Shown one piece after another: positions 1 through 64,000 of a DNA stretch of 64,000 nucleotides. The notes under the pieces are model-generated. The model was given only the letters and a program-made list of their open reading frames with translations, was not told the origin of the DNA and made no database searches. The stretch is from Chromatiales bacterium (GTDB lineage Bacteria > Pseudomonadota > Gammaproteobacteria > Steroidobacterales > GCA-2729495). The stretch lies in the NCBI GenBank assembly GCA_002729875.1, contig PBZD01000024.1, positions 1 to 64,000 of the forward strand. Direction: 5' to 3'. Both the position numbers and the translations under genes were made by a program. Each line of letters begins with the position of its first letter. Position 1 is the first letter of the stretch.

Positions 1-1
1 G

Positions 2-484
2 GTCAAGATTGCCACCACCAAGGCGCAACGCAAGCTGTTTTTCAACCTGCGCAAGGCCAAAACATTCCTTGGCTGGCTGTCAGCGGATGAAACCAAAGCG
101 ATCGCCAATGACCTCGGCGTCAGTGCGCGGGAAGTCACCGAAATGGAAAAACGACTTGCCGGACATGACATGGCCTTTGATCCGGCACCTTCGGATGATG
201 AGGAACAAGCCTACGCGCCTGCGCATTATCTACAGGACAAAACGCCCGACCCGGCTGAACTCGTTGAATCTGATGACTGGCAGCAGCAAACCAGCGGACA
301 GTTATACAACGCGCTGCAGACTCTCGACCAACGCAGCCGTGAAATTCTCCAGGCTCGCTGGCTCGCTGAAAAAAAGACCACGCTACAGGAACTGTCAAAA
401 CGCTATGACGTTTCAGCCGAGCGCATCCGTCAAATCGAGCAGCGCGCCATCAAGATGCTGCGCACGGAGCTTGTTGCGCAATAG
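2..484 (+). CDS. rpoH: RNA polymerase sigma-32 factor (heat shock), C-terminal part
   Basis: The window opens inside this gene, so the N-terminus is missing; the frame is open from base 2 and about 160 residues remain. The visible part starts with VATTKAQRKLFF-type sigma region 2/3 sequence (here IATTKAQRKLFFNLRK), which in RpoH lies next to the RpoH box. It ends with a region 4 helix-turn-helix (LQELSKRYDVSAERIRQIEQRAIKMLR) that reads the -35 element. RpoH directs core polymerase to heat-shock promoters such as those of chaperones and proteases. No ftsX is visible because the upstream side is cut. A weak AT-rich hairpin follows at 531-549. The family call is very safe; it could only be confused with a close RpoD-type alternative sigma, which the KLFFNLRK segment argues against. 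Confidence 0.93.
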   Translation, partial: VKIATTKAQRKLFFNLRKAKTFLGWLSADETKAIANDLGVSAREVTEMEKRLAGHDMAFDPAPSDDEEQAYAPAHYLQDKTPDPAELVESDDWQQQTSGQLYNALQTLDQRSREILQARWLAEKKTTLQELSKRYDVSAERIRQIEQRAIKMLRTELVAQ

Positions 485-530
485 GCGCGCCTCGCGGCGG
501 CGGTCGCTTCCACAGTGTTCGTAACGGCAG

Positions 531-549
531 GCAAATACCGTTTATTTGC
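531..549 (+). terminator. Possible weak terminator hairpin after rpoH
   Basis: GCAAATA and TATTTGC form a perfect 7-bp stem around a CCGTT loop, followed by TTTGC. The stem is AT-rich and there is no long T run, so it is only a weak candidate. It lies 47 bases after the rpoH stop in a 199-base gap that otherwise shows nothing clear. Confidence 0.3.
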
Positions 550-683
550 TTTGCATCGGAGGCTATTGTTAGTTTACCACGCGTATCCCAGCCTGAACTG
601 GCCGCGTATTGTTACTAGCCACTGCGAACGGAAGAGCAAGACACTTTTTGTAATATTGATGATTCTTGTCAATACTCTTTTGA

Positions 684-2042
684 ATGCAGGATCCATATAG
701 TCACAGAGCCATCCGGCGCATCGCGCTGCCGATGATCGTGTCCTCAATTAGCACCCCATTGCTCGGCATGGTCGATACCGCAGTCATGGGACATCTTGAC
801 GATGCAGTTTACCTGGCCTCGGTTGCCGCCGGGGCGACGATATTCAGTGTCTTATTCTTGGGCCTGAATTTCTTGCGTATGGGTACAACCGGCATCACGG
901 CACAGGCATTCGGCGCCGGCGACAGCGACACGCTGCGCACCGCTCTCGGCCAACCTGTTATAACTGCCCTGGCACTGGCCGCTTTCATCATTGCACTACA
1001 ACAACCGTTACTTGATACCGCACTGCGAATCTTGTCTCCGGGTTCTGATGTCGGCCACTTCACACAAACTTACTTTGAACTGCGGGTCTGGAGTTCACCC
1101 GCATCACTGGTCAATTTTGTACTAATAGGCTGGCTTATAGGTCTTCAGAATGCGCGGGGACCGCTGGTCATTTTGCTGGTCATCAACCTGGTGAATGCCG
1201 CACTAGATCTTGTGTTTGTCCTGTTACTCGGCATGACGGTAGACGGCGTTGCGCTTGCCACGCTAATCGCCGAACTCTGTGGCATGGTTGTTGCTACCCT
1301 GTTTGTGCGCAGCGAACTCAAATCGCGACCGGGCCACTGGAATCGGATTGAATTTACGGTTTCAGCGAATTATCGAAGATTATTTGATGTTAACGTAAAC
1401 CTGTTCCTGCGCACGATGGCACTGATGTTTGTATTTGCCTTTATTACCGCACAAGGTGCACGAATGGGAAATGTCATCCTGGCAACAAATGCATTACTGA
1501 TGAATTTCCAATTATTTCAGGCTCATGCATTGGATGGAGTGGCCTATGCAGCTGAAGCGCTGGTCGGTAAAGCTGTCGGTGGAAACGACCCTGATGGTGT
1601 ACGCCGTGCCGTACGTCGAACTCTGCAGTGGTCACTTATATTTGCCGCTTTATTTTGCATCGCTTATTTACTTGCAGGCCGATTGATTATCTCGATGCTG
1701 ACCAACATTGATACGCTGAGAACCACAGCCAGTGAGTTTCTGCCGTGGCTAATAATCTCACCACTGATCTCGGTCTGGAGCTTTCTGTATGACGGAGTCT
1801 ATGTCGGCGCAACACGCAGCAAAGAAATGATGGTAATTATGGTCGGCTCGACAGCGCTCGTCTTTGTGCCAACCTGGTTCGGCGCAAGCTCGCTGGGCAA
1901 TCATGGCTTGTGGCTCGCCTTTACCGCTTTCATGCTGGCCCGCGGCATCGGCATGCACGTATGGTTTCGCCGTATGATTAACAGCTCTGAATTTGCACCG
2001 GATAAACCAACCACCGAACTGCCGGGACATACTGATGCCTGA
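684..2042 (+). CDS. MATE family efflux transporter, DinF type
   Basis: A 452-residue inner-membrane protein with about twelve hydrophobic segments. The N-terminus (LPMIVSSISTPLLGMVDTAVMGHL) is the typical first helix of the DinF/NorM branch of MATE transporters, which export cationic drugs or metabolites by sodium or proton antiport. Length is normal for the family. The ATG at 684 is the first possible start, because a stop codon (TGA, 681-683) sits directly before it; there is no clear ribosome site. The NUDIX gene behind it starts inside the last 8 bases, so the two are translationally coupled. The substrate cannot be read from sequence. Confidence 0.9.
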   Translation: MQDPYSHRAIRRIALPMIVSSISTPLLGMVDTAVMGHLDDAVYLASVAAGATIFSVLFLGLNFLRMGTTGITAQAFGAGDSDTLRTALGQPVITALALAAFIIALQQPLLDTALRILSPGSDVGHFTQTYFELRVWSSPASLVNFVLIGWLIGLQNARGPLVILLVINLVNAALDLVFVLLLGMTVDGVALATLIAELCGMVVATLFVRSELKSRPGHWNRIEFTVSANYRRLFDVNVNLFLRTMALMFVFAFITAQGARMGNVILATNALLMNFQLFQAHALDGVAYAAEALVGKAVGGNDPDGVRRAVRRTLQWSLIFAALFCIAYLLAGRLIISMLTNIDTLRTTASEFLPWLIISPLISVWSFLYDGVYVGATRSKEMMVIMVGSTALVFVPTWFGASSLGNHGLWLAFTAFMLARGIGMHVWFRRMINSSEFAPDKPTTELPGHTDA

Positions 2043-2583
2043 AGCCAAAAACCCCTGGAAAACACTGCAAGTAACCGAGGTCTATGACAACCCGTGGATC
2101 CATGTCGACGAGCACAACGTTATCAATCCATCCGGTAATCCCGGCATCTACGGTAAGGTCCATTTCAAGAACCTGGCCTGCGGCATTATTCCGCTCGATG
2201 CCGAAAACAACACCTGGATCGTCGGCCAATATCGTTACACATTAGGCTGCTATTCATGGGAAATTCCGATGGGTGGCGTACCCATAGGATCGGATCTGCT
2301 CGCCGGCGCACAACGGGAACTGAAAGAAGAAACCGGCCTGACAGCCACTCGCTGGCGCTCAATTCTCGATGTGCATATAAGCAACTCGATTACGGACGAA
2401 GCGGGGATTGTCTACGTCGCAACAGACCTGACGGCCGGCGAACCGGAATACGAAGACACTGAGGAAATTGAAATCAGGAAATTGCCTTTCGCTAACGCAG
2501 TTCAAATGATCAACGATGGCGACATTACAGATGTCCTGAGTATTGCCGGCATACTAAAACTGGCCGCCATGCAAAGCGAGTAG
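2035..2583 (+). CDS. NUDIX hydrolase (ADP-ribose pyrophosphatase-like)
   Basis: A 182-residue protein with a Nudix box ending RELKEETGL near residues 95-103, the metal-binding helix used to cleave nucleoside diphosphates linked to another group. The first Glu of the GX5EX7REUXEEXGU signature appears to be Ser here (G-GVPIG-S), while the REUXEE core is intact. The fold length and the DEAGIVYVATDL stretch after the box resemble ADP-sugar/ADP-ribose pyrophosphatases, so that is the likely substrate class, by inference. The ATG at 2035 overlaps the MATE stop (ATGCCTGA); an in-frame ATG at 1993 would lie deep inside the MATE gene and is not favoured. Confidence 0.85.
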   Translation: MPEAKNPWKTLQVTEVYDNPWIHVDEHNVINPSGNPGIYGKVHFKNLACGIIPLDAENNTWIVGQYRYTLGCYSWEIPMGGVPIGSDLLAGAQRELKEETGLTATRWRSILDVHISNSITDEAGIVYVATDLTAGEPEYEDTEEIEIRKLPFANAVQMINDGDITDVLSIAGILKLAAMQSE

Positions 2584-2605
2584 CTGCGCCTGGCGGCCGA
2601 ACGGG

Positions 2606-4093
2606 CTAGCCACCCAGCGCAATACCCGGGGCGGGTAACGTTGTCGAACCGCTCAGGAATACATCAATCGCACGCGCGGCGCCACGACCCTCGTTAATGG
2701 CCCAGACAATCAGTGATTGTCCGCGCCGACAATCGCCGGCCGCATAAACACCGGGAATACTGGTCGCAAAAGGCCCGTGTTCAGCCCGATAGTTGGAACG
2801 ATTGTCGAGTTCAACGCCCAACGCCTCGGCAATAATTGCCTCAGGGCCCAGAAATCCCATGGCAAGCAACACCAGATCTGCTGCAAGCACTCTTTCAGTG
2901 CCGCCGATCTCGGTCATTTCCATACGACCGTCCCGCAACACCCACGCAATATCAACTACCCGCAGTCCGCAGACGTTGCCGCGGCCATCATCGATATATT
3001 CCTTTGACAGCACGGCAAATTGCCGCGGGTCAGCGCCAAATCTTGCAGTGGCCTCATCATGTCCGTAGTCCGTACGCATGATCAATGGCCATTCGGGCCA
3101 GGGGTTTTTCTCCGCACGTTCTTGTGGTGGCTGCTCCAACAGTTCAAGGTTAATCATTTCACAACAGCCGTGCCGGACAGAAGTTGCAATACAATCCGTA
3201 CCGGTATCGCCACCACCGATGACGATAACGCGCTTGCCCTCGGCACTAATGTACTGACCGTCAGCAAGATTGCTGTCCAGCAAGCTCTTCGTATGTGCCG
3301 TCAGGAAATCCATTGCAAAATGTATACCGTTCAGCTGCCGTCCGGGAATCGACAGATCGCGCGGCACGGTTGCACCGGTTGCCAGCAATAATGCATCACT
3401 GTCAGCCAGCAACTGCTGTGGATCAATGTTGTTGCCAACCTCTGCATTTATTTCAAACCTGATGCCGGCCTCACGCAACAGGTTAATGCGGCGATTCACA
3501 ACTCCGTTCTTGTCGAGCTTCATATTTGGAATACCGTACATCAACAGGCCGCCAATGCGATCGGCACGTTCAAAAACCGTTACGGCATATCCGGTTTTAT
3601 TCAGTTGTTCTGCCGCAGCCAGACCGGCAGGCCCGGAGCCGACAATAGCAACTTTCTTGCCGTTTCTGGTTGGCGGCATATCCGCTTTAATCCACCCTTC
3701 CTGAAACCCGCGGTCGATAATTGCATGCTCGATATTTTTAATCGTTACCGGCAATTCATTGATGCCGAGTACACACGAACCCTCGCAAGGTGCCGGACAT
3801 GCACGTCCGGTAAATTCTGGAAAATTATTTGTTTTATGCAAACAGTCCAGCGCATCGCGCCAGCGGTTCTTGAACACAAGATCGTTCCACTCGGGAATCA
3901 GGTTGTCGACCGGGCAGCCGGTACCAGACTGGCAGAATGGCACGCCGCAATCCATACAGCGTGAACCCTGAGTTTCCAGATGCTCGGCTTTTGCTTGCGC
4001 ATAAACCTCAGCATAATCTTCCAGGCGTTCGTTGACCTCACGATAACCGACAACCCGACGGGGAAATTCCTTAAAACCTGTTGGCTTACCCAT
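2606..4093 (-). CDS. gltD: Glutamate synthase (NADPH), small subunit
   Basis: A 495-residue subunit that passes electrons from NADPH through FAD and iron-sulfur clusters to GltB, which makes two glutamates from glutamine and 2-oxoglutarate. The N-terminus carries the cysteine cluster [19 protein letters not shown] for [4Fe-4S] binding, then a FAD Rossmann motif ([16 protein letters not shown]) and an NADPH motif ([13 protein letters not shown]). The chosen ATG (4091-4093) has AGAGGA six bases upstream and gives the usual MGKPTGF start; an ATG one codon earlier and a TTG two codons earlier are possible. It begins two bases after the gltB stop, so both are one operon. The 3' end is convergent with the NUDIX gene, 22 bases away. 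Confidence 0.96.
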
Positions 4094-4095
4094 CA

Positions 4096-7000
4096 TCAAT
4101 CCTCTATCGCTGACGGCTTTACCGACCGGCCTTTGCGGCCACCAGATTCTATTTCTTCATCATACTGCTTGCGCTCTGCAAGTACGCGCTTGTAATCAAG
4201 TGGCATAACCTTAATAAAATTCTTTAATCCATTCGGCCAATCATCCAACAATCGACTGGCTACAGTAGACCCCGTATATTTCTTATGGTTCTCGATCAAT
4301 TGCAACAGTTCGCCGATGTCCTCGTCAGACTCAACCTTGTCAAGGTCAACCATATCCGGGTTGCAGCGTTCCGGGAAATGTCCTGATTCATCGAGTACGT
4401 AAGCGATTCCGCCAGACATGCCGGCAGCAAAATTCAGACCTGTCTCACCGAGAATAACGACACGGCCACCCGTCATGTACTCACAACCGTGATCGCCAAT
4501 ACCCTCGACCACAGCATGTGCGCCGCTGTTACGTACACAAAATCTCTCTGCCGCCCGGCCGCGAAAAAATGCCGAACCGCTGGTTGCACCGTACAGGTTT
4601 ACATTACCGGTAATCAGGTTATCCGCAGCCACAAAGCTGCTGTTCTTCGGCGGATAGACAATTAAATGACCGCCTGACAAGCCCTTGCCAACATAGTCGT
4701 TCGTATCACCTTCAAGTTCAAGAGTGATTCCACGCGCAAGAAAGGCGCCAAAACTCTGTCCGGCAGATCCGGTGAAGCGGATTCGAATCGTGTCATCCGG
4801 CAAACCATCTTCACCCCATTTTTTTACGAGTGTATGGCTTAGGATCGTACCAACCGTACGGTTGGTATTCACAACCGGCATGCGAATCTCAACCTTGTCA
4901 CCATCTGCCAGCGCCGGCTCAGCCAACTCGACAAGTTTAATATCGATGGCCTTGTCGAGCCCATGATCCTGTGGCTGCGTACAGCGCACATCAACGTCAT
5001 CATGAGGTCTGAATGCCGGAGCGAGAATCGGCACAAGATCGAGGCCATCAGCCTTCCAGTGATCAATTGCCTCACGTGGCTCGAGCGCTTCCGTGCGACC
5101 AATCATTTCATCGATACTGCGAAAACCAAGTTCAGCCATCAACTGACGTGCTTCCTCAGCAACCATGAACAGGTAATTGACGATATTTTGTGGCCGGCCG
5201 GCAAATTTCTTGCGCAACATCCGGTCCTGGGTTGCAATACCAACCGGGCAGGTATTCAGGTGACACTTGCGCATCATGATGCAACCAAGGGTGATCAACG
5301 GTGCTGTCGAAAACCCGAACTCTTCCGCACCGAGCAACGCCGCAATGACGACATCACGGCCGGTACGCAGACCGCCGTCAGTTTGCAGCACAACACGGCT
5401 GCGCAAGTCATTCAGGACCAGCGTCTGATGCGTCTCGGCCAGTCCAAGCTCCCATGGCAATCCGGCATGCTTGATACTCGTTAAAGGTGATGCCCCCGTG
5501 CCACCATCATGGCCGGAGATCAAAATATGTTCTGCATGCGCTTTCGCAACCCCGGCAGCAATCGTACCAACACCTACCTCGGCAACGAGTTTAACGCTGA
5601 TACGTGCCGATGGATTAGAGTTTTTCAGGTCATGAATCAACTGCGCCAGATCCTCGATCGAATAGATATCATGATGTGGCGGTGGGCTGATCAGACCAAC
5701 ACCCGGCGTTGAATGCCTGATGCGGGCAATATTCTCATCAACCTTGCGGCCCGGTAATTCACCACCCTCACCAGGTTTGGCACCTTGTGAAATCTTGATC
5801 TGCAATTCATCGGCATTTGTCAGATACCAGGCCGTAACGCCGAAGCGCCCGGAAGCAATCTGCTTGATAGCCGAGCGTTTCGAATCACCATTTGGCAATG
5901 GATTAAAGCGCTCCGGATCTTCACCCCCTTCGCCTGAGTTGCTCTTGCCGCCGATGCGGTTCATGGCGATCGCCAGTGTCTCGTGCGTTTCAGCCGAAAT
6001 CGAACCAAAGCTCATGGCACCGGTGCAAAAACGCTTTACAATTTCACTGGCCGGTTCAACCTCATCGAGCAGCACCTGTGGGCCTGCGATACCTGTTTTC
6101 AGGTCAAGAAAACCTCGCAGGGTTCGTTTGTCGGCATTCATCCGTGCAGCAAAACGCCGATAAGCTTCGGCATCATTTTTTCGCGCCGCAACCTGCAGTT
6201 CATGAATCGATTCAGGCTCCCAGGCGTGACGTTCACCCGCGCTACGCCAATGAAACTCGCCCGGATTTGGCAGAACTGATGAATGCTCACTGAAACCAAG
6301 TGCGTGACGACGTAAAGCTTCGGCTGCAAGCACCTGAAAGTTGACCCCCTGTACACGGCTTGCAGTACCGACAAAACAACGATTAATGATGTCCTCATCG
6401 AGGCCAAGAGCTTCGAATATCTGCGCGCCCTTGTAAGACTGCAACGTCGAGATACCCATCTTGGCCATAACCTTCATCATGCCCTTGGCAATACCTTTGC
6501 GATAGGCCGCAACGACCGCGTCATCATCGGGGAAAGCCTGCTTGTCGAGCAAACCTCTGCAACGCGCATGCCACAGAGACTCAAATGCAAGGTAAGGGTT
6601 AATGGCATCGGCACCGTAACCAATCAACAGGCTATGGTGATGCACTTCACGGGCTTCTCCGGTTTCGATAACAATACCGATCTGGGTGCGTCTGGCGCGA
6701 GCCACGAGATGATGATGTACTGCGCCACAAGCGATGAGAGCACTGATCGGCACACGTTCGGAACTGATCGCCCGATCTGTCAAAATAATGAGCTTGAAAC
6801 CATCTTCGATCGCCTGCTCGGACTCGGCACAGATACGCTCGATTGCGGCAACGATTGCTTCGCCACGTTCGAAAGTGATGTCGATTTTCTTTGTGCGCCA
6901 ACCACGGTGGTGCATATGTGCAATTGCGGCCAGTTCTTCGTTGGTCAGAATCGGGTGAGGAATCCGCAACCGATTCGCATGCCCGCCGGTAGTCTCCAGA

Positions 7001-8679
7001 AGATTCAGTTCCGGACCGATATAGCACTCGAGTGACATGATGTTCTCTTCACGTATCGAGTCGATTGCTGGATTTGTAACCTGTGCAAACAGCTGTTTGA
7101 AGTAGTCATAAACCATTCGTGGATTGTCGCTGAGACAAGCCAGTGTCGAGTCATTTCCCATCGAACCGACCGGATCACGCAACTGATGCAACAGCGGGAG
7201 CAGCATGAACTGCATCGTCTCAATGGTGAAACCGAACGCCTGCATGCGCGCAAGCAAGGTATCAGAATCAAAACCCTGACTCTTTGAGCCGGGATGAAGA
7301 TCCGCCAGCTCAATACGATTCTCCCTCAGCCATTCATCGTATGGATTACGGTTGGCAAACTCATTCTTGATTTCCTCATCGGGTATCAACCTGCCGTTCT
7401 CAAAATCGACCAGGAACATACGGCCAGGTTCAAGGCGCCCCTTCTTTGCGATCAGTTCCGGTTCGACAGGTAATACACCTACCTCGCTGGCCATAATGAC
7501 CCGATCATCATGCGTCAGGTAATAACGGCTGGGTCGCAACCCGTTGCGATCGAGTACCGCACCGATATACCGCCCGTCAGTAAAAGCGATGGAGGCCGGG
7601 CCATCCCAGGGCTCCATCAGGCAAGAATTAAATTCATAGAATTTTCGCTTGCTCTCAGCCATGAGATCCTGTTTTTGCCATGCTTCCGGCACCATCATCA
7701 TGACCGCTTCCTGCAGCGTACGACCGGTCATGAGCAAAAATTCGAGTACATTGTCGAAAGTGCCGGAATCCGAGCAATCCGGCTCAACGACCGGGAAAAT
7801 CTTGGTAATCGAAGCGCCGAACAAATCGCTGGCGACGACACCTTCGCGCGCTGTCATCCAGTTCACGTTGCCACGTAAGGTATTGATCTCACCGTTATGC
7901 GACATGAAGCGGTTCGGCTGTGCGCGGTCCCAACTTGGAAATGTATTTGTCGAAAACCGCGAATGCACCAGCGCAAGATGTGATTTGTAATCCGGATCAT
8001 TCAGGTCGGGATAGAACCTGAACACCTGATCGGGCGTGAGCATGCCCTTGTAAATGATGACTTTCGTCGACAGGCTGCAAACATAGAAAGACTTGGCCTG
8101 CGACAGGCTTTTGTCATTGCGAAGCAAATGGCTCGCGCGTTTACGAATCAGGTATAACTTGCGTTCGAACGCATCACCTTCAAGATCATCACCAGCCGCG
8201 ATAAACAACTGTGCAAAATAAGGCGCCGCAGCACGGGCAGAGTGACCGATATCAGCCGCTTCCGGGTCGGTGGGAACCTTACGCCAGCCAACCAGTGTTT
8301 GTCCTTCTTCGGCACAAGCATGCGCTACCACCGCCTTACATTTTTTACGCTGTTCGCGATTAGGCGGCAAAAAAACCATTCCGGCCGCAAACCTGCCGGG
8401 TTCCGGCAAATCAATACCGAGGTCACTAGAGGCTACTTTGGCCAGAAATTCATGCGGTAAAGCGGTCAGAATACCCGCACCATCACCGGTATTGGCTTCG
8501 CTGCCGCGAGCACCGCGATGATCCATGCTGCAGCTGATACGATTTGCATCCTGAACAATCTGGTGGCTCCTCTTACCCTTGATATGAGCAACAAAGCCGA
8601 CACCGCAAGCATCTTTTTCGAATTCTGTCCGGTAAAGCCCTGCGCCCGAACAATAATTTTCTGGTAGGTGAAAACTCAT
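4096..8679 (-). CDS. gltB: Glutamate synthase (NADPH), large subunit
   Basis: A full-length 1527-residue enzyme of the GS-GOGAT ammonia assimilation pathway. Domains in order: class II glutamine amidotransferase, whose nucleophile is Cys25 (DACGVGF) and becomes N-terminal after a 24-residue propeptide is removed; a central domain; an FMN-binding synthase barrel with the [3Fe-4S] cysteines [15 protein letters not shown]; and a C-terminal GXGXG beta-helix domain. Start ATG 8677-8679 is preceded by AGGAA at a short spacing. gltD follows directly. A 6-bp stem (CCTGAC/GTCAGG, 8709-8729) lies in the leader. Regulation by nitrogen status is expected from the family but no operator was identified. 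Confidence 0.97.
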
Positions 8680-8778
8680 AGGTTCCTGATTGTTGGCTCC
8701 AAAACCTTCCTGACCGACACTATGTCAGGCTTAAAAATCCGATCAGATATCGACCTTAATTCTGCAAATAACACAGTC

Positions 8779-8803
8779 AAAGCCGCCCTTTAAGGGCGGC
8801 TTT
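8779..8803. terminator. Strong stem-loop between divergent genes, terminator-like
   Basis: AAAGCCGCCC and GGGCGGCTTT form a perfect 10-bp stem around TTTAA, with A and T ends as in bidirectional terminators. No long T run follows on either strand. Its place between two genes that are transcribed away from each other is odd: a terminator there needs a transcript to stop, either an unseen small RNA or upstream antisense transcription. It may instead be part of the gltB leader. Confidence 0.45.
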
Positions 8804-8852
8804 GCCGCCTGTCCTTCCCTGTACCGGATGTCGCAGTCTACTTCAGGCAGCC

Positions 8853-8886
8853 TTAACCATTTGTTTTTAATGAATATAATGGTTAA
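8853..8886. promoter_or_regulatory. Spaced inverted repeat upstream of thiolase, operator candidate
   Basis: TTAACCAT (8853-8860) and ATGGTTAA (8879-8886) form a perfect 8-bp inverted repeat separated by 18 AT-rich bases. The right arm with its flank, ATAATGGTTAA, recurs at 10321-10331 right after the thiolase stop, where it extends to the palindrome TGGTTAACCA. The pattern would suit a dimeric repressor of the thiolase unit, but no regulator gene is nearby. Confidence 0.3.
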
Positions 8887-9043
8887 ATCACCGACTTCAC
8901 ATCGGCAGCCCGGAACCAATTATTATAAGACACGTTCCGCTTGCAGCTCAATGCTGGGCTGGGCAGACCATGCCGCTGCTCAAACCGCCTGTCTGCCCGA
9001 CGGCAGTTCATAGCCCGGAAATTGAATACGAGGTAAACAACAG

Positions 9044-10324
9044 ATGCACTACAACGCACCGCGCAAAGTCGCCATCATCGGTGGCTTACGTATTCCATTT
9101 TGCCGGGCACACACCAATTATGCCCGCCTGTCGAATCAGGACATGCTGACCGCCGTACTCGCCGGAATGGTCGATAAATTCCAGCTCAATGGCGTGGCAC
9201 TGGGTGATGTTTCGGCCGGTGCCGTCATCAAGCATTCAAGTGACTGGAACCTTACACGCGAAGCCGTCCTCGGCAGTGGGCTGGCACCCGAGACGCCAGC
9301 CAACGACCTGCAACGAGCCTGTGGCACAAGCCTTGAGACGGCAATCCAGATCGGCAACAAAATTGCACTCGGTCAGATTGATGCTGGCATCGCCGCCGGC
9401 ACCGACAGCATCAGCGATACCCCGATTGTCTACCCTGACGGATATCGAAACGTTCTGCTATCGAGCTTTCGGGGCCGCTCGCCGGCTGGAAAAATTATGC
9501 CGTGGTTCGGCTTGCGCCCGCGCCACTTCATTCCGCAATTACCCGGTGTAACAGAGCCCAGGACCGGACTCAGCATGGGCGAAAGTACTGAAATTACAGC
9601 AAAGGACTGGCAGATCACCCGCACGGCTCAGGATGAACTCGCTTTCGAAAGCCACCGCCGTGCCGCCGCCGCCTATGATGAAGGCTTTTATTCCGATCTC
9701 CTCATCCCCTTGAAGGGCGTTACAGAAGACAACAACGTACGGCGTAACACAACGCTCGAAAAACTCTCCACACTAAAACCTGCCTTCGATCGCAGCGCCA
9801 CAGGCACCATGACAGCCGGAAACAGTACACCATTGACCGATGGAGCTGCCGGCGTGCTGCTGGCCTCTGAAGCCTGGGCCCAGGAACGCGGATTGCCTGT
9901 CCAGGCATTTTTGCGTTACGGAAAAGTTGCTGCTGTTGATTTTATCAGGTCAGAAGGACTGCTAATGGCGCCCGCATATGCTGTAGCAAACATGCTGGCC
10001 GACGCGGAACTCGACTTTGACGACATCGACTTGTTTGAAATCCATGAAGCCTTTGCCGCGCAGACCCTGGCTACCCTCAAGGCCTGGGAATCTGCGGAGT
10101 ATTGTCGTGAGCGACTTGGGCGAGCTGCGCCACTGGGACCGATCGACCGCAGCAAACTGAATACCAAGGGTGGCAGCCTGGCCATCGGACACCCGTTCGG
10201 AGCTACCGGGGCACGCATTCTTGCCAGCCTGGCAAAGATGCTCGATGAACGCGGCCAGGGGCGTGGCCTGATTTCCGTTTGCACGGCTGGCGGTATGGGA
10301 GTAACCGCACTTGTTGAAAAATAA
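9044..10324 (+). CDS. Acetyl-CoA C-acyltransferase (thiolase, FadI-like)
   Basis: A 426-residue thiolase, the right length for the FadI/acetyl-CoA acetyltransferase branch. The acylated nucleophile is Cys93 in QRACGTSLE. The C-terminal half shows GGSLAIGHPFGATGAR, with the catalytic His, and the second catalytic Cys in SVCTAGGMGV. It either cleaves 3-ketoacyl-CoA in beta-oxidation or condenses two acetyl-CoA; no fadJ-like partner lies next to it, so the direction is not settled. GAGG eight to nine bases before the ATG supports the start. It stands alone on the plus strand, with a symporter gene 126 bases downstream. Confidence 0.92.
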   Translation: MHYNAPRKVAIIGGLRIPFCRAHTNYARLSNQDMLTAVLAGMVDKFQLNGVALGDVSAGAVIKHSSDWNLTREAVLGSGLAPETPANDLQRACGTSLETAIQIGNKIALGQIDAGIAAGTDSISDTPIVYPDGYRNVLLSSFRGRSPAGKIMPWFGLRPRHFIPQLPGVTEPRTGLSMGESTEITAKDWQITRTAQDELAFESHRRAAAAYDEGFYSDLLIPLKGVTEDNNVRRNTTLEKLSTLKPAFDRSATGTMTAGNSTPLTDGAAGVLLASEAWAQERGLPVQAFLRYGKVAAVDFIRSEGLLMAPAYAVANMLADAELDFDDIDLFEIHEAFAAQTLATLKAWESAEYCRERLGRAAPLGPIDRSKLNTKGGSLAIGHPFGATGARILASLAKMLDERGQGRGLISVCTAGGMGVTALVEK

Positions 10325-10450
10325 TGGTTAACCACTCAGAGTAAGAGGTGGATTATTGGTTAGTGCAGTGCACTCTGTTGCCGATCGACAGCCAGCAACC
10401 TCTGATGCCACTCAATTTCTCATAACCAGGCACGGTAAACTAAAGAGCAT

Positions 10451-12178
10451 ATGAGCACTCTAGATTCAATTCTGATCACCCTTAACTCAATTCTATGGCA
10501 CAACACGGTGCTGTTCGCCTTGCTCGGCACCGGGGTGCTGTTCACGATCTGGAGCGGGTTTTGCCAGTATCGAGCCCTGACCCATGGCGTACATGTGATT
10601 CGCGGTGTCTATGACAATCCGGATGATCCGGGGGCCATCAATCACTTCCAGGCCCTGTCGGCTGCATTGTCGGCAACGGTCGGGCTCGGCAATATCGGCG
10701 GTGTCGCTTTAGCCATCTCGCTCGGCGGTCCGGGTGCTGTTTTCTGGATGTGGGTCGTCGGATTTTTTGGTATAGCAATCAAACTGACCGAAGTCACGCT
10801 ATCGATGCTGTATCGAAATACGGATGATCCGGATAACCCCCACGGTGGCCCGATGTGGGTCGTCGACAAAGCATTACGATTGCGTTCGCCAAAACTTGCC
10901 GGCCTGGGACGGGGCTTCGGTATCTTATTCTGTATTACACTGCTTATATCGACGATAACGGGCGGCAATATGTTCCAGGCTTGGAATGTCGGCGTCATTA
11001 CCGAATCCTATTTCGGTATCCCGAGTATCGCGACAGGCATCATTTTGGCCATCATTGTCGGCTCTGTCATCATCGGCGGCATCAAACGTATCGGTAGTGT
11101 CGCCAGCAGGCTGGTTCCTATCATGCTCACGCTGTACCTGATCGCCGGTATCTACGTGTTAATCATCAATATTGGTGAAATTCCGGGCATATTGGCGCTG
11201 ATCTTCAGGGCTGCGTTCTCGCCACTTGAGTCAACCGGTGCATTTATCGGCGGTACCATGGGTTATGCATTCCTTTTTGGAATGAAGCGTGCGCTGTTTT
11301 CCAATGAAGCGGGGCAAGGCTCATCGCCCATCGCGCATTCGGCAGCCAAGACTGACGAACCTGTACGCGAGGGTATCGTCGCCGGCCTCGAACCGTTTAT
11401 CGATACGATCGTGGTCTGTACGCTAACCGCCCTGATTATTCTGGTTACCGGTGTCTGGAACCGCAGCGCCGAGGCAACCCTGGACATGCCCACCTCCATT
11501 GTTGCAACGGCCGATGCCGGGTGGAGTATTGAAACAACCACTACGGTGCCGGAACGAACCCATGATGACTGGAAAGCGGGTGATCGAATATTCGTCATCG
11601 TACATGGCGATCCAAATCCGCAAAGCGGCAATGATTTAAGCCGGCTGGACGGAACAATTACCGCCAGTGCGGCAGGAACCCTGCAGATTTCCTGGGACAC
11701 CATCGCCAGCTCTGTCAAACCGAAACTGGCCGGAGCGGATATTTTTGTAAGCTATGTTGGCGCAACACTAACCGCACGGGCTTTCGATACTGTGGTCCCC
11801 GGACTCGGCAAATGGCTGGTTACCATTGCGGCCTGGTTATTCGCTATCTCTACCCTGATCTCCTGGAGTTATTACGGTGAACAGGGCATCGTCTTCCTGG
11901 CGGGCGAACGTGCCGTGATACCTTATAAACTCATATTTTGCTCACTGACAATTGTGGCAACGCTGGGGTTTTTAAAGACCGATGCCCAGCTCGATAACCT
12001 GACCGGTATCGGTACGGGTGTCATGCTGTTTGTCAACGTACCTATTATGTGGCTCCTCGGTCACCAGGCGATCATCGCCTACAAAGACTATTTCGCACGC
12101 TTTAAGAGCGGCCGCATGGGACCGGAACATTCCCCGCCGTCGCTACAGGACCTGATCAGCGGCAAAGACGTAGAGTAA
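10451..12178 (+). CDS. AGCS family amino acid:cation symporter with inserted domain
   Basis: A 575-residue inner-membrane carrier of the alanine/glycine:cation symporter family, importing small amino acids with sodium or protons. Family signatures include ALSATVGLGNIGGVALAISLGGPGA (residues 70-95), GGPMWVV, GGNMFQAWN and the FSNEAGQGSSPIAHSAAK loop. Usual members have about 450-490 residues. The extra length is a hydrophilic, beta-rich insert of about 100 residues (roughly 338-436) between the helix ending VTGVWN and the family segment GATLTARAF; it is likely extracytoplasmic, by inference. The leader contains the palindrome AGTGCA-G-TGCACT (10362-10374). No clear ribosome site precedes the ATG. 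Confidence 0.9.
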   Translation: MSTLDSILITLNSILWHNTVLFALLGTGVLFTIWSGFCQYRALTHGVHVIRGVYDNPDDPGAINHFQALSAALSATVGLGNIGGVALAISLGGPGAVFWMWVVGFFGIAIKLTEVTLSMLYRNTDDPDNPHGGPMWVVDKALRLRSPKLAGLGRGFGILFCITLLISTITGGNMFQAWNVGVITESYFGIPSIATGIILAIIVGSVIIGGIKRIGSVASRLVPIMLTLYLIAGIYVLIINIGEIPGILALIFRAAFSPLESTGAFIGGTMGYAFLFGMKRALFSNEAGQGSSPIAHSAAKTDEPVREGIVAGLEPFIDTIVVCTLTALIILVTGVWNRSAEATLDMPTSIVATADAGWSIETTTTVPERTHDDWKAGDRIFVIVHGDPNPQSGNDLSRLDGTITASAAGTLQISWDTIASSVKPKLAGADIFVSYVGATLTARAFDTVVPGLGKWLVTIAAWLFAISTLISWSYYGEQGIVFLAGERAVIPYKLIFCSLTIVATLGFLKTDAQLDNLTGIGTGVMLFVNVPIMWLLGHQAIIAYKDYFARFKSGRMGPEHSPPSLQDLISGKDVE

Positions 12179-12235
12179 GTTGATGTATAACCCGGAACCG
12201 TTATGCCGGATATCCACTGAAAACAATAATATGGA

Positions 12236-12904
12236 ATGCACCACATGGGTGAAATGATTCAACTGACAAGTGAAGATGAGCACCTGCTGACAGCGTACCA
12301 GGCAACTCCAAAAGACACGGCTAAAGGCGGTATTGTCATCCTGCAGGAAATCTTTGGTCTCACCAGCCATATCAGGCGTGTCACAGATCAATATGCCGAG
12401 CAGGGTTATCTCGCCATAGCACCGAGCCTGTTCGACCGCGTACAAGCCGATATTATTCTGGATTACTCCGACATTGACACGGGTCGCTCAATCATGATGG
12501 GGCTTGATCAGAACGAGGTCATTACCGACATTAAAGCCAGCGTTGGTGCCGCACAAACAGCCGGCAATGTCGCTGTAATCGGTTATTGCTGGGGCGGTGC
12601 AATGGCCGATCTCGCAGCCTGTCGTGTAAAAATCGATGCTGCAGTTGCCTATTATGGACGTATGATTGTCGATTGGCTCGACGAACAGCCGGGCTGCCCG
12701 ACCATTTATCACTTCGGTGCAAATGACCCGTATATCCCGCAGGATATAATTGAAAAAATCAGTAATGGGCGCCCGGATCATCCGTCATATGTGTATGCCG
12801 AAGCGGGTCATGGGTTTAACTGCGATGAACGCGAAGAGTTTGAGCCTGAAAGCGCGAAACTCGCATTGGACAGAACACTGGAATTCCTGGGGCGGGTTTT
12901 GTAG
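12236..12904 (+). CDS. Dienelactone hydrolase family protein
   Basis: A 222-residue cytosolic alpha/beta hydrolase. The dienelactone hydrolase triad is visible: Cys118 in GYCWGG, Asp164 in FGANDPYIP and His192 in AGHGFNC, together with the QEIFGL segment near residue 38 that carries the Glu linked to the nucleophile. Family members hydrolyse lactones or esters, classically in chloroaromatic breakdown, but most chromosomal copies have no known substrate. Two more ATGs (12245, 12254) could be the start, and no ribosome site decides. It ends 49 bases from the convergent FAH-family gene. Confidence 0.87.
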   Translation: MHHMGEMIQLTSEDEHLLTAYQATPKDTAKGGIVILQEIFGLTSHIRRVTDQYAEQGYLAIAPSLFDRVQADIILDYSDIDTGRSIMMGLDQNEVITDIKASVGAAQTAGNVAVIGYCWGGAMADLAACRVKIDAAVAYYGRMIVDWLDEQPGCPTIYHFGANDPYIPQDIIEKISNGRPDHPSYVYAEAGHGFNCDEREEFEPESAKLALDRTLEFLGRVL

Positions 12905-12953
12905 CAGCAGCAAATTTGCCAGCCATTGTTTGGTTTTCAGGCTGACCTCCTCC

Positions 12954-13790
12954 TCACAACCCCTCATCAACAACCTCATTCCGTAACACCCCAATCTTAT
13001 CGATATCGACCTCGACAATATCCCCGGGCTGTAACCAGACCTGGGGATCCCGGGCCATACCAATACCGCTGGGTGAACCGGTAGCAATAACGTCGCCGGG
13101 CTCAAGCTGACAGACTGTCGACAGGTACTCTATCAACGCGCCGATATCGAAACACAGGTCATCAATGTGTCCGGTTTGCATTACCTGCCCGTTAACCCTG
13201 GTCTTCAATGTCAATACATTCGGATCCGGGATCTCATCGGCAGTCACCAGCCACGGGCCCAGAGCCCCACTGTGGCGAAAGTTCTTGCCAGCAATGAATT
13301 GTGACGTGTGAAACTGATAATCACGTACCGAACCATCCAGAAAGCACGTGTAACCGGCAATAAAATCGAGTGCCCGAGCGGCTGCCACATGGCGAGCCTG
13401 GCGCCCGATCACTACAGCCAGTTCGCCCTCAAAATCATAATGTGTCGAAACACGGGGACGGATGACAGGTTGCTCATGGCCGACGAGGCTGTCCGGAAAG
13501 CGGGTAAACAAGGTCGGAAAGGCCGGCCGGTCTCGGCTCAGTTCCTTGATATGCTCAACGTAGTTCATACCGATACAGATAATCTTGCCGGGATTCGGCA
13601 ACGTCGGAACCAGCAGCATGCCATCGGCGGCAACCGGATCAGTGGCTGCAGCTGCGGCCTCAGCATATGCATTGGCGGCAATGACACTTTGCAAATCCGC
13701 GAAGCGAGTGCCGACAATGGGCAGAATACGGTCATTCTCGACCAGCCCGAAGCCCGCCCCGTGCTGATTTAAAAAACTGGCAAATCTCAT
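12954..13790 (-). CDS. Fumarylacetoacetate hydrolase (FAH) family protein
   Basis: A 278-residue enzyme of the FAH superfamily, which hydrolyses or decarboxylates beta-keto acids using a divalent metal. The metal ligands are in DFEGELAVVIGR (the ExE pair) and GYTCFLDGSVRDYQ (the Asp); the C-terminal GSPSGIG loop is also typical. A TTG one codon upstream is open, but the ATG at 13788-13790 has AGGA at ideal spacing. The substrate is unknown; acylpyruvases, homoprotocatechuate isomerases and others look alike. It is transcribed divergently from the second MATE gene. Confidence 0.88.
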   Translation of the reverse strand: MRFASFLNQHGAGFGLVENDRILPIVGTRFADLQSVIAANAYAEAAAAATDPVAADGMLLVPTLPNPGKIICIGMNYVEHIKELSRDRPAFPTLFTRFPDSLVGHEQPVIRPRVSTHYDFEGELAVVIGRQARHVAAARALDFIAGYTCFLDGSVRDYQFHTSQFIAGKNFRHSGALGPWLVTADEIPDPNVLTLKTRVNGQVMQTGHIDDLCFDIGALIEYLSTVCQLEPGDVIATGSPSGIGMARDPQVWLQPGDIVEVDIDKIGVLRNEVVDEGL

Positions 13791-13940
13791 CAATTATCCT
13801 CCCATCTGGCCGCCATTACTGTCCGCATCAACCTTAAGATGCTGAAAACACGGGTCACGATTTGGCTGTATTATAGACGGGTGATGCAGATCCGGATCGA
13901 TATCTGCCGGTGATCCGGTCGCTTCCCCTTGGTCTACGTT

Positions 13941-13970
13941 GCAGAACCGATCGCCCGCGACCGGTTCTGC
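13941..13970 (+). other. Leader hairpin before the second MATE gene
   Basis: GCAGAACCG (13941-13949) and CGGTTCTGC (13962-13970) form a perfect 9-bp stem; an inner TCG/CGA pair tightens the loop. It ends 48 bases before the MATE start. No T run follows, so it is more like a leader structure or operator than a terminator. Confidence 0.4.
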
Positions 13971-14018
13971 AGCCTGATGATGCATTGAAAAAAACATTTA
14001 TTACCAGTACCGCAAATA

Positions 14019-15401
14019 ATGACACAGAAGAAATCAAAAAAAGGCGGCCGTAATCTAACCCAGGGCCCCATCGGCGGAACGATTCGTTCGCTGATGATGC
14101 CGATGCTGGTCGGCATGGTCGCAATGCTGTCTTATAACATCGCGGATACCTATTTTGTTGGCCAACTCGGCACCATGGAACTGGCGGCAATCAGTTTCAC
14201 TTTCCCGGTCAGCTTTATTGTCGGTATCGTCACGTTGGGACTGGGCATCGGCACGGCATCTGTCTGCTCACGCTTATTTGGCGCAAAGAAATTTGCCGAC
14301 GTTGAACGTGTGGCCATCCATGCAATGTTACTCGGCATTGTGGCTGGCCTCATTGTCATAGCCATCGGGCTCTTGACGATCGATCCGCTGTTCACCCTGC
14401 TCGGTGCGGATGACACAACATTGCCGGTCATTCGCCGGTATATGAAGATTTACTACTGGGGCGGTATTTTTCTCGTCGTGCCCATGATTAGCAATTCGGT
14501 CCTGCGTGCGTCAGGCAATGCAAAAACGCCCGCGATGATCATGACGGTTTCGGCTCTCTTCAATGTCATACTTGATCCAATCATGATTTTCGGCCTGTTC
14601 GGCTTTCCACGCCTCGAAGTTGAAGGCGCTGCAGTTGCTACCGTTGTTTCCAATATAGGCACGCTGGTCGCATCCATCCTTGCCGTAACCTACAAGCAAC
14701 ACCTGATCACATTCCGGCACTTGTGGCCTAGAAAAATAATCGACTCATGGCGACGCATCCTTCATGTTGGCCTGCCGTCGACCGCCAGCAGCCTGATTGC
14801 ACCGATCACAACCGCATTCATTACCTATCAGATTGCTCAGTTTGGCCAGGAAGCCGTTGCCGGCTTCGGCGTAGCATCACGTGTCGAAGGCTTCGTACTG
14901 ATGGCGATCATGGCGCTAAGCTCTGCTGTCACGCCTTTCGTCGGGCAGAATTTTGGCGGTCAGCAATATAAAAGGGTCAAGCAAGGCGTACGCTGGTGCT
15001 ATCGTTTTTCACTCATCTACGGGCTAACCGTTACCGTCATCCTGGCCATGATTTCAGGCTATATCGCCGAATTTTTTACCGATGATCCGCAAGCTATCGC
15101 AACCGCACAATTGCATTTAACAATTGTTCCGATCAGCTACCTCGGGCTCGGCATGGCCATGACGGCTAACAGCGCATTCAATGCTATCGGCAAACCCATG
15201 CCTGCAATGTTCGTGTCACTGATACGAACCATTCTTGTCTATGCTCCGCTCGCCTTTCTGCTCGCCAAACTGTTTGGCCTGACCGGCATATTTGCTGCCG
15301 CCTGTACAGCTAACCTTGTCGCCGGCGGTCTTGGTCGTATCTGGTTCCGGTTCACTTATGTGCAAACCGTAACTGAAGACAAAGCCGTGCTGAAAACCTG
15401 A
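14019..15401 (+). CDS. MATE family efflux transporter (second, MepA/NorM type)
   Basis: A 460-residue protein with about twelve membrane segments and a short basic N-terminus (MTQKKSKKGGRN). Typical MATE features are the MLVGMVAMLSYNIADTYFVGQLG first helix, the RASGNAKTPAMI stretch and NAFNAIGKP-like sequence (NSAFNAIGKPMPAMF). It is a different subfamily from the DinF-type transporter at 684-2042 and more like MepA-type multidrug exporters. It is the only gene on its strand here and ends 22 bases from the convergent chorismatase gene. Exporting a chorismatase product is conceivable but nothing in the sequence shows it. Confidence 0.9.
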   Translation: MTQKKSKKGGRNLTQGPIGGTIRSLMMPMLVGMVAMLSYNIADTYFVGQLGTMELAAISFTFPVSFIVGIVTLGLGIGTASVCSRLFGAKKFADVERVAIHAMLLGIVAGLIVIAIGLLTIDPLFTLLGADDTTLPVIRRYMKIYYWGGIFLVVPMISNSVLRASGNAKTPAMIMTVSALFNVILDPIMIFGLFGFPRLEVEGAAVATVVSNIGTLVASILAVTYKQHLITFRHLWPRKIIDSWRRILHVGLPSTASSLIAPITTAFITYQIAQFGQEAVAGFGVASRVEGFVLMAIMALSSAVTPFVGQNFGGQQYKRVKQGVRWCYRFSLIYGLTVTVILAMISGYIAEFFTDDPQAIATAQLHLTIVPISYLGLGMAMTANSAFNAIGKPMPAMFVSLIRTILVYAPLAFLLAKLFGLTGIFAAACTANLVAGGLGRIWFRFTYVQTVTEDKAVLKT

Positions 15402-15423
15402 ATAATGGTTGCCCTGGCTGATC

Positions 15424-16452
15424 TCAAATACTGCCGGCCGCCTCAATTTCAAGCAATAATTCACGGCGACAGATATCGCCGCGCAAAAACACGACATTCG
15501 GATCATCAACCAGAAAATCACGCAAAGCGGTTTTTATTTCAGTTACCTGGGCGGGCTGACGAACATAGATGCGCAGGCATCCATCAGTCAGAATCTCATC
15601 TGCACCGTTACTTGTCCGTGTCGCACGGCGGGCTTGCTGAATCAATTGATCGAGATTGCGCAAGCTCTCGGCCGTTTGCTGTGCCGGATCATCCAAATGC
15701 ATCGACTGATGGCCGATAATGCTCGCTGTACCGGACATCAGAATCCGGTAACCCGACTCTGCGGCAACCACAACAGCGCGCGAAAAAGACGGGCTACTGG
15801 GACCAAACTGGCGAGGGTATTTATATGCGCTGGTCTGGCGCGGATTCTCGATCATCCGGCATTGATGACGTGCGGCAATCATAGTGATGGTGAGTGGCGT
15901 ACCTTCATCGGTGCCAATCGCTGTTGCTGCCGGCAATAGTTCGCCCTCAAATCCGCCAAAAGCGACGGCACGACCGGCGGTAAACTGGCGATACAATTCG
16001 TGATCCCCAGCGCCGACATTGATACCGGGGAAATAATTCCAGACCCTGACCAGGTTTGGATAATCGCGCTCCCGTGTAAGCTGTAGCAGTTCCCGATAGA
16101 CCCGCGTGGTCAGTTCTTTGAAATCCGTTCCCGGCTCCAGGTCAATCTCGACATGTATGGCCAGATAATCAGCACATTGCGTAATCGCATAATCGCCGAC
16201 TCTTTCACTGCTGACAGGCCCGTCAGTAAACCAGATTTCATCCGGAGCCGGCCGGCCTATCGGGTTAATGTGCAGCTGAAAAACATTGTCTCCGGCCCCG
16301 AGTTCAGGACGCATGCCAAATCGGAAGCGAAATAATTCGTTACACAATCGGGAGGCCCCCGACTTATCTGCTGCCAGTCGAACGGAAAGACCAGATACCG
16401 GAGATTTTGCCATGACTACCATTGTTCTAAACAGTTGGGCTCCTGCAAACAT
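15424..16452 (-). CDS. FkbO/Hyg5/XanB2-family chorismatase
   Basis: About 342 residues, recognisable as a chorismatase by RVWNYFPGINVGAGDHELYRQF (residues 136-157), LPAATAIGT, IENPRQTSAYKYPRQFGP (201-218), ILMSGTASIIGHQSMH and the C-terminal ICRRELLLEIE, the region holding the catalytic Glu in this family as I recall it. These enzymes split chorismate into pyruvate and either a dihydroxycyclohexadiene carboxylate (FkbO), 3-hydroxybenzoate (Hyg5), or 3- and 4-hydroxybenzoate (XanB2). Which one applies cannot be judged by eye. The start is uncertain: ATGs at 16452, 16422 and 16413 are all open and none has a clear ribosome site; conserved sequence starts after the last. No polyketide or pigment cluster adjoins it. 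Confidence 0.87.
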   Translation of the reverse strand: MFAGAQLFRTMVVMAKSPVSGLSVRLAADKSGASRLCNELFRFRFGMRPELGAGDNVFQLHINPIGRPAPDEIWFTDGPVSSERVGDYAITQCADYLAIHVEIDLEPGTDFKELTTRVYRELLQLTRERDYPNLVRVWNYFPGINVGAGDHELYRQFTAGRAVAFGGFEGELLPAATAIGTDEGTPLTITMIAARHQCRMIENPRQTSAYKYPRQFGPSSPSFSRAVVVAAESGYRILMSGTASIIGHQSMHLDDPAQQTAESLRNLDQLIQQARRATRTSNGADEILTDGCLRIYVRQPAQVTEIKTALRDFLVDDPNVVFLRGDICRRELLLEIEAAGSI

Positions 16453-16646
16453 GCTACAGCACGATTATTACAAACTTTACAGAATCCATGATAGCCGCTT
16501 TACGCTGCCAGTATATTACTACTTGACAGCCCTGCGTCAGGAGTACGAAGGAACAGCCTGTCCCGGGCCGGTCTGGCCGGTTACCTCGGTATAATTACAA
16601 ATACTGTGAATTGACGCGCCAGGCGCGAAATGAGAAAAATTTATCG

Positions 16647-16997
16647 TCAACGGATAAGGCAATCACGAACAAATTGCCGCCGATCCTCCGGGTAAGACCA
16701 GGCTTCAGAGACCATATTGTCATTTAGCCACTTCATGATCGGTTCCTGCTCATTGGCAAGCGGCAGGAATTCTTCAAGTCGCGCAGAAATACGGGCCGAC
16801 TCTTGTGCACTGATATTGGCGCAATTTAACGAGTGACGTTGAATGCGCGGCACATACTCGTAAGCATAATCAAATACTACTTCAAGCAACAATGCCGTAC
16901 GTGCATTGGTTCGCTGTGAGGGAGGCAAAGACATAAAATTCTTGTATACACGCTGCGCTTTATAATGGCGCAATGACGTAATATTGTTGTTAGTCAT
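16647..16997 (-). CDS. Hypothetical protein (116 aa)
   Basis: Not recognised. The ATG at 16995-16997 gives a 116-residue soluble protein starting MTNNNITSL, with GAGGGG about ten bases upstream; the frame also extends 25 codons further upstream but that part is cysteine- and tryptophan-bearing and lacks a ribosome site. The sequence is mixed alpha-helical with a basic N-terminus (LRHYKAQRVYKNF) and no membrane segment or signal peptide. Near the C-terminus is WSYPEDRRQFVRDCLIR. It stands between the chorismatase and the divergent VOC gene. No function can be assigned. Confidence 0.65.
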   Translation of the reverse strand: MTNNNITSLRHYKAQRVYKNFMSLPPSQRTNARTALLLEVVFDYAYEYVPRIQRHSLNCANISAQESARISARLEEFLPLANEQEPIMKWLNDNMVSEAWSYPEDRRQFVRDCLIR

Positions 16998-17132
16998 CCT
17001 TCCCCATCCCCTCAGATGTTCTTTTTTAGCCAATATAGCGCATAAATCACCGAATATTGACTGAGTTAACAAAATCCAAAAGTCTTTTGCCTGTTTGTTC
17101 AGGCGTAACGCTCAGGATCGAATAGCCCGCTT

Positions 17133-17834
17133 ATGACAACTACCTTCGGCCAGTTTCTTGAATTCAGCGTGCCGACAGACGATATTCAGGCATCGTTGAA
17201 TTTTTACCTTGAACTCGGCTTCTCTGAGCTGCCCGTCGGTGATATCCGCGACTACCACTATGGCGTCGTAACGGACGGCCGTATTGCCATCGGTCTGCAC
17301 GCCGGCGGCATTGATCAGCCGGCCCTGTCATTTATTAAATCTGACGTCGCATCATACCTGCGGGACATCAATCCCGATGACGATGAGTTGGCTTTCTCGC
17401 GACTCGGCAGTGAGACATTCAACGAGATAGGGGTGTATACCCCGGACGGTCACTTGCTGATCATGATGGAAGCACGAACATTTTCGCGCGCCGATCTGTC
17501 CGAACTACCGACACCGACAATCGGTCATTCAGTCGAGATCAGCCTTGGTTGCCAAGATACCGGCAAAACAACCAGTTTCTGGACTGATGCCGGCTTCATG
17601 GCACTTGCCGATACAGCGGATGATGCTATCGAGTTGCTCGCACCGGGTCTGCGTCTCGGGTTACAGACACATTTATCTCCCGGACAATCGGCACTGCGCT
17701 TCATGTCTGCAGATCTCAACCAGACCCTTAAGGTACTCGAACAACGCAACCTGACGGTACACCAAATTGGCTCAAACCATCGCCTGACGACACCGGAAAG
17801 TACACATCTGGACCTTGTAGCGGCCAAATACTGA
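17133..17834 (+). CDS. VOC (glyoxalase/bleomycin-resistance fold) protein
   Basis: A 233-residue protein with two tandem vicinal-oxygen-chelate modules: the first opens FLEFSVPTDDIQASLNFYLELGF, the second HSVEISLGCQDTGKTTSFWTDAGF. The second module is more diverged. Family members include glyoxalases, ring-cleaving dioxygenases and resistance proteins; metal ligands are not clearly conserved here, so no reaction is assigned. Its stop lies five bases from the convergent acs stop, leaving no room for a terminator between them. Confidence 0.8.
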   Translation: MTTTFGQFLEFSVPTDDIQASLNFYLELGFSELPVGDIRDYHYGVVTDGRIAIGLHAGGIDQPALSFIKSDVASYLRDINPDDDELAFSRLGSETFNEIGVYTPDGHLLIMMEARTFSRADLSELPTPTIGHSVEISLGCQDTGKTTSFWTDAGFMALADTADDAIELLAPGLRLGLQTHLSPGQSALRFMSADLNQTLKVLEQRNLTVHQIGSNHRLTTPESTHLDLVAAKY

Positions 17835-17839
17835 CGAAT

Positions 17840-19804
17840 TCAGCTCGTGCCGCGTAATTGATCGAGTATGGCTTCATTCTCGAGTGTCGACGTATCCTGC
17901 GTAATCTCATCGCCACGGGCGATCGTTCGCAATAAGCGACGCATAATCTTGCCAGAACGGGTCTTCGGTAAATTCTCGGTAAAACGAATCTGCTCGGGCT
18001 TGGCAATTGCCCCGATCTCCTGACCAACCCAGTCACGCAATTCAGCCACCAGCGCCAGTTCTTCGTCACCACTCGGTCGTTCACCGCGCAAAACAACATA
18101 AGCAAAAATACCTTCGCCCTTGACATCATGCGGAAACCCGACAACGGCTGACTCGACAACCCGGTCATGCGCGACGAGCGCTGATTCGACCTCCATCGTG
18201 CCAAGACGATGGCCGGAAACGTTGAGCACATCGTCGATACGACCCATCATCCAGATGTAACCATCCGCATCACGGTGCGCACTGTCACCGGCTACGTAAT
18301 AACGATTCTGAAATTTCTCCCAATATGTTTGTATATAGCGGTCGTTATCGCCCCAGATGGTTCGCAACATCGACGGCCAGGGTTTCTTGATAACGATGTA
18401 ACCGCCTTCATTCGGCGAAGTAACCGGTTTGCCGGCCTCATCGACAATATCGACATCAATACCCGGTAACGGCTTGGTGCAGGAACCCGGTTTTGTTGGA
18501 GTAATCCCCGGCAACGGAGAAATCATGATTGCGCCGGTCTCGGTCTGCCACCACGTATCAACAATCGGGCAACGCTGCGCGCCGATCACCCCGTGGTACC
18601 ACATCCACGCTTCCGGATTAATCGGTTCACCCACCGTACCCAGCAAGCGAAGTTTGGACAGATCATATTGCGCCGGGATATCGTCACCAAACTTCATCAA
18701 AGCACGAATTGCTGTGGGTGCTGTGTAGAAAATTGTCACGCCGTGACGCTGGCAGATACTCCAGAAGCGACCTCCATCCGGCACGGTCGGCGCGCCTTCG
18801 TACATCAGTATCGTGGCGCCGGCGGCGAGGGGACCGTAGGCAACATAGCTGTGACCGGTCACCCAGCCCACATCGGCCGTACACCAAAAAATATCGTCAT
18901 CGTGCAAATCGAAAACCCACTGACTCGACAGTTTGGCATTCAATAAATAGCCGCCGGATGCATGCTGAATACCTTTCGGCTTGCCGGTCGAACCTGACGT
19001 ATACAGTAAAAACAACGGGTGTTCGGCATCGACAGCCACCGGCTCGCAAATTGCCGCATGCCCATTTATTGCATCCGACCACCAGATATCCCGGCCTTCC
19101 CGCATCGATACGGCGCAATCGGCACGATTGAGAACGATAACCGTCTCGATCGTGTCGCAACCTTCTGCCAGCGCCTCGTCAGCCGCCGCCTTTAGCTCAA
19201 TGACATGCCCACCACGAAATCCGCCGTCAGCAGTAATCAACAACTTCGCACCGGCATCGATAATCCGGTCACGCAGCGAGCTGGCCGAGAACCCGCCAAA
19301 AACAACCGAATGAATCGCACCGATACGGGCACATGCCTGCATCGCAATGACCGCCTCCGGTACCATCGGCATATATATAACGACCCGATCACCGGTCGAA
19401 ATGCCCTGAGCCTGCAGTGCATTTGCAAACCGGCAAACAGCATCGGTCAGTTCCCGATACGTCAGGCGCCGCTGATCGCCACCTTCGCCCTCAAAAATAA
19501 TTGCGGTCTTGTCGCTTCGTTCGGCGAGATGGATGTCAAGACAGTTATAGGACACATTAAGACGACCATCCGTAAACCATCTGTAATTAGGTGCATCGGA
19601 GGCATTAAGTATTTCTGTGAACGGTGTCTCCCAGTGAATTTCCTGCCGTGCCAGCCGCCCCCAGAAAGCTTCATGATCGGCAGCCGCCTCTGTGTATAAC
19701 GCTTCTGCTGCGGCAGGTTGCAGGCGCGCCGCCGAGGTAAATTCATCTCGCGGAAAAAAATTACGCTGCTCATGCAGCAGTGATTCGATACTTTTGTCGT
19801 TCAT
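17840..19804 (-). CDS. acs: Acetyl-CoA synthetase (AMP-forming)
   Basis: A 654-residue enzyme, typical length, that activates acetate to acetyl-CoA through acetyl-AMP. It shows the adenylation motif [15 protein letters not shown], the [16 protein letters not shown] acetate-pocket region, [10 protein letters not shown], and the C-terminal [11 protein letters not shown] whose Lys is the regulatory acetylation site in the family. The ATG has GGAGA nine bases upstream. It ends a leftward run of genes beginning with the VWA lipoprotein; the gap to the kinase-like gene before it is 34 bases, so co-transcription is possible. Confidence 0.96.
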
Positions 19805-19838
19805 CTGGGGTCTCCGGCAAACATTCCAATATTTTTAT

Positions 19839-20729
19839 TCAGGCCAGTAATTTGCCAAGTAATTCGATAACCTGAGATTTATAACCACCACCAAACAGAT
19901 TGTAGTGATTCAGAAGATGATAAAGATTATATAAGTCGCAACGTCGTTGAAAGCCCTCATCAAGCTGCCATGACTCGTTGTAGGCTGCATAAAATTCCGG
20001 CCCGAACCCGCCGAATAATTGTGTCATCGCGAGGTCGGTTTCCCGGTCACCATAATATATCGCCGGATCAAAAATTACCGGTTGCTCACCATAAGTAGCA
20101 CCCCAATTACCGCCCCACAGATCGCCATGCAACAACGAGGCAACCGGCTGGTAGTCGATAAAAAAATCTGCAAGACGCTCGCGCAGACGCTGCCCATCGG
20201 CCTGAATCGACTCACCGATGCCGCTCCCAACCGCAAGTTGCAATTGATATCCAAGTCGCGCATGACCGAAAAACCTGACCCAATCATCTGACCAGCTATT
20301 AATCTGCGGGGTGCTGCCAATCGTATTATCACGGTGCCAACCAAATTGTGGTTTGCGCTGCCTGTGCAACTCTGCCAACGCATACCCGCAGGCCTGTCCG
20401 GCAGCGGTTGTCTTGTGGCCCAGTTCTATATACTCCAGCAACAGGAATGACAGGTCGCCACCAAGGCTGGCCAGAATTGGCTCGGGCACCCGAATTGCAC
20501 CTGCCCGGTGTAGCACTTCAAGCCCTTCGCGCTCGGCTTTAAACATTTCGAGTGCTGAGCCGACATTGGTTTTCAAAAGGTAGGTGGCACCTTGTAGCGT
20601 CGTCAACCGATAACTGCGATTAATACTACCGCCGCCGACAATCTCAATCGTATCCGGATCGATTCGACCGACCGTATCCGCGATAACCTCGAATACCGCC
20701 TCGTTGATATTGTGAATAGGGGTATCCAC
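19839..20729 (-). CDS. Fructosamine kinase family protein
   Basis: A 296-residue protein of the fructosamine-3-kinase family, which phosphorylates sugar adducts on protein amines so that they fall off. The kinase-like catalytic segments are LHGDLWGGN (HGD catalytic loop) and DPAIYYGDRETDLAM (metal-binding DPA). Length fits the family. The start is GTG at 20727-20729, six bases after the exonuclease stop, pointing to co-transcription. Bacterial members often act on ribulosamines, but the true substrate is not evident. Confidence 0.9.
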   Translation of the reverse strand: MDTPIHNINEAVFEVIADTVGRIDPDTIEIVGGGSINRSYRLTTLQGATYLLKTNVGSALEMFKAEREGLEVLHRAGAIRVPEPILASLGGDLSFLLLEYIELGHKTTAAGQACGYALAELHRQRKPQFGWHRDNTIGSTPQINSWSDDWVRFFGHARLGYQLQLAVGSGIGESIQADGQRLRERLADFFIDYQPVASLLHGDLWGGNWGATYGEQPVIFDPAIYYGDRETDLAMTQLFGGFGPEFYAAYNESWQLDEGFQRRCDLYNLYHLLNHYNLFGGGYKSQVIELLGKLLA

Positions 20730-20735
20730 CCGTTA

Positions 20736-21620
20736 CTAATATGAGTCGGCAATACGTTGCGCTTGCCGGCGCAGCGATTGGCCAAAACCGACATCATCAT
20801 ACAGGGCATTTAATGCACTCAGATTCGGCACCTGGCGCGCCAGAACATCGTCATGATCGGGCAGCGGAGCATCGAAACGAATCCTGGTCAGCTCTCGACA
20901 CATGCGCACCTGGTCATGGTAGGGCTTAAGTTTTGCGCCGAGTTTTGCGGCACCCCGGACATTGACATTTTCGACGCTGTCGAGATTTTCGTACAACTCG
21001 TCAAGAGAATCAAAATGCTGCAATAATGCACTGGCAGTTTTTGCTCCTACACCGGGAGCTCCCGGAATATTATCAACACTGTCACCGGCAAGCGCCAGAT
21101 AATCAACCATCTGATCAGCACGCACACCAAATAGTTCCGGCACGTCATCGTGAGCGATCTGCTTGCCACTGACGTAATCCCACATCACATCGCCAGCTTG
21201 CAGTAACTGTAACAAATCCTTGTCGCGACTCAGGATTGACACACACCGACCGGCTTCCCGAGCCTTACCGGCCAGTGTCCCGATCAGATCATCAGCCTCA
21301 AAGCGACTGCTGGAACATTCGCTAATACCAAGTGAGCGCGTTACCTTGCGACACTGCGCAAACTGTCGCTTGAGTTCCTCGGGCGCCGGGTCACGGTTGG
21401 CCTTATAGGCCGGGTAAATTTCGCAGCGAAATGATTTCTCAAGGCTTTCATCAAAGGCAGCGGCCACCGAGTCAGGTTGCACCGATTCGAGGAAATCACT
21501 CAGAAACTGCGCATAGCCATACACGGCATTTACCGGATGATCATTCGGACAGGTCATCGAATCCGGCACGGAAAACCAGGCCCGGAAAATAAAAATGCTG
21601 GCATCGATCAGGTACGTCAT
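20736..21620 (-). CDS. 5'-3' exonuclease / flap endonuclease (ExoIX/Xni-like)
   Basis: A 294-residue protein like the N-terminal nuclease domain of DNA polymerase I. Metal-binding acidic motifs are seen: YLIDASIFIFRAW, FDES, RFEADDLIG, LSRDKDLLQL and ALAGDSVDNIPGAPGVGAKTA, the last being the helix-hairpin-helix that holds DNA. It should trim 5' flaps or RNA primers. Length exceeds E. coli Xni (about 250 residues), with an extra C-terminal part. The ATG at 21618-21620 follows the preceding stop by two bases; a TTG two codons earlier would overlap that stop. A dedicated role next to an ECF sigma operon is not obvious. Confidence 0.88.
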   Translation of the reverse strand: MTYLIDASIFIFRAWFSVPDSMTCPNDHPVNAVYGYAQFLSDFLESVQPDSVAAAFDESLEKSFRCEIYPAYKANRDPAPEELKRQFAQCRKVTRSLGISECSSSRFEADDLIGTLAGKAREAGRCVSILSRDKDLLQLLQAGDVMWDYVSGKQIAHDDVPELFGVRADQMVDYLALAGDSVDNIPGAPGVGAKTASALLQHFDSLDELYENLDSVENVNVRGAAKLGAKLKPYHDQVRMCRELTRIRFDAPLPDHDDVLARQVPNLSALNALYDDVGFGQSLRRQAQRIADSY

Positions 21621-21622
21621 GC

Positions 21623-22468
21623 TCAATAACCCCGCTGGCGAAGCCTAACGCTGACCGGATGATCCGGATAACGTGCCAGGAACTCATCAAGCCGGATACC
21701 GGCCTCGTCGCCCGACCCGCTGGTATATAACCATACAATCTCACGCAACATCGACCCGGAATTATCCTCTCTCTGCAGTTTATCGATTGAATCCACATCT
21801 TTATCCGCCACTGTCGGATTTGACGCACTCAGCTCAGGTTGCCCGGCCTTGTATTCATCATGCGCCCTCATCTCCAGCATCCGAACCCGACCACTGTCGC
21901 TCTGTGCTTTCGCCGCGGCAACGTGTTCAACTACGATTAACAACGCAGCATCCTGATCGATGCTTTGCTCTGCTGGTACCAGCTCCGAATTCGCCAGCGG
22001 TGCATCCTGCTGTTCAAGCGGTTCCAAGCGGACCAATGCCTTACCGCCATTGGCAGTCTTCTCTGCCAGTTGTTCATTTCTCATGTGTTCCATTGCCGCT
22101 TGACGTGGTGGCGAAGTCCGGTCAAGTAGCGAATAGACGACTGGCTCGGAAGATCCCTCAAGTGACTGATCAGATTCTTCAGACGCAGTCACCACCTGTT
22201 CATAACGTACCGGTGAATCAATGCCGATCTTCATGACCAGCGAAAAAGACAGCAACACGGTCGCCGCCAGCGCGACGGGCTTAAGCCAGCCACCTCGTGA
22301 TCCGAACTCGAGCCAGCGAACTTTTACTGCAGCGCTTGCCGCAGCAAGAATACGCTCATCGAGTTCTGCCGGGGGTTGTTCGCAGCCAAGTTCCTGATAG
22401 TGATCAGCCCATTCAGATTCGCCGGCCAGGAATGCTGCAAATTCCTTGTCATCTTGTTGGTCGGTCAC
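21623..22468 (-). CDS. Single-pass membrane protein, putative anti-sigma factor
   Basis: A 281-residue protein of no recognised family. About 60 cytosolic residues (acidic, MTDQQDDKEFAAFLAG) precede one membrane helix (LKPVALAATVLLSFSLVMKIG, roughly residues 62-82) and a long extracytoplasmic tail that is Gln/Glu/Ser-rich and ends in a TPR-like segment (RLDEFLARYPDHPVSVRLRQRGY). The GTG start overlaps the ECF sigma stop by GTGA, and the topology matches anti-sigma factors. There is no zinc HxxxCxxC motif. The role is inferred from position and topology only. Confidence 0.75.
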   Translation of the reverse strand: MTDQQDDKEFAAFLAGESEWADHYQELGCEQPPAELDERILAAASAAVKVRWLEFGSRGGWLKPVALAATVLLSFSLVMKIGIDSPVRYEQVVTASEESDQSLEGSSEPVVYSLLDRTSPPRQAAMEHMRNEQLAEKTANGGKALVRLEPLEQQDAPLANSELVPAEQSIDQDAALLIVVEHVAAAKAQSDSGRVRMLEMRAHDEYKAGQPELSASNPTVADKDVDSIDKLQREDNSGSMLREIVWLYTSGSGDEAGIRLDEFLARYPDHPVSVRLRQRGY

Positions 22469-23049
22469 ACTTTGCCCCTGTTCCGGATCAGTTGCTGACG
22501 CAATTTGCCGAAGGCGTATCGCAATCGGCTCTTGGCCGTTTCCGTGCTGACGCCGGTTACGTAAGCAATATCAGCAAGCGACAGCCCGGCTTCCTGTTTA
22601 AGTATAAAGACCTCACGCTGTTCATCAGGCAAATCTGCCAATGCAGAACGAAATTGCGCAACCGATTGATTACGAATCGCCTGTGCTTCAGGATCGGCCA
22701 TAGCTGTTGCCGGCAACCGGGCCACATCGATATCATCACCGACAGTTTGTTGCGCAATCTTATGTGCAGACCGCCGGCTCAGATCGATACAGCAGTTATG
22801 TGCCAACCGATACATATAAGTGGTAAATTTAGCGCTTGGTTGGTAACGATTTTTGCTCGAGATAATCTTCATCCATACTTCCTGCGCCAGTTCTGCGGCG
22901 GATTCAGCAGCTAAGCCCCGGCGCAGGAAATACCGATACAAAGGTCCTTTGTGGCGCGCATACAAAACCTCGAAGGCCTCAACTTCGCCGTCTCGATACC
23001 TGACCATCAATAGCTTGTCATCGGGCGTGTGTGCCATACCTGGCAGCAT
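22465..23049 (-). CDS. ECF-family RNA polymerase sigma factor
   Basis: A 194-residue group 4 sigma factor with region 2 (AELAQEVWMKIISSKNRYQPSAKFTTYMYRLAHNCCIDLSR, in two halves) and region 4 (LADIAYVTGVSTETAKSRLRYAFGKLRQQL) and no region 3. It should direct transcription of an unknown regulon, likely including its own operon. An ATG four codons further in (23035-23037) is an alternative start. It is followed, with a 4-base overlap, by the candidate anti-sigma gene and preceded 28 bases upstream by the VWA lipoprotein gene, so all three are probably one unit. Confidence 0.92.
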   Translation of the reverse strand: MLPGMAHTPDDKLLMVRYRDGEVEAFEVLYARHKGPLYRYFLRRGLAAESAAELAQEVWMKIISSKNRYQPSAKFTTYMYRLAHNCCIDLSRRSAHKIAQQTVGDDIDVARLPATAMADPEAQAIRNQSVAQFRSALADLPDEQREVFILKQEAGLSLADIAYVTGVSTETAKSRLRYAFGKLRQQLIRNRGKV

Positions 23050-23077
23050 AAGGGAAAAAGTAAGGCCGCAGGGCTTT

Positions 23078-24823
23078 TTACCGCTGCCGGGAGACCCGCG
23101 GCACCTGCGCTGTCAGTGAATCAGCCAGCCTGACCAGACCCAGAAATTCTCCGCGGTAACCAAATGGGTCCTCGCCACGCGCACCGGCCGCCAATTCCGC
23201 AACATCGACAAGCCGGTAACTGCCGAGATACTCACCACCGGCAAGTAATTGACCAAATGCCGCCACAGCCGCGGCAAAGCGAAATTCGTTACCTGTTGCT
23301 GCCAACGCCTCGCTGGCGGGCGCCGCAACCGCCTGCTCGATTACCCGGCTCCGGGTGCCACCGGGTGCCTTATAGCGCAGGCGTACAAAGGCCAGTTCAC
23401 CTGCCAGGACAGGTGTTTTTTCCTGCTTTTGAGCATAGCGCAGCGGATCGACCAGGCGCGTTTTACTGTCCAGCAGTGCAAGTTCGTATAACGCGGTTAC
23501 CGTGTGCCCGGCGCCAATTTCCCCGGCATCAATCTTGTCGTTATTAAAATCCTCACGACGCAGCAGCCGATTTGCATAGCCGATCAACCGATACTCAGCG
23601 ACCACTGCGGGATTGAATTCGACCTGAATTTTGACATCCCTGGCAATCGTGAGCAGTGTGCCGCTCATTTGTTCCACCAGCACTTTGCGACCTTCATTCA
23701 AGGTATCGATATAGGCATGGTTGCCATTACCGGCATCCGCCAGTTGCTCCATCAGGTGATCGTTATAGTTACCGGACCCAAAGCCGAGGGTCGTTAGTGA
23801 AATATTTTTCTTTCTATGTCGTTCGACGATATCTATTAATGCGTTGAAATCCACCGTACCAACATTGAAGTCCCCGTCGGTCGCGAGCATGACGCGATTA
23901 ATGCCACCTTTGATAAATGCCTGCTCGGCAATTTGATAAGCGAGCCGGATGCCGCTCGCACCGTTGGTACCGCCGCCGGCCTGCAACTGTTCGAGCGCAG
24001 CCAGAATTGTCGCCTGCTCGGCTCCCGAAGTTGGTTTGAGGACAACCCCGGAAGAACCGGCATAAACCACCATCGATACCAGATCCTGATTGGTCATTTG
24101 TCTTGTCAGTAACTTCAGAGCATTCACCAGCAGCGGCAATTTGCGCGGCGCATTCATGGATCCGGACACATCGACAAGGAACACCAGGTTGGCAGCCGGG
24201 CGCTCCTCTGCAGATACTTCAAAGCCCTTTATGCCGATACGCATCAGGATCTTATCCGGATTCCACGGTGCCGGAGCCGTCTCAGTTGTGACGCTGAAAG
24301 GCACTTCCTTATCACGCGGAAGCGGATAGTCATAGGTGAAATAATTGATCAGTTCTTCGGTCCGCACGGCATCCTGTGGCGGCAATGTCCCTCCGTTCAG
24401 GAACCGGCGCACATTCGAGTAGGCGCCGGTATCAACATCGATACCAAACGTCGACACAGGCTGCTCACTAACGAGCCGCAACGGATTGTGCTCGACCTGC
24501 GCATAGTTTTCCCGATCGGATGTTGCCGCGGAATAGTGCAATGCCAGCTTCGCCGGATAAACAGAATCCATAGGCATCAAGCGGCTCATGCCAAGCATCT
24601 GCTGATCAACCAGCCGGCCACTTGTGGCTTCCTGCTCAATTGCGCGGACCGGTATCTCAGCTAACGAACCGACCAACCGCGCAACTTCAGTATCCGATTC
24701 TGCGGCAATCGGTTGCTGCGCCGTAGATGCTTCATTACGCGGCCCGCTACAGGCATTAAGCAATAACAACGCAGCGACTGTATTGGCGACATAGCACAGA
24801 ATATCTATTTGACGTAATCTCAT
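23078..24823 (-). CDS. VWA-domain lipoprotein (YfbK family)
   Basis: A 581-residue protein with a lipoprotein signal (MRLRQIDILCYVANTVAALLL-LNAC; lipid Cys about residue 25), a central von Willebrand A domain with the MIDAS motif FLVDVSGSMN, and a C-terminal DUF3520-like region typical of E. coli YfbK. The open frame runs 42 codons further upstream, but the ATG at 24821-24823 has GGAGGT seven bases before it and starts the signal peptide, so it is preferred. The region between signal and VWA holds the conserved VSTFGIDVDTGAYSNVRRFLN segment. The role is unknown; linkage to the ECF sigma suggests an envelope-sensing or metal-dependent adhesion function, by inference. Confidence 0.9.
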   Translation of the reverse strand: MRLRQIDILCYVANTVAALLLLNACSGPRNEASTAQQPIAAESDTEVARLVGSLAEIPVRAIEQEATSGRLVDQQMLGMSRLMPMDSVYPAKLALHYSAATSDRENYAQVEHNPLRLVSEQPVSTFGIDVDTGAYSNVRRFLNGGTLPPQDAVRTEELINYFTYDYPLPRDKEVPFSVTTETAPAPWNPDKILMRIGIKGFEVSAEERPAANLVFLVDVSGSMNAPRKLPLLVNALKLLTRQMTNQDLVSMVVYAGSSGVVLKPTSGAEQATILAALEQLQAGGGTNGASGIRLAYQIAEQAFIKGGINRVMLATDGDFNVGTVDFNALIDIVERHRKKNISLTTLGFGSGNYNDHLMEQLADAGNGNHAYIDTLNEGRKVLVEQMSGTLLTIARDVKIQVEFNPAVVAEYRLIGYANRLLRREDFNNDKIDAGEIGAGHTVTALYELALLDSKTRLVDPLRYAQKQEKTPVLAGELAFVRLRYKAPGGTRSRVIEQAVAAPASEALAATGNEFRFAAAVAAFGQLLAGGEYLGSYRLVDVAELAAGARGEDPFGYRGEFLGLVRLADSLTAQVPRVSRQR

Positions 24824-24973
24824 GATCCAGACCTCCATCATCCGGGTTGCTTGGTTTACATCGGGTATAAACGCAGCAACCCGGCAGATGGGGTTAAGGT
24901 TTGGAGAAATAATGCTGACCGGAAAAAGTCCGCTCAGGGCAAGCGTCAATTAAGGGCCTGAAACCCCTTCGGA

Positions 24974-25630
24974 TCAATCATGAATTTCACGATGCTGGCC
25001 AACACCTTCATTCAGCGTAATAACCAGCCGCGACCGTAACGGACTGGAACGGGAAATATGCGCAAGCAGAAACTCCATCTGGTCGGCAAGAACCCGGCGC
25101 CCCTTCAGATAAATATACTCGGCATAGGTCGGCGTAAACGGAACGGCAATCAGTTCCATGCCGGCCTGCTCGGGCGTCCTGCCCCCCTTGTGGTTATTAC
25201 ACCGGCGGCACGCGCTAACGACGTTACGCCACTTGTCACTACCCCCCTGGCTGACCGGACGAACATGGTCACGGGTCAGATCCCGGGACAGGAAATGTCC
25301 GCCACAATACAGGCACAGGCTGGCATCACGCTTGAACAATGTTTTGTTATTGAGAGGCGGAACATAGCGATCGCGCAATTTAGGCCCTGCCGACGACCTG
25401 CCGACGGTAGCAATAATCGAATTCACATCGACCATGCTGCGTCTGCCGGTAACCGCGTTATAGCCACCCCGCACACGATATAACAGGGAACCACATGCAT
25501 AGGCAACCTGATCCGTATGGTACAGACGAACGGCATCACGATAATCGATCCACTCAAGCGGCATGCCCGCAACGTCGGTACGCAGGACCTGCAGCGAGAA
25601 ATCTCCGGGTTGTGCTTGCTGCGGCAACAT
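24974..25630 (-). CDS. HNH endonuclease
   Basis: A 218-residue protein with an HNH nuclease domain in its middle: CLYCG (residues 106-110), TRDHVRPVSQGG (119-130, catalytic Asp-His), WRNVVSACRRCNNHKGGRTPE (zinc Cys pair at 141 and 144). The N-terminal half (PLEWIDYRDAVRLYHTDQVAYACGS) is a conserved part of this widespread chromosomal HNH family. The ATG at 25628-25630 gives the usual MLPQQAQPGDF-like start; 33 extra upstream codons are open but not conserved in character. It is not next to a methylase or phage genes, so this is not an obvious restriction system. The cellular role is unknown. Confidence 0.87.
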   Translation of the reverse strand: MLPQQAQPGDFSLQVLRTDVAGMPLEWIDYRDAVRLYHTDQVAYACGSLLYRVRGGYNAVTGRRSMVDVNSIIATVGRSSAGPKLRDRYVPPLNNKTLFKRDASLCLYCGGHFLSRDLTRDHVRPVSQGGSDKWRNVVSACRRCNNHKGGRTPEQAGMELIAVPFTPTYAEYIYLKGRRVLADQMEFLLAHISRSSPLRSRLVITLNEGVGQHREIHD

Positions 25631-25913
25631 AATTTTTCTCGACCAAACCAAGTTATACTTACGAGTACCTAATTGGTCTACACTCTGTATATCATAGAGT
25701 TCCCAAGAAAAATATAATATCCGTACCACAAGGCATAAAGCATGCTGCGGAGGCTCGATTCTGTTTATTTATAAGGGTTTTATCTGACTTGACTCTTAAT
25801 CGGTTCACGGGCAAAAGACGCGCTCAAAATTCTACAGGCTGATGCGGGATCCCCATAACTGATCCCAACTGAAAAAAGTGGGGCCAGAATCAAGGCCAGC
25901 AAAGAAGGAAATT

Positions 25914-27461
25914 ATGAAGATAGGTATACCAAGAGAAATTCATGCTGGCGAGCAGCGGGTAGCCACGACCCCTGATGTCGCCACCCAGTTACAAAAACTC
26001 GGCTTTTCCGTCGCGATCGAGTCTGGAGCGGGCGAACCGGCCAACTTTGCCGACTCGGCATACGCCGAAGCCGGCGTCGAGATCGTCAGCGATACCCGTG
26101 CGCTTTGGTCCGCAAGTGATATCGTCATGAAGGTGCGCGGGCCCGAACAACACCCGGAGCTGGGGATCGACGAAATCGAATTGTTGCATCAGGGACAGAT
26201 ACTGATCAGTTTCCTGTGGCCCGGCCAGAATCAGTCCACGCTCGACGCGCTGGCCGCCAAAGGCATCACGGCACTGGCAATGGACAGCGTACCGCGCATT
26301 TCACGGGCACAAAAACTCGATGCACTGAGTTCGATGGCCAACATCGCCGGCTATCGCGCCGTTGTCGAGGCGGCTCAGCACTTCGGGCGCTTCTTTACCG
26401 GCCAGATTACGGCTGCCGGCAAGGTACCGCCGGCCAAGGTGCTGGTGATCGGCGCCGGTGTGGCAGGCCTGGCCGCCATCGGTGCGGCCAAGAGCATGGG
26501 CGCAATCGTCAGGGCATTCGACACCCGACCCGAGGTCAAGGAACAGGTCGAGAGCATGGACGGCGAGTTCCTGTTGCTGGACTTTGCAGAAGAGGGCTCG
26601 GGCACCGGCGGCTACGCAAAGGTTATGAGCGAAGAGTTTATCGCTGCCGAAATGGCCCTGTTTGCCGAACAGGCGAAAGAAGTCGACATCATCATCACGA
26701 CCGCGCTGATTCCGGGCAAACCCGCCCCGGAGCTGATTACTGAAGAGATGGTTGAATCGATGCAACCCGGCAGCGTGATCGTTGATCTGGCCGCCGAGCA
26801 GGGCGGCAACTGCAAGCTGACCGAGGCGGGCAAGGTCATCGTCAAACACGGCGTGACACTGATCGGCTACACCGATCTGCCCAGCCGGCTGGCTGCGCAA
26901 TCCAGCCAGCTGTATGGCACGAACCTGCGCCACCTGCTGACCGACATGTGCCCGGAGAAAGACGGCCAGCTGGTTGTCGATATGGAAGACGAAATCACGC
27001 GCGGCACGACCGTCGTCAAGGACGGCCAGATTACCTGGCCGCCACCAGCGCCGAAAATCTCGGCGGCACCGGCGCCGAAACCGGCCCCGGCTCCCGCCCC
27101 GGTCGAGGACAAGAAACCGAGCATACTCGGACCGATACTGACTTTCGGGTTGGGGGCACTGGCCTTGTTCGGCCTGGGTCTCAAGGCGCCACCTTCGTTC
27201 ATGGAACATTTCACCGTGTTCGTGCTCGCCTGCTTCGTCGGTTACATGGTCATTTGGAACGTCACGGCAGCATTGCATACACCGTTGATGAGCGTCACCA
27301 ATGCAATCAGCAGCATCATCATCATCGGCGCGCTGTCGCAGATCAGTTCAGGTGAAGGATGGATCGTGTTGTTGGCCACAGTCACGATACTGATCGCCAG
27401 CATTAATATTTTCGGCGGCTTCGCGGTCACGCGACGCATGCTCGACATGTTCAGAAAGTAG
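25914..27461 (+). CDS. pntA: NAD(P) transhydrogenase, alpha subunit
   Basis: A 515-residue subunit of the proton-pumping transhydrogenase, which drives hydride transfer from NADH to NADP+ with the proton gradient. The N-terminal domain I binds NAD(H) ([21 protein letters not shown]; Rossmann [22 protein letters not shown]). A Pro/Ala-rich linker (about residues 380-402) leads to a C-terminal membrane part with four helices. AAGAAGGA lies six bases before ATG 25914; a GTG 12 codons upstream is open but unlikely. pntB follows after nine bases. Confidence 0.95.
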
Positions 27462-27470
27462 GGAACCGTC

Positions 27471-28865
27471 ATGCCACAAGGTGTTGTAACCGTCGCCTAT
27501 ATAGGTGCCACAATTTTATTTATTCTCGCCCTCGGGGGTTTAAGCCATCCGGAAACGGCGCGGCGCGGCAACCTTTACGGCATGACCGGCATGGGTATCG
27601 CACTGATCGCGACAATCTTCGGTGTCGTGACCGACAATTACACGTTGCTGATTCTAGCGCTCGTGATCGGCGGCACGATCGGTCTCGTGCTGGCCAAGCG
27701 CGTACAGATGACGCAGATGCCCGAACTCGTCGCAATCCTTCACAGCCTGGTCGGTCTGGCGGCTGTATTCGTCGGCTTTGCGACTTTTTCCGACCCGGAC
27801 ATGGATTTTGTCGGCGTGGAACAAACCATCCATGACATCGAGATCTATGTAGGCATCCTGATCGGTGCCATCACTTTCTCCGGATCGGTCATCGCATTCG
27901 GAAAGCTAAGCGGCAAGATCGGCGGCAACCCGTTAATCCTGCCGGCCCGTCACTGGCTGAACCTGAGCCTGTTGCTGATCACGATCTGGGTCGGTTCTGC
28001 TTTCGTCGGACAATCGGCAGACGGCGGCGGTACGTTTCCGTTACTGGTCATGACGCTCATCGCACTGGCCTTCGGCGTACACATGGTCATGGCGATCGGC
28101 GGCGCCGACATGCCGGTCGTCGTATCGATGCTCAACAGCTATTCAGGCTGGGCCGCATCTGCGACCGGCTTCATGCTCAGCAATGACCTGCTGATCGTGA
28201 CCGGCGCCCTGGTCGGCAGTTCGGGTGCAATCCTGAGCTACATCATGTGCCGCGCAATGAACCGCAAGTTTCTGGCGGTCATCGCCGGTGGCTTCGGCAC
28301 GACGAGCGGCTCGAGCAGCGCCGCCAGCGGCGAAGATCAGGGTGAGGTCGTGCCGATCGATACGACCGAAACTGCCGAGTTGCTCAAAAATGCCAAGGAA
28401 GTGATGATCATCCCGGGTTACGGCATGGCCGTCGCCCAGGCACAGCACATCGTTCACGAAATCACCCGCAAGCTGCGCGACAACGATATTAATGTACGTT
28501 TTGGTATTCACCCGGTGGCGGGCCGCATGCCCGGTCACATGAACGTGCTGCTGGCCGAGGCGAAGTTGCCATATGACATCGTGTTCGAGATGGACGAGAT
28601 CAACGACGACTTTCCGAATATCGATGTGTCCGTCATCATCGGCGCCAACGATATCGTCAACCCTTCGGCGCTGACCGATCCGGACAGCCCAATCGCCGGT
28701 ATGCCGGTACTGGAATGCTGGAAGGGCGACACGACGATCGTCCTCAAACGCAGCATGGCAACCGGCTATGCAGGCGTACAAAATCCGCTTTTTTTCCTCG
28801 ACAATACCCGGATGTTGTTTGGCGATGCGCGGGAAAGCCTGGACAAGGTGCTCGCTGATTTATAG
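27471..28865 (+). CDS. pntB: NAD(P) transhydrogenase, beta subunit
   Basis: A 464-residue partner of PntA. It begins with about eight to nine membrane helices forming the proton channel and ends in the NADP(H)-binding domain III ([68 protein letters not shown]). Length is standard. The start is 9 bases after pntA with GGGAACC in between. No terminator follows immediately; the first strong one is at 29042-29066, which may end the pntAB transcript. Confidence 0.96.
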
Positions 28866-28961
28866 CTTATGTTAAAAAAGTGCCAACACAATTTTTGACT
28901 TGAAAAGTGAGAGCTGGATCAAGGACATTATCCATGCTCTCGGTTAATTTGGACACTCGTT

Positions 28962-29072
28962 ACAGATGCGCCCGCAACAATAAAAGTCTCGATTATCGAG
29001 CTAGGTGTGGGCGCATTTGTACCGTACAATTTGCGCCGCTGTACAAGCCCCGTTCCGGGGCTTGTATTATTT
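28962..29072 (+). ncRNA. Candidate structured small RNA or structured 3' UTR of pntB
   Basis: ACAGATGCGCCC (28962-28973) pairs with GGGCGCATTTGT (29009-29020) over 12 bp with one G-U. Inside lies CTCG-ATTAT-CGAG. A single-stranded linker then leads to a strong terminator at 29042-29066. Stem, linker and terminator within 110 bases is the build of many small RNAs. A TTGACT at 28895-28900 has no good -10 partner, so it may equally be the tail of the pntAB mRNA. It matches no RNA family that I know. Confidence 0.35.
29042..29072 (+). terminator. Rho-independent terminator
   Basis: TACAAGCCCC and GGGGCTTGTA form a perfect 10-bp stem around GTTCC, followed by TTATTT. This is the best terminator on the plus strand between pntB and priA and ends either the pntAB transcript or the candidate small RNA upstream. 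Confidence 0.75.
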
Positions 29073-29300
29073 CAGGACACAAAACATCGCTCTCTCAGGG
29101 CCCTGAGGGTTGCGGTTCCTTATCAAAACTTTTGTACTCCCGACATGGGCTGGTTAGTACCTTGTGCTAACCCCAAATCGATCGGCAGTCAGCAGCGCCA
29201 TAAATCAACTGCTCAAAACATATCCCGATCTGCTATAAAACGACTAACCGATCCATCCATTAGCATTTGTTCTTAAAATTCTTCCGGCATATGACGCAAC

Positions 29301-29507
29301 TTATACACAAGGATTCAATAGCCACATGACCTTAGCATCTTTTTACCTTGCTGCAGTTCAATAATGAACTCTAACTATATGTATTATTTACATTATTACT
29401 ATATCGCTTATTTTTTAATCAGAATGAATCGCCTGAATGCACAATGCGATGTCCAGCCCGGTTCAGGCGCATTATCCACAATTTTATCCACAGCTATTGT
29501 GGAAAAC
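29301..29507. other. DnaA-box cluster with AT-rich segment (origin-like or priA control region)
   Basis: Three exact matches to TTATNCACA lie on the plus strand: 29301-29309 (TTATACACA), 29472-29480 and 29484-29492 (both TTATCCACA, three bases apart). One-mismatch copies occur at 29384-29392 (TTATTTACA) and, on the minus strand, 29499-29507. Between the first and the pair lies an AT-rich stretch with 11 G or C in 60 bases (29361-29420). Exact matches are expected about twice by chance in the whole 64 kb, so three in under 200 bases is not chance. The cluster ends 13 bases before the chosen priA start. Confidence 0.6.
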
Positions 29508-29520
29508 CCGGTTTAACGGC

Positions 29521-31749
29521 GTGGCCGAACAAATTTTGCGTATTGGTCTGGCTACCCCCTTGCTGCGGTTGTTCGATTATCGTTGTCCGGATCCAAAAAC
29601 AGGGGACGAGCCGCATCCCCCGGGCCGCGGCAAACGCATCATCGTGCCATTTGGAAAAAAAACCCGTATCGGAGTCATCGTCGCCACGACCGACACCTCA
29701 TCAGTTCCGGACGCGAAACTCAGACAAGCAATTAGCGTCATCGATGCCGAGCCATTACTCGATGAGCAACTTATGGCCTTGCTCGAATGGGCGGCTAATT
29801 ACTACCATCATGCGCCGGGTGAAGTTATTGCTGCGGCACTGCCCAAACTCCTGCGTAGAGGCGACGCGGTTAACACGACTGAGATGATCTGGCGTACAAC
29901 CGAATCCGGCCGGACTGTGGCCTTTGAAACCCTGGCCAAACGAGCGCCGGTGCAGGCCCGCATTATCGAACTGGTTAGGGCCAGAGAAGAGGGTGCTAAT
30001 GCAACCGTACTGTCAGCGGCCGGCAAAACGTGGCGAACCGCCGCCGCTAAACTCGTTAACAAAACTCTGCTTGAAGTTAGCGAACGAAATGTCAGGCCCT
30101 CTGCCCGTGCCCATCACAACATCGAGGCACCGCTGGCGGCAACCGATGACCAACAGCAGGCTATCGAGGCCATCACTGCGGCAAATGGTTATGCCGCTTT
30201 CCTGCTTGAGGGTGTAACGGGCAGCGGCAAGACTGAAGTCTATCTGCGCTGCATCGAACACCAACTCCAACGAAGTCGACAAAGCCTGTTGCTGGTCCCC
30301 GAGATCGGCCTGACACCACAACTCGTTGACCGTTTCCAGCGGCGCCTTGCCAGTAGCATCGCGGTGCTGCATTCCGGCCTGAACGACACCGAACGACTCA
30401 TGGCCTGGCGAATGGCGCGCAACGGCGATGCCGGCGTTGTAATTGGAACCCGCTCGGCAATCTTCACCCCGCTAGCAAATCCCGGGCTTATCATCATTGA
30501 TGAAGAACACGATGCATCGCTGAAGCAGCAGGACGGCTTCCGCTACTCGGCCCGCGATCTGGCGGTCTGGCGTGCACGCCAATGCAACATACCGATCGTG
30601 CTCGGCTCAGCAACCCCGTCATTCGAGTCACTCGAAAATGCTCATGCAAAACGTTACACGAAATTAAGCCTGCCGAACCGTCCCGGCAACGCACGCCAAC
30701 CCGCAGTCCGATTGATCGACTTGCGAACACAGCCCTGCAAGGACGGCCTGACCGAACCCTTGCGTGCAGCGATCACCCGCCACCTGGCCGATGACGGCCA
30801 GGTGCTGTTATATCTGAATCGTCGTGGCTTCGCACCGAGCATGATGTGTACCAGTTGCGGCCAACTGGCTGAATGCCGTCGCTGTGATGCTCGCCTGGTA
30901 TTTCACCAACGCCGTGGTCGGCTGATTTGTCACCACTGTGGCGCCGAGCACGCCGTAGCGCATGAATGCGCAGCCTGTCACGCACCGGACCTGCTGCCGG
31001 TGGGTCAGGGTACCGAACGGCTCGAACAGGCATTGCAGGAATTGTACGCTCCGCACCGCATCATCCGTATTGATCGTGACACTACACGACGCAAGGGCGA
31101 AATCGAACGCCGCCTCGAACTGGTTCGCAGCGGCACGGCACGACTCCTGCTCGGCACCCAGATGCTGACCAAGGGTCATGATTTTCCGAATGTGACGATG
31201 GTCGGCATCATCGATGCTGACCAGGGATTATTCGGCACCGATTTTCGCAGCAGTGAACGACTTGCCCAGTCATTCATCCAGGTCGCCGGCCGCGCGGGCC
31301 GGGGTGACCGACCGGGCGAGGTATATATCCAGACACTGTTTCCCGAACATCCGCTACTGATAACCCTGATCAAAGAAGGCTACGACCACTTCGCCCGCCA
31401 GGCCCTGGACGAACGCAAGTCAGCCGGCTGGCCACCTTATACCTGCCTGGCGCTAACCCGCGCCGAAGCGCCCCAGCGACAAACTGCTTTCACCTTCCTG
31501 AATGAGGCACGTGACCTGGCAGCACGGTTCATCAACAGCGGTGAGTTCGCCGACATCAGGTGGCTGGGCCCGGCATCAGCCCCAATGGAACGCCGCGCCG
31601 GACGCTACCGGGGGCAACTGCTGATCCAGGCTGACACCCGGAGTCAACTGCAACATTTCCTGGGGGCGTGGCGACCGGCTCTCGACGAACTTAAATCAGC
31701 ACGTAAAACCAGGTGGTCGGTCGATATTGACCCGACTGAATTGTTTTAA
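29521..31749 (+). CDS. priA: Primosomal protein N', replication restart helicase
   Basis: A 742-residue superfamily 2 helicase that recognises stalled or collapsed forks and reloads the replisome through DnaT/DnaB. The start is taken as GTG 29521, giving MAEQILRIGLATPLLRLFDY, which matches the 3'-end-binding N-terminus of PriA proteins; the frame is open to 29437 but the extra 28 codons are encoded by the DnaA boxes. Motifs: Walker A GVTGSGKTEVY, IIIDEEHDAS, and the zinc-binding cysteines CTSCGQLAECRRCDA and CHHCGAEHAVAHECAACH. argS follows after a 206-base gap. Confidence 0.95.
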   Translation: MAEQILRIGLATPLLRLFDYRCPDPKTGDEPHPPGRGKRIIVPFGKKTRIGVIVATTDTSSVPDAKLRQAISVIDAEPLLDEQLMALLEWAANYYHHAPGEVIAAALPKLLRRGDAVNTTEMIWRTTESGRTVAFETLAKRAPVQARIIELVRAREEGANATVLSAAGKTWRTAAAKLVNKTLLEVSERNVRPSARAHHNIEAPLAATDDQQQAIEAITAANGYAAFLLEGVTGSGKTEVYLRCIEHQLQRSRQSLLLVPEIGLTPQLVDRFQRRLASSIAVLHSGLNDTERLMAWRMARNGDAGVVIGTRSAIFTPLANPGLIIIDEEHDASLKQQDGFRYSARDLAVWRARQCNIPIVLGSATPSFESLENAHAKRYTKLSLPNRPGNARQPAVRLIDLRTQPCKDGLTEPLRAAITRHLADDGQVLLYLNRRGFAPSMMCTSCGQLAECRRCDARLVFHQRRGRLICHHCGAEHAVAHECAACHAPDLLPVGQGTERLEQALQELYAPHRIIRIDRDTTRRKGEIERRLELVRSGTARLLLGTQMLTKGHDFPNVTMVGIIDADQGLFGTDFRSSERLAQSFIQVAGRAGRGDRPGEVYIQTLFPEHPLLITLIKEGYDHFARQALDERKSAGWPPYTCLALTRAEAPQRQTAFTFLNEARDLAARFINSGEFADIRWLGPASAPMERRAGRYRGQLLIQADTRSQLQHFLGAWRPALDELKSARKTRWSVDIDPTELF

Positions 31750-31872
31750 TGCCAGGAGTGACGCATATAACTTTGTGAGGGTGGCGTTTGCCATTATTTC
31801 CTAGCCTTTTCCCGGGTGGCATTTTTCCAACGTCGTACCCCGAAATACCGTCCAGGGAAAACTCCACCGCCA

Positions 31873-31905
31873 AATGAAATTAGCATCTGACCCCATTTCC
31901 CCCCA
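31873..31905. repeat. REP-like palindromic fragment between priA and argS
   Basis: The segment reads AAATGAAATTAGCATC-TGACCCCATTT; its reverse, starting AAATGGGGTCAGATGCTAAT, resembles the short TGGGGTCAGA-type intergenic sequences common in gammaproteobacteria, with the outer AAATG/CATTT ends able to pair. A related palindrome is at 41395-41409. The upstream part of this gap (31750-31870) shows no supported gene, only short frames with interrupted coding. Confidence 0.35.
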
Positions 31906-31955
31906 CTATTCGAGATAGAATCCCGGCTCCCACCCGGCCGTAATACGGCACACAA

Positions 31956-33713
31956 ATGAAGACACAGATCGAACAACTCGTAACAACCGCCCTCGCCCAG
32001 CTACCCGGGATTGCCGAAGCCGGCGACAAAACAGCGCTGGTACCTGAAATCGAACGCACCCGCGATCGGCAACACGGCGATTATGCGTGCAATATCGCCA
32101 TGCGCCTGGCCAAACCACTGCAACAAAAACCGCGCGATATAGCGCAATTAATTATCGACCTGCTCCCGGACTCCGGTCTCATCGAGTCAACTCAGATTGC
32201 CGGACCCGGATTTATTAACTTCCGGTTAAGCCCCGCAGCTTTTCATGCCGAACTCGTCAGTATCCTTGAGCAGGGTGATAGCTATGGGCACAGCAACTTC
32301 GGTAACGGGGAAAAAATCCTGGTTGAGTACGTATCTGCCAACCCGACCGGACCACTACATGTCGGTCACGGGCGCCATGCCGCCTATGGGGCAACCATCG
32401 CCAACCTGCTCAGAGCGACCGGCCATGTGGTTCACGAAGAGTACTACGTTAACGATGCCGGGCGGCAAATGGATATCCTCACCCTCAGCCTCTGGGTACG
32501 AATGCTCGAAGCGGCTGATATCGAGGTTCCATTTCCGAGTAACGGCTATCACGGGCAATACATTTACGATATTGCGGTTGACGCCGCTCGGCAGTTTGCA
32601 GATTCAGTTTCTGCCGAGCACTTGCATGGTATCGATACGCTGCCGCAGGATGCCCCGAATGGTGATGCCGATATCTACCTCGACGCCTTTATCAATCTGG
32701 CCCGCAATTGTCTGGGTGAGGACCGTTTCACTGCAATACTCAATCATGTGCTGGATGCAATTCTGACCGACATCAAGGAGGATCTGGCCGAATTCGGCGT
32801 TAACCCCGACCAATGGTTTTTTGAACGAAGCCTGATGGAGAGTGGTGCCGTGAAACATGCGCTGGACAAGGTTACAGCCAGCGGCAAGACCTATGAACAG
32901 GATGGCGCAATCTGGTTCCGCGCCACGGATTATGGAGACGAGAAAGATCGTGTTGTCATCCGCGACAACGGTCGCAGCACATACTTTGCTTCGGACATTG
33001 CCTATCATCTGCATAAGCGTGAACGTGGTTTTGACACACTGCTCGACATCTGGGGCGCAGATCACCACGGTTATATCCCGCGCGTCCGTGCCGGTATTGC
33101 AGCAATGGGCGAAGCTGCAGACATTCTCGAGGTCGAACTGGTGCAGTTTGTTGCATTATTCCGTGGCGCTGATAAGCAGAAGATGTCGACCCGCTCGGGT
33201 GACTTCATCACACTGCGGGAACTGCGTGATGAAGTCGGCAATGATGCGGCACGTTTCTTTTATGTAACCCGTTCGAACGAACAACACCTGGACTTCGATC
33301 TTGAACTGGCCAAGTCCCAGTCTAACGACAACCCGGTCTATTACATCCAGTACGCACATGCGCGTGTCTGGAGCGTCATGCGCGAACTCGACACCCGCAA
33401 CCTGGACTGGAATCAGCATAACGGCCAGCAACATTTACACTTGTTGACGGCAGACCACGAACAGGCTTTGCAGCAAAGGCTTGCGCGTTATCCCGAAATT
33501 CTCGAGCTGGCGGCTCGGCAACGTGCACCACAGCATCTGGTACATTACCTGCGAGATCTGGCTAATGAATTGCATGCCTACTACAACGCGCATCGGTTTA
33601 TTGTGGATGAGGTCGGGTTACGCGATGCGCGCCTGCTATTGATCAATGCGGTTCGGCAAATCATCCGTAATGGACTGGATCTGGTCGGTGTATCAGCACC
33701 CCAGTCGATGTAA
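31956..33713 (+). CDS. argS: Arginyl-tRNA synthetase
   Basis: A 585-residue class I synthetase charging tRNA-Arg. The HIGH motif is HVGH in PTGPLHVGHGRHAAYG (around residue 128) and the KMSKS loop is KMSTR (KQKMSTRSGDFITL). The N-terminal Add-1 domain and the C-terminal DALR anticodon-binding domain (HYLRDLANELHAYYNAHR) are both present and the length is typical. No strong ribosome site precedes the ATG. The SPOR gene begins five bases after the stop, the same order as in many gammaproteobacteria. Confidence 0.96.
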   Translation: MKTQIEQLVTTALAQLPGIAEAGDKTALVPEIERTRDRQHGDYACNIAMRLAKPLQQKPRDIAQLIIDLLPDSGLIESTQIAGPGFINFRLSPAAFHAELVSILEQGDSYGHSNFGNGEKILVEYVSANPTGPLHVGHGRHAAYGATIANLLRATGHVVHEEYYVNDAGRQMDILTLSLWVRMLEAADIEVPFPSNGYHGQYIYDIAVDAARQFADSVSAEHLHGIDTLPQDAPNGDADIYLDAFINLARNCLGEDRFTAILNHVLDAILTDIKEDLAEFGVNPDQWFFERSLMESGAVKHALDKVTASGKTYEQDGAIWFRATDYGDEKDRVVIRDNGRSTYFASDIAYHLHKRERGFDTLLDIWGADHHGYIPRVRAGIAAMGEAADILEVELVQFVALFRGADKQKMSTRSGDFITLRELRDEVGNDAARFFYVTRSNEQHLDFDLELAKSQSNDNPVYYIQYAHARVWSVMRELDTRNLDWNQHNGQQHLHLLTADHEQALQQRLARYPEILELAARQRAPQHLVHYLRDLANELHAYYNAHRFIVDEVGLRDARLLLINAVRQIIRNGLDLVGVSAPQSM

Positions 33714-33718
33714 CGCCG

Positions 33719-34291
33719 ATGCCAAAACGTAAAACCAGGAGCAAGCAAAGAACCCGGCGTGCGGCGCCATCGAAACCAATGCCGGGTTGGATCTGGGGTC
33801 TTTTTGGTCTGACCGTCGGCCTGTCTATCGCCGCCGCAATCTATGTCAAGGACCGTGAAATGCAGCCGCCCCGGGCAACCAGCAGCAACCCGGGACCATT
33901 CACCGTAGAGCCCGTCACCAGGCCGGCAGCGGACATTGCCGAAAAGCCCGAACCACGCTTCAAGTTTTACGACATGCTGCCAAACTTTGAAGTCATCATT
34001 CCGGAACAAGACACGGTCGTTTACAACGATTCACAGCTTGCACCGCTCAATATACCGGGCATTTATGTCCTGCAGGCCGGTTCATTCTCAAGCTATGCCG
34101 ATGCAGACCGCATGAAAGCGCGGCTGGCAATGCTCGGTATCTCATCACGGATTCAGAATGTGAGCATCGATGCCAGGGAATATCACAGAGTCAGGATTGG
34201 TCCAGTGGACAGCCTGGACCAACTGAATAATTTGCGTGATCAGCTACGCAACGCAGCGATTGATATCATGGTGATTCGTGTTGGTGGCTAA
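33719..34291 (+). CDS. SPOR-domain cell division protein, FtsN-like
   Basis: A 190-residue bitopic inner-membrane protein: a very basic N-terminus (MPKRKTRSKQRTRR), one membrane helix (WIWGLFGLTVGLSIAAAIYV, about residues 24-43), a Pro-rich periplasmic linker and a C-terminal SPOR domain (YVLQAGSFSSYADADRMKARLAMLG to HRVRIGPVDSL) that binds denuded septal peptidoglycan. Position after priA-argS is that of ftsN in gammaproteobacteria, so it probably triggers septal wall synthesis. It is short for FtsN. The next gene starts within its last 14 bases. Confidence 0.88.
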   Translation: MPKRKTRSKQRTRRAAPSKPMPGWIWGLFGLTVGLSIAAAIYVKDREMQPPRATSSNPGPFTVEPVTRPAADIAEKPEPRFKFYDMLPNFEVIIPEQDTVVYNDSQLAPLNIPGIYVLQAGSFSSYADADRMKARLAMLGISSRIQNVSIDAREYHRVRIGPVDSLDQLNNLRDQLRNAAIDIMVIRVGG

Positions 34292-35513
34292 CCGTGCCCG
34301 TTACTGGTCAGGAATCTGCGTTCTGGCGCTTCTTGCCGCAGGTTGTTCACGCACCCTTGAGACGGCCGAACCGATTGTCGATTCATCTGTAGGCCAACAA
34401 GGCACGCCAGGGGCGACGGTCAAACCCGCGCAACTACCCGAACCAACACCTGAACAATTGGCCAGGCAACGTGCCGACGAACTTTCCTGTGCTCGCATTA
34501 CGGTTGCCGCAGTGGGTGACATCATGCTCGGCACCGATTTTCCGGAAAATCGCCTGCCCGATGACGATGGCCGGTCACTGCTTGCCGAAGTTGCACCGGT
34601 GTTCTCAAGTACCAATATCACCTTTGGCAATCTTGAAGGCGTATTGATGGATGGCGGTGAACCGGTAAAGACCTGCAAAGATCCATCCGCTTGCTACCTG
34701 TTCCGCACCCCGACGCACTATGCCGGGCATCTCGCCGATGCTGGCTTTACGGTTATGAGCCTGGCCAACAACCATGCGCGTGACTTCGGTGAAGCCGGTC
34801 GCACAGCGAGCATGGCATCACTGGATGCGGCCGGTATTCGTCATTCGGGACGCACCGGTGACCTGGCCATTTGGCCTGACGGCAAGATCAAGACCGCGCT
34901 GATTGCGTTTGCACCCTTCACCAATTCAAACCCAATGCTTGATCTTGATGCGGCGCGTAACGAGATTGCAAAACTCAAGGCAATGGTTGATCTCATCATC
35001 GTGTCATTTCATGGCGGTGCCGAGGGAGCAGAGGCCTCACATGTACCGTTCGCCAGTGAAACTTATTTCGGTGAGAATCGCGGCAATGTTGTTGAATTCT
35101 CACACGCCATGATCGATACCGGAGCCGACCTTGTCATCGGTCACGGTCCGCACGTACCGCGCGCACTGGAAACCTATAACGGACGACTGATTGCTTATAG
35201 TCTGGGCAATTTCGCTACTTACTATGGCATCAGCATTCATGCCGAAAAAGGGCTGGCGCCCATTCTCATTGTGACGGTTGACGGTAATGGACAGTTCATC
35301 AGCGGTGAAATCGTATCGGCAATTCAGCAGCGACCCTTCGGGCCACGCCTGGACGACCGCCACCGCGCTTATGAGCGCATCTGGGAACTGACCGAACAAG
35401 ACTTTGCGGGTGGCGGCATCCGTTTTCAGAACGGCGGCAGTTTTTTTCCTGCATCTGAACCCGAAACCGGATGTCAGCAAGACCCTGGGCAACCTGTCCT
35501 GCAAGCGGAATGA
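34278..35513 (+). CDS. CapA-family (PGA_cap) lipoprotein
   Basis: A 411-residue protein with a lipoprotein signal (VLALLAAGC; lipid Cys near residue 23) and a CapA/YwtB metallophosphoesterase-like domain: ITVAAVGDIMLGTDF, NITFGNLEGVL, MSLANNHARDFGEAG, IVSFHGGAEG and VIGHGPHVPRALE carry the usual Asp/Asn/His ligands. Relatives take part in poly-gamma-glutamate production or release, but many bacteria without that polymer have CapA-like proteins, and no capB/capC is nearby. It starts at GTG 34278 inside the SPOR gene (two further in-frame starts, TTG 34281 and GTG 34284, are possible) and overlaps the next gene by ATGA. Confidence 0.87.
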   Translation: MLVANRARYWSGICVLALLAAGCSRTLETAEPIVDSSVGQQGTPGATVKPAQLPEPTPEQLARQRADELSCARITVAAVGDIMLGTDFPENRLPDDDGRSLLAEVAPVFSSTNITFGNLEGVLMDGGEPVKTCKDPSACYLFRTPTHYAGHLADAGFTVMSLANNHARDFGEAGRTASMASLDAAGIRHSGRTGDLAIWPDGKIKTALIAFAPFTNSNPMLDLDAARNEIAKLKAMVDLIIVSFHGGAEGAEASHVPFASETYFGENRGNVVEFSHAMIDTGADLVIGHGPHVPRALETYNGRLIAYSLGNFATYYGISIHAEKGLAPILIVTVDGNGQFISGEIVSAIQQRPFGPRLDDRHRAYERIWELTEQDFAGGGIRFQNGGSFFPASEPETGCQQDPGQPVLQAE

Positions 35514-36592
35514 CAACTACAGCACGCAACGCCGCAACTGTGGTGCTACGTGAATTAACGCCCCGCATCACCCTCGCTACACTGCCGACCCCACTGGTCC
35601 CTGCCGCAACTCTGGCGACCACACTTGATCTCGATGCGTTACAGATAAAAAATGACGGTCAAACCGGCAAGGTCTATGGCGGCAATAAAGTGCGCAAGCT
35701 CGAATTCCTGTTTGGCGACGCTATGCATCGTGGTTGCGACTGTGTCATAACATTCGGCGCCGCGGGTTCAAATCACGCACTCGCAACTGCGATTTATGCA
35801 ACCCGTCTCGGCTTGAAATGCCATGTGGTTATGAGTGACCAGCCCGTGACGCCTTATATTGCGCAGACACTGCGCTATCACGCACTACTTGGTACAAACC
35901 TTGTACTGGCAAACGATTACGGCGAATCCATCGATATTGCCGACCAATTAGCGGCACATCATCCAACCGGGGCGCGGCGGCTATACAGAATTCCGTGGGG
36001 CGGTTCATCGCCACTGGGTGCCCTCGGTTTCGTTAATGCAGCATTCGAACTTGCTGACCAATGTGGCGACATCGCTCCGGATGTCATCTATGTGGCCTGC
36101 GGGACGATGGGTACCGTAGCCGGACTCGCGCTGGGATTGCGGCTCGCCGGGCTGAAAACCCGGATCAATGCGGTCAGCGTCGTACCACCATCGCTGAGCA
36201 CAGCAACCGGAATTGCCGGGCTGTTTGTGGCCGCAAACCAAAAACTTCATGAGATCGATACAACAATCCCGCTATTGGAGGACCCGCTGGTTAATCTGAC
36301 GCTACGCGACGAATTTTTTGGCAGCGGATATGCCGAGACAACATCCGAATGCACGCAGGCCGTCGCACTGATTCACAATACTGAAGACATCACCCTCGAG
36401 ATGACCTATACCGGCAAGGCACTGGCTGCACTAATCCATGATGCTCGTCGCCAACGACTCACCGGACAAAGGGTTGTATTCTGGAATACTTACAATACAA
36501 GACCATACCCTCCGGCCGTCAATGCAGCACAGGAAACATCTTTACCCGACTGGGCACGACACTACCTGCCGACCGCCACAGATGCGCAATGA
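35510..36592 (+). CDS. PLP-dependent ACC deaminase / D-cysteine desulfhydrase family enzyme
   Basis: A 360-residue fold-type II PLP enzyme. The PLP Lys lies in YGGNKVRKLEF and the phosphate-binding and substrate segments are AAGSNHALATA and YVACGTMGTVAGLALG. Family members break 1-aminocyclopropane-1-carboxylate or D-cysteine to a keto acid and ammonia; D-cysteine desulfhydrase is the commoner activity in bacteria. The Asn after Ser (SNH) rather than SNHA/SNHT differences cannot settle it by eye. ATG 35510 overlaps the capA stop by ATGA; 13 further codons upstream are open but overlap capA. Confidence 0.88.
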   Translation: MTTTARNAATVVLRELTPRITLATLPTPLVPAATLATTLDLDALQIKNDGQTGKVYGGNKVRKLEFLFGDAMHRGCDCVITFGAAGSNHALATAIYATRLGLKCHVVMSDQPVTPYIAQTLRYHALLGTNLVLANDYGESIDIADQLAAHHPTGARRLYRIPWGGSSPLGALGFVNAAFELADQCGDIAPDVIYVACGTMGTVAGLALGLRLAGLKTRINAVSVVPPSLSTATGIAGLFVAANQKLHEIDTTIPLLEDPLVNLTLRDEFFGSGYAETTSECTQAVALIHNTEDITLEMTYTGKALAALIHDARRQRLTGQRVVFWNTYNTRPYPPAVNAAQETSLPDWARHYLPTATDAQ

Positions 36593-36743
36593 GTGCCTGA
36601 GGATCCGGCATGGCAACAAAAATCTGGCCTGCAGGGACAACCATATCAACACTCAAGGGTCATTGTTATAGTATAGATTCAGCAACAGGTTTTTCAGTTC
36701 CCGGCGAGTAATATCTCCGGGTTGGAGCAGCCGGAGGAAACCG

Positions 36744-37175
36744 ATGAGACGATTAAAAGAACTACTGGCGGCCAAGGGCAGTGAGATCTGGTCAATCAGA
36801 CCGGATCAGTCAGTCTACAATGCGATTCATTTGCTGGCTGAAAAAGAAATCGGTGCATTAGCCGTTATGGACGGCAACCGCCTCATCGGCATCGTTTCAG
36901 AGCGAGACTACGCTCGACAAATTATTCTGAAAGGCCGCTCCTCCGAAACCACGCTGGTCAAAGATATCATGACCAGCGATGTCATTACGGCACACGCAGA
37001 TCAGGGTGTTCGGGAATGTATGGGACACATGACTGAGAAACGAATTCGCCACCTGCCGATATTAGATGACGATGGCAAACTCATCGGTATGATTTCAATC
37101 GGTGACCTGGTCAGGTCTGTTATTGCTGAGCAACAATCAACCATTGGTGATCTTGAAAAATATATCAGCAGCTAG
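36744..37175 (+). CDS. CBS-domain protein (two CBS motifs)
   Basis: A 143-residue cytosolic protein made of two CBS motifs only: the first spans about residues 8-60 (DQSVYNAIHLLAEKEIGALAVMD, GIVSERDYARQIIL), the second about 75-130 (VITAHADQGVRECMGHMTEKRIRHLPILDD, GMISIGDLVRSVI). Such pairs bind adenine nucleotides and often sense energy state; the target is unknown. The ATG has an excellent GGAGG six bases upstream. A TATAGT at about 36670 is a possible -10 box but lacks a clear -35. It is monocistronic by orientation and converges with ntrX. Confidence 0.88.
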   Translation: MRRLKELLAAKGSEIWSIRPDQSVYNAIHLLAEKEIGALAVMDGNRLIGIVSERDYARQIILKGRSSETTLVKDIMTSDVITAHADQGVRECMGHMTEKRIRHLPILDDDGKLIGMISIGDLVRSVIAEQQSTIGDLEKYISS

Positions 37176-37188
37176 CAACATCCAGGTT

Positions 37189-37217
37189 GGCTGCTCAAAT
37201 CATCTTGCCGGGCAGCC
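37189..37217. terminator. Possible shared terminator hairpin between CBS gene and ntrX
   Basis: GGCTGC (37189-37194) and GCAGCC (37212-37217) can pair across a 17-base loop in the 43-base gap between two convergent genes. There is no T run, so support rests on position. Confidence 0.25.
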
Positions 37218-37218
37218 C

Positions 37219-38568
37219 TTAGCGGCGAAAATTAATGCCGAGCGCCCTGAGCTTGCGGTATAAATGTGTCCGCTCCATACCAACCCGCTTGGCCAGTTGG
37301 CTTACTTTGCCATCACACATTACGAGTTGCTGGGTTAGATAGGCCTTTTCGAATTGCTCCCGGGCTTCACGCAAAGGTAGTGACAACATGTCCAGCTTGA
37401 GCAGAGAAACCTCATGTTCCGATACCGGTGGCAAGGCGCTTTCAAGCTCGTCGAGTGTAATCTCTTCGCCCCCCCCCGATGCAATCAACAAACGTCGTAC
37501 CAGGGCGCGCAATTCACGTACGTTACCGGGCCACGGATAGTGTCGCAGCCTGTTTTGTGCAGCGACGCCGAAGCGCCTGAAGGACAGTTGATTAGCATCG
37601 ACAAACTGCTCCACGAATATTCTTAACAACTCGGGCACATCTTCGGGATAGTCTCGTAATGCCGGGATCCGGATCGTGGAAATAGCCAGTTGCTCGATGA
37701 GATCGCCGCGAATACCGGCACCCGCCGGATCTGCACAGACCTGGGGTGTCACCGAGGCAAGGAAACGAATATTGGTCCTTTGCCTGTCTGACCGCCCACT
37801 CGGTAAATAGTCACCATGCTCGATAACAGTGGCCAGTATGCGTTGCGCATCTGCACTAAACGACTCAAGTTCACGCAGAAACAACACCCCACCCTCAGCC
37901 TGTGCGATAAAACCGGGTTGGACACTGTCGTCCGCGCCGGAACCAAGCAACAGGTGTGACAGTCGATCTGCCGCCAGGTCGTCACCCCCCAGGCAAACAA
38001 ACGGCAGATTGCAACGGGTCGACAAAGCGTGCAGATAGCGTGCCCCGGCCTCACGGCCCGAACCGGGCTCACCGGCTATGAGTACTGGTGATGCAAGCGT
38101 TGCCAATTGTTCCAGGGAACGGCGAACGGCGTTGATTTGATTGCTCTTGCCAACCGGGCCCGCCAGCGGCGGCAACCTCATCGGATTTTCTAATTTCGAT
38201 GCATTGAGCAGCGCATTCTCTACTGTTAGTAACAGTTTCGCGATAGATACCGGCTTTTCAATAAAGTCTGTGGCCCCATGTCGGGTCGCTTCAACTGCCG
38301 TCTCGACCGTGCCATGCCCCGACATCATGACCACCGCACAACCGGGATCGGCAGCAGCCGACCATTCCTTGAGCAACGTAATGCCATCCGTATCCGGCAT
38401 CCAGATATCCAGCAAAATGAGGTCTGGTTGCTCGGTGCTGACCAGGTTACGTGCCTCGGTTGCATTACCGGCTGTCGTGACCCGGTAACCCTCATCGGAC
38501 AGAATTTCATCAATCAGCGTTCTGATATCAGTTTCATCATCAACAACGAGAATTTTAGCGCCAGTCAT
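37219..38568 (-). CDS. ntrX: NtrX-like response regulator with degenerate AAA+ domain
   Basis: A 449-residue regulator: receiver domain with phospho-acceptor Asp54 (LILLDIWMPDTDG), a sigma-54-activator-type AAA+ domain, and a C-terminal FIS helix-turn-helix (VSQLAKRVGMERTHLYRKLRALGI). The AAA+ part is altered: Walker A reads GEPGSGRE with Arg172 in place of Lys, Walker B reads GGVLFLRE with Arg232 in place of Asp, and the GAFTGA loop that contacts sigma-54 is absent (LLLGSGADDSVQPGF). It probably binds DNA without driving sigma-54 open complexes. A run of nine G (coding strand) at 37469-37477 lies before the DNA-binding domain. It overlaps ntrY by ATGA. Confidence 0.92.
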   Translation of the reverse strand: MTGAKILVVDDETDIRTLIDEILSDEGYRVTTAGNATEARNLVSTEQPDLILLDIWMPDTDGITLLKEWSAAADPGCAVVMMSGHGTVETAVEATRHGATDFIEKPVSIAKLLLTVENALLNASKLENPMRLPPLAGPVGKSNQINAVRRSLEQLATLASPVLIAGEPGSGREAGARYLHALSTRCNLPFVCLGGDDLAADRLSHLLLGSGADDSVQPGFIAQAEGGVLFLRELESFSADAQRILATVIEHGDYLPSGRSDRQRTNIRFLASVTPQVCADPAGAGIRGDLIEQLAISTIRIPALRDYPEDVPELLRIFVEQFVDANQLSFRRFGVAAQNRLRHYPWPGNVRELRALVRRLLIASGGGEEITLDELESALPPVSEHEVSLLKLDMLSLPLREAREQFEKAYLTQQLVMCDGKVSQLAKRVGMERTHLYRKLRALGINFRR

Positions 38569-40790
38569 GAGGCTCTTTCCGTGCTTACCTTGTTAACACC
38601 ATGGTACTCATGCGTGCCGGTGACACGCCTGATCGGCAACCGGACCGTCATGATGGCACCGCCCTGTTGAAGATTTTTGGCACTGACGGTACCGCCATGT
38701 TCCTCGACAAGCTTCTTGACGATTGCCAACCCGAGTCCGGTGCCTTTATTTTTTGTCGTCACATAAGGATCGAACAACCTGTCAATCGTTTCCGGGTCGA
38801 TACCGCTACCATCATCACTAATACGTATCTCCGCATAATCTCGACCAGCAATCACTGCCATACAGGTGGTAATATCGAGGCACATTTCTTCCTGACCCTC
38901 CATGGCCTCAAATGCGTTACGTATCAGGTTATGCAGTAGCTGGCGAATACGTGCATTGTCAGCATCTATATCACCGATAGCGGTATCGAGATTGAGTCGG
39001 ATCTGGGCATGATTGTCGTGTGACCAATACAGGGACACAACCTCCCGGATCAATTGATTAAGATCGAATCGCGAGATATGGATTTCCGGTGCGCGGGCAT
39101 ATTCGCTGAACGCGTTGACCATATTGCGCATGGCCTCAACCTGGGCAATGATCGTGTTGGTTGCACGACTCAACACTTCAGCTTCCATTTCCTTCATACC
39201 GCTGAGATAACGGCGTTGAATTCGTTCAGCCGATAACTGAATCGGGGTCAGAGGATTCTTGATTTCATGCGCCATGCGCCGGGCAACTTCACCCCAGGCT
39301 GCATCCCGCTGCGCCTGTAGTAACGTCGTTACATCATCAAAAACAATAATACTGCCGCCTGGTTCGCCTTCATCTGCCGGTAACGCCGTGCTAGCGCAGA
39401 CAAATACACGCCTGCCCGATGCGCTTTGCACGCTAACCTGCTCGCGCCATTCTGTGTCGGCAGATTCAAGATGTTCCTGAATGCCTGCCATGAATTCGGC
39501 CAGCGTTGCATGCACCCCGATCAAATCGCCAATCCAGCGACCGACCACACCGGTCAGATTTGTTTCGAGCATTGCATTTGCAGCATCGTTTGCAAGCCTG
39601 ATGCGACCGTCACTTTCGAAGGCGATAACCCCGGTCGAGAGTCGTGCGAGAATAGCCTCGACGTGCGCCCGTTCCTTATCGACACGCTGTTCGCTAAGCC
39701 GTGCCTCTTCCCGGGCCTGCGACAGGCGTTGAATCATCTGGTTGAATGAATCGATCAGAAAACCTATTTCATCATGTGATGTCACCGACAGCCGCGAATC
39801 GAAATCGCCCGCCGCAACGGCACGGGTACCGGCCACCACTGACAAAATCGGTGCGACAAGTCGACGGGCAAACAGGAATGCACCGTAAACGGCTAACAGC
39901 ACCGATAACAGGACGACGAGCGTCAGGGTTAGTGCAAAACTGGCTTTTAACGGTTCGCGCAGAAAAACAAGTTCGTTATAGCGGGAATAAGTAGTCTCGA
40001 CCGAATCGACCAGTACGCCAATGCGCTCACCGACCGGATAAATAGCCTGAAGAACCAACGGTTCCTGACCAAGCCGGGCATTCGCTAACAATATGGCCGC
40101 ACGAACCTGGTAAGTCCCGAGGCCAATTGGATCGATGCCGACGTAACTGCCGGTTTTACGCACCTGTAACATCACATCTTCTGGCGGTGTGGACGGAAAC
40201 GGGGCGGATACATCCTGATGACTGGTGGCAACAATCAGATAGTTCCGGCCATACAATGTGGCCTCGATTGCGCCCGCATCACGTCGCAACTGGCCAAGCA
40301 ATCTCACCAGGTCGCTGTCATCACTGCGTAACAACGCTGCTGCAATCTGTTGGCTATTCTCCATGCTGGTATAAATACGGCTATCCAGTGCCGCACTACT
40401 TAGTGACAGCGCATCTTGCAAGCCACCCTGAATCTCTATATCAAACCATGTATCGATGCCACGATACAGAAACAGCACCGCGAACAGGTACACAACGATG
40501 AGCGGTGCAACGACCAGGCCGACAATCGCCGCCAGCATGCGCGCTTTAAGTTTTGACCCCGGCACCTGCTGCCAGTTGTCCCGTACCAATCGCACCAGGT
40601 TGCCCAAAATCAGGATGATCAGGATACAGACACCGACCACATTGCCAGCCAGCAGAATATTGTGCAGCCGACCAAATTCCTGCAGGTTCTGCGCCGTCCA
40701 CCACAGCAGCACCAGATCTGAAGCGCCAAGCAGCAACATGGCACCGATCAATGTTATGTAAAAACCCCGTTTCAGGCGTTTAAAATCCAT
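38565..40790 (-). CDS. ntrY: NtrY-like sensor histidine kinase
   Basis: A 741-residue membrane kinase partner of NtrX. Two to four N-terminal membrane helices enclose an extracytoplasmic sensor region; then come a HAMP domain (LFARRLVAPILSVVAGTRAVAAGDFDSRLS), a PAS domain, a HisKA domain with the phospho-His in RRMAHEIKNPLTPIQLSAERIQ, and an HATPase domain with ISDDGSGIDPE and KGTGLGLAIVKKL. The ATG at 40788-40790 is preferred over a TTG three codons upstream. It overlaps the DUF4390 gene by 19 bases. NtrYX systems respond to nitrogen, redox or envelope state depending on the organism. Confidence 0.93.
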   Translation of the reverse strand: MDFKRLKRGFYITLIGAMLLLGASDLVLLWWTAQNLQEFGRLHNILLAGNVVGVCILIILILGNLVRLVRDNWQQVPGSKLKARMLAAIVGLVVAPLIVVYLFAVLFLYRGIDTWFDIEIQGGLQDALSLSSAALDSRIYTSMENSQQIAAALLRSDDSDLVRLLGQLRRDAGAIEATLYGRNYLIVATSHQDVSAPFPSTPPEDVMLQVRKTGSYVGIDPIGLGTYQVRAAILLANARLGQEPLVLQAIYPVGERIGVLVDSVETTYSRYNELVFLREPLKASFALTLTLVVLLSVLLAVYGAFLFARRLVAPILSVVAGTRAVAAGDFDSRLSVTSHDEIGFLIDSFNQMIQRLSQAREEARLSEQRVDKERAHVEAILARLSTGVIAFESDGRIRLANDAANAMLETNLTGVVGRWIGDLIGVHATLAEFMAGIQEHLESADTEWREQVSVQSASGRRVFVCASTALPADEGEPGGSIIVFDDVTTLLQAQRDAAWGEVARRMAHEIKNPLTPIQLSAERIQRRYLSGMKEMEAEVLSRATNTIIAQVEAMRNMVNAFSEYARAPEIHISRFDLNQLIREVVSLYWSHDNHAQIRLNLDTAIGDIDADNARIRQLLHNLIRNAFEAMEGQEEMCLDITTCMAVIAGRDYAEIRISDDGSGIDPETIDRLFDPYVTTKNKGTGLGLAIVKKLVEEHGGTVSAKNLQQGGAIMTVRLPIRRVTGTHEYHGVNKVSTERAS

Positions 40791-41410
40791 ACATACCAAT
40801 CACTTTCCAAGCGAAAACTACTGCTCCAGAAGGCAAATAATCGCAACGGTCCGGGTAACGTGTTCTGATCGAGTACAGCACGCAATGCAATTTCATACTG
40901 TTCATCGGCGTCCAGCAAAGAAGCATCTATGATCGGCAGATTGACAATTCTGCCCATGCTGTTGAGCGCCGAAAATAATGTTGCAAACGAATCCTGCTCG
41001 CCGCTGTTCAGGTTACGCACAACATAGCGCTCACTAAGGGGCTGATAACTGAGTTCAAAACTCTGTTCCAGCATTGCCGTTTCTTTATCCAGCCAGAAAC
41101 GACGGACCCTGGCGAGCTGAATTTGTAACTCGATCGTCAATACGATCCCGCTATCCAGCGCAGCCAGCGCTTCATCGCTCAGGCGAAAATCAATCAGCAC
41201 ATCCGCGAACCAGACGCCCTGGAACAGACGCGATTCAGCGCTGCGAATCTCGAACGGCTGATCTTTCGAATAGGCACTGCCAAGTGGCGCAAAACTGATC
41301 AGCAATGCGCAAATGAAGCCAACAAAAGAGCATGCGGTTAGCCGCTTGTTTAGTCTTGCCCTTGTTAGCAACAGCAGATTCTTATTTTGGAAATTGGTGT
41401 CAGACACCAT
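40772..41410 (-). CDS. DUF4390 domain-containing exported protein
   Basis: About 212 residues with a signal-like N-terminus (RLTACSFVGFICALLISFAPLGSAYS) followed by a beta-rich domain of unknown function DUF4390 (FQGVWFADVLIDFRLSDEALAALDSGIVL). Its place between rsmB and ntrY is typical for DUF4390 genes in gammaproteobacteria and beta relatives. The first codons come from a short palindrome (TGGTGTC-A-GACACCA, 41395-41409), so the annotated ATG may be a by-product of an inserted repeat and the true start may lie a few codons further in. Role unknown; coupling with ntrYX suggests an envelope link. Confidence 0.85.
   Translation of the reverse strand: MVSDTNFQNKNLLLLTRARLNKRLTACSFVGFICALLISFAPLGSAYSKDQPFEIRSAESRLFQGVWFADVLIDFRLSDEALAALDSGIVLTIELQIQLARVRRFWLDKETAMLEQSFELSYQPLSERYVVRNLNSGEQDSFATLFSALNSMGRIVNLPIIDASLLDADEQYEIALRAVLDQNTLPGPLRLFAFWSSSFRLESDWYVWILNA
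41395..41409. repeat. Short perfect palindrome, REP-like
   Basis: TGGTGTC-A-GACACCA is a perfect 7-bp inverted repeat followed by TTCCCCC. The same kind of TGGTGTCAGACACCA sequence is common between genes in many gammaproteobacterial genomes. It sits in the 11-base space between rsmB and the start of the DUF4390 frame, supplying its first codons. Confidence 0.45.
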
Positions 41411-41421
41411 TCCCCCGCAAG

Positions 41422-42780
41422 TTAAGTGCTTCGTTCCATTAAAGCATAATAGAAGCCGTCGGTATTGGCTGGTCCCGGCAATAATTGATACCCCGGCCCT
41501 GATTCTGCAACAACAGTTTCAGGCATATCGACCTGCGATAATCTAATCTCGCTCGCCTTGGGTTGTCTGCGCAAAAAATCACCAATAACCTCATGGTTCT
41601 CGACCCGCAACACCGAACAGGTCGCATACAACAAACGACCACCCGGCTTGAGCAATGGCCATAACGCATCAAGCAGGCGACCCTGGCGGGCGGCAAATAC
41701 CCCAATATCATCGTAACGCCGCAGGAACTTGATGTCAGGATGACGACGAATGACGCCGGTGGCCGAACACGGCGCATCGACCAGGATCCGATCAAATGAC
41801 CCCCGGGCATTGCTGTCACCCGGCCATGGCTGCTCTGCATCAGCAGTGATGACCTCTGCAGTATAACCAATACGCTCAAGATTCTGCCTGATCATTGCAT
41901 TACGGTTGGCATCGATATCGACAGCAATAACCTCGAGTTGCCCACCACCACGCTCAAGGATATGCCCGGTTTTACCGCCGGGCGCCGCACAAGCATCAAG
42001 GACGCGCATACCGGGCGTTGCATCCAGCAATGCAGCTGCAAACTGGGCGCCAGCATCCTGTACGGACACCAATCCGGTCGTGAACCCGGGCAGTTCATCG
42101 ATCGATAACGGCTGTTCCAGGCAGATGGCGGTAGGTAACCCGGCCAACCTTGTCACGCCTATGCCATGCTCTGACTGCAGGGCTTTGACATAGGCAGCTG
42201 CATCGACGCGAGCCAGGTTAAGGCGCAACCACATCGGTGGCCGGATCAGTGCTGAGGTCAGGATCTGTTGCGCCCGGCCGTTCCAGTCCGCCCGCAGACA
42301 ATCGATCAGCCACTGCGGATGTGAATAACGTCCTTCATCCGCATCCAGTACTGTTGCCAGCAATGTGTCTTGCTCGCGCTGGAAGCGCCTGAGTGTCGCG
42401 TTGACCAGACTGGCGGCACGCGGTCGCTGCAACTCGCGAGTTGCCTCCACAGTCGCGGATACCGATGCATAACCGGGTTGACGCATGTCAATCAGCTGGA
42501 ACAGCCCGACTGACAACAGTGCCTCGATAATATGATCGCGCGACCGCAAGGGCCGATCCAGCAATTCTCTGATTATGAGTCGATGACGGTGATGCCAGCG
42601 TAACGCACCAAAGGCCAGTGCCTTGACCAATGCCTGATCGCGAACGGGCAACTGATTGCTGCGCGCCAGGCTCAGTGCCCTATCCAGCGAGCGGCCCTTG
42701 CTCAGAACCTGATCGACCGTAAAGGCGGCGGCGGCCCGTGTTGCCACGCCCCTTTTGGACTTTGTTTTGTCGTCACTCAT
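41422..42780 (-). CDS. rsmB: 16S rRNA m5C967 methyltransferase
   Basis: A 452-residue enzyme that methylates cytosine 967 of 16S rRNA. An N-terminal NusB-like RNA-binding domain (residues about 10-150) precedes the Rossmann methyltransferase domain with SAM motif VLDACAAPGGKTGHILE, motif IV DAPCSATGVIRRHPD and the catalytic Cys in LLYATCSVLRVENHEV. Length is normal. It overlaps the fmt stop by one base; def-fmt-rsmB is the classical order. Confidence 0.95.
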   Translation of the reverse strand: MSDDKTKSKRGVATRAAAAFTVDQVLSKGRSLDRALSLARSNQLPVRDQALVKALAFGALRWHHRHRLIIRELLDRPLRSRDHIIEALLSVGLFQLIDMRQPGYASVSATVEATRELQRPRAASLVNATLRRFQREQDTLLATVLDADEGRYSHPQWLIDCLRADWNGRAQQILTSALIRPPMWLRLNLARVDAAAYVKALQSEHGIGVTRLAGLPTAICLEQPLSIDELPGFTTGLVSVQDAGAQFAAALLDATPGMRVLDACAAPGGKTGHILERGGGQLEVIAVDIDANRNAMIRQNLERIGYTAEVITADAEQPWPGDSNARGSFDRILVDAPCSATGVIRRHPDIKFLRRYDDIGVFAARQGRLLDALWPLLKPGGRLLYATCSVLRVENHEVIGDFLRRQPKASEIRLSQVDMPETVVAESGPGYQLLPGPANTDGFYYALMERST

Positions 42781-43727
42781 CAGCTGAGAAGCTTGCCGAC
42801 GATGTCGTGACCGCGGGCAAAATCACCGGCCGTTACCCGCCGGCGTCCGGGCATCTGCAATTCAAGGATGCGCAGTATGCCGCAACCCGTACTCACTTCA
42901 ATACCATCATTCGTTACCGCTACAATCCGACCGGGGGGCAGCAAGCCCTGTAGCGCCGACCCCGTTTTGTCTGCAACTGCATCTGACCGCCAGCAACGCA
43001 TCCGCTCGCCATCAAGAACCGTTTCAGCGACCGGCCACGGGTTATAGGCCCGTACCTGGCGCTCGAGCTCAACCGCTGGCCGCGACCAGTCGATCAATGC
43101 ATCAGCCTTGCTGATCCGCGCCGCATAAGTTACGCCTGCCTCGCCCTGAGGGTCGGGCCTTAAAGCGCCGGCAAGTATTGGATCAACACAACGGGCCAGC
43201 AGGTCTGCACCCAGTTCGGCAAGCCGGTCATGCAGTTCACCGGCCGTTTCGCCGGCACCAATATCAGTCTGTTGCAGGGCAAATACCGGGCCGGTATCGA
43301 GTCCCGCAGCCATTTGCATGAGACTGATGCCGGTTTGCCGGTCACCGGCCAACAGCGCCGCCTGAATCGGAGCGGCGCCCCGCCAGCGTGGCAGCAGAGA
43401 TGCATGTACGTTAATACACCCTGCTCCGGGCAGCGCAAGCACAGCTGGTGGCAGTATCAGCCCGTAGGCGACAACGATCATCAGATCCGGGGCAAATGTC
43501 GTCAGCCGCGTCTGAACGGCTGCAGACCCCAACCGGACGGGCTGGTAAACCGGCAGGCCATTTTTTTCGGCACAAACCTTGACCGGCCCGGCAGTGAGCC
43601 GCCGCCCACGGCCCGAGGGTCGATCCGGCTGCGTCAGTACCGCAACCACCTCATGCTGCGACGCAATCAGACGCGTCAGGCTGGGAACAGCAAAATCGGG
43701 CGATCCGGCAAAAATAATCCGTGCCAT
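42780..43727 (-). CDS. fmt: Methionyl-tRNA formyltransferase
   Basis: A 315-residue enzyme that formylates Met on initiator tRNA using 10-formyltetrahydrofolate. It begins MARIIFAGSPDFAVPSL and carries the catalytic NVHASLLPRWRGAAPIQAAL segment with its His and the later ETAGELHDRLA helix; the C-terminal tRNA-binding barrel (LPPGRIVAVTNDGIEVSTGCG) is complete. It follows def after 141 bases and runs into rsmB, so all three are probably one operon. Confidence 0.96.
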   Translation of the reverse strand: MARIIFAGSPDFAVPSLTRLIASQHEVVAVLTQPDRPSGRGRRLTAGPVKVCAEKNGLPVYQPVRLGSAAVQTRLTTFAPDLMIVVAYGLILPPAVLALPGAGCINVHASLLPRWRGAAPIQAALLAGDRQTGISLMQMAAGLDTGPVFALQQTDIGAGETAGELHDRLAELGADLLARCVDPILAGALRPDPQGEAGVTYAARISKADALIDWSRPAVELERQVRAYNPWPVAETVLDGERMRCWRSDAVADKTGSALQGLLPPGRIVAVTNDGIEVSTGCGILRILELQMPGRRRVTAGDFARGHDIVGKLLS

Positions 43728-43868
43728 GTTTCAATCAGCCTCCGCCGGCAAATACCGACAATATGCACCAATATAGTGCATTTACCGGAGCCTGTTCAGA
43801 TAACCCGTCATTACAGCGCAACATCAGCAACTGAAAACCTCGCAGCGGTAAGAGAATTAGCGGATTCG

Positions 43869-44402
43869 CTAATATGCCGGCTTTGTGGTCGGGGCATCCA
43901 TGGGCGCACGCTTGCGTTGCTTAAGTGCCTTTTTCTTGATGCGCAGACGCTTGAGTTCAGACAGATAGTCAACAAGCAGCTTGCCATCGAGGTGGTCCAT
44001 TTCATGCTGAATACAAACTGCCAGCAAATCTTCGGCCTCCAGTTCAAAAGACCGGCCATCGCGATCCAGCGCCCGTATGCGGATTTTCGTGGCTCTGTTG
44101 ACCGGTTCGGTGACTCCCGGGACCGACAGGCAGCCTTCGTCACTCGATGCCGAACCCTGTTGTGCGAGGATCTCAGGATTGATAAAACAACGCGGTTCAT
44201 CCTTGGTTGCGGAGATATCAAGTACCATAATGCGCTCATGCACATCTACCTGGCTGGCCGCAAGCCCTATACCCGACGCTGCATACATCGTTTCAAACAG
44301 GTCATCAATCAGCTGCCGCACCGCATCGTCCACGGTGGTCACGGCAGAAGCTCGCGTACGCAGGCGCAAATCGGGATATTCAAGTACTGTCAGCACTGCC
44401 AT
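43869..44402 (-). CDS. def: Peptide deformylase
   Basis: A 177-residue metalloenzyme that removes the formyl group from nascent proteins. All three motifs are present: [17 protein letters not shown] (metal Cys) and QHEMDHLDG (two metal His and the catalytic Glu). The ATG at 44400-44402 has AAGGAAAC upstream; the frame is open 22 codons further but without family sequence. A lysine/arginine-rich tail ([15 protein letters not shown]) closes the protein. A promoter candidate lies at 44449-44476. Confidence 0.96.
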
Positions 44403-44448
44403 AATGTTTCCTTCGCAATTTCGTGCACAGTGCCATGAATTGCGAATA

Positions 44449-44476
44449 ATTTTATGATATATCGACATATAGCCAA
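44449..44476 (-). promoter_or_regulatory. Sigma-70 promoter candidate for def-fmt-rsmB
   Basis: On the minus strand TTGGCT (44471-44476) and TAAAAT (44449-44454) are separated by 16 bases, giving a leader of about 40 bases to the def ATG. It is a plausible but untested match in the divergent def/LysM gap. Confidence 0.4.
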
Positions 44477-44617
44477 GTGAAAAACCAGTATATTTTACCG
44501 GTTATTACCTGTATCAGGCTTGTTGTTGTCATGTGTTGTTCATCTGTGCGCGTCCGGGAATTATAGCAGTGGCTTGTTCCGGGGCATCGCCCATTAAACT
44601 TTAGGGATGGAAATTCC

Positions 44618-45715
44618 ATGAAGATTTCCCTGCCGCTGATCCGATCGGTCACCGCCGGTATGTGCTTGCTGCTTGTTGTTTTCCCGGGTTCGGAGGCCTT
44701 CGCCGGCGGTACACGTGCGGGCCTGACCAGCGGCATTGCCGCCCAGTCGGGAGCCGCCGTTGCCCTCAATCCATCACACCCCGACCGCTATGTCGTCAAA
44801 CGGGGCGATACTCTGTGGGACATCTCCGCGATGTTCCTGCGCGATCCCTGGTATTGGCCGGAGATCTGGCGGGTCAATCCGCAGGTTGAAAACCCACACC
44901 TGATATATCCGGGTGACGTGCTAATCCTTGTCTATATTGATGGCAAACCGCAAATTCGCCTCGAACGCGCCGGCGGTGATGAAAAACTGTCACCGCGTAT
45001 TCGCAGTGAGGATCTGCAAGAGGCCATCATGACGATCCCGCTCGAGACCATTGCTGCTTTCCTGAGCAAAGGCACAGTGCTGCAATTCGATCAGGCCGAG
45101 AAACTACCCTACATCGTGGCCATCAAGGAAGGTCACCTGATTGCCGGAGCCGGAAACGATGTCTATGTGCGCGGCACCGGTATCGGGCCGGTTGGCAGCG
45201 GTTACAGCGTAGTACACATCGGTGAACCGCTTATCGACCCTGACGATGACGCCGTGGTCGGCTATGAAGGAATCTTCGTCGGTGAAGGTCTGATTGCGCG
45301 GTCCGGCGATCCGGCAACCCTGCACCTTGTTGATACGCAGCGTGAAGCGCTTGAGGGCGACCGGTTGTACGAACGGGAATTCAACATTCCACTGCAGTTC
45401 ATCCCCAGGACCCCTGAACAGGATGTCTCCGGCAGCATTATTCATGTCATCAACGGACTGTCGATCATCGGTCAATATCAAATTGTGGTTCTCAACCGGG
45501 GTATGCAGCACGGTCTTGAACTCGGTCATGTACTGGGGATCTGGCAAGCGGGTGAAAAAATACCTGATCGAATCGAAGGCGGCTCCGTACGACTGCCGGA
45601 TGAACCGGCCGGCACACTGATGGTATTCAAAACTTACCCACGCATCAGCTACGCCCTGATTATGGAAGCCACCACCGACATACATATCTTTGACAAGGTC
45701 AAAACGCCGGACTAG
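44618..45715 (+). CDS. LysM-domain peptidoglycan-binding protein
   Basis: A 365-residue exported protein with a signal peptide (MKISLPLIRSVTAGMCLLLV, cleavage near AFA-GG) and one LysM motif (RYVVKRGDTLWDISAMFLRD ... NPHLIYPGDVLIL, residues about 56-107). The remaining 250 residues are a beta-rich domain seen with LysM in this position in gammaproteobacteria, where the gene sits between def and dprA as in Pseudomonas. It probably attaches to cell wall; enzymatic activity is not evident. No regulator is visible. The gap to dprA holds several stem-loops. Confidence 0.9.
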   Translation: MKISLPLIRSVTAGMCLLLVVFPGSEAFAGGTRAGLTSGIAAQSGAAVALNPSHPDRYVVKRGDTLWDISAMFLRDPWYWPEIWRVNPQVENPHLIYPGDVLILVYIDGKPQIRLERAGGDEKLSPRIRSEDLQEAIMTIPLETIAAFLSKGTVLQFDQAEKLPYIVAIKEGHLIAGAGNDVYVRGTGIGPVGSGYSVVHIGEPLIDPDDDAVVGYEGIFVGEGLIARSGDPATLHLVDTQREALEGDRLYEREFNIPLQFIPRTPEQDVSGSIIHVINGLSIIGQYQIVVLNRGMQHGLELGHVLGIWQAGEKIPDRIEGGSVRLPDEPAGTLMVFKTYPRISYALIMEATTDIHIFDKVKTPD

Positions 45716-45732
45716 GGATTTGCGCCCACCCC

Positions 45733-45828
45733 GGTTTTTTGCAAACCCCGTCAATAGCACAGATTTTGATCTGTTCATCAGCAGGTAAAACTGCTGAAAT
45801 TAACCAATGGGGCCAGGCCTCATTGGTT
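45733..45828. other. Run of stem-loops between the LysM gene and dprA
   Basis: Within 131 bases lie GGTTT/AAACC (from 45733), ACAGAT-TTTG-ATCTGT (45759-45774), AGCAG/CTGCT (about 45780-45795) and a 13-bp stem with one G-T pair, AACCAATGGGGCC-A-GGCCTCATTGGTT (45802-45828), followed by TAATAAT. The last ends 18 bases before the dprA GTG and may be a terminator for the LysM transcript or a dprA leader structure. Confidence 0.4.
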
Positions 45829-45846
45829 TAATAATCGGGGGTTTGC

Positions 45847-46965
45847 GTGCTTGATGATGCGTGGTTAACGCTCGGCCTTGCCAGCGGAGTTACCGGTTCC
45901 ACCGTAACCGCCCTGCTTGAACGATACGGTTCGGTTGCCCGCGCTGTCGGTAACTCTGCGGACGAACTGCTGGCCGCCGGGGTTACGGCCGCCGGGGTAC
46001 GCGATATTCTTGCCCCTGACCGCGAGCAGCAAAGTCGTTGCTGGAAATGGCTGGAAGCGCCACAGCACTGCGGCATAACCTGGCTTGATTCACGTTACCC
46101 GCCTTTGCTCCGCGAAATTCCGTCTGCGCCACCGCTGCTATTTGTGCGTGGTGATGCCAATATACTGAGTCTGCCGCAACTATCGATTGTTGGCAGTCGC
46201 AGCGCAACGCCCGGCGGTGAAGCAACTGCCCGGCGGTTCGCCGGACATCTTGCGCAATCCGGGTTCTGCATCACCAGTGGCCTTGCGCTTGGTATTGACG
46301 CGGCTGCGCACCGGGCCACCTTGCTGGCCGGCGGTCAAACAATCGCGGTACTGGGTAGCGGACCCGACATAATCTACCCGCGCGATCATCTGCGCCTGGC
46401 CGATGACATTGCAGCCAACGGCGCACTGATCTCGGAATTTGCGCCTGGTTGTACACCGCGCCGCTCACAGTTTCCACGCCGTAACCGGATTATCAGCGGA
46501 TTGGCGCTCGGCACCCTGGTGGTCGAAGCCGGCAAGCATAGCGGTGCGCTTATTACGGCGAGGAATGCCGCCGAACAGGGCCGCGAAGTGTTCGCAATTC
46601 CCGGTTCAATCCACAACCCGGTTGCACGTGGCTGTCACCAGTTAATTCGTACCGGCGCCAAGCTGGTAGAAACCGCAGAGGATATCAGCGAAGAACTCGG
46701 CGGAATAATTGCCGGATTTGCGGCAACCATTGAACAAAATGTCGCCGCACACAGATTATCCCCGGAACGAGTTGAAGATACCGACTACCAACGCTTACGG
46801 AGCCTGATGGGCTGGGATCCGGTCACCGTAAACACACTTATTACCCGTAGTGGATTGACGGCAGAGGAGGTTTCCTCCATGCTTTTAATATTGGAACTGG
46901 AAGGATACGTAGAACCGCTGACCGGCGGACTCTATGTGCAGAGGGAAGAAGGTCGATCAAAATGA
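45847..46965 (+). CDS. dprA: DNA-processing protein A (transformation RecA loader)
   Basis: A 372-residue protein that protects incoming single-stranded DNA and loads RecA in natural transformation. It shows an N-terminal helical domain, the extended Rossmann fold (LSIVGSRSATPGGEATARRFAGHLAQSG, ITSGLALGIDAAAHRATL, AVLGSGPDIIYP, SEFAPGC, RRNRIISGLALGTLVVEA) and a C-terminal winged helix (WDPVTVNTLITRSGLTAEEVSSMLLILELEGYV). The start is GTG 45847, with GGGGG upstream. smg overlaps its stop by ATGA. Confidence 0.95.
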   Translation: MLDDAWLTLGLASGVTGSTVTALLERYGSVARAVGNSADELLAAGVTAAGVRDILAPDREQQSRCWKWLEAPQHCGITWLDSRYPPLLREIPSAPPLLFVRGDANILSLPQLSIVGSRSATPGGEATARRFAGHLAQSGFCITSGLALGIDAAAHRATLLAGGQTIAVLGSGPDIIYPRDHLRLADDIAANGALISEFAPGCTPRRSQFPRRNRIISGLALGTLVVEAGKHSGALITARNAAEQGREVFAIPGSIHNPVARGCHQLIRTGAKLVETAEDISEELGGIIAGFAATIEQNVAAHRLSPERVEDTDYQRLRSLMGWDPVTVNTLITRSGLTAEEVSSMLLILELEGYVEPLTGGLYVQREEGRSK

Positions 46966-47444
46966 GTGAAACGGTGCTGGACGTTCTCATGTATCTATTT
47001 GAAACGTATTCTGATCAGGATATGGCAGATGAGCCGGAACCCGATCAGAGCATTTTACGTGAAGAACTGTTACAGGCCGGGTTCGGCGAGCCTGAAGTCG
47101 ATCGTGCTCTCGACTGGCTGGATGGATTAAGCACCTGTCGCCTGCCGCCGTTCACCAACCAGCCTGCAGAACGATCTATACGGTTGTTCAATCCATCCGA
47201 GCTGTCACGGCTCGATGCGGAATGTCGCGGCTACATCCTTTACCTCGAACAAATCAGTATCTTGTCGCCAGTACAAAGAGAGCTGGTTATAGACCGGCTC
47301 GTCGCACTTGGCGCGGGTGATGTGGATGTTGATCAGGTCAAATGGGTAGTGCTGATGGTTTTGTTCAGCCAACCGGGCCAGGAAAAGGCGTTTGCCCGGA
47401 TGGAAGACCTGGTATTTGAAGAAAATACCGGTCAGTTAAACTGA
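46962..47444 (+). CDS. smg: Smg family protein (DUF494)
   Basis: A 160-residue acidic protein, recognised by MSETVLDVLMYLFETYSD at the start, the RLFNPSELSRLDAECRGYILYLEQ centre and the KWVVLMVLFSQPGQEKAFARMEDLVF end. The biochemical role is unknown; it occurs almost always right after dprA and before topA, as here. Its ATG overlaps the dprA TGA. No membrane segment or enzyme motif is visible. Confidence 0.93.
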   Translation: MSETVLDVLMYLFETYSDQDMADEPEPDQSILREELLQAGFGEPEVDRALDWLDGLSTCRLPPFTNQPAERSIRLFNPSELSRLDAECRGYILYLEQISILSPVQRELVIDRLVALGAGDVDVDQVKWVVLMVLFSQPGQEKAFARMEDLVFEENTGQLN

Positions 47445-47531
47445 CTCCATTAATGCCATCTAACTCTATATTCATCCTTTGATTCTCTCTTACCGTGGCC
47501 ATGTCTCGGTTTGTTTTACACAGACAGTGAA

Positions 47532-49967
47532 ATGGGAATGAACATAGTCATCGTCGAATCGCCGGCAAAAGCGAAAACCATCGAAAAGTATCTGGGCAAG
47601 GACTACAAGGTTCTGGCTTCGTATGGGCATGTCCGTGACCTGATGCCAAAAGAAGGCGCAATTGATACCGAGAACTCGTATACGCCGAAGTACGAAATCA
47701 TCGAAAAGAATGAAAAACGTGTCGATGCCATTGCCAAAGCACTGAAGAAAGCCGACGCGCTGTTGCTCGCCCCTGATCCCGATCGTGAAGGTGAAGCCAT
47801 TGCCTGGCACCTGCATGAGCTTCTACAGGAACGTGGGTTACTGCAGAACAAAGACGTACATCGCATTGTGTTCCACGAAATTACCAAGCCTGCAGTGCAG
47901 AACGCGGTGGCCAATCCGCGCGTATTGTCGGATCTGCTCGTCAACGCACAGCAAGCTCGCCGGGCACTTGATTACCTGTACGGCTTTAACATATCGCCGT
48001 TGTTGTGGAAAAAGATCAGCCCCGGTCTATCGGCCGGGCGGGTACAATCAGCCGCGCTCAGGCTGATTGTCGAGCGTGAAAAAGAAATTGATGCGTTCCA
48101 GAAAAAGGAATACTGGACGATTGAAGCCACCGTCAACGAGGAGCCGACCAGCTTTGCCGCCCGTCTGGCTGAATATCAGAACGAAAAGGTCCAGCAATTC
48201 AGCTTTGTTAATGAAGAGCAGGCGTATGCTGTACGCAACACACTGCTGACTGCGGCTGACGGCAAAGTCCGCGTAGGCAGCGTCACCAAGAAGCAGCGCA
48301 AGCGTAATCCTACCGCGCCGTTTACGACCTCGACACTGCAGCAGGAAGCGGCGCGTAAGCTCGGCTTCACGACGCAACGTACGATGATGACGGCACAGCG
48401 TTTGTATGAAGGTCTTGAGACCGCCGACCAGGACGAGGGCAGTGTCGGTCTGATCACCTACATGCGTACCGACTCGGTCACACTCGCAACCGAGGCACTG
48501 GATGAAATTCGCGCACTGATCCGTGAACGCTACGGTGCCGAAAACCTGCCGGATGAAGTCCGGGTTTATAAAACCAAGGCCAAGAATGCCCAGGAGGCTC
48601 ACGAAGCCATCCGGCCGACGAGCGTCTTGCGCCTGCCGAGTGAGCTCAAGAATACGCTGAATCAGGATCAGTATAAATTATACGACCTGATCTGGAAGCG
48701 CACCGTGGCCTGCCAGATGGTACATGCCGTTTTCGACATGGTTGCACTTGACCTGCTGCCGACCGTCAACCCGACAGCGGCGCGGTTGCGCGCAACCGGC
48801 TCCACCCTCGTCAAGCCGGGCTTCATGGCGGTATATCATGAAGGTCAGGATGACGTGAAAGGAACCGACGATGACCGCACGCTGCCGGTCGTCAACGAGG
48901 GTGATGTGCTGACACTCGCAGAAGTACGTGCCGAACAGCACTTTACCGAGCCACCGCCACGCTTCACGGAGGCCAGCCTGGTCAAGACCCTGGAGGAATT
49001 CGGCATCGGCCGACCCTCCACCTATGCCAGCATCATTGCGACTCTGAAGAATCGTGAATATGTCGAGATGGACGGCAAACGCTTCATACCGACAGATGTG
49101 GCCATTGTCGTTATCAACTTCCTGACCAAACATTTTGAACTCTACGTCGACTATGATTTCACCGCCCGGATGGAAGATACGCTCGATGAAATATCCCGTG
49201 GTGAACAAGAACGGATTCCGGTACTAGACAATTTCTGGCAGCCTTTCCACAAGCTCCTCACCGAAAAAGAAGAAACCGTAACGCGCGAAGATGCCGGACA
49301 GGCGCGTATGTTGGGCACCGATCCAAAATCCGGCAAGCCGGTCAGTGTGCGGATTGGTCGTTACGGGACATTTGCACAAATCGGTACCCGCGAGGACGAA
49401 GACAAACCGAAATTTGCCGGCCTGCGGCCCGGGCAGAAGATGGCGACTATCCAACTTGATGAAGCACTCGAACTGTTCAAACTGCCGCGCAAACTCGGCG
49501 AAACCCCGGAGGGCGAGCCGGTTTCTGCCAGCATCGGCCGGTTTGGTCCCTACGTTCGTTACGGCGACAAGTTTGCGTCGATGCGTGACGATGATCCGTA
49601 CACGATCTCACTTGAGCGTGCGCTCATAATTGTTGCCGAAAAGAAGGAAGCTGATGCAAACCGGTTGATTCTCGATTTTGCAGATGCAGGCATCCAGGTG
49701 CTGAACGGGCGCTATGGGCCGTACATCACAAACAAGGAAAAGAACGCCAAGGTTCCAAAAGACCGTGAACCCAAGAGCCTGACCCTTGAAGAATGCATTG
49801 AGCTGCTGGCCAAGGCTCCGCTACGCAAGAAACGCGGAGCCAAGAAAAAGACCAAGAAAAAGACCAAGAAAAAAGCCAGGAAAAAAGCCAGGAAAAAAGC
49901 CGGCAAGAAGTCCAGGAAAAAAGCCACGCCGAAAGCCTCTGCGCCAGCCGAGACCAAGGACGGCTGA
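47532..49967 (+). CDS. topA: DNA topoisomerase I without zinc ribbons, with Lys-rich tail
   Basis: About 811 residues. TOPRIM domain at the N-terminus (NIVIVESPAKAKTIEKYLG, APDPDREGEAIAWH), the active-site Tyr in GLITYMRTDSVTLA (codon near 48459), and PPRFTEASLVKTLEEFGIGRPSTYA. It relaxes negative supercoils. Instead of the CxxC zinc fingers of E. coli TopA, the C-terminal part has two to three TOPRIM C-terminal repeats (VRIGRYGTFAQIG, ASIGRFGPYVRYGDK, NGRYGPYITN), then a tail of about 45 residues dominated by KKKTKKK/RKKA units. ATG 47532 is taken; 47538 (MNIVIVES) is equally possible and the longer frame to 47511 is not. Confidence 0.95.
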   Translation: MGMNIVIVESPAKAKTIEKYLGKDYKVLASYGHVRDLMPKEGAIDTENSYTPKYEIIEKNEKRVDAIAKALKKADALLLAPDPDREGEAIAWHLHELLQERGLLQNKDVHRIVFHEITKPAVQNAVANPRVLSDLLVNAQQARRALDYLYGFNISPLLWKKISPGLSAGRVQSAALRLIVEREKEIDAFQKKEYWTIEATVNEEPTSFAARLAEYQNEKVQQFSFVNEEQAYAVRNTLLTAADGKVRVGSVTKKQRKRNPTAPFTTSTLQQEAARKLGFTTQRTMMTAQRLYEGLETADQDEGSVGLITYMRTDSVTLATEALDEIRALIRERYGAENLPDEVRVYKTKAKNAQEAHEAIRPTSVLRLPSELKNTLNQDQYKLYDLIWKRTVACQMVHAVFDMVALDLLPTVNPTAARLRATGSTLVKPGFMAVYHEGQDDVKGTDDDRTLPVVNEGDVLTLAEVRAEQHFTEPPPRFTEASLVKTLEEFGIGRPSTYASIIATLKNREYVEMDGKRFIPTDVAIVVINFLTKHFELYVDYDFTARMEDTLDEISRGEQERIPVLDNFWQPFHKLLTEKEETVTREDAGQARMLGTDPKSGKPVSVRIGRYGTFAQIGTREDEDKPKFAGLRPGQKMATIQLDEALELFKLPRKLGETPEGEPVSASIGRFGPYVRYGDKFASMRDDDPYTISLERALIIVAEKKEADANRLILDFADAGIQVLNGRYGPYITNKEKNAKVPKDREPKSLTLEECIELLAKAPLRKKRGAKKKTKKKTKKKARKKARKKAGKKSRKKATPKASAPAETKDG

Positions 49968-49987
49968 ACGCTCAGGAATATATCTTG

Positions 49988-50551
49988 ATGCCAGCGGCGA
50001 TCAGCTTTGTTCATTTGCGTCAGGCCGCCAGGATTATTCAGGCCGGCGGCGTGGCCGCCTACCCGACCGAGGGGGTCTTCGGGCTTGGCTGTGATCCCCG
50101 CCAACACTCAGCGGTATTGCGCATCCTCGCCATCAAGCTGCGGGCCGTTGCAGCGGGCCTTATTCTGATTGCTGCAGATCGCCGGCAACTCGATGGCTGG
50201 ATTGATCCATCAGCAGAGGAGGAATCTGCGTTGGCCGCAACCGATCCGTTCGTAACCTGGGTGGTAACCGCCGATCCGGATTGCCCGGAGTGGATTACCG
50301 GCGGCCGCTCGACCTGTGCCGTACGCATCACGCAACATCCGGTTGCCGCGGCACTGTGCCGGGAAGCCGGACTGGCGCTGGTCTCAACCAGCGCTAATCG
50401 CCACGGTCAGGAAGCTGCAAAAGCCGCCCTGACGGTCCGCTGCAGGTTAGGCCCGGCGATTGATTTCATCATGCCCGGCAAGGTTGGTAACGCCCCCGGC
50501 CCATCGGAAATTCGCAACGCCAGAACCGGAGCTATACTCAGAGCCGGGTAG
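49988..50551 (+). CDS. tsaC: Threonylcarbamoyl-AMP synthase
   Basis: A 187-residue Sua5/YrdC-family enzyme that makes threonylcarbamoyl-AMP from Thr, bicarbonate and ATP for the t6A37 tRNA modification. It matches E. coli TsaC along its length: AAYPTEGVFGLGCDP, RILAIKLRAVAAGLILIAAD (the K-x-R site), CAVRITQHP, LVSTSANRHGQ and PSEIRNARTG. The ATG is 20 bases after topA, probably co-transcribed. Length and gene order agree with dprA-smg-topA-tsaC-aroE clusters. Confidence 0.95.
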   Translation: MPAAISFVHLRQAARIIQAGGVAAYPTEGVFGLGCDPRQHSAVLRILAIKLRAVAAGLILIAADRRQLDGWIDPSAEEESALAATDPFVTWVVTADPDCPEWITGGRSTCAVRITQHPVAAALCREAGLALVSTSANRHGQEAAKAALTVRCRLGPAIDFIMPGKVGNAPGPSEIRNARTGAILRAG

Positions 50552-50607
50552 ATAAATTCTCGACACTTTGATTCGCTGGTGAAAAGTTTCATGATCAGGT
50601 CTGCAAA

Positions 50608-51195
50608 CTATCCTTTCGTTTGTACTTCCTGATAGCGATAACAATCGATCAGGTGATCATTGACCAGTCCTGTCGCCTGCATGTGCGCATACATGATCGT
50701 ACTGCCGACAAACTTAAAGCCGCGTTGGCGCAGATCCTTGCTCAACGCATCAGAAATTGGGGTGGTCACCGGTATATCCTGTTGACGACGCCAGTGATTC
50801 AATACCGGTTGGCCCTCGACAAACCCCCAGATGTAAGCGGAGAAACTACCGAACTCCTGCTGAACCGCCAGAAACGCCTGCGCATTCGTCACAGCTGACC
50901 TGATCTTCAGACGGTTACGAATAATTTTCGGGTTAGCAATGAGCTGATCGATTTTCTGCGCAGAAAAGCAGGCTACCTGAACCGGATCAAAGCCTGCAAA
51001 TGCCTGTCGATAGCCGTCCCGTTTATGCAGCACCGTAGACCAGCTAAGACCTGCCTGAGCACTCTCAAGAACGAGGAATTCAAACTGCGTAGCATCATCA
51101 TATGCCGGCACCCCCCACTCGCAATCATGATAAACCCGGTACTCATCGCTGACACCGAGGCTCCAGGGACAACGTATTTTTTCACCCTTCGCCAT
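50608..51195 (-). CDS. tag: DNA-3-methyladenine glycosylase I
   Basis: A 195-residue base excision repair enzyme that removes 3-methyladenine. It begins IRCPWSLGVSDEYRVYHDCEWGVPAYDD and has the LVLESAQAGLSWSTVLHKRDGYRQAFAGFD helix-hairpin-helix area, with the zinc-binding Cys and His at both ends (CPW near residue 9; MYAHMQATGLVNDH and DCYRYQE at the C-terminus). Length is typical. It is transcribed against its neighbours tsaC and aroE and is therefore an insertion into an otherwise standard gene order. Confidence 0.95.
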   Translation of the reverse strand: MAKGEKIRCPWSLGVSDEYRVYHDCEWGVPAYDDATQFEFLVLESAQAGLSWSTVLHKRDGYRQAFAGFDPVQVACFSAQKIDQLIANPKIIRNRLKIRSAVTNAQAFLAVQQEFGSFSAYIWGFVEGQPVLNHWRRQQDIPVTTPISDALSKDLRQRGFKFVGSTIMYAHMQATGLVNDHLIDCYRYQEVQTKG

Positions 51196-51406
51196 CGATC
51201 AACCGTGCAAATGCAATGCCCAAAAAAGACCCTAACCGCGGGTGCTGCTCCTTAATGAGCGGTCTCACCCAGGCTCGCCGAGAGTAACAGTAACAAACTC
51301 AGGCCAGCAGCAAAATTCCAACTGTAATTATGGTAAAAAGCCTGTAACCACGGTAATTTAAGTCACATCAATAACTATTAGATTCTACCCGCACAGAGGA
51401 TCCACA

Positions 51407-52222
51407 ATGACGGACCGTTACGGGGTGATCGGCCATCCGATTGCACACAGCAAATCACCGGTCATCCATCAGCAATTCGCCAGCCAGACCATGCAGGAAC
51501 TGAGCTACGAAGCTATTGATATTGCGCCTGATAACCTTGCAAAAAAATTAAACACATTGATCGATTCGGGTGTCAAAGGCCTGAATGTCACAGTGCCACA
51601 CAAGAATGCCATCGCAAACCTGGTTGACGAATTATCTGAACGTGCCGAACTGGCCGGAGCAGTGAACACGATAAGCATAGACCGTCATGGTGGCGTGGTG
51701 GGCGACAACACCGATGGCGTAGGCCTGTATCGTGATCTGACTGACAATCTCGACATTCAACTGGCCGACCGCAACCTGCTGATCCTTGGTGCCGGCGGCG
51801 CCACACGCGGCATAATACCGGTGTTGCTCGACGCACAACCGGCCCGCCTGTGTATCGCGAATCGCACCGTGCAAAAAGCCGTAGATCTTGCTGAGCAGTT
51901 TGTTGCACTCGGCGCAATAACTCCATGCCGGTTTGACGATCTGCACGGGTTACATTTTGATTTGATCATCAATGCAACCTCTGCCGGCCTGACTGGTGAA
52001 GTACCGCCATTCCCCGGGTCAGTCATCGATGCCAGTACGGTTTGCTATGACTTGTCTTACTCGATGACCGATACCCCGTTCTGTATCTGGGCACAGCAGC
52101 AGGGCGCCGCCGAAACTCATCAGGGCTGGGGCATGCTGGTCGAGCAGGCTGCCGAATCATTCCTGATCTGGCATGGTGTCAGGCCGGATACAAGGCCGGT
52201 CAGGGCATTACTGCCTGCTTGA
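51407..52222 (+). CDS. aroE: Shikimate dehydrogenase (NADP+)
   Basis: A 271-residue enzyme of the aromatic pathway reducing 3-dehydroshikimate to shikimate. It has YGVIGHPIAHSKSPVIHQQFA, NVTVPHKNAIANLVDELSERAELAGAVNT in two parts (catalytic Lys in PHK), GDNTDGVGLYRDL, the NADP-binding LLILGAGGATRGIIPVLL, ANRT and NATSAGL. AGAGGA lies six bases before the ATG. It feeds chorismate, the substrate of the chorismatase at 15424-16452. Confidence 0.96.
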   Translation: MTDRYGVIGHPIAHSKSPVIHQQFASQTMQELSYEAIDIAPDNLAKKLNTLIDSGVKGLNVTVPHKNAIANLVDELSERAELAGAVNTISIDRHGGVVGDNTDGVGLYRDLTDNLDIQLADRNLLILGAGGATRGIIPVLLDAQPARLCIANRTVQKAVDLAEQFVALGAITPCRFDDLHGLHFDLIINATSAGLTGEVPPFPGSVIDASTVCYDLSYSMTDTPFCIWAQQQGAAETHQGWGMLVEQAAESFLIWHGVRPDTRPVRALLPA

Positions 52223-52236
52223 CCGGTGCACTGGCA

Positions 52237-53811
52237 CTATTCGATCAATATCCCCGCACTCTCCAGCTGGTGCTTCAGCGGCAACAGTTGCTGCTCGAAA
52301 TGTTTCCATTTACCAACAGACCGGTTATGCATTTTTTCCCGCACCTGCACCGCACTGGCGGTTGCACTTGATGCCTGGTTCTGATCAAAATCAAGACACG
52401 CCTGCTCAAATTCCAGACCCAGTTTATCCAGCAGCATCTTTGTCTGGCCTTGCTGATCGGCCACCAGCGATTCATAGTCGACTTCGATCAGGCGATCCGA
52501 CAAAACCGCGCGCCAGTGACGGCGAAGACGATCATATGCGAGGTAATATTTGCCCAGGTTCTCCAGCGTGTAGGCAAATTTGAAAAATGACTGCTTATAC
52601 AGGGCGAAACATGCGTCCATCGGATTGCGGTTAAGAAGTATCAGGCGCGCATGGGGAAAGGCCTTGGCGATAAAACCGAGCAACAAGACATTCTCCGGCA
52701 GTTTATCGATGAACATCGGCTTGCCGCCAAGCCGGTAATGCACAGCTTGCAAATACACCTGAGCAACAGGTCCGATATCATGCTTTGCCGCGGCCTCGAT
52801 GACCGCCGGACTCATGCCCTGACGAGCAGCGAGGCCACTCACGCGCTGAATTGCAATTTGCATAAAGAATGATTCATCGGCAGATTCCACCTGTGAATGA
52901 CTGGAAACAATTCGCTCGGTCAGTGTCGTACCGGTACGCGGAAGACCCACAATAAAGATTGGCGTACCTTGCGGCTCACCGGACTGCCCCGTATCAATGC
53001 CGCTGGCCAGCCAGTCGGCGCTGCACACCTTGATAATCCGGTCAATCAGATCGAGATCGGTATTGACATCATAATTGGCCACAGCGGTGACGGCATCACC
53101 CGCCAGCTTGTAATAGTGAAATGCCTGCCGCCACTGCCCGAGGTCTTCCAGTTCCTTGCCAAGCGCGTAATACAGGAAGATATTCTTTTGCGCCGGCAAC
53201 CGGGTCGTGTCGAGTATTTCCTGCATCTGTTCGACATGCTGCGAATCTTTTGCCTTGGCCAGGCGAGACAACTCATAGTGATTCTTCTGGTGGTGCGGAT
53301 TTTTCTCCAGGAGATTCGTGTAGATCGCTCCGGCTTCCTCGATCCGACCCAGGGTTACCGCGCAGGCGGCCAGGTTGGCCTGCAACCGGTCGATGCCCGG
53401 CTGCAGCTGGTTGGCTTTACGGTACAAGGGCCAGGCCCGGGCATACAGCCCGAGTCGCGAATAGGTCTGCGCCGCCAGGTCGAGGTACAGCGGACTGCTG
53501 TGCAGCTGCAACTCGTAGCGCTGCAACAAATCCAGCGCATCGTCATGACGCAGCAACGCCACATATTGAGCGGCGAGTTCCATGGCTGCATCGTAGCGGT
53601 CGCCATCGAGTTTGATTGCTATTGAAAATGCCCGCACGGCATCCGCCGGCCGACCGGCCGCTTTTGCCACCAGCCCGGCAAGAAAATGACCCTCCGGGCT
53701 TTGCCTGTCCTGCCGCAGGATCTCATCGGCACAGGCCCCGACAGTCGCCCAGTCCCTGATGCCGACAGCCTTTCTTGCCACGGCGCTGGTTTGTGAAGCA
53801 TCCTGACTCAC
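52237..53811 (-). CDS. TPR-repeat sulfotransferase family protein (copy 1)
   Basis: A 524-residue protein: about 250 residues of tetratricopeptide-like helical repeats, then a PAPS-dependent sulfotransferase domain. The 5'-phosphosulfate loop is VGLPRTGTTLTE (residues 288-299) and the 3'-phosphate loop is LILLNRNPMDACFALYKQ (390-407). It lacks a signal peptide and membrane helices, so it should act in the cytosol, on an unknown acceptor. The start is GTG at 53811 with a weak ribosome site. It follows copy 2 by 45 bases and is colinear with it without a gap through residue 300, so the two arose by tandem duplication. Confidence 0.9.
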   Translation of the reverse strand: MSQDASQTSAVARKAVGIRDWATVGACADEILRQDRQSPEGHFLAGLVAKAAGRPADAVRAFSIAIKLDGDRYDAAMELAAQYVALLRHDDALDLLQRYELQLHSSPLYLDLAAQTYSRLGLYARAWPLYRKANQLQPGIDRLQANLAACAVTLGRIEEAGAIYTNLLEKNPHHQKNHYELSRLAKAKDSQHVEQMQEILDTTRLPAQKNIFLYYALGKELEDLGQWRQAFHYYKLAGDAVTAVANYDVNTDLDLIDRIIKVCSADWLASGIDTGQSGEPQGTPIFIVGLPRTGTTLTERIVSSHSQVESADESFFMQIAIQRVSGLAARQGMSPAVIEAAAKHDIGPVAQVYLQAVHYRLGGKPMFIDKLPENVLLLGFIAKAFPHARLILLNRNPMDACFALYKQSFFKFAYTLENLGKYYLAYDRLRRHWRAVLSDRLIEVDYESLVADQQGQTKMLLDKLGLEFEQACLDFDQNQASSATASAVQVREKMHNRSVGKWKHFEQQLLPLKHQLESAGILIE

Positions 53812-53856
53812 GTGAAAAACAGCTTTACCGCAAACCGGCGGTCGATCATGAATGAA

Positions 53857-55440
53857 TCACTCAACCGTGATACCCGCATTTTCAAGATATTCCTTTAACG
53901 GCTGCAATTGTTCGGCAAACCGGGTCCATTTGTTCACCGAGCGAGCGTGAACTTTCTCTCGTACCTGCACCGAGCTGGCGGTAGCGCTGGGCACTGTATT
54001 CTCATCAAAATTGAAACAGGCATCCTCGTACTCCAGCCCCAGTTTCTCCAGCAGAATACGCGTCTGACCTTCCTGGTCAGCCACCAGCGACTCGTATTCA
54101 ATTTCGATCATGCGATCCCCGAGCAACTGCCGCCAGTGCGTTCTCAGTCGATCGTAGGCCACGTAGTACTGGCCGAGACCCTTAAGCGAGTAGGAAAACT
54201 TATAGGCCCATGTGAATACCTGCTTGTACATTGCAAAACAGGTATCCATCGGGTTGCGGCCCAGGTGCACAATCCTGGCATCCGGAAAAGCCCTGGCGAC
54301 AAAGCCGAGAAACAGAAAATTGAACGGCAGTTTGTCGATGAACATGGCTTCGGGGCCGAGCCGGTAGCGTAGCGAGTCGAGGTATCCCCTGGCGATAAGC
54401 GCCATGTCTTTCGATGCGACGGTCTCGATCATCTCCGGATTCATGTTTTCGATACTGCGGACCTCGCTTTCGCGTCGCAACACCATCTGTAAAAACTGTG
54501 TCTCTCCGACGGTGCCGACCAGCGAGTGGCTGGAAACAATTCGTTCGGTCAGCGTCGTGCCGGTACGCGGCAGCCCGACGATAAATATCGGGGTTTTATC
54601 CGGCTCATGGGTCGCCCCGCTGCCGGCTTGACCCGCCAGCCAGTCAGTGTTGCAAACCTCGATGATTGTATTTATCAATCGAACATCGGCAGCTACGTCG
54701 TAATCGGCGACGCTGGTCACTGCATCACCGGCCCGCTGGTAATATTCAAAAGCCTCTTGCCAGCGTTCCAGGTCTTCGAGTTCCTTGCCGATTGCGTAAT
54801 ACAGAAAGACATTCTGGTCCGGCGGGTCATCGCTGGTATGCAGAATTTCCTGCATCTGCGCGACATGCGTGGCATCGGTCGCTTTGGCCAGACGGGACAA
54901 CTGGTAGTGATTTCGCCGGTGACCCGGAAAGCGTTCCAGCAAGGCCCGGTAAATAGCCCCGGCTTGCTCTATTTTCCCCAGGTAGACGCCGCAGGCGGCG
55001 AGGTTAGCCTGGAACAGGTCAACACCCGGTTGCAGCGTCGTCGCCTGCTTATACAAAGGCCAGGCCTGTCGGTACATGCCAATGTCGTTGTAGATCGTGC
55101 CCGCCAGATCCAGATACACCGGGCTGTTGTCCAGTCTGTCCACGTAACGCGCCAACAGCGCGGCCGCATCACCGTTGCGCCGCGCTATCGAATACTGATT
55201 GGCCAGTTCGATCGCGGCATCATAACGGTCGGGGTCGAGGGTCAGGGCTTTTTCAAACGCCTGCAGGGCCATGGCCGGCCGGTGCGCCGCCCGCTGGACG
55301 AGTCCGGCCAGAAAGTATCCCTCGGCACTCGAGGCGTCCCGTCGCAGCATGTTCTTGACACAGGCTTCAACCGTCGCCCAATCCTGGGATTCCACGGCTC
55401 GCCTGGCCGACAAGCTAAATCGTGTGAGTTCGTCTGTCAT
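53857..55440 (-). CDS. TPR-repeat sulfotransferase family protein (copy 2)
   Basis: A 527-residue paralogue of the downstream gene with the same layout: TPR-like repeats to about residue 260 and a sulfotransferase domain with VGLPRTGTTLTERIVSSHS (288-306) and HLGRNPMDTCFAMYKQ (near 395-410). In the stretch 281-300 only two residues differ between copies; the TPR part differs much more, as expected if it chooses the acceptor. It is the first gene of the pair and is divergent from the methyltransferase gene with 79 bases between. Confidence 0.9.
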   Translation of the reverse strand: MTDELTRFSLSARRAVESQDWATVEACVKNMLRRDASSAEGYFLAGLVQRAAHRPAMALQAFEKALTLDPDRYDAAIELANQYSIARRNGDAAALLARYVDRLDNSPVYLDLAGTIYNDIGMYRQAWPLYKQATTLQPGVDLFQANLAACGVYLGKIEQAGAIYRALLERFPGHRRNHYQLSRLAKATDATHVAQMQEILHTSDDPPDQNVFLYYAIGKELEDLERWQEAFEYYQRAGDAVTSVADYDVAADVRLINTIIEVCNTDWLAGQAGSGATHEPDKTPIFIVGLPRTGTTLTERIVSSHSLVGTVGETQFLQMVLRRESEVRSIENMNPEMIETVASKDMALIARGYLDSLRYRLGPEAMFIDKLPFNFLFLGFVARAFPDARIVHLGRNPMDTCFAMYKQVFTWAYKFSYSLKGLGQYYVAYDRLRTHWRQLLGDRMIEIEYESLVADQEGQTRILLEKLGLEYEDACFNFDENTVPSATASSVQVREKVHARSVNKWTRFAEQLQPLKEYLENAGITVE

Positions 55441-55452
55441 TTGCCGCAGCGG

Positions 55453-55480
55453 TTGGGTTCAATTGCGATATTGCTATACT
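55453..55480 (+). promoter_or_regulatory. Sigma-70 promoter candidate for the methyltransferase-DUF4826 gene
   Basis: TTGGGT (55453-55458) and TATACT (55475-55480) are 16 bases apart, placing a start site about 35 bases before the ATG. The same 79 bases must also hold the promoter of the divergent sulfotransferase pair. Confidence 0.45.
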
Positions 55481-55519
55481 AGTTTATCTTGACCCGCCGA
55501 CCAATTCGTAGAAAGTATA

Positions 55520-56989
55520 ATGCCCCCCGATTCCGACCCGCCACCAGTAGCTGCAAGCTGGGATGCCTATTGGCAAGGTAGCGGCGATGCCGGTGCCTAT
55601 TCGAGCGGTGGCGTCAACCATCCGGCCATCCTGTCGTTCTGGGATGAGTGCTTTGCAGCAATGCAACAGGCTTACAGCGGAGATCCCGCGCAGAAAACCC
55701 CGGGACCAAAAATCCTCGATATTGCCAGCGGCAACGGTGCGGTCATTGAACGCGCACTGGCAATCTTTGCCAACGACCGGCCGGCAATCACCTGCCTGGA
55801 CGCGTCTGACGCAGCAGTCACGAATATCCGCAACCGGTTTCCCGGCATAGATGGCCTGGTCGCTGATGCCGGTTCGATCCCGCTGGACTCCGGCGGCTTC
55901 GATGCCGTCACCAGCCAGTTCGGAGTCGAATATGCCGGCCTAAAAGCCATTGGCGAAGCCGCGCGTCTCGTTGCACCAGGTGGCCGCCTGACCCTGCTGC
56001 TGCATAACCAGGCGAGCAGCATCCACCGGGAGTGCGCCGCAAGCCTGGATGCCATTAAGCGATTGCAGGCATCCGGATTTATTCCCCATGCCATCGAGAT
56101 GCTTACCGCAGGCTTCGCGGCCTGCCGCGGAGCCGACCGGGCGCCCTATGACGAGGCCGCAACCCGGCTTGTGCCTGCAGTGCAGACGCTGGATGCCATC
56201 ATGACCGAACACGGCGAGCAGGTTGCGGGTGATACGATTGCCCGCCTCTACAGTGACGTGGACCGGATTCACAGCAGGATGCAACATTACCAGCCGGAAG
56301 AGGTGCTGGGCTGGCTGAACAGGATGGACAGCGAGTTAGAAGCCTATGCACAACGCATGTCGTCAATGTGCCGGTCTGCGATCAGCAGCGAAACGTTCGA
56401 CCAGGTCTGCGCCGACCTGTGCCGGCAGGGTTTCACGCTCCAGCGTGCCGAATCACTGGCCGGGTCTGAAGACGGCCTGCCCCTGGCCTGGGTGCTCATC
56501 GCAGATAATAAGTTAGCAGATGAGGTTGCCGTGACAGTCGACGAACCGCAGAGTCAGAATCTGCCGGCAAACGCGGACAACGAACAACGCGCAGAAGTAC
56601 GCCCGTGGATCAAGCGCCTGCTTGGCGCGGCGGTGTATGAATTGGCGGATCGCGGCATTGTCGACAGCCCGTTTGTTGAGACAAAACCCGTGTGGGCGGC
56701 TCCGTACCAGGCGCTGCTCGGCAAGATTCGCCCTTACGCCGATGCGGAAAAGTTCATCTGGGTCATTTGCGGCGAACTGCCGACCGATCATCTGGACGGC
56801 TCGGTCGCGCGGACGCCGAGGGATGCCGCACGACATTTCGCAATCAAATGGCAACTGGACGCAGCCCGGCAGCAGGATGCAGAGGAACCGCAGCAGCGAT
56901 TGTCTGACAGCGAACTGGCGAACAAGGCCGAAGCGCTTTACGCGCTGGTAAATGACGAAGAAGTGTGGCAGCAACAATCCGGTTTGTAG
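55520..56989 (+). CDS. SAM-dependent methyltransferase fused to a DUF4826-like domain
   Basis: A 489-residue cytosolic protein. The N-terminal half is a class I methyltransferase (motif I ILDIASGNGAVIERAL, residues 65-80; VAPGGRLTLLLHN, 151-163). After a helical middle, residues about 358-485 resemble DUF4826: WVICGELPTDHL (414-425), TPRDAARHFAIKWQLDAA and a closing RAELL...W-like KAEALYALVNDEEVW. DUF4826 is normally a separate protein of unknown function, so the fusion is notable. The substrate is unknown. A strong terminator follows at 57030-57059. Confidence 0.83.
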   Translation: MPPDSDPPPVAASWDAYWQGSGDAGAYSSGGVNHPAILSFWDECFAAMQQAYSGDPAQKTPGPKILDIASGNGAVIERALAIFANDRPAITCLDASDAAVTNIRNRFPGIDGLVADAGSIPLDSGGFDAVTSQFGVEYAGLKAIGEAARLVAPGGRLTLLLHNQASSIHRECAASLDAIKRLQASGFIPHAIEMLTAGFAACRGADRAPYDEAATRLVPAVQTLDAIMTEHGEQVAGDTIARLYSDVDRIHSRMQHYQPEEVLGWLNRMDSELEAYAQRMSSMCRSAISSETFDQVCADLCRQGFTLQRAESLAGSEDGLPLAWVLIADNKLADEVAVTVDEPQSQNLPANADNEQRAEVRPWIKRLLGAAVYELADRGIVDSPFVETKPVWAAPYQALLGKIRPYADAEKFIWVICGELPTDHLDGSVARTPRDAARHFAIKWQLDAARQQDAEEPQQRLSDSELANKAEALYALVNDEEVWQQQSGL

Positions 56990-57029
56990 CAACGCCTAAT
57001 TTTATCCCCTGCGGCATTCGCCGGCGTAA

Positions 57030-57059
57030 AAAAAGGGCCGCTTGAAAGCGGCCCTTTTT
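57030..57059. terminator. Bidirectional terminator between methyltransferase and TonB receptor genes
   Basis: AAAAAGGGCCGC and GCGGCCCTTTTT form a perfect 12-bp stem around TTGAAA, with A and T tracts on both sides. It serves both convergent genes, whose stops are at 56989 and 57077. Confidence 0.9.
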
Positions 57060-57076
57060 ATTCCACCCGATCCGGA

Positions 57077-59941
57077 TTATTTGAACGCGTGCGTCAGGCG
57101 CAGATAATAACCGGTACCGAACATCCGGTAAGTAGCCGGATCCGTCGTTGCATTGAAGCCGACTTCAATGAAAGGCGGATCTTCATCCGAGATGTTGGTA
57201 ATACCCGCGGTAATCGTAGTCGTACCGGCGCCGGTGAAGTCAGTGGCGTAACTGGCCACGAGATCATGGTACAGGAACGATTCTACGTCCTGAATATAAG
57301 AACCGTCGGGCTGGTTGCCTGCTCCGCAGTTACAGAACGTATCAGCATCCAGACCACTGATGTACTCACCAAGATAGGCGATTGTCCATCCGTTGCTGGC
57401 CCATTGCAGGGAATAGCTGACCTTGTCCTCAGCATAAGCGCCACCATCCTCGGCAGTCGGATCGGTGTACCGGCCGGACAGATCCTCCTCATCCTCACCA
57501 GGGGAGGCAGTCTTGGTGCGCTCAAGCAAATGTGCCCACAGAATTGCCGCTTCCCACTGGCCGACTGAGGAATCAAAGCCGGTTCGAAATTCCACGTCGA
57601 TGCCCTGAGCACCCTGCTCGGCAACATTCAAAGAACCATCAATGATCTGGGCGATACTGTAATCTGCCCGCCGCGTAACCAGATCACACGAAGCCTGATT
57701 CAAGTTGTCATAGCAGTCATCCAGAATGTACTGAACGCCGAGAGAACTGACACCGTCCTCGATATCAATGTCCCAGTAGTCGACCGTCAGCGACTGATTG
57801 CCGCCGAATAATTCCGGTGTCCAGACCAGGCCGACCGTCCAGGTGTCGCCGGTCTCGGGCTGCAGATTCGGATTACCACCAACCAGTGCCAGGACCTGGC
57901 TATCAAGCTGCACTGAAGCCTGGTCGCAACCGGCAGGCAATGGCGTTTGCGCACAAGGATCAACGTAAGTCGGGAAACTGTCCTGCTGACCGGCGAACAA
58001 ATCCCCGATCGTCGGGGCGCGGAATACCTCACCGGCGGTTCCTCTCAGTTTCAGGCTTTCAATTGCCTGCAACTCGAAACCGAATTGCCACGTCGTGTCA
58101 CTGCCGAATGTATTGTATTTATCCCGGCGAAGCCCGCCGTTGAGATCAAGGCTCTGCGTACCATTGTCAAACACCGGTACTAACACTTCGGTATACAAGC
58201 TGTTGCTGTACAGCGAGCCCTTGGTGCTGGCACCCGTGTTTCCGGTCACCGCACCAAGCTGTTTACCCGAATCCGGATCATAACGGTAGGTCTGACCCCA
58301 GTAGCCATAACCTGCGGCCCAGCCTAGTTCTTCACCGCCCCAAATGGGTATGCTGCCGGAAAAACTGAGGCCCACAATATCCTGCCTCTCCTTATGATTA
58401 TCCGTCAGGGCAACCGCAACGTAGTCGATCATGTCCTGGGTCAGAGTGCCTGCGCCGCCGAAAAAGTTAATTGGCACGCAATTCGCGATCAGCGTATTCG
58501 GGTCAGCTATGTCGCGGTAGCATTCGGGCTGACCATCACTGTCCAGGTCCGCTGACGGCCCCATTGCGTTACTGAGTCGATCACCAGCAAACTGGCCAAC
58601 GTCAATATCCGTGCGATCGCGATGACCCCGGTTGTAATAAATTTCCCAATCGATATCCTGGATCTTGCCTTCCAGGCCCATGACTATCTGAAACTGGGTG
58701 ACGTCCTGGGTAAACCGTCGCGTGGTCTCAATCATGCGACGACGAGCATCGGAAACAGGCTCGTAGACAAGCGCAGCGCCGTTGGCAACATTGTAGGCAT
58801 CAACCGCACGGCGCAGATAGTAATTATCCTCAGAGATACCGTTATAAGCTGTGCTCCCGAATGTGTCGCTGTAGGCCGGATCTGTCGGCGAGTTGTACGG
58901 CATGGGTGCCAGTTCCTGTGCCGAATTCCGGAAGTTGGTTCGAATCGCTGTATTGAAACGAATGTTTTCGCTCAGATCAAAGTGGGCTTCCGCAAATACG
59001 TTGGTCCGCTCGTATGGCGTCTGAATATAGTTAACCGGTGCGTAGTTGTATGTTCTGCCATCGTGAGAAGACATCGTGCCAACTTCGTACGGCGATGTAG
59101 CTGCATCCGCACCGTCTATCAGGAAGGTACCCTGGTTCATAAATCCCAAACGGCTTTCCGGGATGCGAGAGGATCCGATCGGATAACAACCCCCCGACGG
59201 AGCGCCTGTGTAAGGTGCCGTAGTCTGAGCTTCGCAACCTTCAGGGTAAATGTAATATGAATCCTGGAAAAAATCCCAGGGCGCATCACGCTGGTAGGCT
59301 TCTTCCTGATCCACATACTCGGCGCCAAAAACGAAATTACCGCCGGCGAAAGTTGTACCGGCGATCAAGCTGATGCTGTTCTGCCGGCCCTGATCCATAT
59401 CGAAAAAGTCGGCCGTCTGCGCATTGACCTCCACGCCCTCAAAATCGCGCCGGGTGATGATATTCACCACACCGGCAACCGCATCGGCACCGTAAACCGC
59501 CGAAGCCCCGTCTTTGAGAATTTCAATACGTTCGATCATCGACGCGGGAATGGTCTGGTAATCACCACCATCAACCATGCGCTTGCCGTCGATGAGCGTC
59601 AGTGTACGGGCCGTACCCATACCGCGCAGATCGACAAATACGCCACCATTACCGCCGTTGTTGGTGGTAGTGCCGATCGGCGAACCGGACATGGAAGGCA
59701 TGGACTGGAGCAATTGACCAACATCGGTGATACCGGTAGCCAGCATTTCTTCCCGATTGATCACCGAAACCGGGCTTGAACTGCTCAGGTCCGCACGCTT
59801 GATGCGTGAACCCGTGACGATCATCTCTTCCTGGTCCTGGTCCTGTGCCAAAACAGCTGGTGCCGTGGTTGCCGCAATCATGCCTACACTCAAACCAAGT
59901 GTATGTTTGACTGCCTCACGCAATTTGTAATTATCCTTCAT
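57077..59941 (-). CDS. TonB-dependent outer-membrane receptor
   Basis: A 954-residue receptor that imports an unknown ligand with energy from TonB. It has a signal peptide (cleavage near AVLA-QDQ, residue 32), a TonB-box-like EEMIVTGSRI, a plug domain (SPVSVINREEMLATGITDVGQLLQSMP, GMGTARTLTLIDGKRMVDG, IERIEILKDGASAVYGADAVAGVVNIITRR) and a long beta-barrel ending GYYLRLTHAFK. There is no N-terminal signalling domain. The barrel has Cys pairs in extracellular-type loops (CEAQTTAPYTGAPSGGC, CNCG). GGAG lies 12 bases before the ATG. The plug sequence resembles Caulobacter/Xanthomonas-type receptors for large or carbohydrate ligands rather than siderophore receptors, by impression. Confidence 0.93.
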   Translation of the reverse strand: MKDNYKLREAVKHTLGLSVGMIAATTAPAVLAQDQDQEEMIVTGSRIKRADLSSSSPVSVINREEMLATGITDVGQLLQSMPSMSGSPIGTTTNNGGNGGVFVDLRGMGTARTLTLIDGKRMVDGGDYQTIPASMIERIEILKDGASAVYGADAVAGVVNIITRRDFEGVEVNAQTADFFDMDQGRQNSISLIAGTTFAGGNFVFGAEYVDQEEAYQRDAPWDFFQDSYYIYPEGCEAQTTAPYTGAPSGGCYPIGSSRIPESRLGFMNQGTFLIDGADAATSPYEVGTMSSHDGRTYNYAPVNYIQTPYERTNVFAEAHFDLSENIRFNTAIRTNFRNSAQELAPMPYNSPTDPAYSDTFGSTAYNGISEDNYYLRRAVDAYNVANGAALVYEPVSDARRRMIETTRRFTQDVTQFQIVMGLEGKIQDIDWEIYYNRGHRDRTDIDVGQFAGDRLSNAMGPSADLDSDGQPECYRDIADPNTLIANCVPINFFGGAGTLTQDMIDYVAVALTDNHKERQDIVGLSFSGSIPIWGGEELGWAAGYGYWGQTYRYDPDSGKQLGAVTGNTGASTKGSLYSNSLYTEVLVPVFDNGTQSLDLNGGLRRDKYNTFGSDTTWQFGFELQAIESLKLRGTAGEVFRAPTIGDLFAGQQDSFPTYVDPCAQTPLPAGCDQASVQLDSQVLALVGGNPNLQPETGDTWTVGLVWTPELFGGNQSLTVDYWDIDIEDGVSSLGVQYILDDCYDNLNQASCDLVTRRADYSIAQIIDGSLNVAEQGAQGIDVEFRTGFDSSVGQWEAAILWAHLLERTKTASPGEDEEDLSGRYTDPTAEDGGAYAEDKVSYSLQWASNGWTIAYLGEYISGLDADTFCNCGAGNQPDGSYIQDVESFLYHDLVASYATDFTGAGTTTITAGITNISDEDPPFIEVGFNATTDPATYRMFGTGYYLRLTHAFK

Positions 59942-60290
59942 GATTAATTAATGCTCCAATTTGTATAAACACAACAAAACTTAGCAGTTATCCAATCCAC
60001 CGAGCATTGCCGATGACTTGTGAATGAAACAAAATATAAAACAACAAGTTAGATTATGCAAAATTCATACTTTATCGCTTAACATAGGATAAATATCTAT
60101 AATATTAAAGACTTGCCAGTCTGAAAACCGAGTTCGACAGACTCTTGTGGCTATAATACAACAATTTTTTTCAGCTATCCGCAGCGACATTCGTTCACAA
60201 AATAGTGATTGCTTCAGCGCCATGCCCGGATCGGTTACAGTGATTGGCAGCATAGGTGTATAACCCGAAACTGACTGGCTCAATATTGAC
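59942..60290. other. AT-rich divergent region, TonB receptor / VanY-like gene (349 bp)
   Basis: No gene is supported. It contains the receptor promoter candidate (60033-60061), a TAATTAATTA palindrome next to the receptor start, an inverted repeat AGTCTG (60118-60123) / CAGACT (60138-60143), and perfect -10 boxes TATAAT on the plus strand at 60098-60103 and 60152-60157, the latter a candidate for the VanY-like gene although no good -35 box accompanies it. Confidence 0.5.
60033..60061 (-). promoter_or_regulatory. Sigma-70 promoter candidate for the TonB receptor
   Basis: On the minus strand TTGCAT (60056-60061) and TATATT (60033-60038) are exactly 17 bases apart in AT-rich DNA, giving a leader of about 85 bases. 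It is the best promoter match found in the window. Confidence 0.55.
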
Positions 60291-60806
60291 GTGGAGCATA
60301 TTTTCAAACAACTTGGCATCCCGGCATCCTACGGTCGTTCCCCGGCCTTGCCCCGCTTTGCAGAAGCTGCAGAACTCACCGATGTCGGGCCGAATATAAT
60401 CGGCCGCTCGCAAAGCCTTACCCCGGCAACCGCCCGCGCCTGGTCGGATATGTCCGCTGCTGCTGCTGCTGACTCGATAGAGCTGTTGCTGGTTTCCGGG
60501 TTTCGCAGTACCGAGTACCAGGCACAGTTGATCACCAACAAACTGGCCGCCGGGCAAACCATCGACACCATCCTGAAAGTTAATACCGCACCGGGTTTCA
60601 GCCAGCACCACAGCGGCCGGGCGATTGATATCGCCACCCCCGGGGTACGCCCGCTGGTCGAAGCTTTTGATCAATCACCGGCTTTTCAATGGTTATGCAC
60701 CCAGGCCGGAAATTTTGGTTTTCTAATGCCATACGGACACAACAATGAATGGGACTTATCCTATGAACCATGGCACTGGTTTTTACACGAGGAACCTGAA
60801 CAATGA
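60291..60806 (+). CDS. D-alanyl-D-alanine carboxypeptidase family protein (VanY/M15)
   Basis: A 171-residue zinc peptidase domain: SQHHSGRAID (residues 104-113, metal His106 and Asp113) and EPWHW (159-163, catalytic Glu159 and metal His162). VanY-type enzymes trim the last D-Ala from peptidoglycan stems. The only in-frame start is GTG 60291, because a stop lies ten codons upstream, and there is no signal peptide; the protein therefore seems cytosolic, which is odd for a wall enzyme and suggests a precursor or recycling role. The next gene overlaps its stop by ATGA. Confidence 0.87.
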   Translation: MEHIFKQLGIPASYGRSPALPRFAEAAELTDVGPNIIGRSQSLTPATARAWSDMSAAAAADSIELLLVSGFRSTEYQAQLITNKLAAGQTIDTILKVNTAPGFSQHHSGRAIDIATPGVRPLVEAFDQSPAFQWLCTQAGNFGFLMPYGHNNEWDLSYEPWHWFLHEEPEQ

Positions 60807-61579
60807 AGCCAACCAATTTTTTCACCCAGGGCTATACCTTTACCGGCACCTGGGATGACTATTTTATTTTCGGCATATTCTTTATTTGCGCGCTGCTCGG
60901 CGTCTTGCTGTTTCGGGAGCGCTCCAGACACGAACCCATGGTACACAGCCCACCGATGGCCTGGCTGCGGGCCGGTATTTATTTCTGTTTCGTGATTGTT
61001 TTCAGCTGGGTGACGGGCGTCTTCAAGGTGGTTGTGCAATCACCACTCGTCACCAGCGAGCAAGCCGGCGATCCGGTCTGGAACGCCGCCTTTGCCGCCT
61101 GTTGCATCATCGTCGTCTGGGCTTATGTCTACTGGTGGCCGCGCGGCACCTTAACGCATAGCCGCAAGTTATACCTCTTGCCCACCGTGATCTATGGCCT
61201 GACCTGGGGCGCCTGCAGTGGGCTCCTGATGCTCTCTATCTATTCGATCCTGGAAGTATTCCAGTTGCCGGGAATCGTCAATGCCGTTTTATTAATCGCT
61301 GTATTTTCAGTCTATAACATGAATTATCAGCTCGGCTGGTGGGATATCCATGTATCCCCACCGCATAACATCAGGGCCACCAATAACGGTAAGGTTCTGT
61401 TGTCGCATAACCCGTTTTTGCTGTCATCGCTTACCTTCCTGATCATTTATGGCAATGCCGGAATATTCGTGCTGCTGGGTGCCGCTGCATTGTGTGCATC
61501 GGCGATCGGTTTGCGCGTGCCGCCATTCTGGGCAAAAGACGGCGGGGCCGTCTCGATGGATACTGCGATAGGGGAGTAG
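60803..61579 (+). CDS. Hypothetical multi-pass membrane protein
   Basis: Not recognised. 258 residues with six or seven hydrophobic segments (for example YFIFGIFFICALLGVLLF, AGIYFCFVIVFSWVTGVF, AAFAACCIIVVWAYVYWW, VIYGLTWGACSGLLMLSIYSIL, IVNAVLLIAVFSVYN, FLLSSLTFLIIYGNAGIFVLLGAAALCASAIGL). Between them are a conserved-looking YQLGWWDIHVSPPHN loop and charged ends. It is translationally coupled to the VanY-like gene, so both may act on the envelope. No transporter or enzyme signature was seen. Confidence 0.75.
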   Translation: MKPTNFFTQGYTFTGTWDDYFIFGIFFICALLGVLLFRERSRHEPMVHSPPMAWLRAGIYFCFVIVFSWVTGVFKVVVQSPLVTSEQAGDPVWNAAFAACCIIVVWAYVYWWPRGTLTHSRKLYLLPTVIYGLTWGACSGLLMLSIYSILEVFQLPGIVNAVLLIAVFSVYNMNYQLGWWDIHVSPPHNIRATNNGKVLLSHNPFLLSSLTFLIIYGNAGIFVLLGAAALCASAIGLRVPPFWAKDGGAVSMDTAIGE

Positions 61580-61588
61580 CTGCTTGAT

Positions 61589-62941
61589 TTAACGCATGGT
61601 GACGAGTTCTTCGGCACTGGTCGGATGAATCGCAACCGTGTCGTCAAAGTCCTGCTTGGTTGCTCCCATGCGAATCGCGACAGCAAAACCCTGCAGCATT
61701 TCGTCAGCACCCGGTCCGAACAGGTGCACACCCACGACGCGCTGGTCTTTCCCAACCGTTATGAGTTTCATGCTGGCCTTGGTGCGGTGCTCGGTAAAAC
61801 TGTTAATCATCGGCACAAACTCGGATGAATAGACAAAAACATCTTCACCGTATTGTTCACGCGCCTGTCTTTCTGTCAGTCCGCAGGTGCCGGCTGGTGG
61901 ATGGGTAAATACAACCGTAGCAATGTTGGCGTAATCAAGCCGTCGATCAGGCATGCCGCCGTAAAGCCTGTCTGCAAGCCGCCGGCCGGCCGCGATGGCG
62001 ACCGGCGTTAGTGCCGCCCGGCCGGTTACATCACCGACCGCAAAAATAGCCGGGTTGCTGGTCACCTGAAATTCATCGGTAATAATGAATCCCTTGTCGT
62101 CGAGCGCAACACCAGCAGATTCCAGCCCCAGTGTTTCAGTCAATGCGTGTCGACCAATGCACCAGATCAATGAATCATAAGGTCCGTGCCGATTGCCGTC
62201 TTCGGTCGTAAGTATCAGGCCGTCATCAGCCTGCTCGATACCGGTCGGCACGGCACGCCGTTGCAACCCAATACCGTCTGCCATCATTGCCGTAACAACT
62301 GATTGCTGAAGCATCTCATCGAATGAACGCAATACGCTATCGTAACGAACCAACAGGTCGACTTCAGCGCCGAGCGCCCGCAGCATCCCGGATAACTCAA
62401 CGGCTATATAGCCGCTGCCGACCATCGCAACCCGGCCCGGTAAAGTGTCGAGAGCAAAAAAACCATCTGAAGTAATACCGAGTTCAGCGCCGGGCAGGTC
62501 GGGCACGATCGGCGCACCACCGACAGCAATCAGCACCCGCTCGGCGGTTAGCAGCCGTTCACCTACGCGCACACAGTTCGATCCTTCAAGTACCCCGAAG
62601 CCGGCTATATATTCAATATCCTTGTTGGCAAGATTTTGCGCATAGATACCGTTTAACCGCGCCACATAGGCATCGCGCCGTGACTTGAGCGCAGACCAGT
62701 CATGCCGGAACGCAGTGGTATCGAATCCGTAACCGGCCGCATCGTGCAGTGTGTGTGCCGTACTGGCCGCATTCCACATAATTTTTTTCGGTACGCAACC
62801 AACGTTGACGCAAGTTCCGCCGAGCCGGCCGGCCTCGACGACGGCAACTCGCGTACCATACCCGGCCGCACGTTGTGCCGCTGCCAGGCCGCCACTGCCG
62901 CCGCCAATGACGATCAGGTTGAAGGAATTTTGTTCAGTCAT
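61589..62941 (-). CDS. gorA: Glutathione-disulfide reductase
   Basis: A 450-residue FAD flavoenzyme that reduces oxidised glutathione with NADPH. It has the FAD motif [17 protein letters not shown], the redox pair Cys44/Cys49 ([13 protein letters not shown]), the NADP-binding [15 protein letters not shown] followed by Arg-bearing [13 protein letters not shown] that points to NADPH rather than NAD, and the C-terminal His of [12 protein letters not shown]. These separate it from dihydrolipoamide dehydrogenase and mercuric reductase. It is divergent from prlC; the two also lie close together in E. coli. Confidence 0.94.
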
Positions 62942-63064
62942 ACTGTTTGTTCCACGTTGTGGTGTCCGAGCAATTGGCCGTGCCGGAAGTGTAAGTCACG
63001 TTGTGCCGCTGTGATAGGATGCCGCTTTCGCCGTACAAACACACTACAAGGAATCTCCTGTCGA

Positions 63065-64000
63065 ATGGGGACAAACCCGCTTTTGGCCGCCGACCGGCTG
63101 CCCGAATTCAGCGCGATCAAACCCGAACACATCGAACCGGCGTTGACGTACAGACTCAACGCAAACCGTGAGTGCATCGAAACATTGCTCACCGACGTCG
63201 AAAGCCGGGGAGCAGATTTTACGACCGCTATTCTACCGCTCGAAGAACTCGGCGATCAGCTTGGCCGCGTCTGGGGTCCGATCGGTCACCTGCATGGTGT
63301 GATGAATTCGCCGGAGCTGCGTAAAGCCTATAACGACTGTCTGCCGGCACTCTCACGCTATCAGACCGAAATAGCGCAGGACACGCGCCTGTGGCGTCTG
63401 TATCAAAAAGTAGCCGAGACGCTGCCGGACGATGCGGCCACCAGTCCGGCCGCCAGTGTCGTCAACCACGCGCTACGGGATTTCCACCTCGCCGGCGTCG
63501 ACCTGCCCGCAGCACAGAAGCAGCAATTCAAGACCCTGGTTGAAGAACTGACGCAACTCGGCGCGCGTTTTGAACAAAACGTACTCGACTCGATGGCCGC
63601 CTGGTCCGCCCATGTCACTGACCCGGCGCAACTGGCCGGGCTGCCGGCCTGGGTAATTGAACAAGCCGCCCTGAATGCCGGCGAGTCATCGCTGGACGGA
63701 TGGCTATTCAGGCTCGACCAACCAACCTATGTAGCCATCTTGACGTACGGGGAATATCGTAACCTGCGCTGGCGTTTTTACCGCGCCTGGACGACCCGCG
63801 CCTCCGACCAGGCCGACGATGCCCAGGGCGACAATGAAAACGTTGATAACACCGCTACCATCGAGCGCATACTCGAACTCCGCCATGCAGTCGCCGGGCT
63901 GATAGGTTTTAAGAATTTTGCCGCTTATTCGCTCGCCACTAAAATGGCCGACTCAGTTGCCGAAGTGCTTGGTTTCCTGACCGGACTCGCGGAAAAATCT
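63065..64000 (+). CDS. prlC: Oligopeptidase A (M3 metallopeptidase), N-terminal part
   Basis: The frame is open from ATG 63065 to the window end (312 codons), so the C-terminus with the HEXXH zinc site is missing. The N-terminus MGTNPLLAADRLPEFSAIKPEHIEPAL is that of oligopeptidase A, and GWLFRLDQPTYVAILTYGEYRNLRWRFYRAWTTRAS and ILELRHAVAGLIGFKNFAAYSLATKMADS are typical of the M3 family helical half. The enzyme degrades signal peptides and other short peptides in the cytosol. Confidence 0.93.
   Translation, partial: MGTNPLLAADRLPEFSAIKPEHIEPALTYRLNANRECIETLLTDVESRGADFTTAILPLEELGDQLGRVWGPIGHLHGVMNSPELRKAYNDCLPALSRYQTEIAQDTRLWRLYQKVAETLPDDAATSPAASVVNHALRDFHLAGVDLPAAQKQQFKTLVEELTQLGARFEQNVLDSMAAWSAHVTDPAQLAGLPAWVIEQAALNAGESSLDGWLFRLDQPTYVAILTYGEYRNLRWRFYRAWTTRASDQADDAQGDNENVDNTATIERILELRHAVAGLIGFKNFAAYSLATKMADSVAEVLGFLTGLAEKS

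Follow-up and report, generated by a model that had tools for sequence, protein, structure and literature searches.

A putative DARS2-like DnaA-box element upstream of priA, with a paralogue at rpmE, in a gammaproteobacterial family

The question raised by this locus is what a group of DnaA boxes is doing immediately upstream of priA, the gene for the replication restart helicase. The stretch of DNA analysed here, which we call the window, is 64 kb long and forms the first half of contig C14 of a draft genome. The boxes are in a 655-bp non-coding gap (28866..29520), as the earlier note on this DNA had it, which runs from the stop of pntB (28865) to the GTG start of priA (29521) as judged by ORF calls and Pfam matches to PNTB and PriA domains. 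The priA gene itself (29521..31749, + strand) is supported by both Pfam and NCBIfam, and the nearest relative, L009, has an ATG where this gene has its GTG start.

Three exact TTATNCACA boxes start at 29301, 29472 and 29484, each on the + strand, and are where they had been reported to be. The first of these, which we call outer box A (TTATACACA, 29301..29309), is 183 bp before box II. The other two, both reading TTATCCACA, are boxes III (29472..29480) and II (29484..29492) of a DARS-like core and are 12 bp apart. The core is completed by box I (TTTTCCACA, one mismatch, 29498..29506), which is on the - strand and thus opposed to II and III, is 14 bp from box II, and ends 15 bp before the priA start; it had been placed at 29499, one base off. 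The second one-mismatch box that had been listed, TTATTTACA at 29384..29392 on the + strand, is present as described. We considered it as part of the element and rejected it, as it falls inside an AT-rich zone and is missing at the equivalent position in L009, and it is probably a chance match. The four GATC sites that had been counted in the gap are at 28917, 29180, 29227 and 29250, and there is none inside the element (29301-29506).

The window has 5 exact boxes with 1.42 expected, and 1 of 100 shuffles reached 5, a modestly significant excess. The grouping is more telling: three exact boxes within 200 bp occurred in none of 200 Markov simulations of the window, and the triple beside priA is not a product of chance. 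Across the 2.48-Mb draft genome there are 59 exact boxes as against 44 for the reversed control, and in the list inspected for that genome only two places have three exact boxes in about 200 bp, one upstream of priA and the other upstream of rpmE.

The earlier note had raised the possibility that the cluster is oriC, with the AT-rich segment beside the boxes as its unwinding element. However the neighbours of the element are pntB and priA, and neither dnaA nor mnmG adjoins it. The dnaA gene is at 99,260 of contig C14, 70 kb from the priA cluster, and cumulative GC skew over this 124-kb contig falls through the window and turns at about 99 kb, by dnaA. The oriC reading is refuted because both the skew minimum and dnaA are 70 kb away, and we give almost no credence to a chromosomal origin or second origin at the priA cluster. 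The boxes do adjoin an AT-rich segment, but the dnaA-dnaN gap has a box and a stretch with 8 G or C in 60, which is more AT-rich than the segment near priA, and the element is without GATC. The true oriC region is likely to be around dnaA (L005:338-525 and L004:18867-18875, G000:C14 about 98,867 to 100,525). Genes named from translations and sequence as mnmE, yidC, rnpA and rpmH are 5' of dnaA; there are boxes in both the rpmH-dnaA and dnaA-dnaN gaps, and the stretch with 8 of 60 G or C is just before dnaN. The note was right to suspect an origin nearby, with the origin on the same contig and not at the cluster.

With regard to what the cluster might be, the closest resemblance is to the E. 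coli DARS sequences. Three boxes with equal spacing at DARS1 and DARS2, with box I opposed, constitute the common DARS core (PMC5742627), and the release of ADP has been ascribed to a head-to-head pair of DnaA molecules (PMC8682772). The window has the same three-box spacing, with box I opposed to II and III: taking box II as zero, DARS1, DARS2 and the window all have boxes at -12 (+), 0 (+) and +14 (-). The window triad has 1 mismatch in 24, and no unrelated triad in 124 kb does better than 8.

The element is present upstream of priA in all 30 genomes of the family set, which includes the window and came from a family search covering nine genera. The plan at priA is a + box, then 178-183 bp on a second + box, then 14 bp on an opposed box; a weaker + box precedes the middle one by 12 bp. 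The middle box is TTATCCACA in most of these elements, and in single species single boxes have degenerated. The second triple in the draft genome, at L007:16496-16710 (G000:C97) upstream of rpmE, has the same plan and a core with 1 mismatch. The rpmE loci of the family carry this plan in 30 of 30 cases, with a spacing of 188-194 bp. Since priA and rpmE both carry the plan, each family genome that was read for both loci has two paralogous elements.

The distribution extends well beyond the family. The core pattern, allowing up to 3 mismatches, was run on 369 class genomes and matched 312 of them, while the reversed control gave next to nothing (one match seen); because pair I-II is palindromic, some of the matched places are counted twice, once per strand. 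We also read about 700 bp upstream of priA in 79 non-family genomes, ordered by PriA similarity, and found a core with at most 5 mismatches in 55, every one in the same orientation; the remaining genomes have at least 9 mismatches, and no control, reversed or shuffled, scored lower than 7. The resulting 70% is not a class average, as the sample favours species with a PriA resembling the query. A scan of alternative spacings gave a peak only at 12/14. Conservation of the boxes upstream of priA, which had been put forward as a check on a regulatory role, thus holds throughout the family set and in 55 of the 79 class genomes. Examples beside priA are found in Stenotrophomonas, Dyella, Rhodanobacter, Luteibacter, Cycloclasticus, Crenothrix, Duganella and Collimonas. 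The element is not universal, as the rpmE-priA intergenic region of E. coli is without it.

Among 118 exact-core loci in named genomes, the neighbour is priA in 44 and rpmE in 21, which leaves 53 in other places, although some of the 53 are near priA or rpmE but in the other orientation or more than 900 bp away. In 35 of the 53 at least one of the two arm features, outer box and IHF-like site, is kept at the usual place. The distance from core to gene ranges from 9 to more than 400 bp, with the internal spacing fixed. Exact cores were also seen upstream of genes named from translations as an ExbD/TolR-like gene (three betaproteobacterial loci, L105, L163 and L165) and an ABC ATPase gene (two loci, L109 and L152).

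The arm between outer box and core is AT-rich, and the figure of 11 G or C in 60 given for 29361..29420 was confirmed. From the positioned sites in relatives we read this segment as a zone for IHF and Fis, and not as the unwinding element for which it had been taken. In the 55 class elements an exact co-oriented outer box is found at -178 to -201 in 49, mostly at -188 to -192, and an exact opposed box upstream in none. Taking the best site within -135 to -95, the IHF consensus in one orientation with at most one mismatch is found in 45 of the 55, as against about 3 in shuffles, and nearly all fall at -109 to -113; IHF-like sites with up to two mismatches cluster at -110/-111. A Fis-like site at -78 is present with at most one mismatch in 18 of the 30 family priA elements, and is weaker elsewhere. 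The window copy has a good Fis-like site (GCTTATTTTTTAATC, a single mismatch to GNTYAAWWWTTRANC, 29406..29420, -78 from box II), while its IHF-like site is degenerate: there is no match with one mismatch or fewer, and the candidate at 29372..29384 on the - strand, placed by position from the relatives, has 3 mismatches to YAANNNNYTGATW. The genome encodes IHF-beta (ihfB) and an HU-like protein. A further protein, of 107 aa, we take to be Fis because of its sequence and an HTH_8 match; no ihfA was found in the assembly, which is 78% complete.

The arm is where comparison with the E. coli elements becomes more complicated. DARS2, upstream of mutH, has the three-box orientations and the 12/14-bp pitch of the window core, and its IHF sites are on the side of box III, about as far out as the IHF-like sites of the new elements. 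However its near-consensus IHF sites are at -99 and -83, so that the IHF-like site of the new elements is about 11 bp farther out. DARS2 has Fis sites, and the priA elements have Fis-like sites too, but in the new elements the Fis-like site is between IHF and core whereas in DARS2 it is beyond IHF. The outer box is co-oriented at about -190 in the new elements, while DARS2 has an opposed box at -197 and no co-oriented exact one. DARS1, between bioD and uvrB, has the same core and pitch and, like the priA element, is upstream of a DNA-maintenance gene. It has a co-oriented outer box at -209 with one mismatch, a weak counterpart of box A, but unlike the new elements no IHF consensus was found in its arm; the minimal regulatory region of DARS1 is about 50 bp (PMC5742627). 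Numbered from its inner + box (0), E. coli datA has an outer + box at -162 and, at -97, an exact IHF site oriented as in the new elements; an opposed box follows the inner one. Order and orientation are thus shared with the new elements, with the outer box at -162 as against -183 in the window, but the opposed pair of datA is 12 bp apart and not 14, and there is no box III at -12.

Both E. coli DARS sequences lie far from oriC, and in this respect also the family differs from them. Five family genomes (G003, G019, G020, G022 and G023) have dnaA on the same contig as the two elements, and in each of them dnaA lies between priA and rpmE, about 65-102 kb from either. The exception is G007, with rpmE at 40 kb and priA at 590 kb from dnaA. 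The two elements thus tend to flank oriC in scorable family genomes. In near-complete class genomes the picture is mixed: G161, G164 and G281 have a core each side of dnaA within 76-171 kb, and G058, G073, G119 and G397 have at least one core far from dnaA. G119 has no core beside priA; its 2.9-Mb chromosome has two cores, one on each arm and both about 1.0 Mb from dnaA.

We think it reasonably probable that 29301-29506 is a DARS2-like DnaA-reactivating element, at which DnaA, IHF and Fis would form a nucleoprotein complex. DnaA would bind boxes I (29498, -), II (29484, +) and III (29472, +), with the molecules on I and II head to head, and a bend that IHF and Fis impose on the AT-rich arm would carry outer box A (29301) to the core. 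ADP-DnaA in this complex would next lose its ADP and take up ATP, giving more initiation-competent DnaA. The protein binding, bending, nucleotide exchange and timing are what we infer from the pitch and orientation of the DARS1/2 core, its conservation, the rpmE paralogue and the unrelated-gene contexts, together with an arm on the side of box III that has the IHF-like site at -110/-111 and the Fis-like site at -78, and the IHF-beta and Fis-like protein encoded. Against this reading are outer box A, with no exact co-oriented counterpart in DARS2 and a weak one in DARS1, the order of outer box, IHF site and inner box, which recalls datA, the position of the family copies near oriC, the degenerate IHF-like site of the window and the weakness of the Fis-like site outside the family priA elements.

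The resemblance to datA invites the opposite function, with IHF joining ATP-DnaA on box A and the core so that ATP is hydrolysed, and oriC-proximal copies inactivating DnaA soon after they are duplicated. The datA-like layout of the arm and the 65-102 kb distances from oriC in most scorable family genomes suit this idea, but the 14-bp opposed pair and the conserved third box of the DARS core do not, and we consider it unlikely. It is rather less to be expected that the element is an operator at which box-bound DnaA represses or activates priA (and rpmE), so coupling restart capacity to initiation. This was the other proposal of the earlier note, and the boxes it pointed to are indeed conserved, with box I almost at the priA start and all 55 class elements sharing their direction toward priA. 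However an operator for priA would have a fixed position and be specific to that gene, whereas the distance to the gene varies over the range given above with internal spacing constant, and the same element is found beside rpmE and unrelated genes. A promoter scan gave one weak match, at chance level, and no convincing promoter. Because of the fixed geometry, the variable gene distance and the several gene contexts, a DnaA nucleoprotein element of DARS type seems a better reading than a priA operator. There is a small chance that the element is a non-catalytic, high-affinity sink for DnaA near oriC. Strong boxes near the origin would serve for this, and a titration role of origin-proximal boxes has been argued for E. 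coli (PMC12371093), but a sink of this kind would work without a set distance between boxes, without an opposed pair and without IHF-like sites at a given position.

A broader proposal, which we offer very tentatively, is that a DARS core with a datA-like IHF arm and a distant outer box is the old and common gammaproteobacterial form, often as oriC-flanking pairs, and that E. coli DARS1, DARS2 and datA are later separated derivatives. Pairs near oriC might then reset DnaA just after initiation and not in mid-cycle.

Conservation of DARS2 has been described for seven E. coli-proximal species (PMC8682772), and a review states that many proteobacteria have sequences like DARS1/2 (PMC10380432). 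As far as our literature search showed, the return of DnaA to the ATP form is largely untested outside the E. coli group. That search found nothing relevant on DnaA boxes with priA or rpmE, and no report of the priA and rpmE loci, the composite geometry, the outer box at about 190 bp or the oriC-flanking pair; the primary DARS paper, reportedly Fujimitsu 2009, was outside it. The element may be a widespread replication-timing switch in Gammaproteobacteria. It is fixed and positioned in many culturable genera, such as Rhodanobacter, Dyella and Collimonas, and is open there to deletion, relocation and assay, and DARS-type elements paired next to the origin make a natural comparison with those of E. 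coli.

Two class-wide matches may be added. In an unrelated family, three DARS-like cores follow one another on one contig at intervals of about 324 bp (G271:C206:51221-51899). The locus L108 is on a contig labelled Candidatus Planktophila lacus that carries a gammaproteobacterial-looking rpmE with the element, and this contig is probably misbinned.
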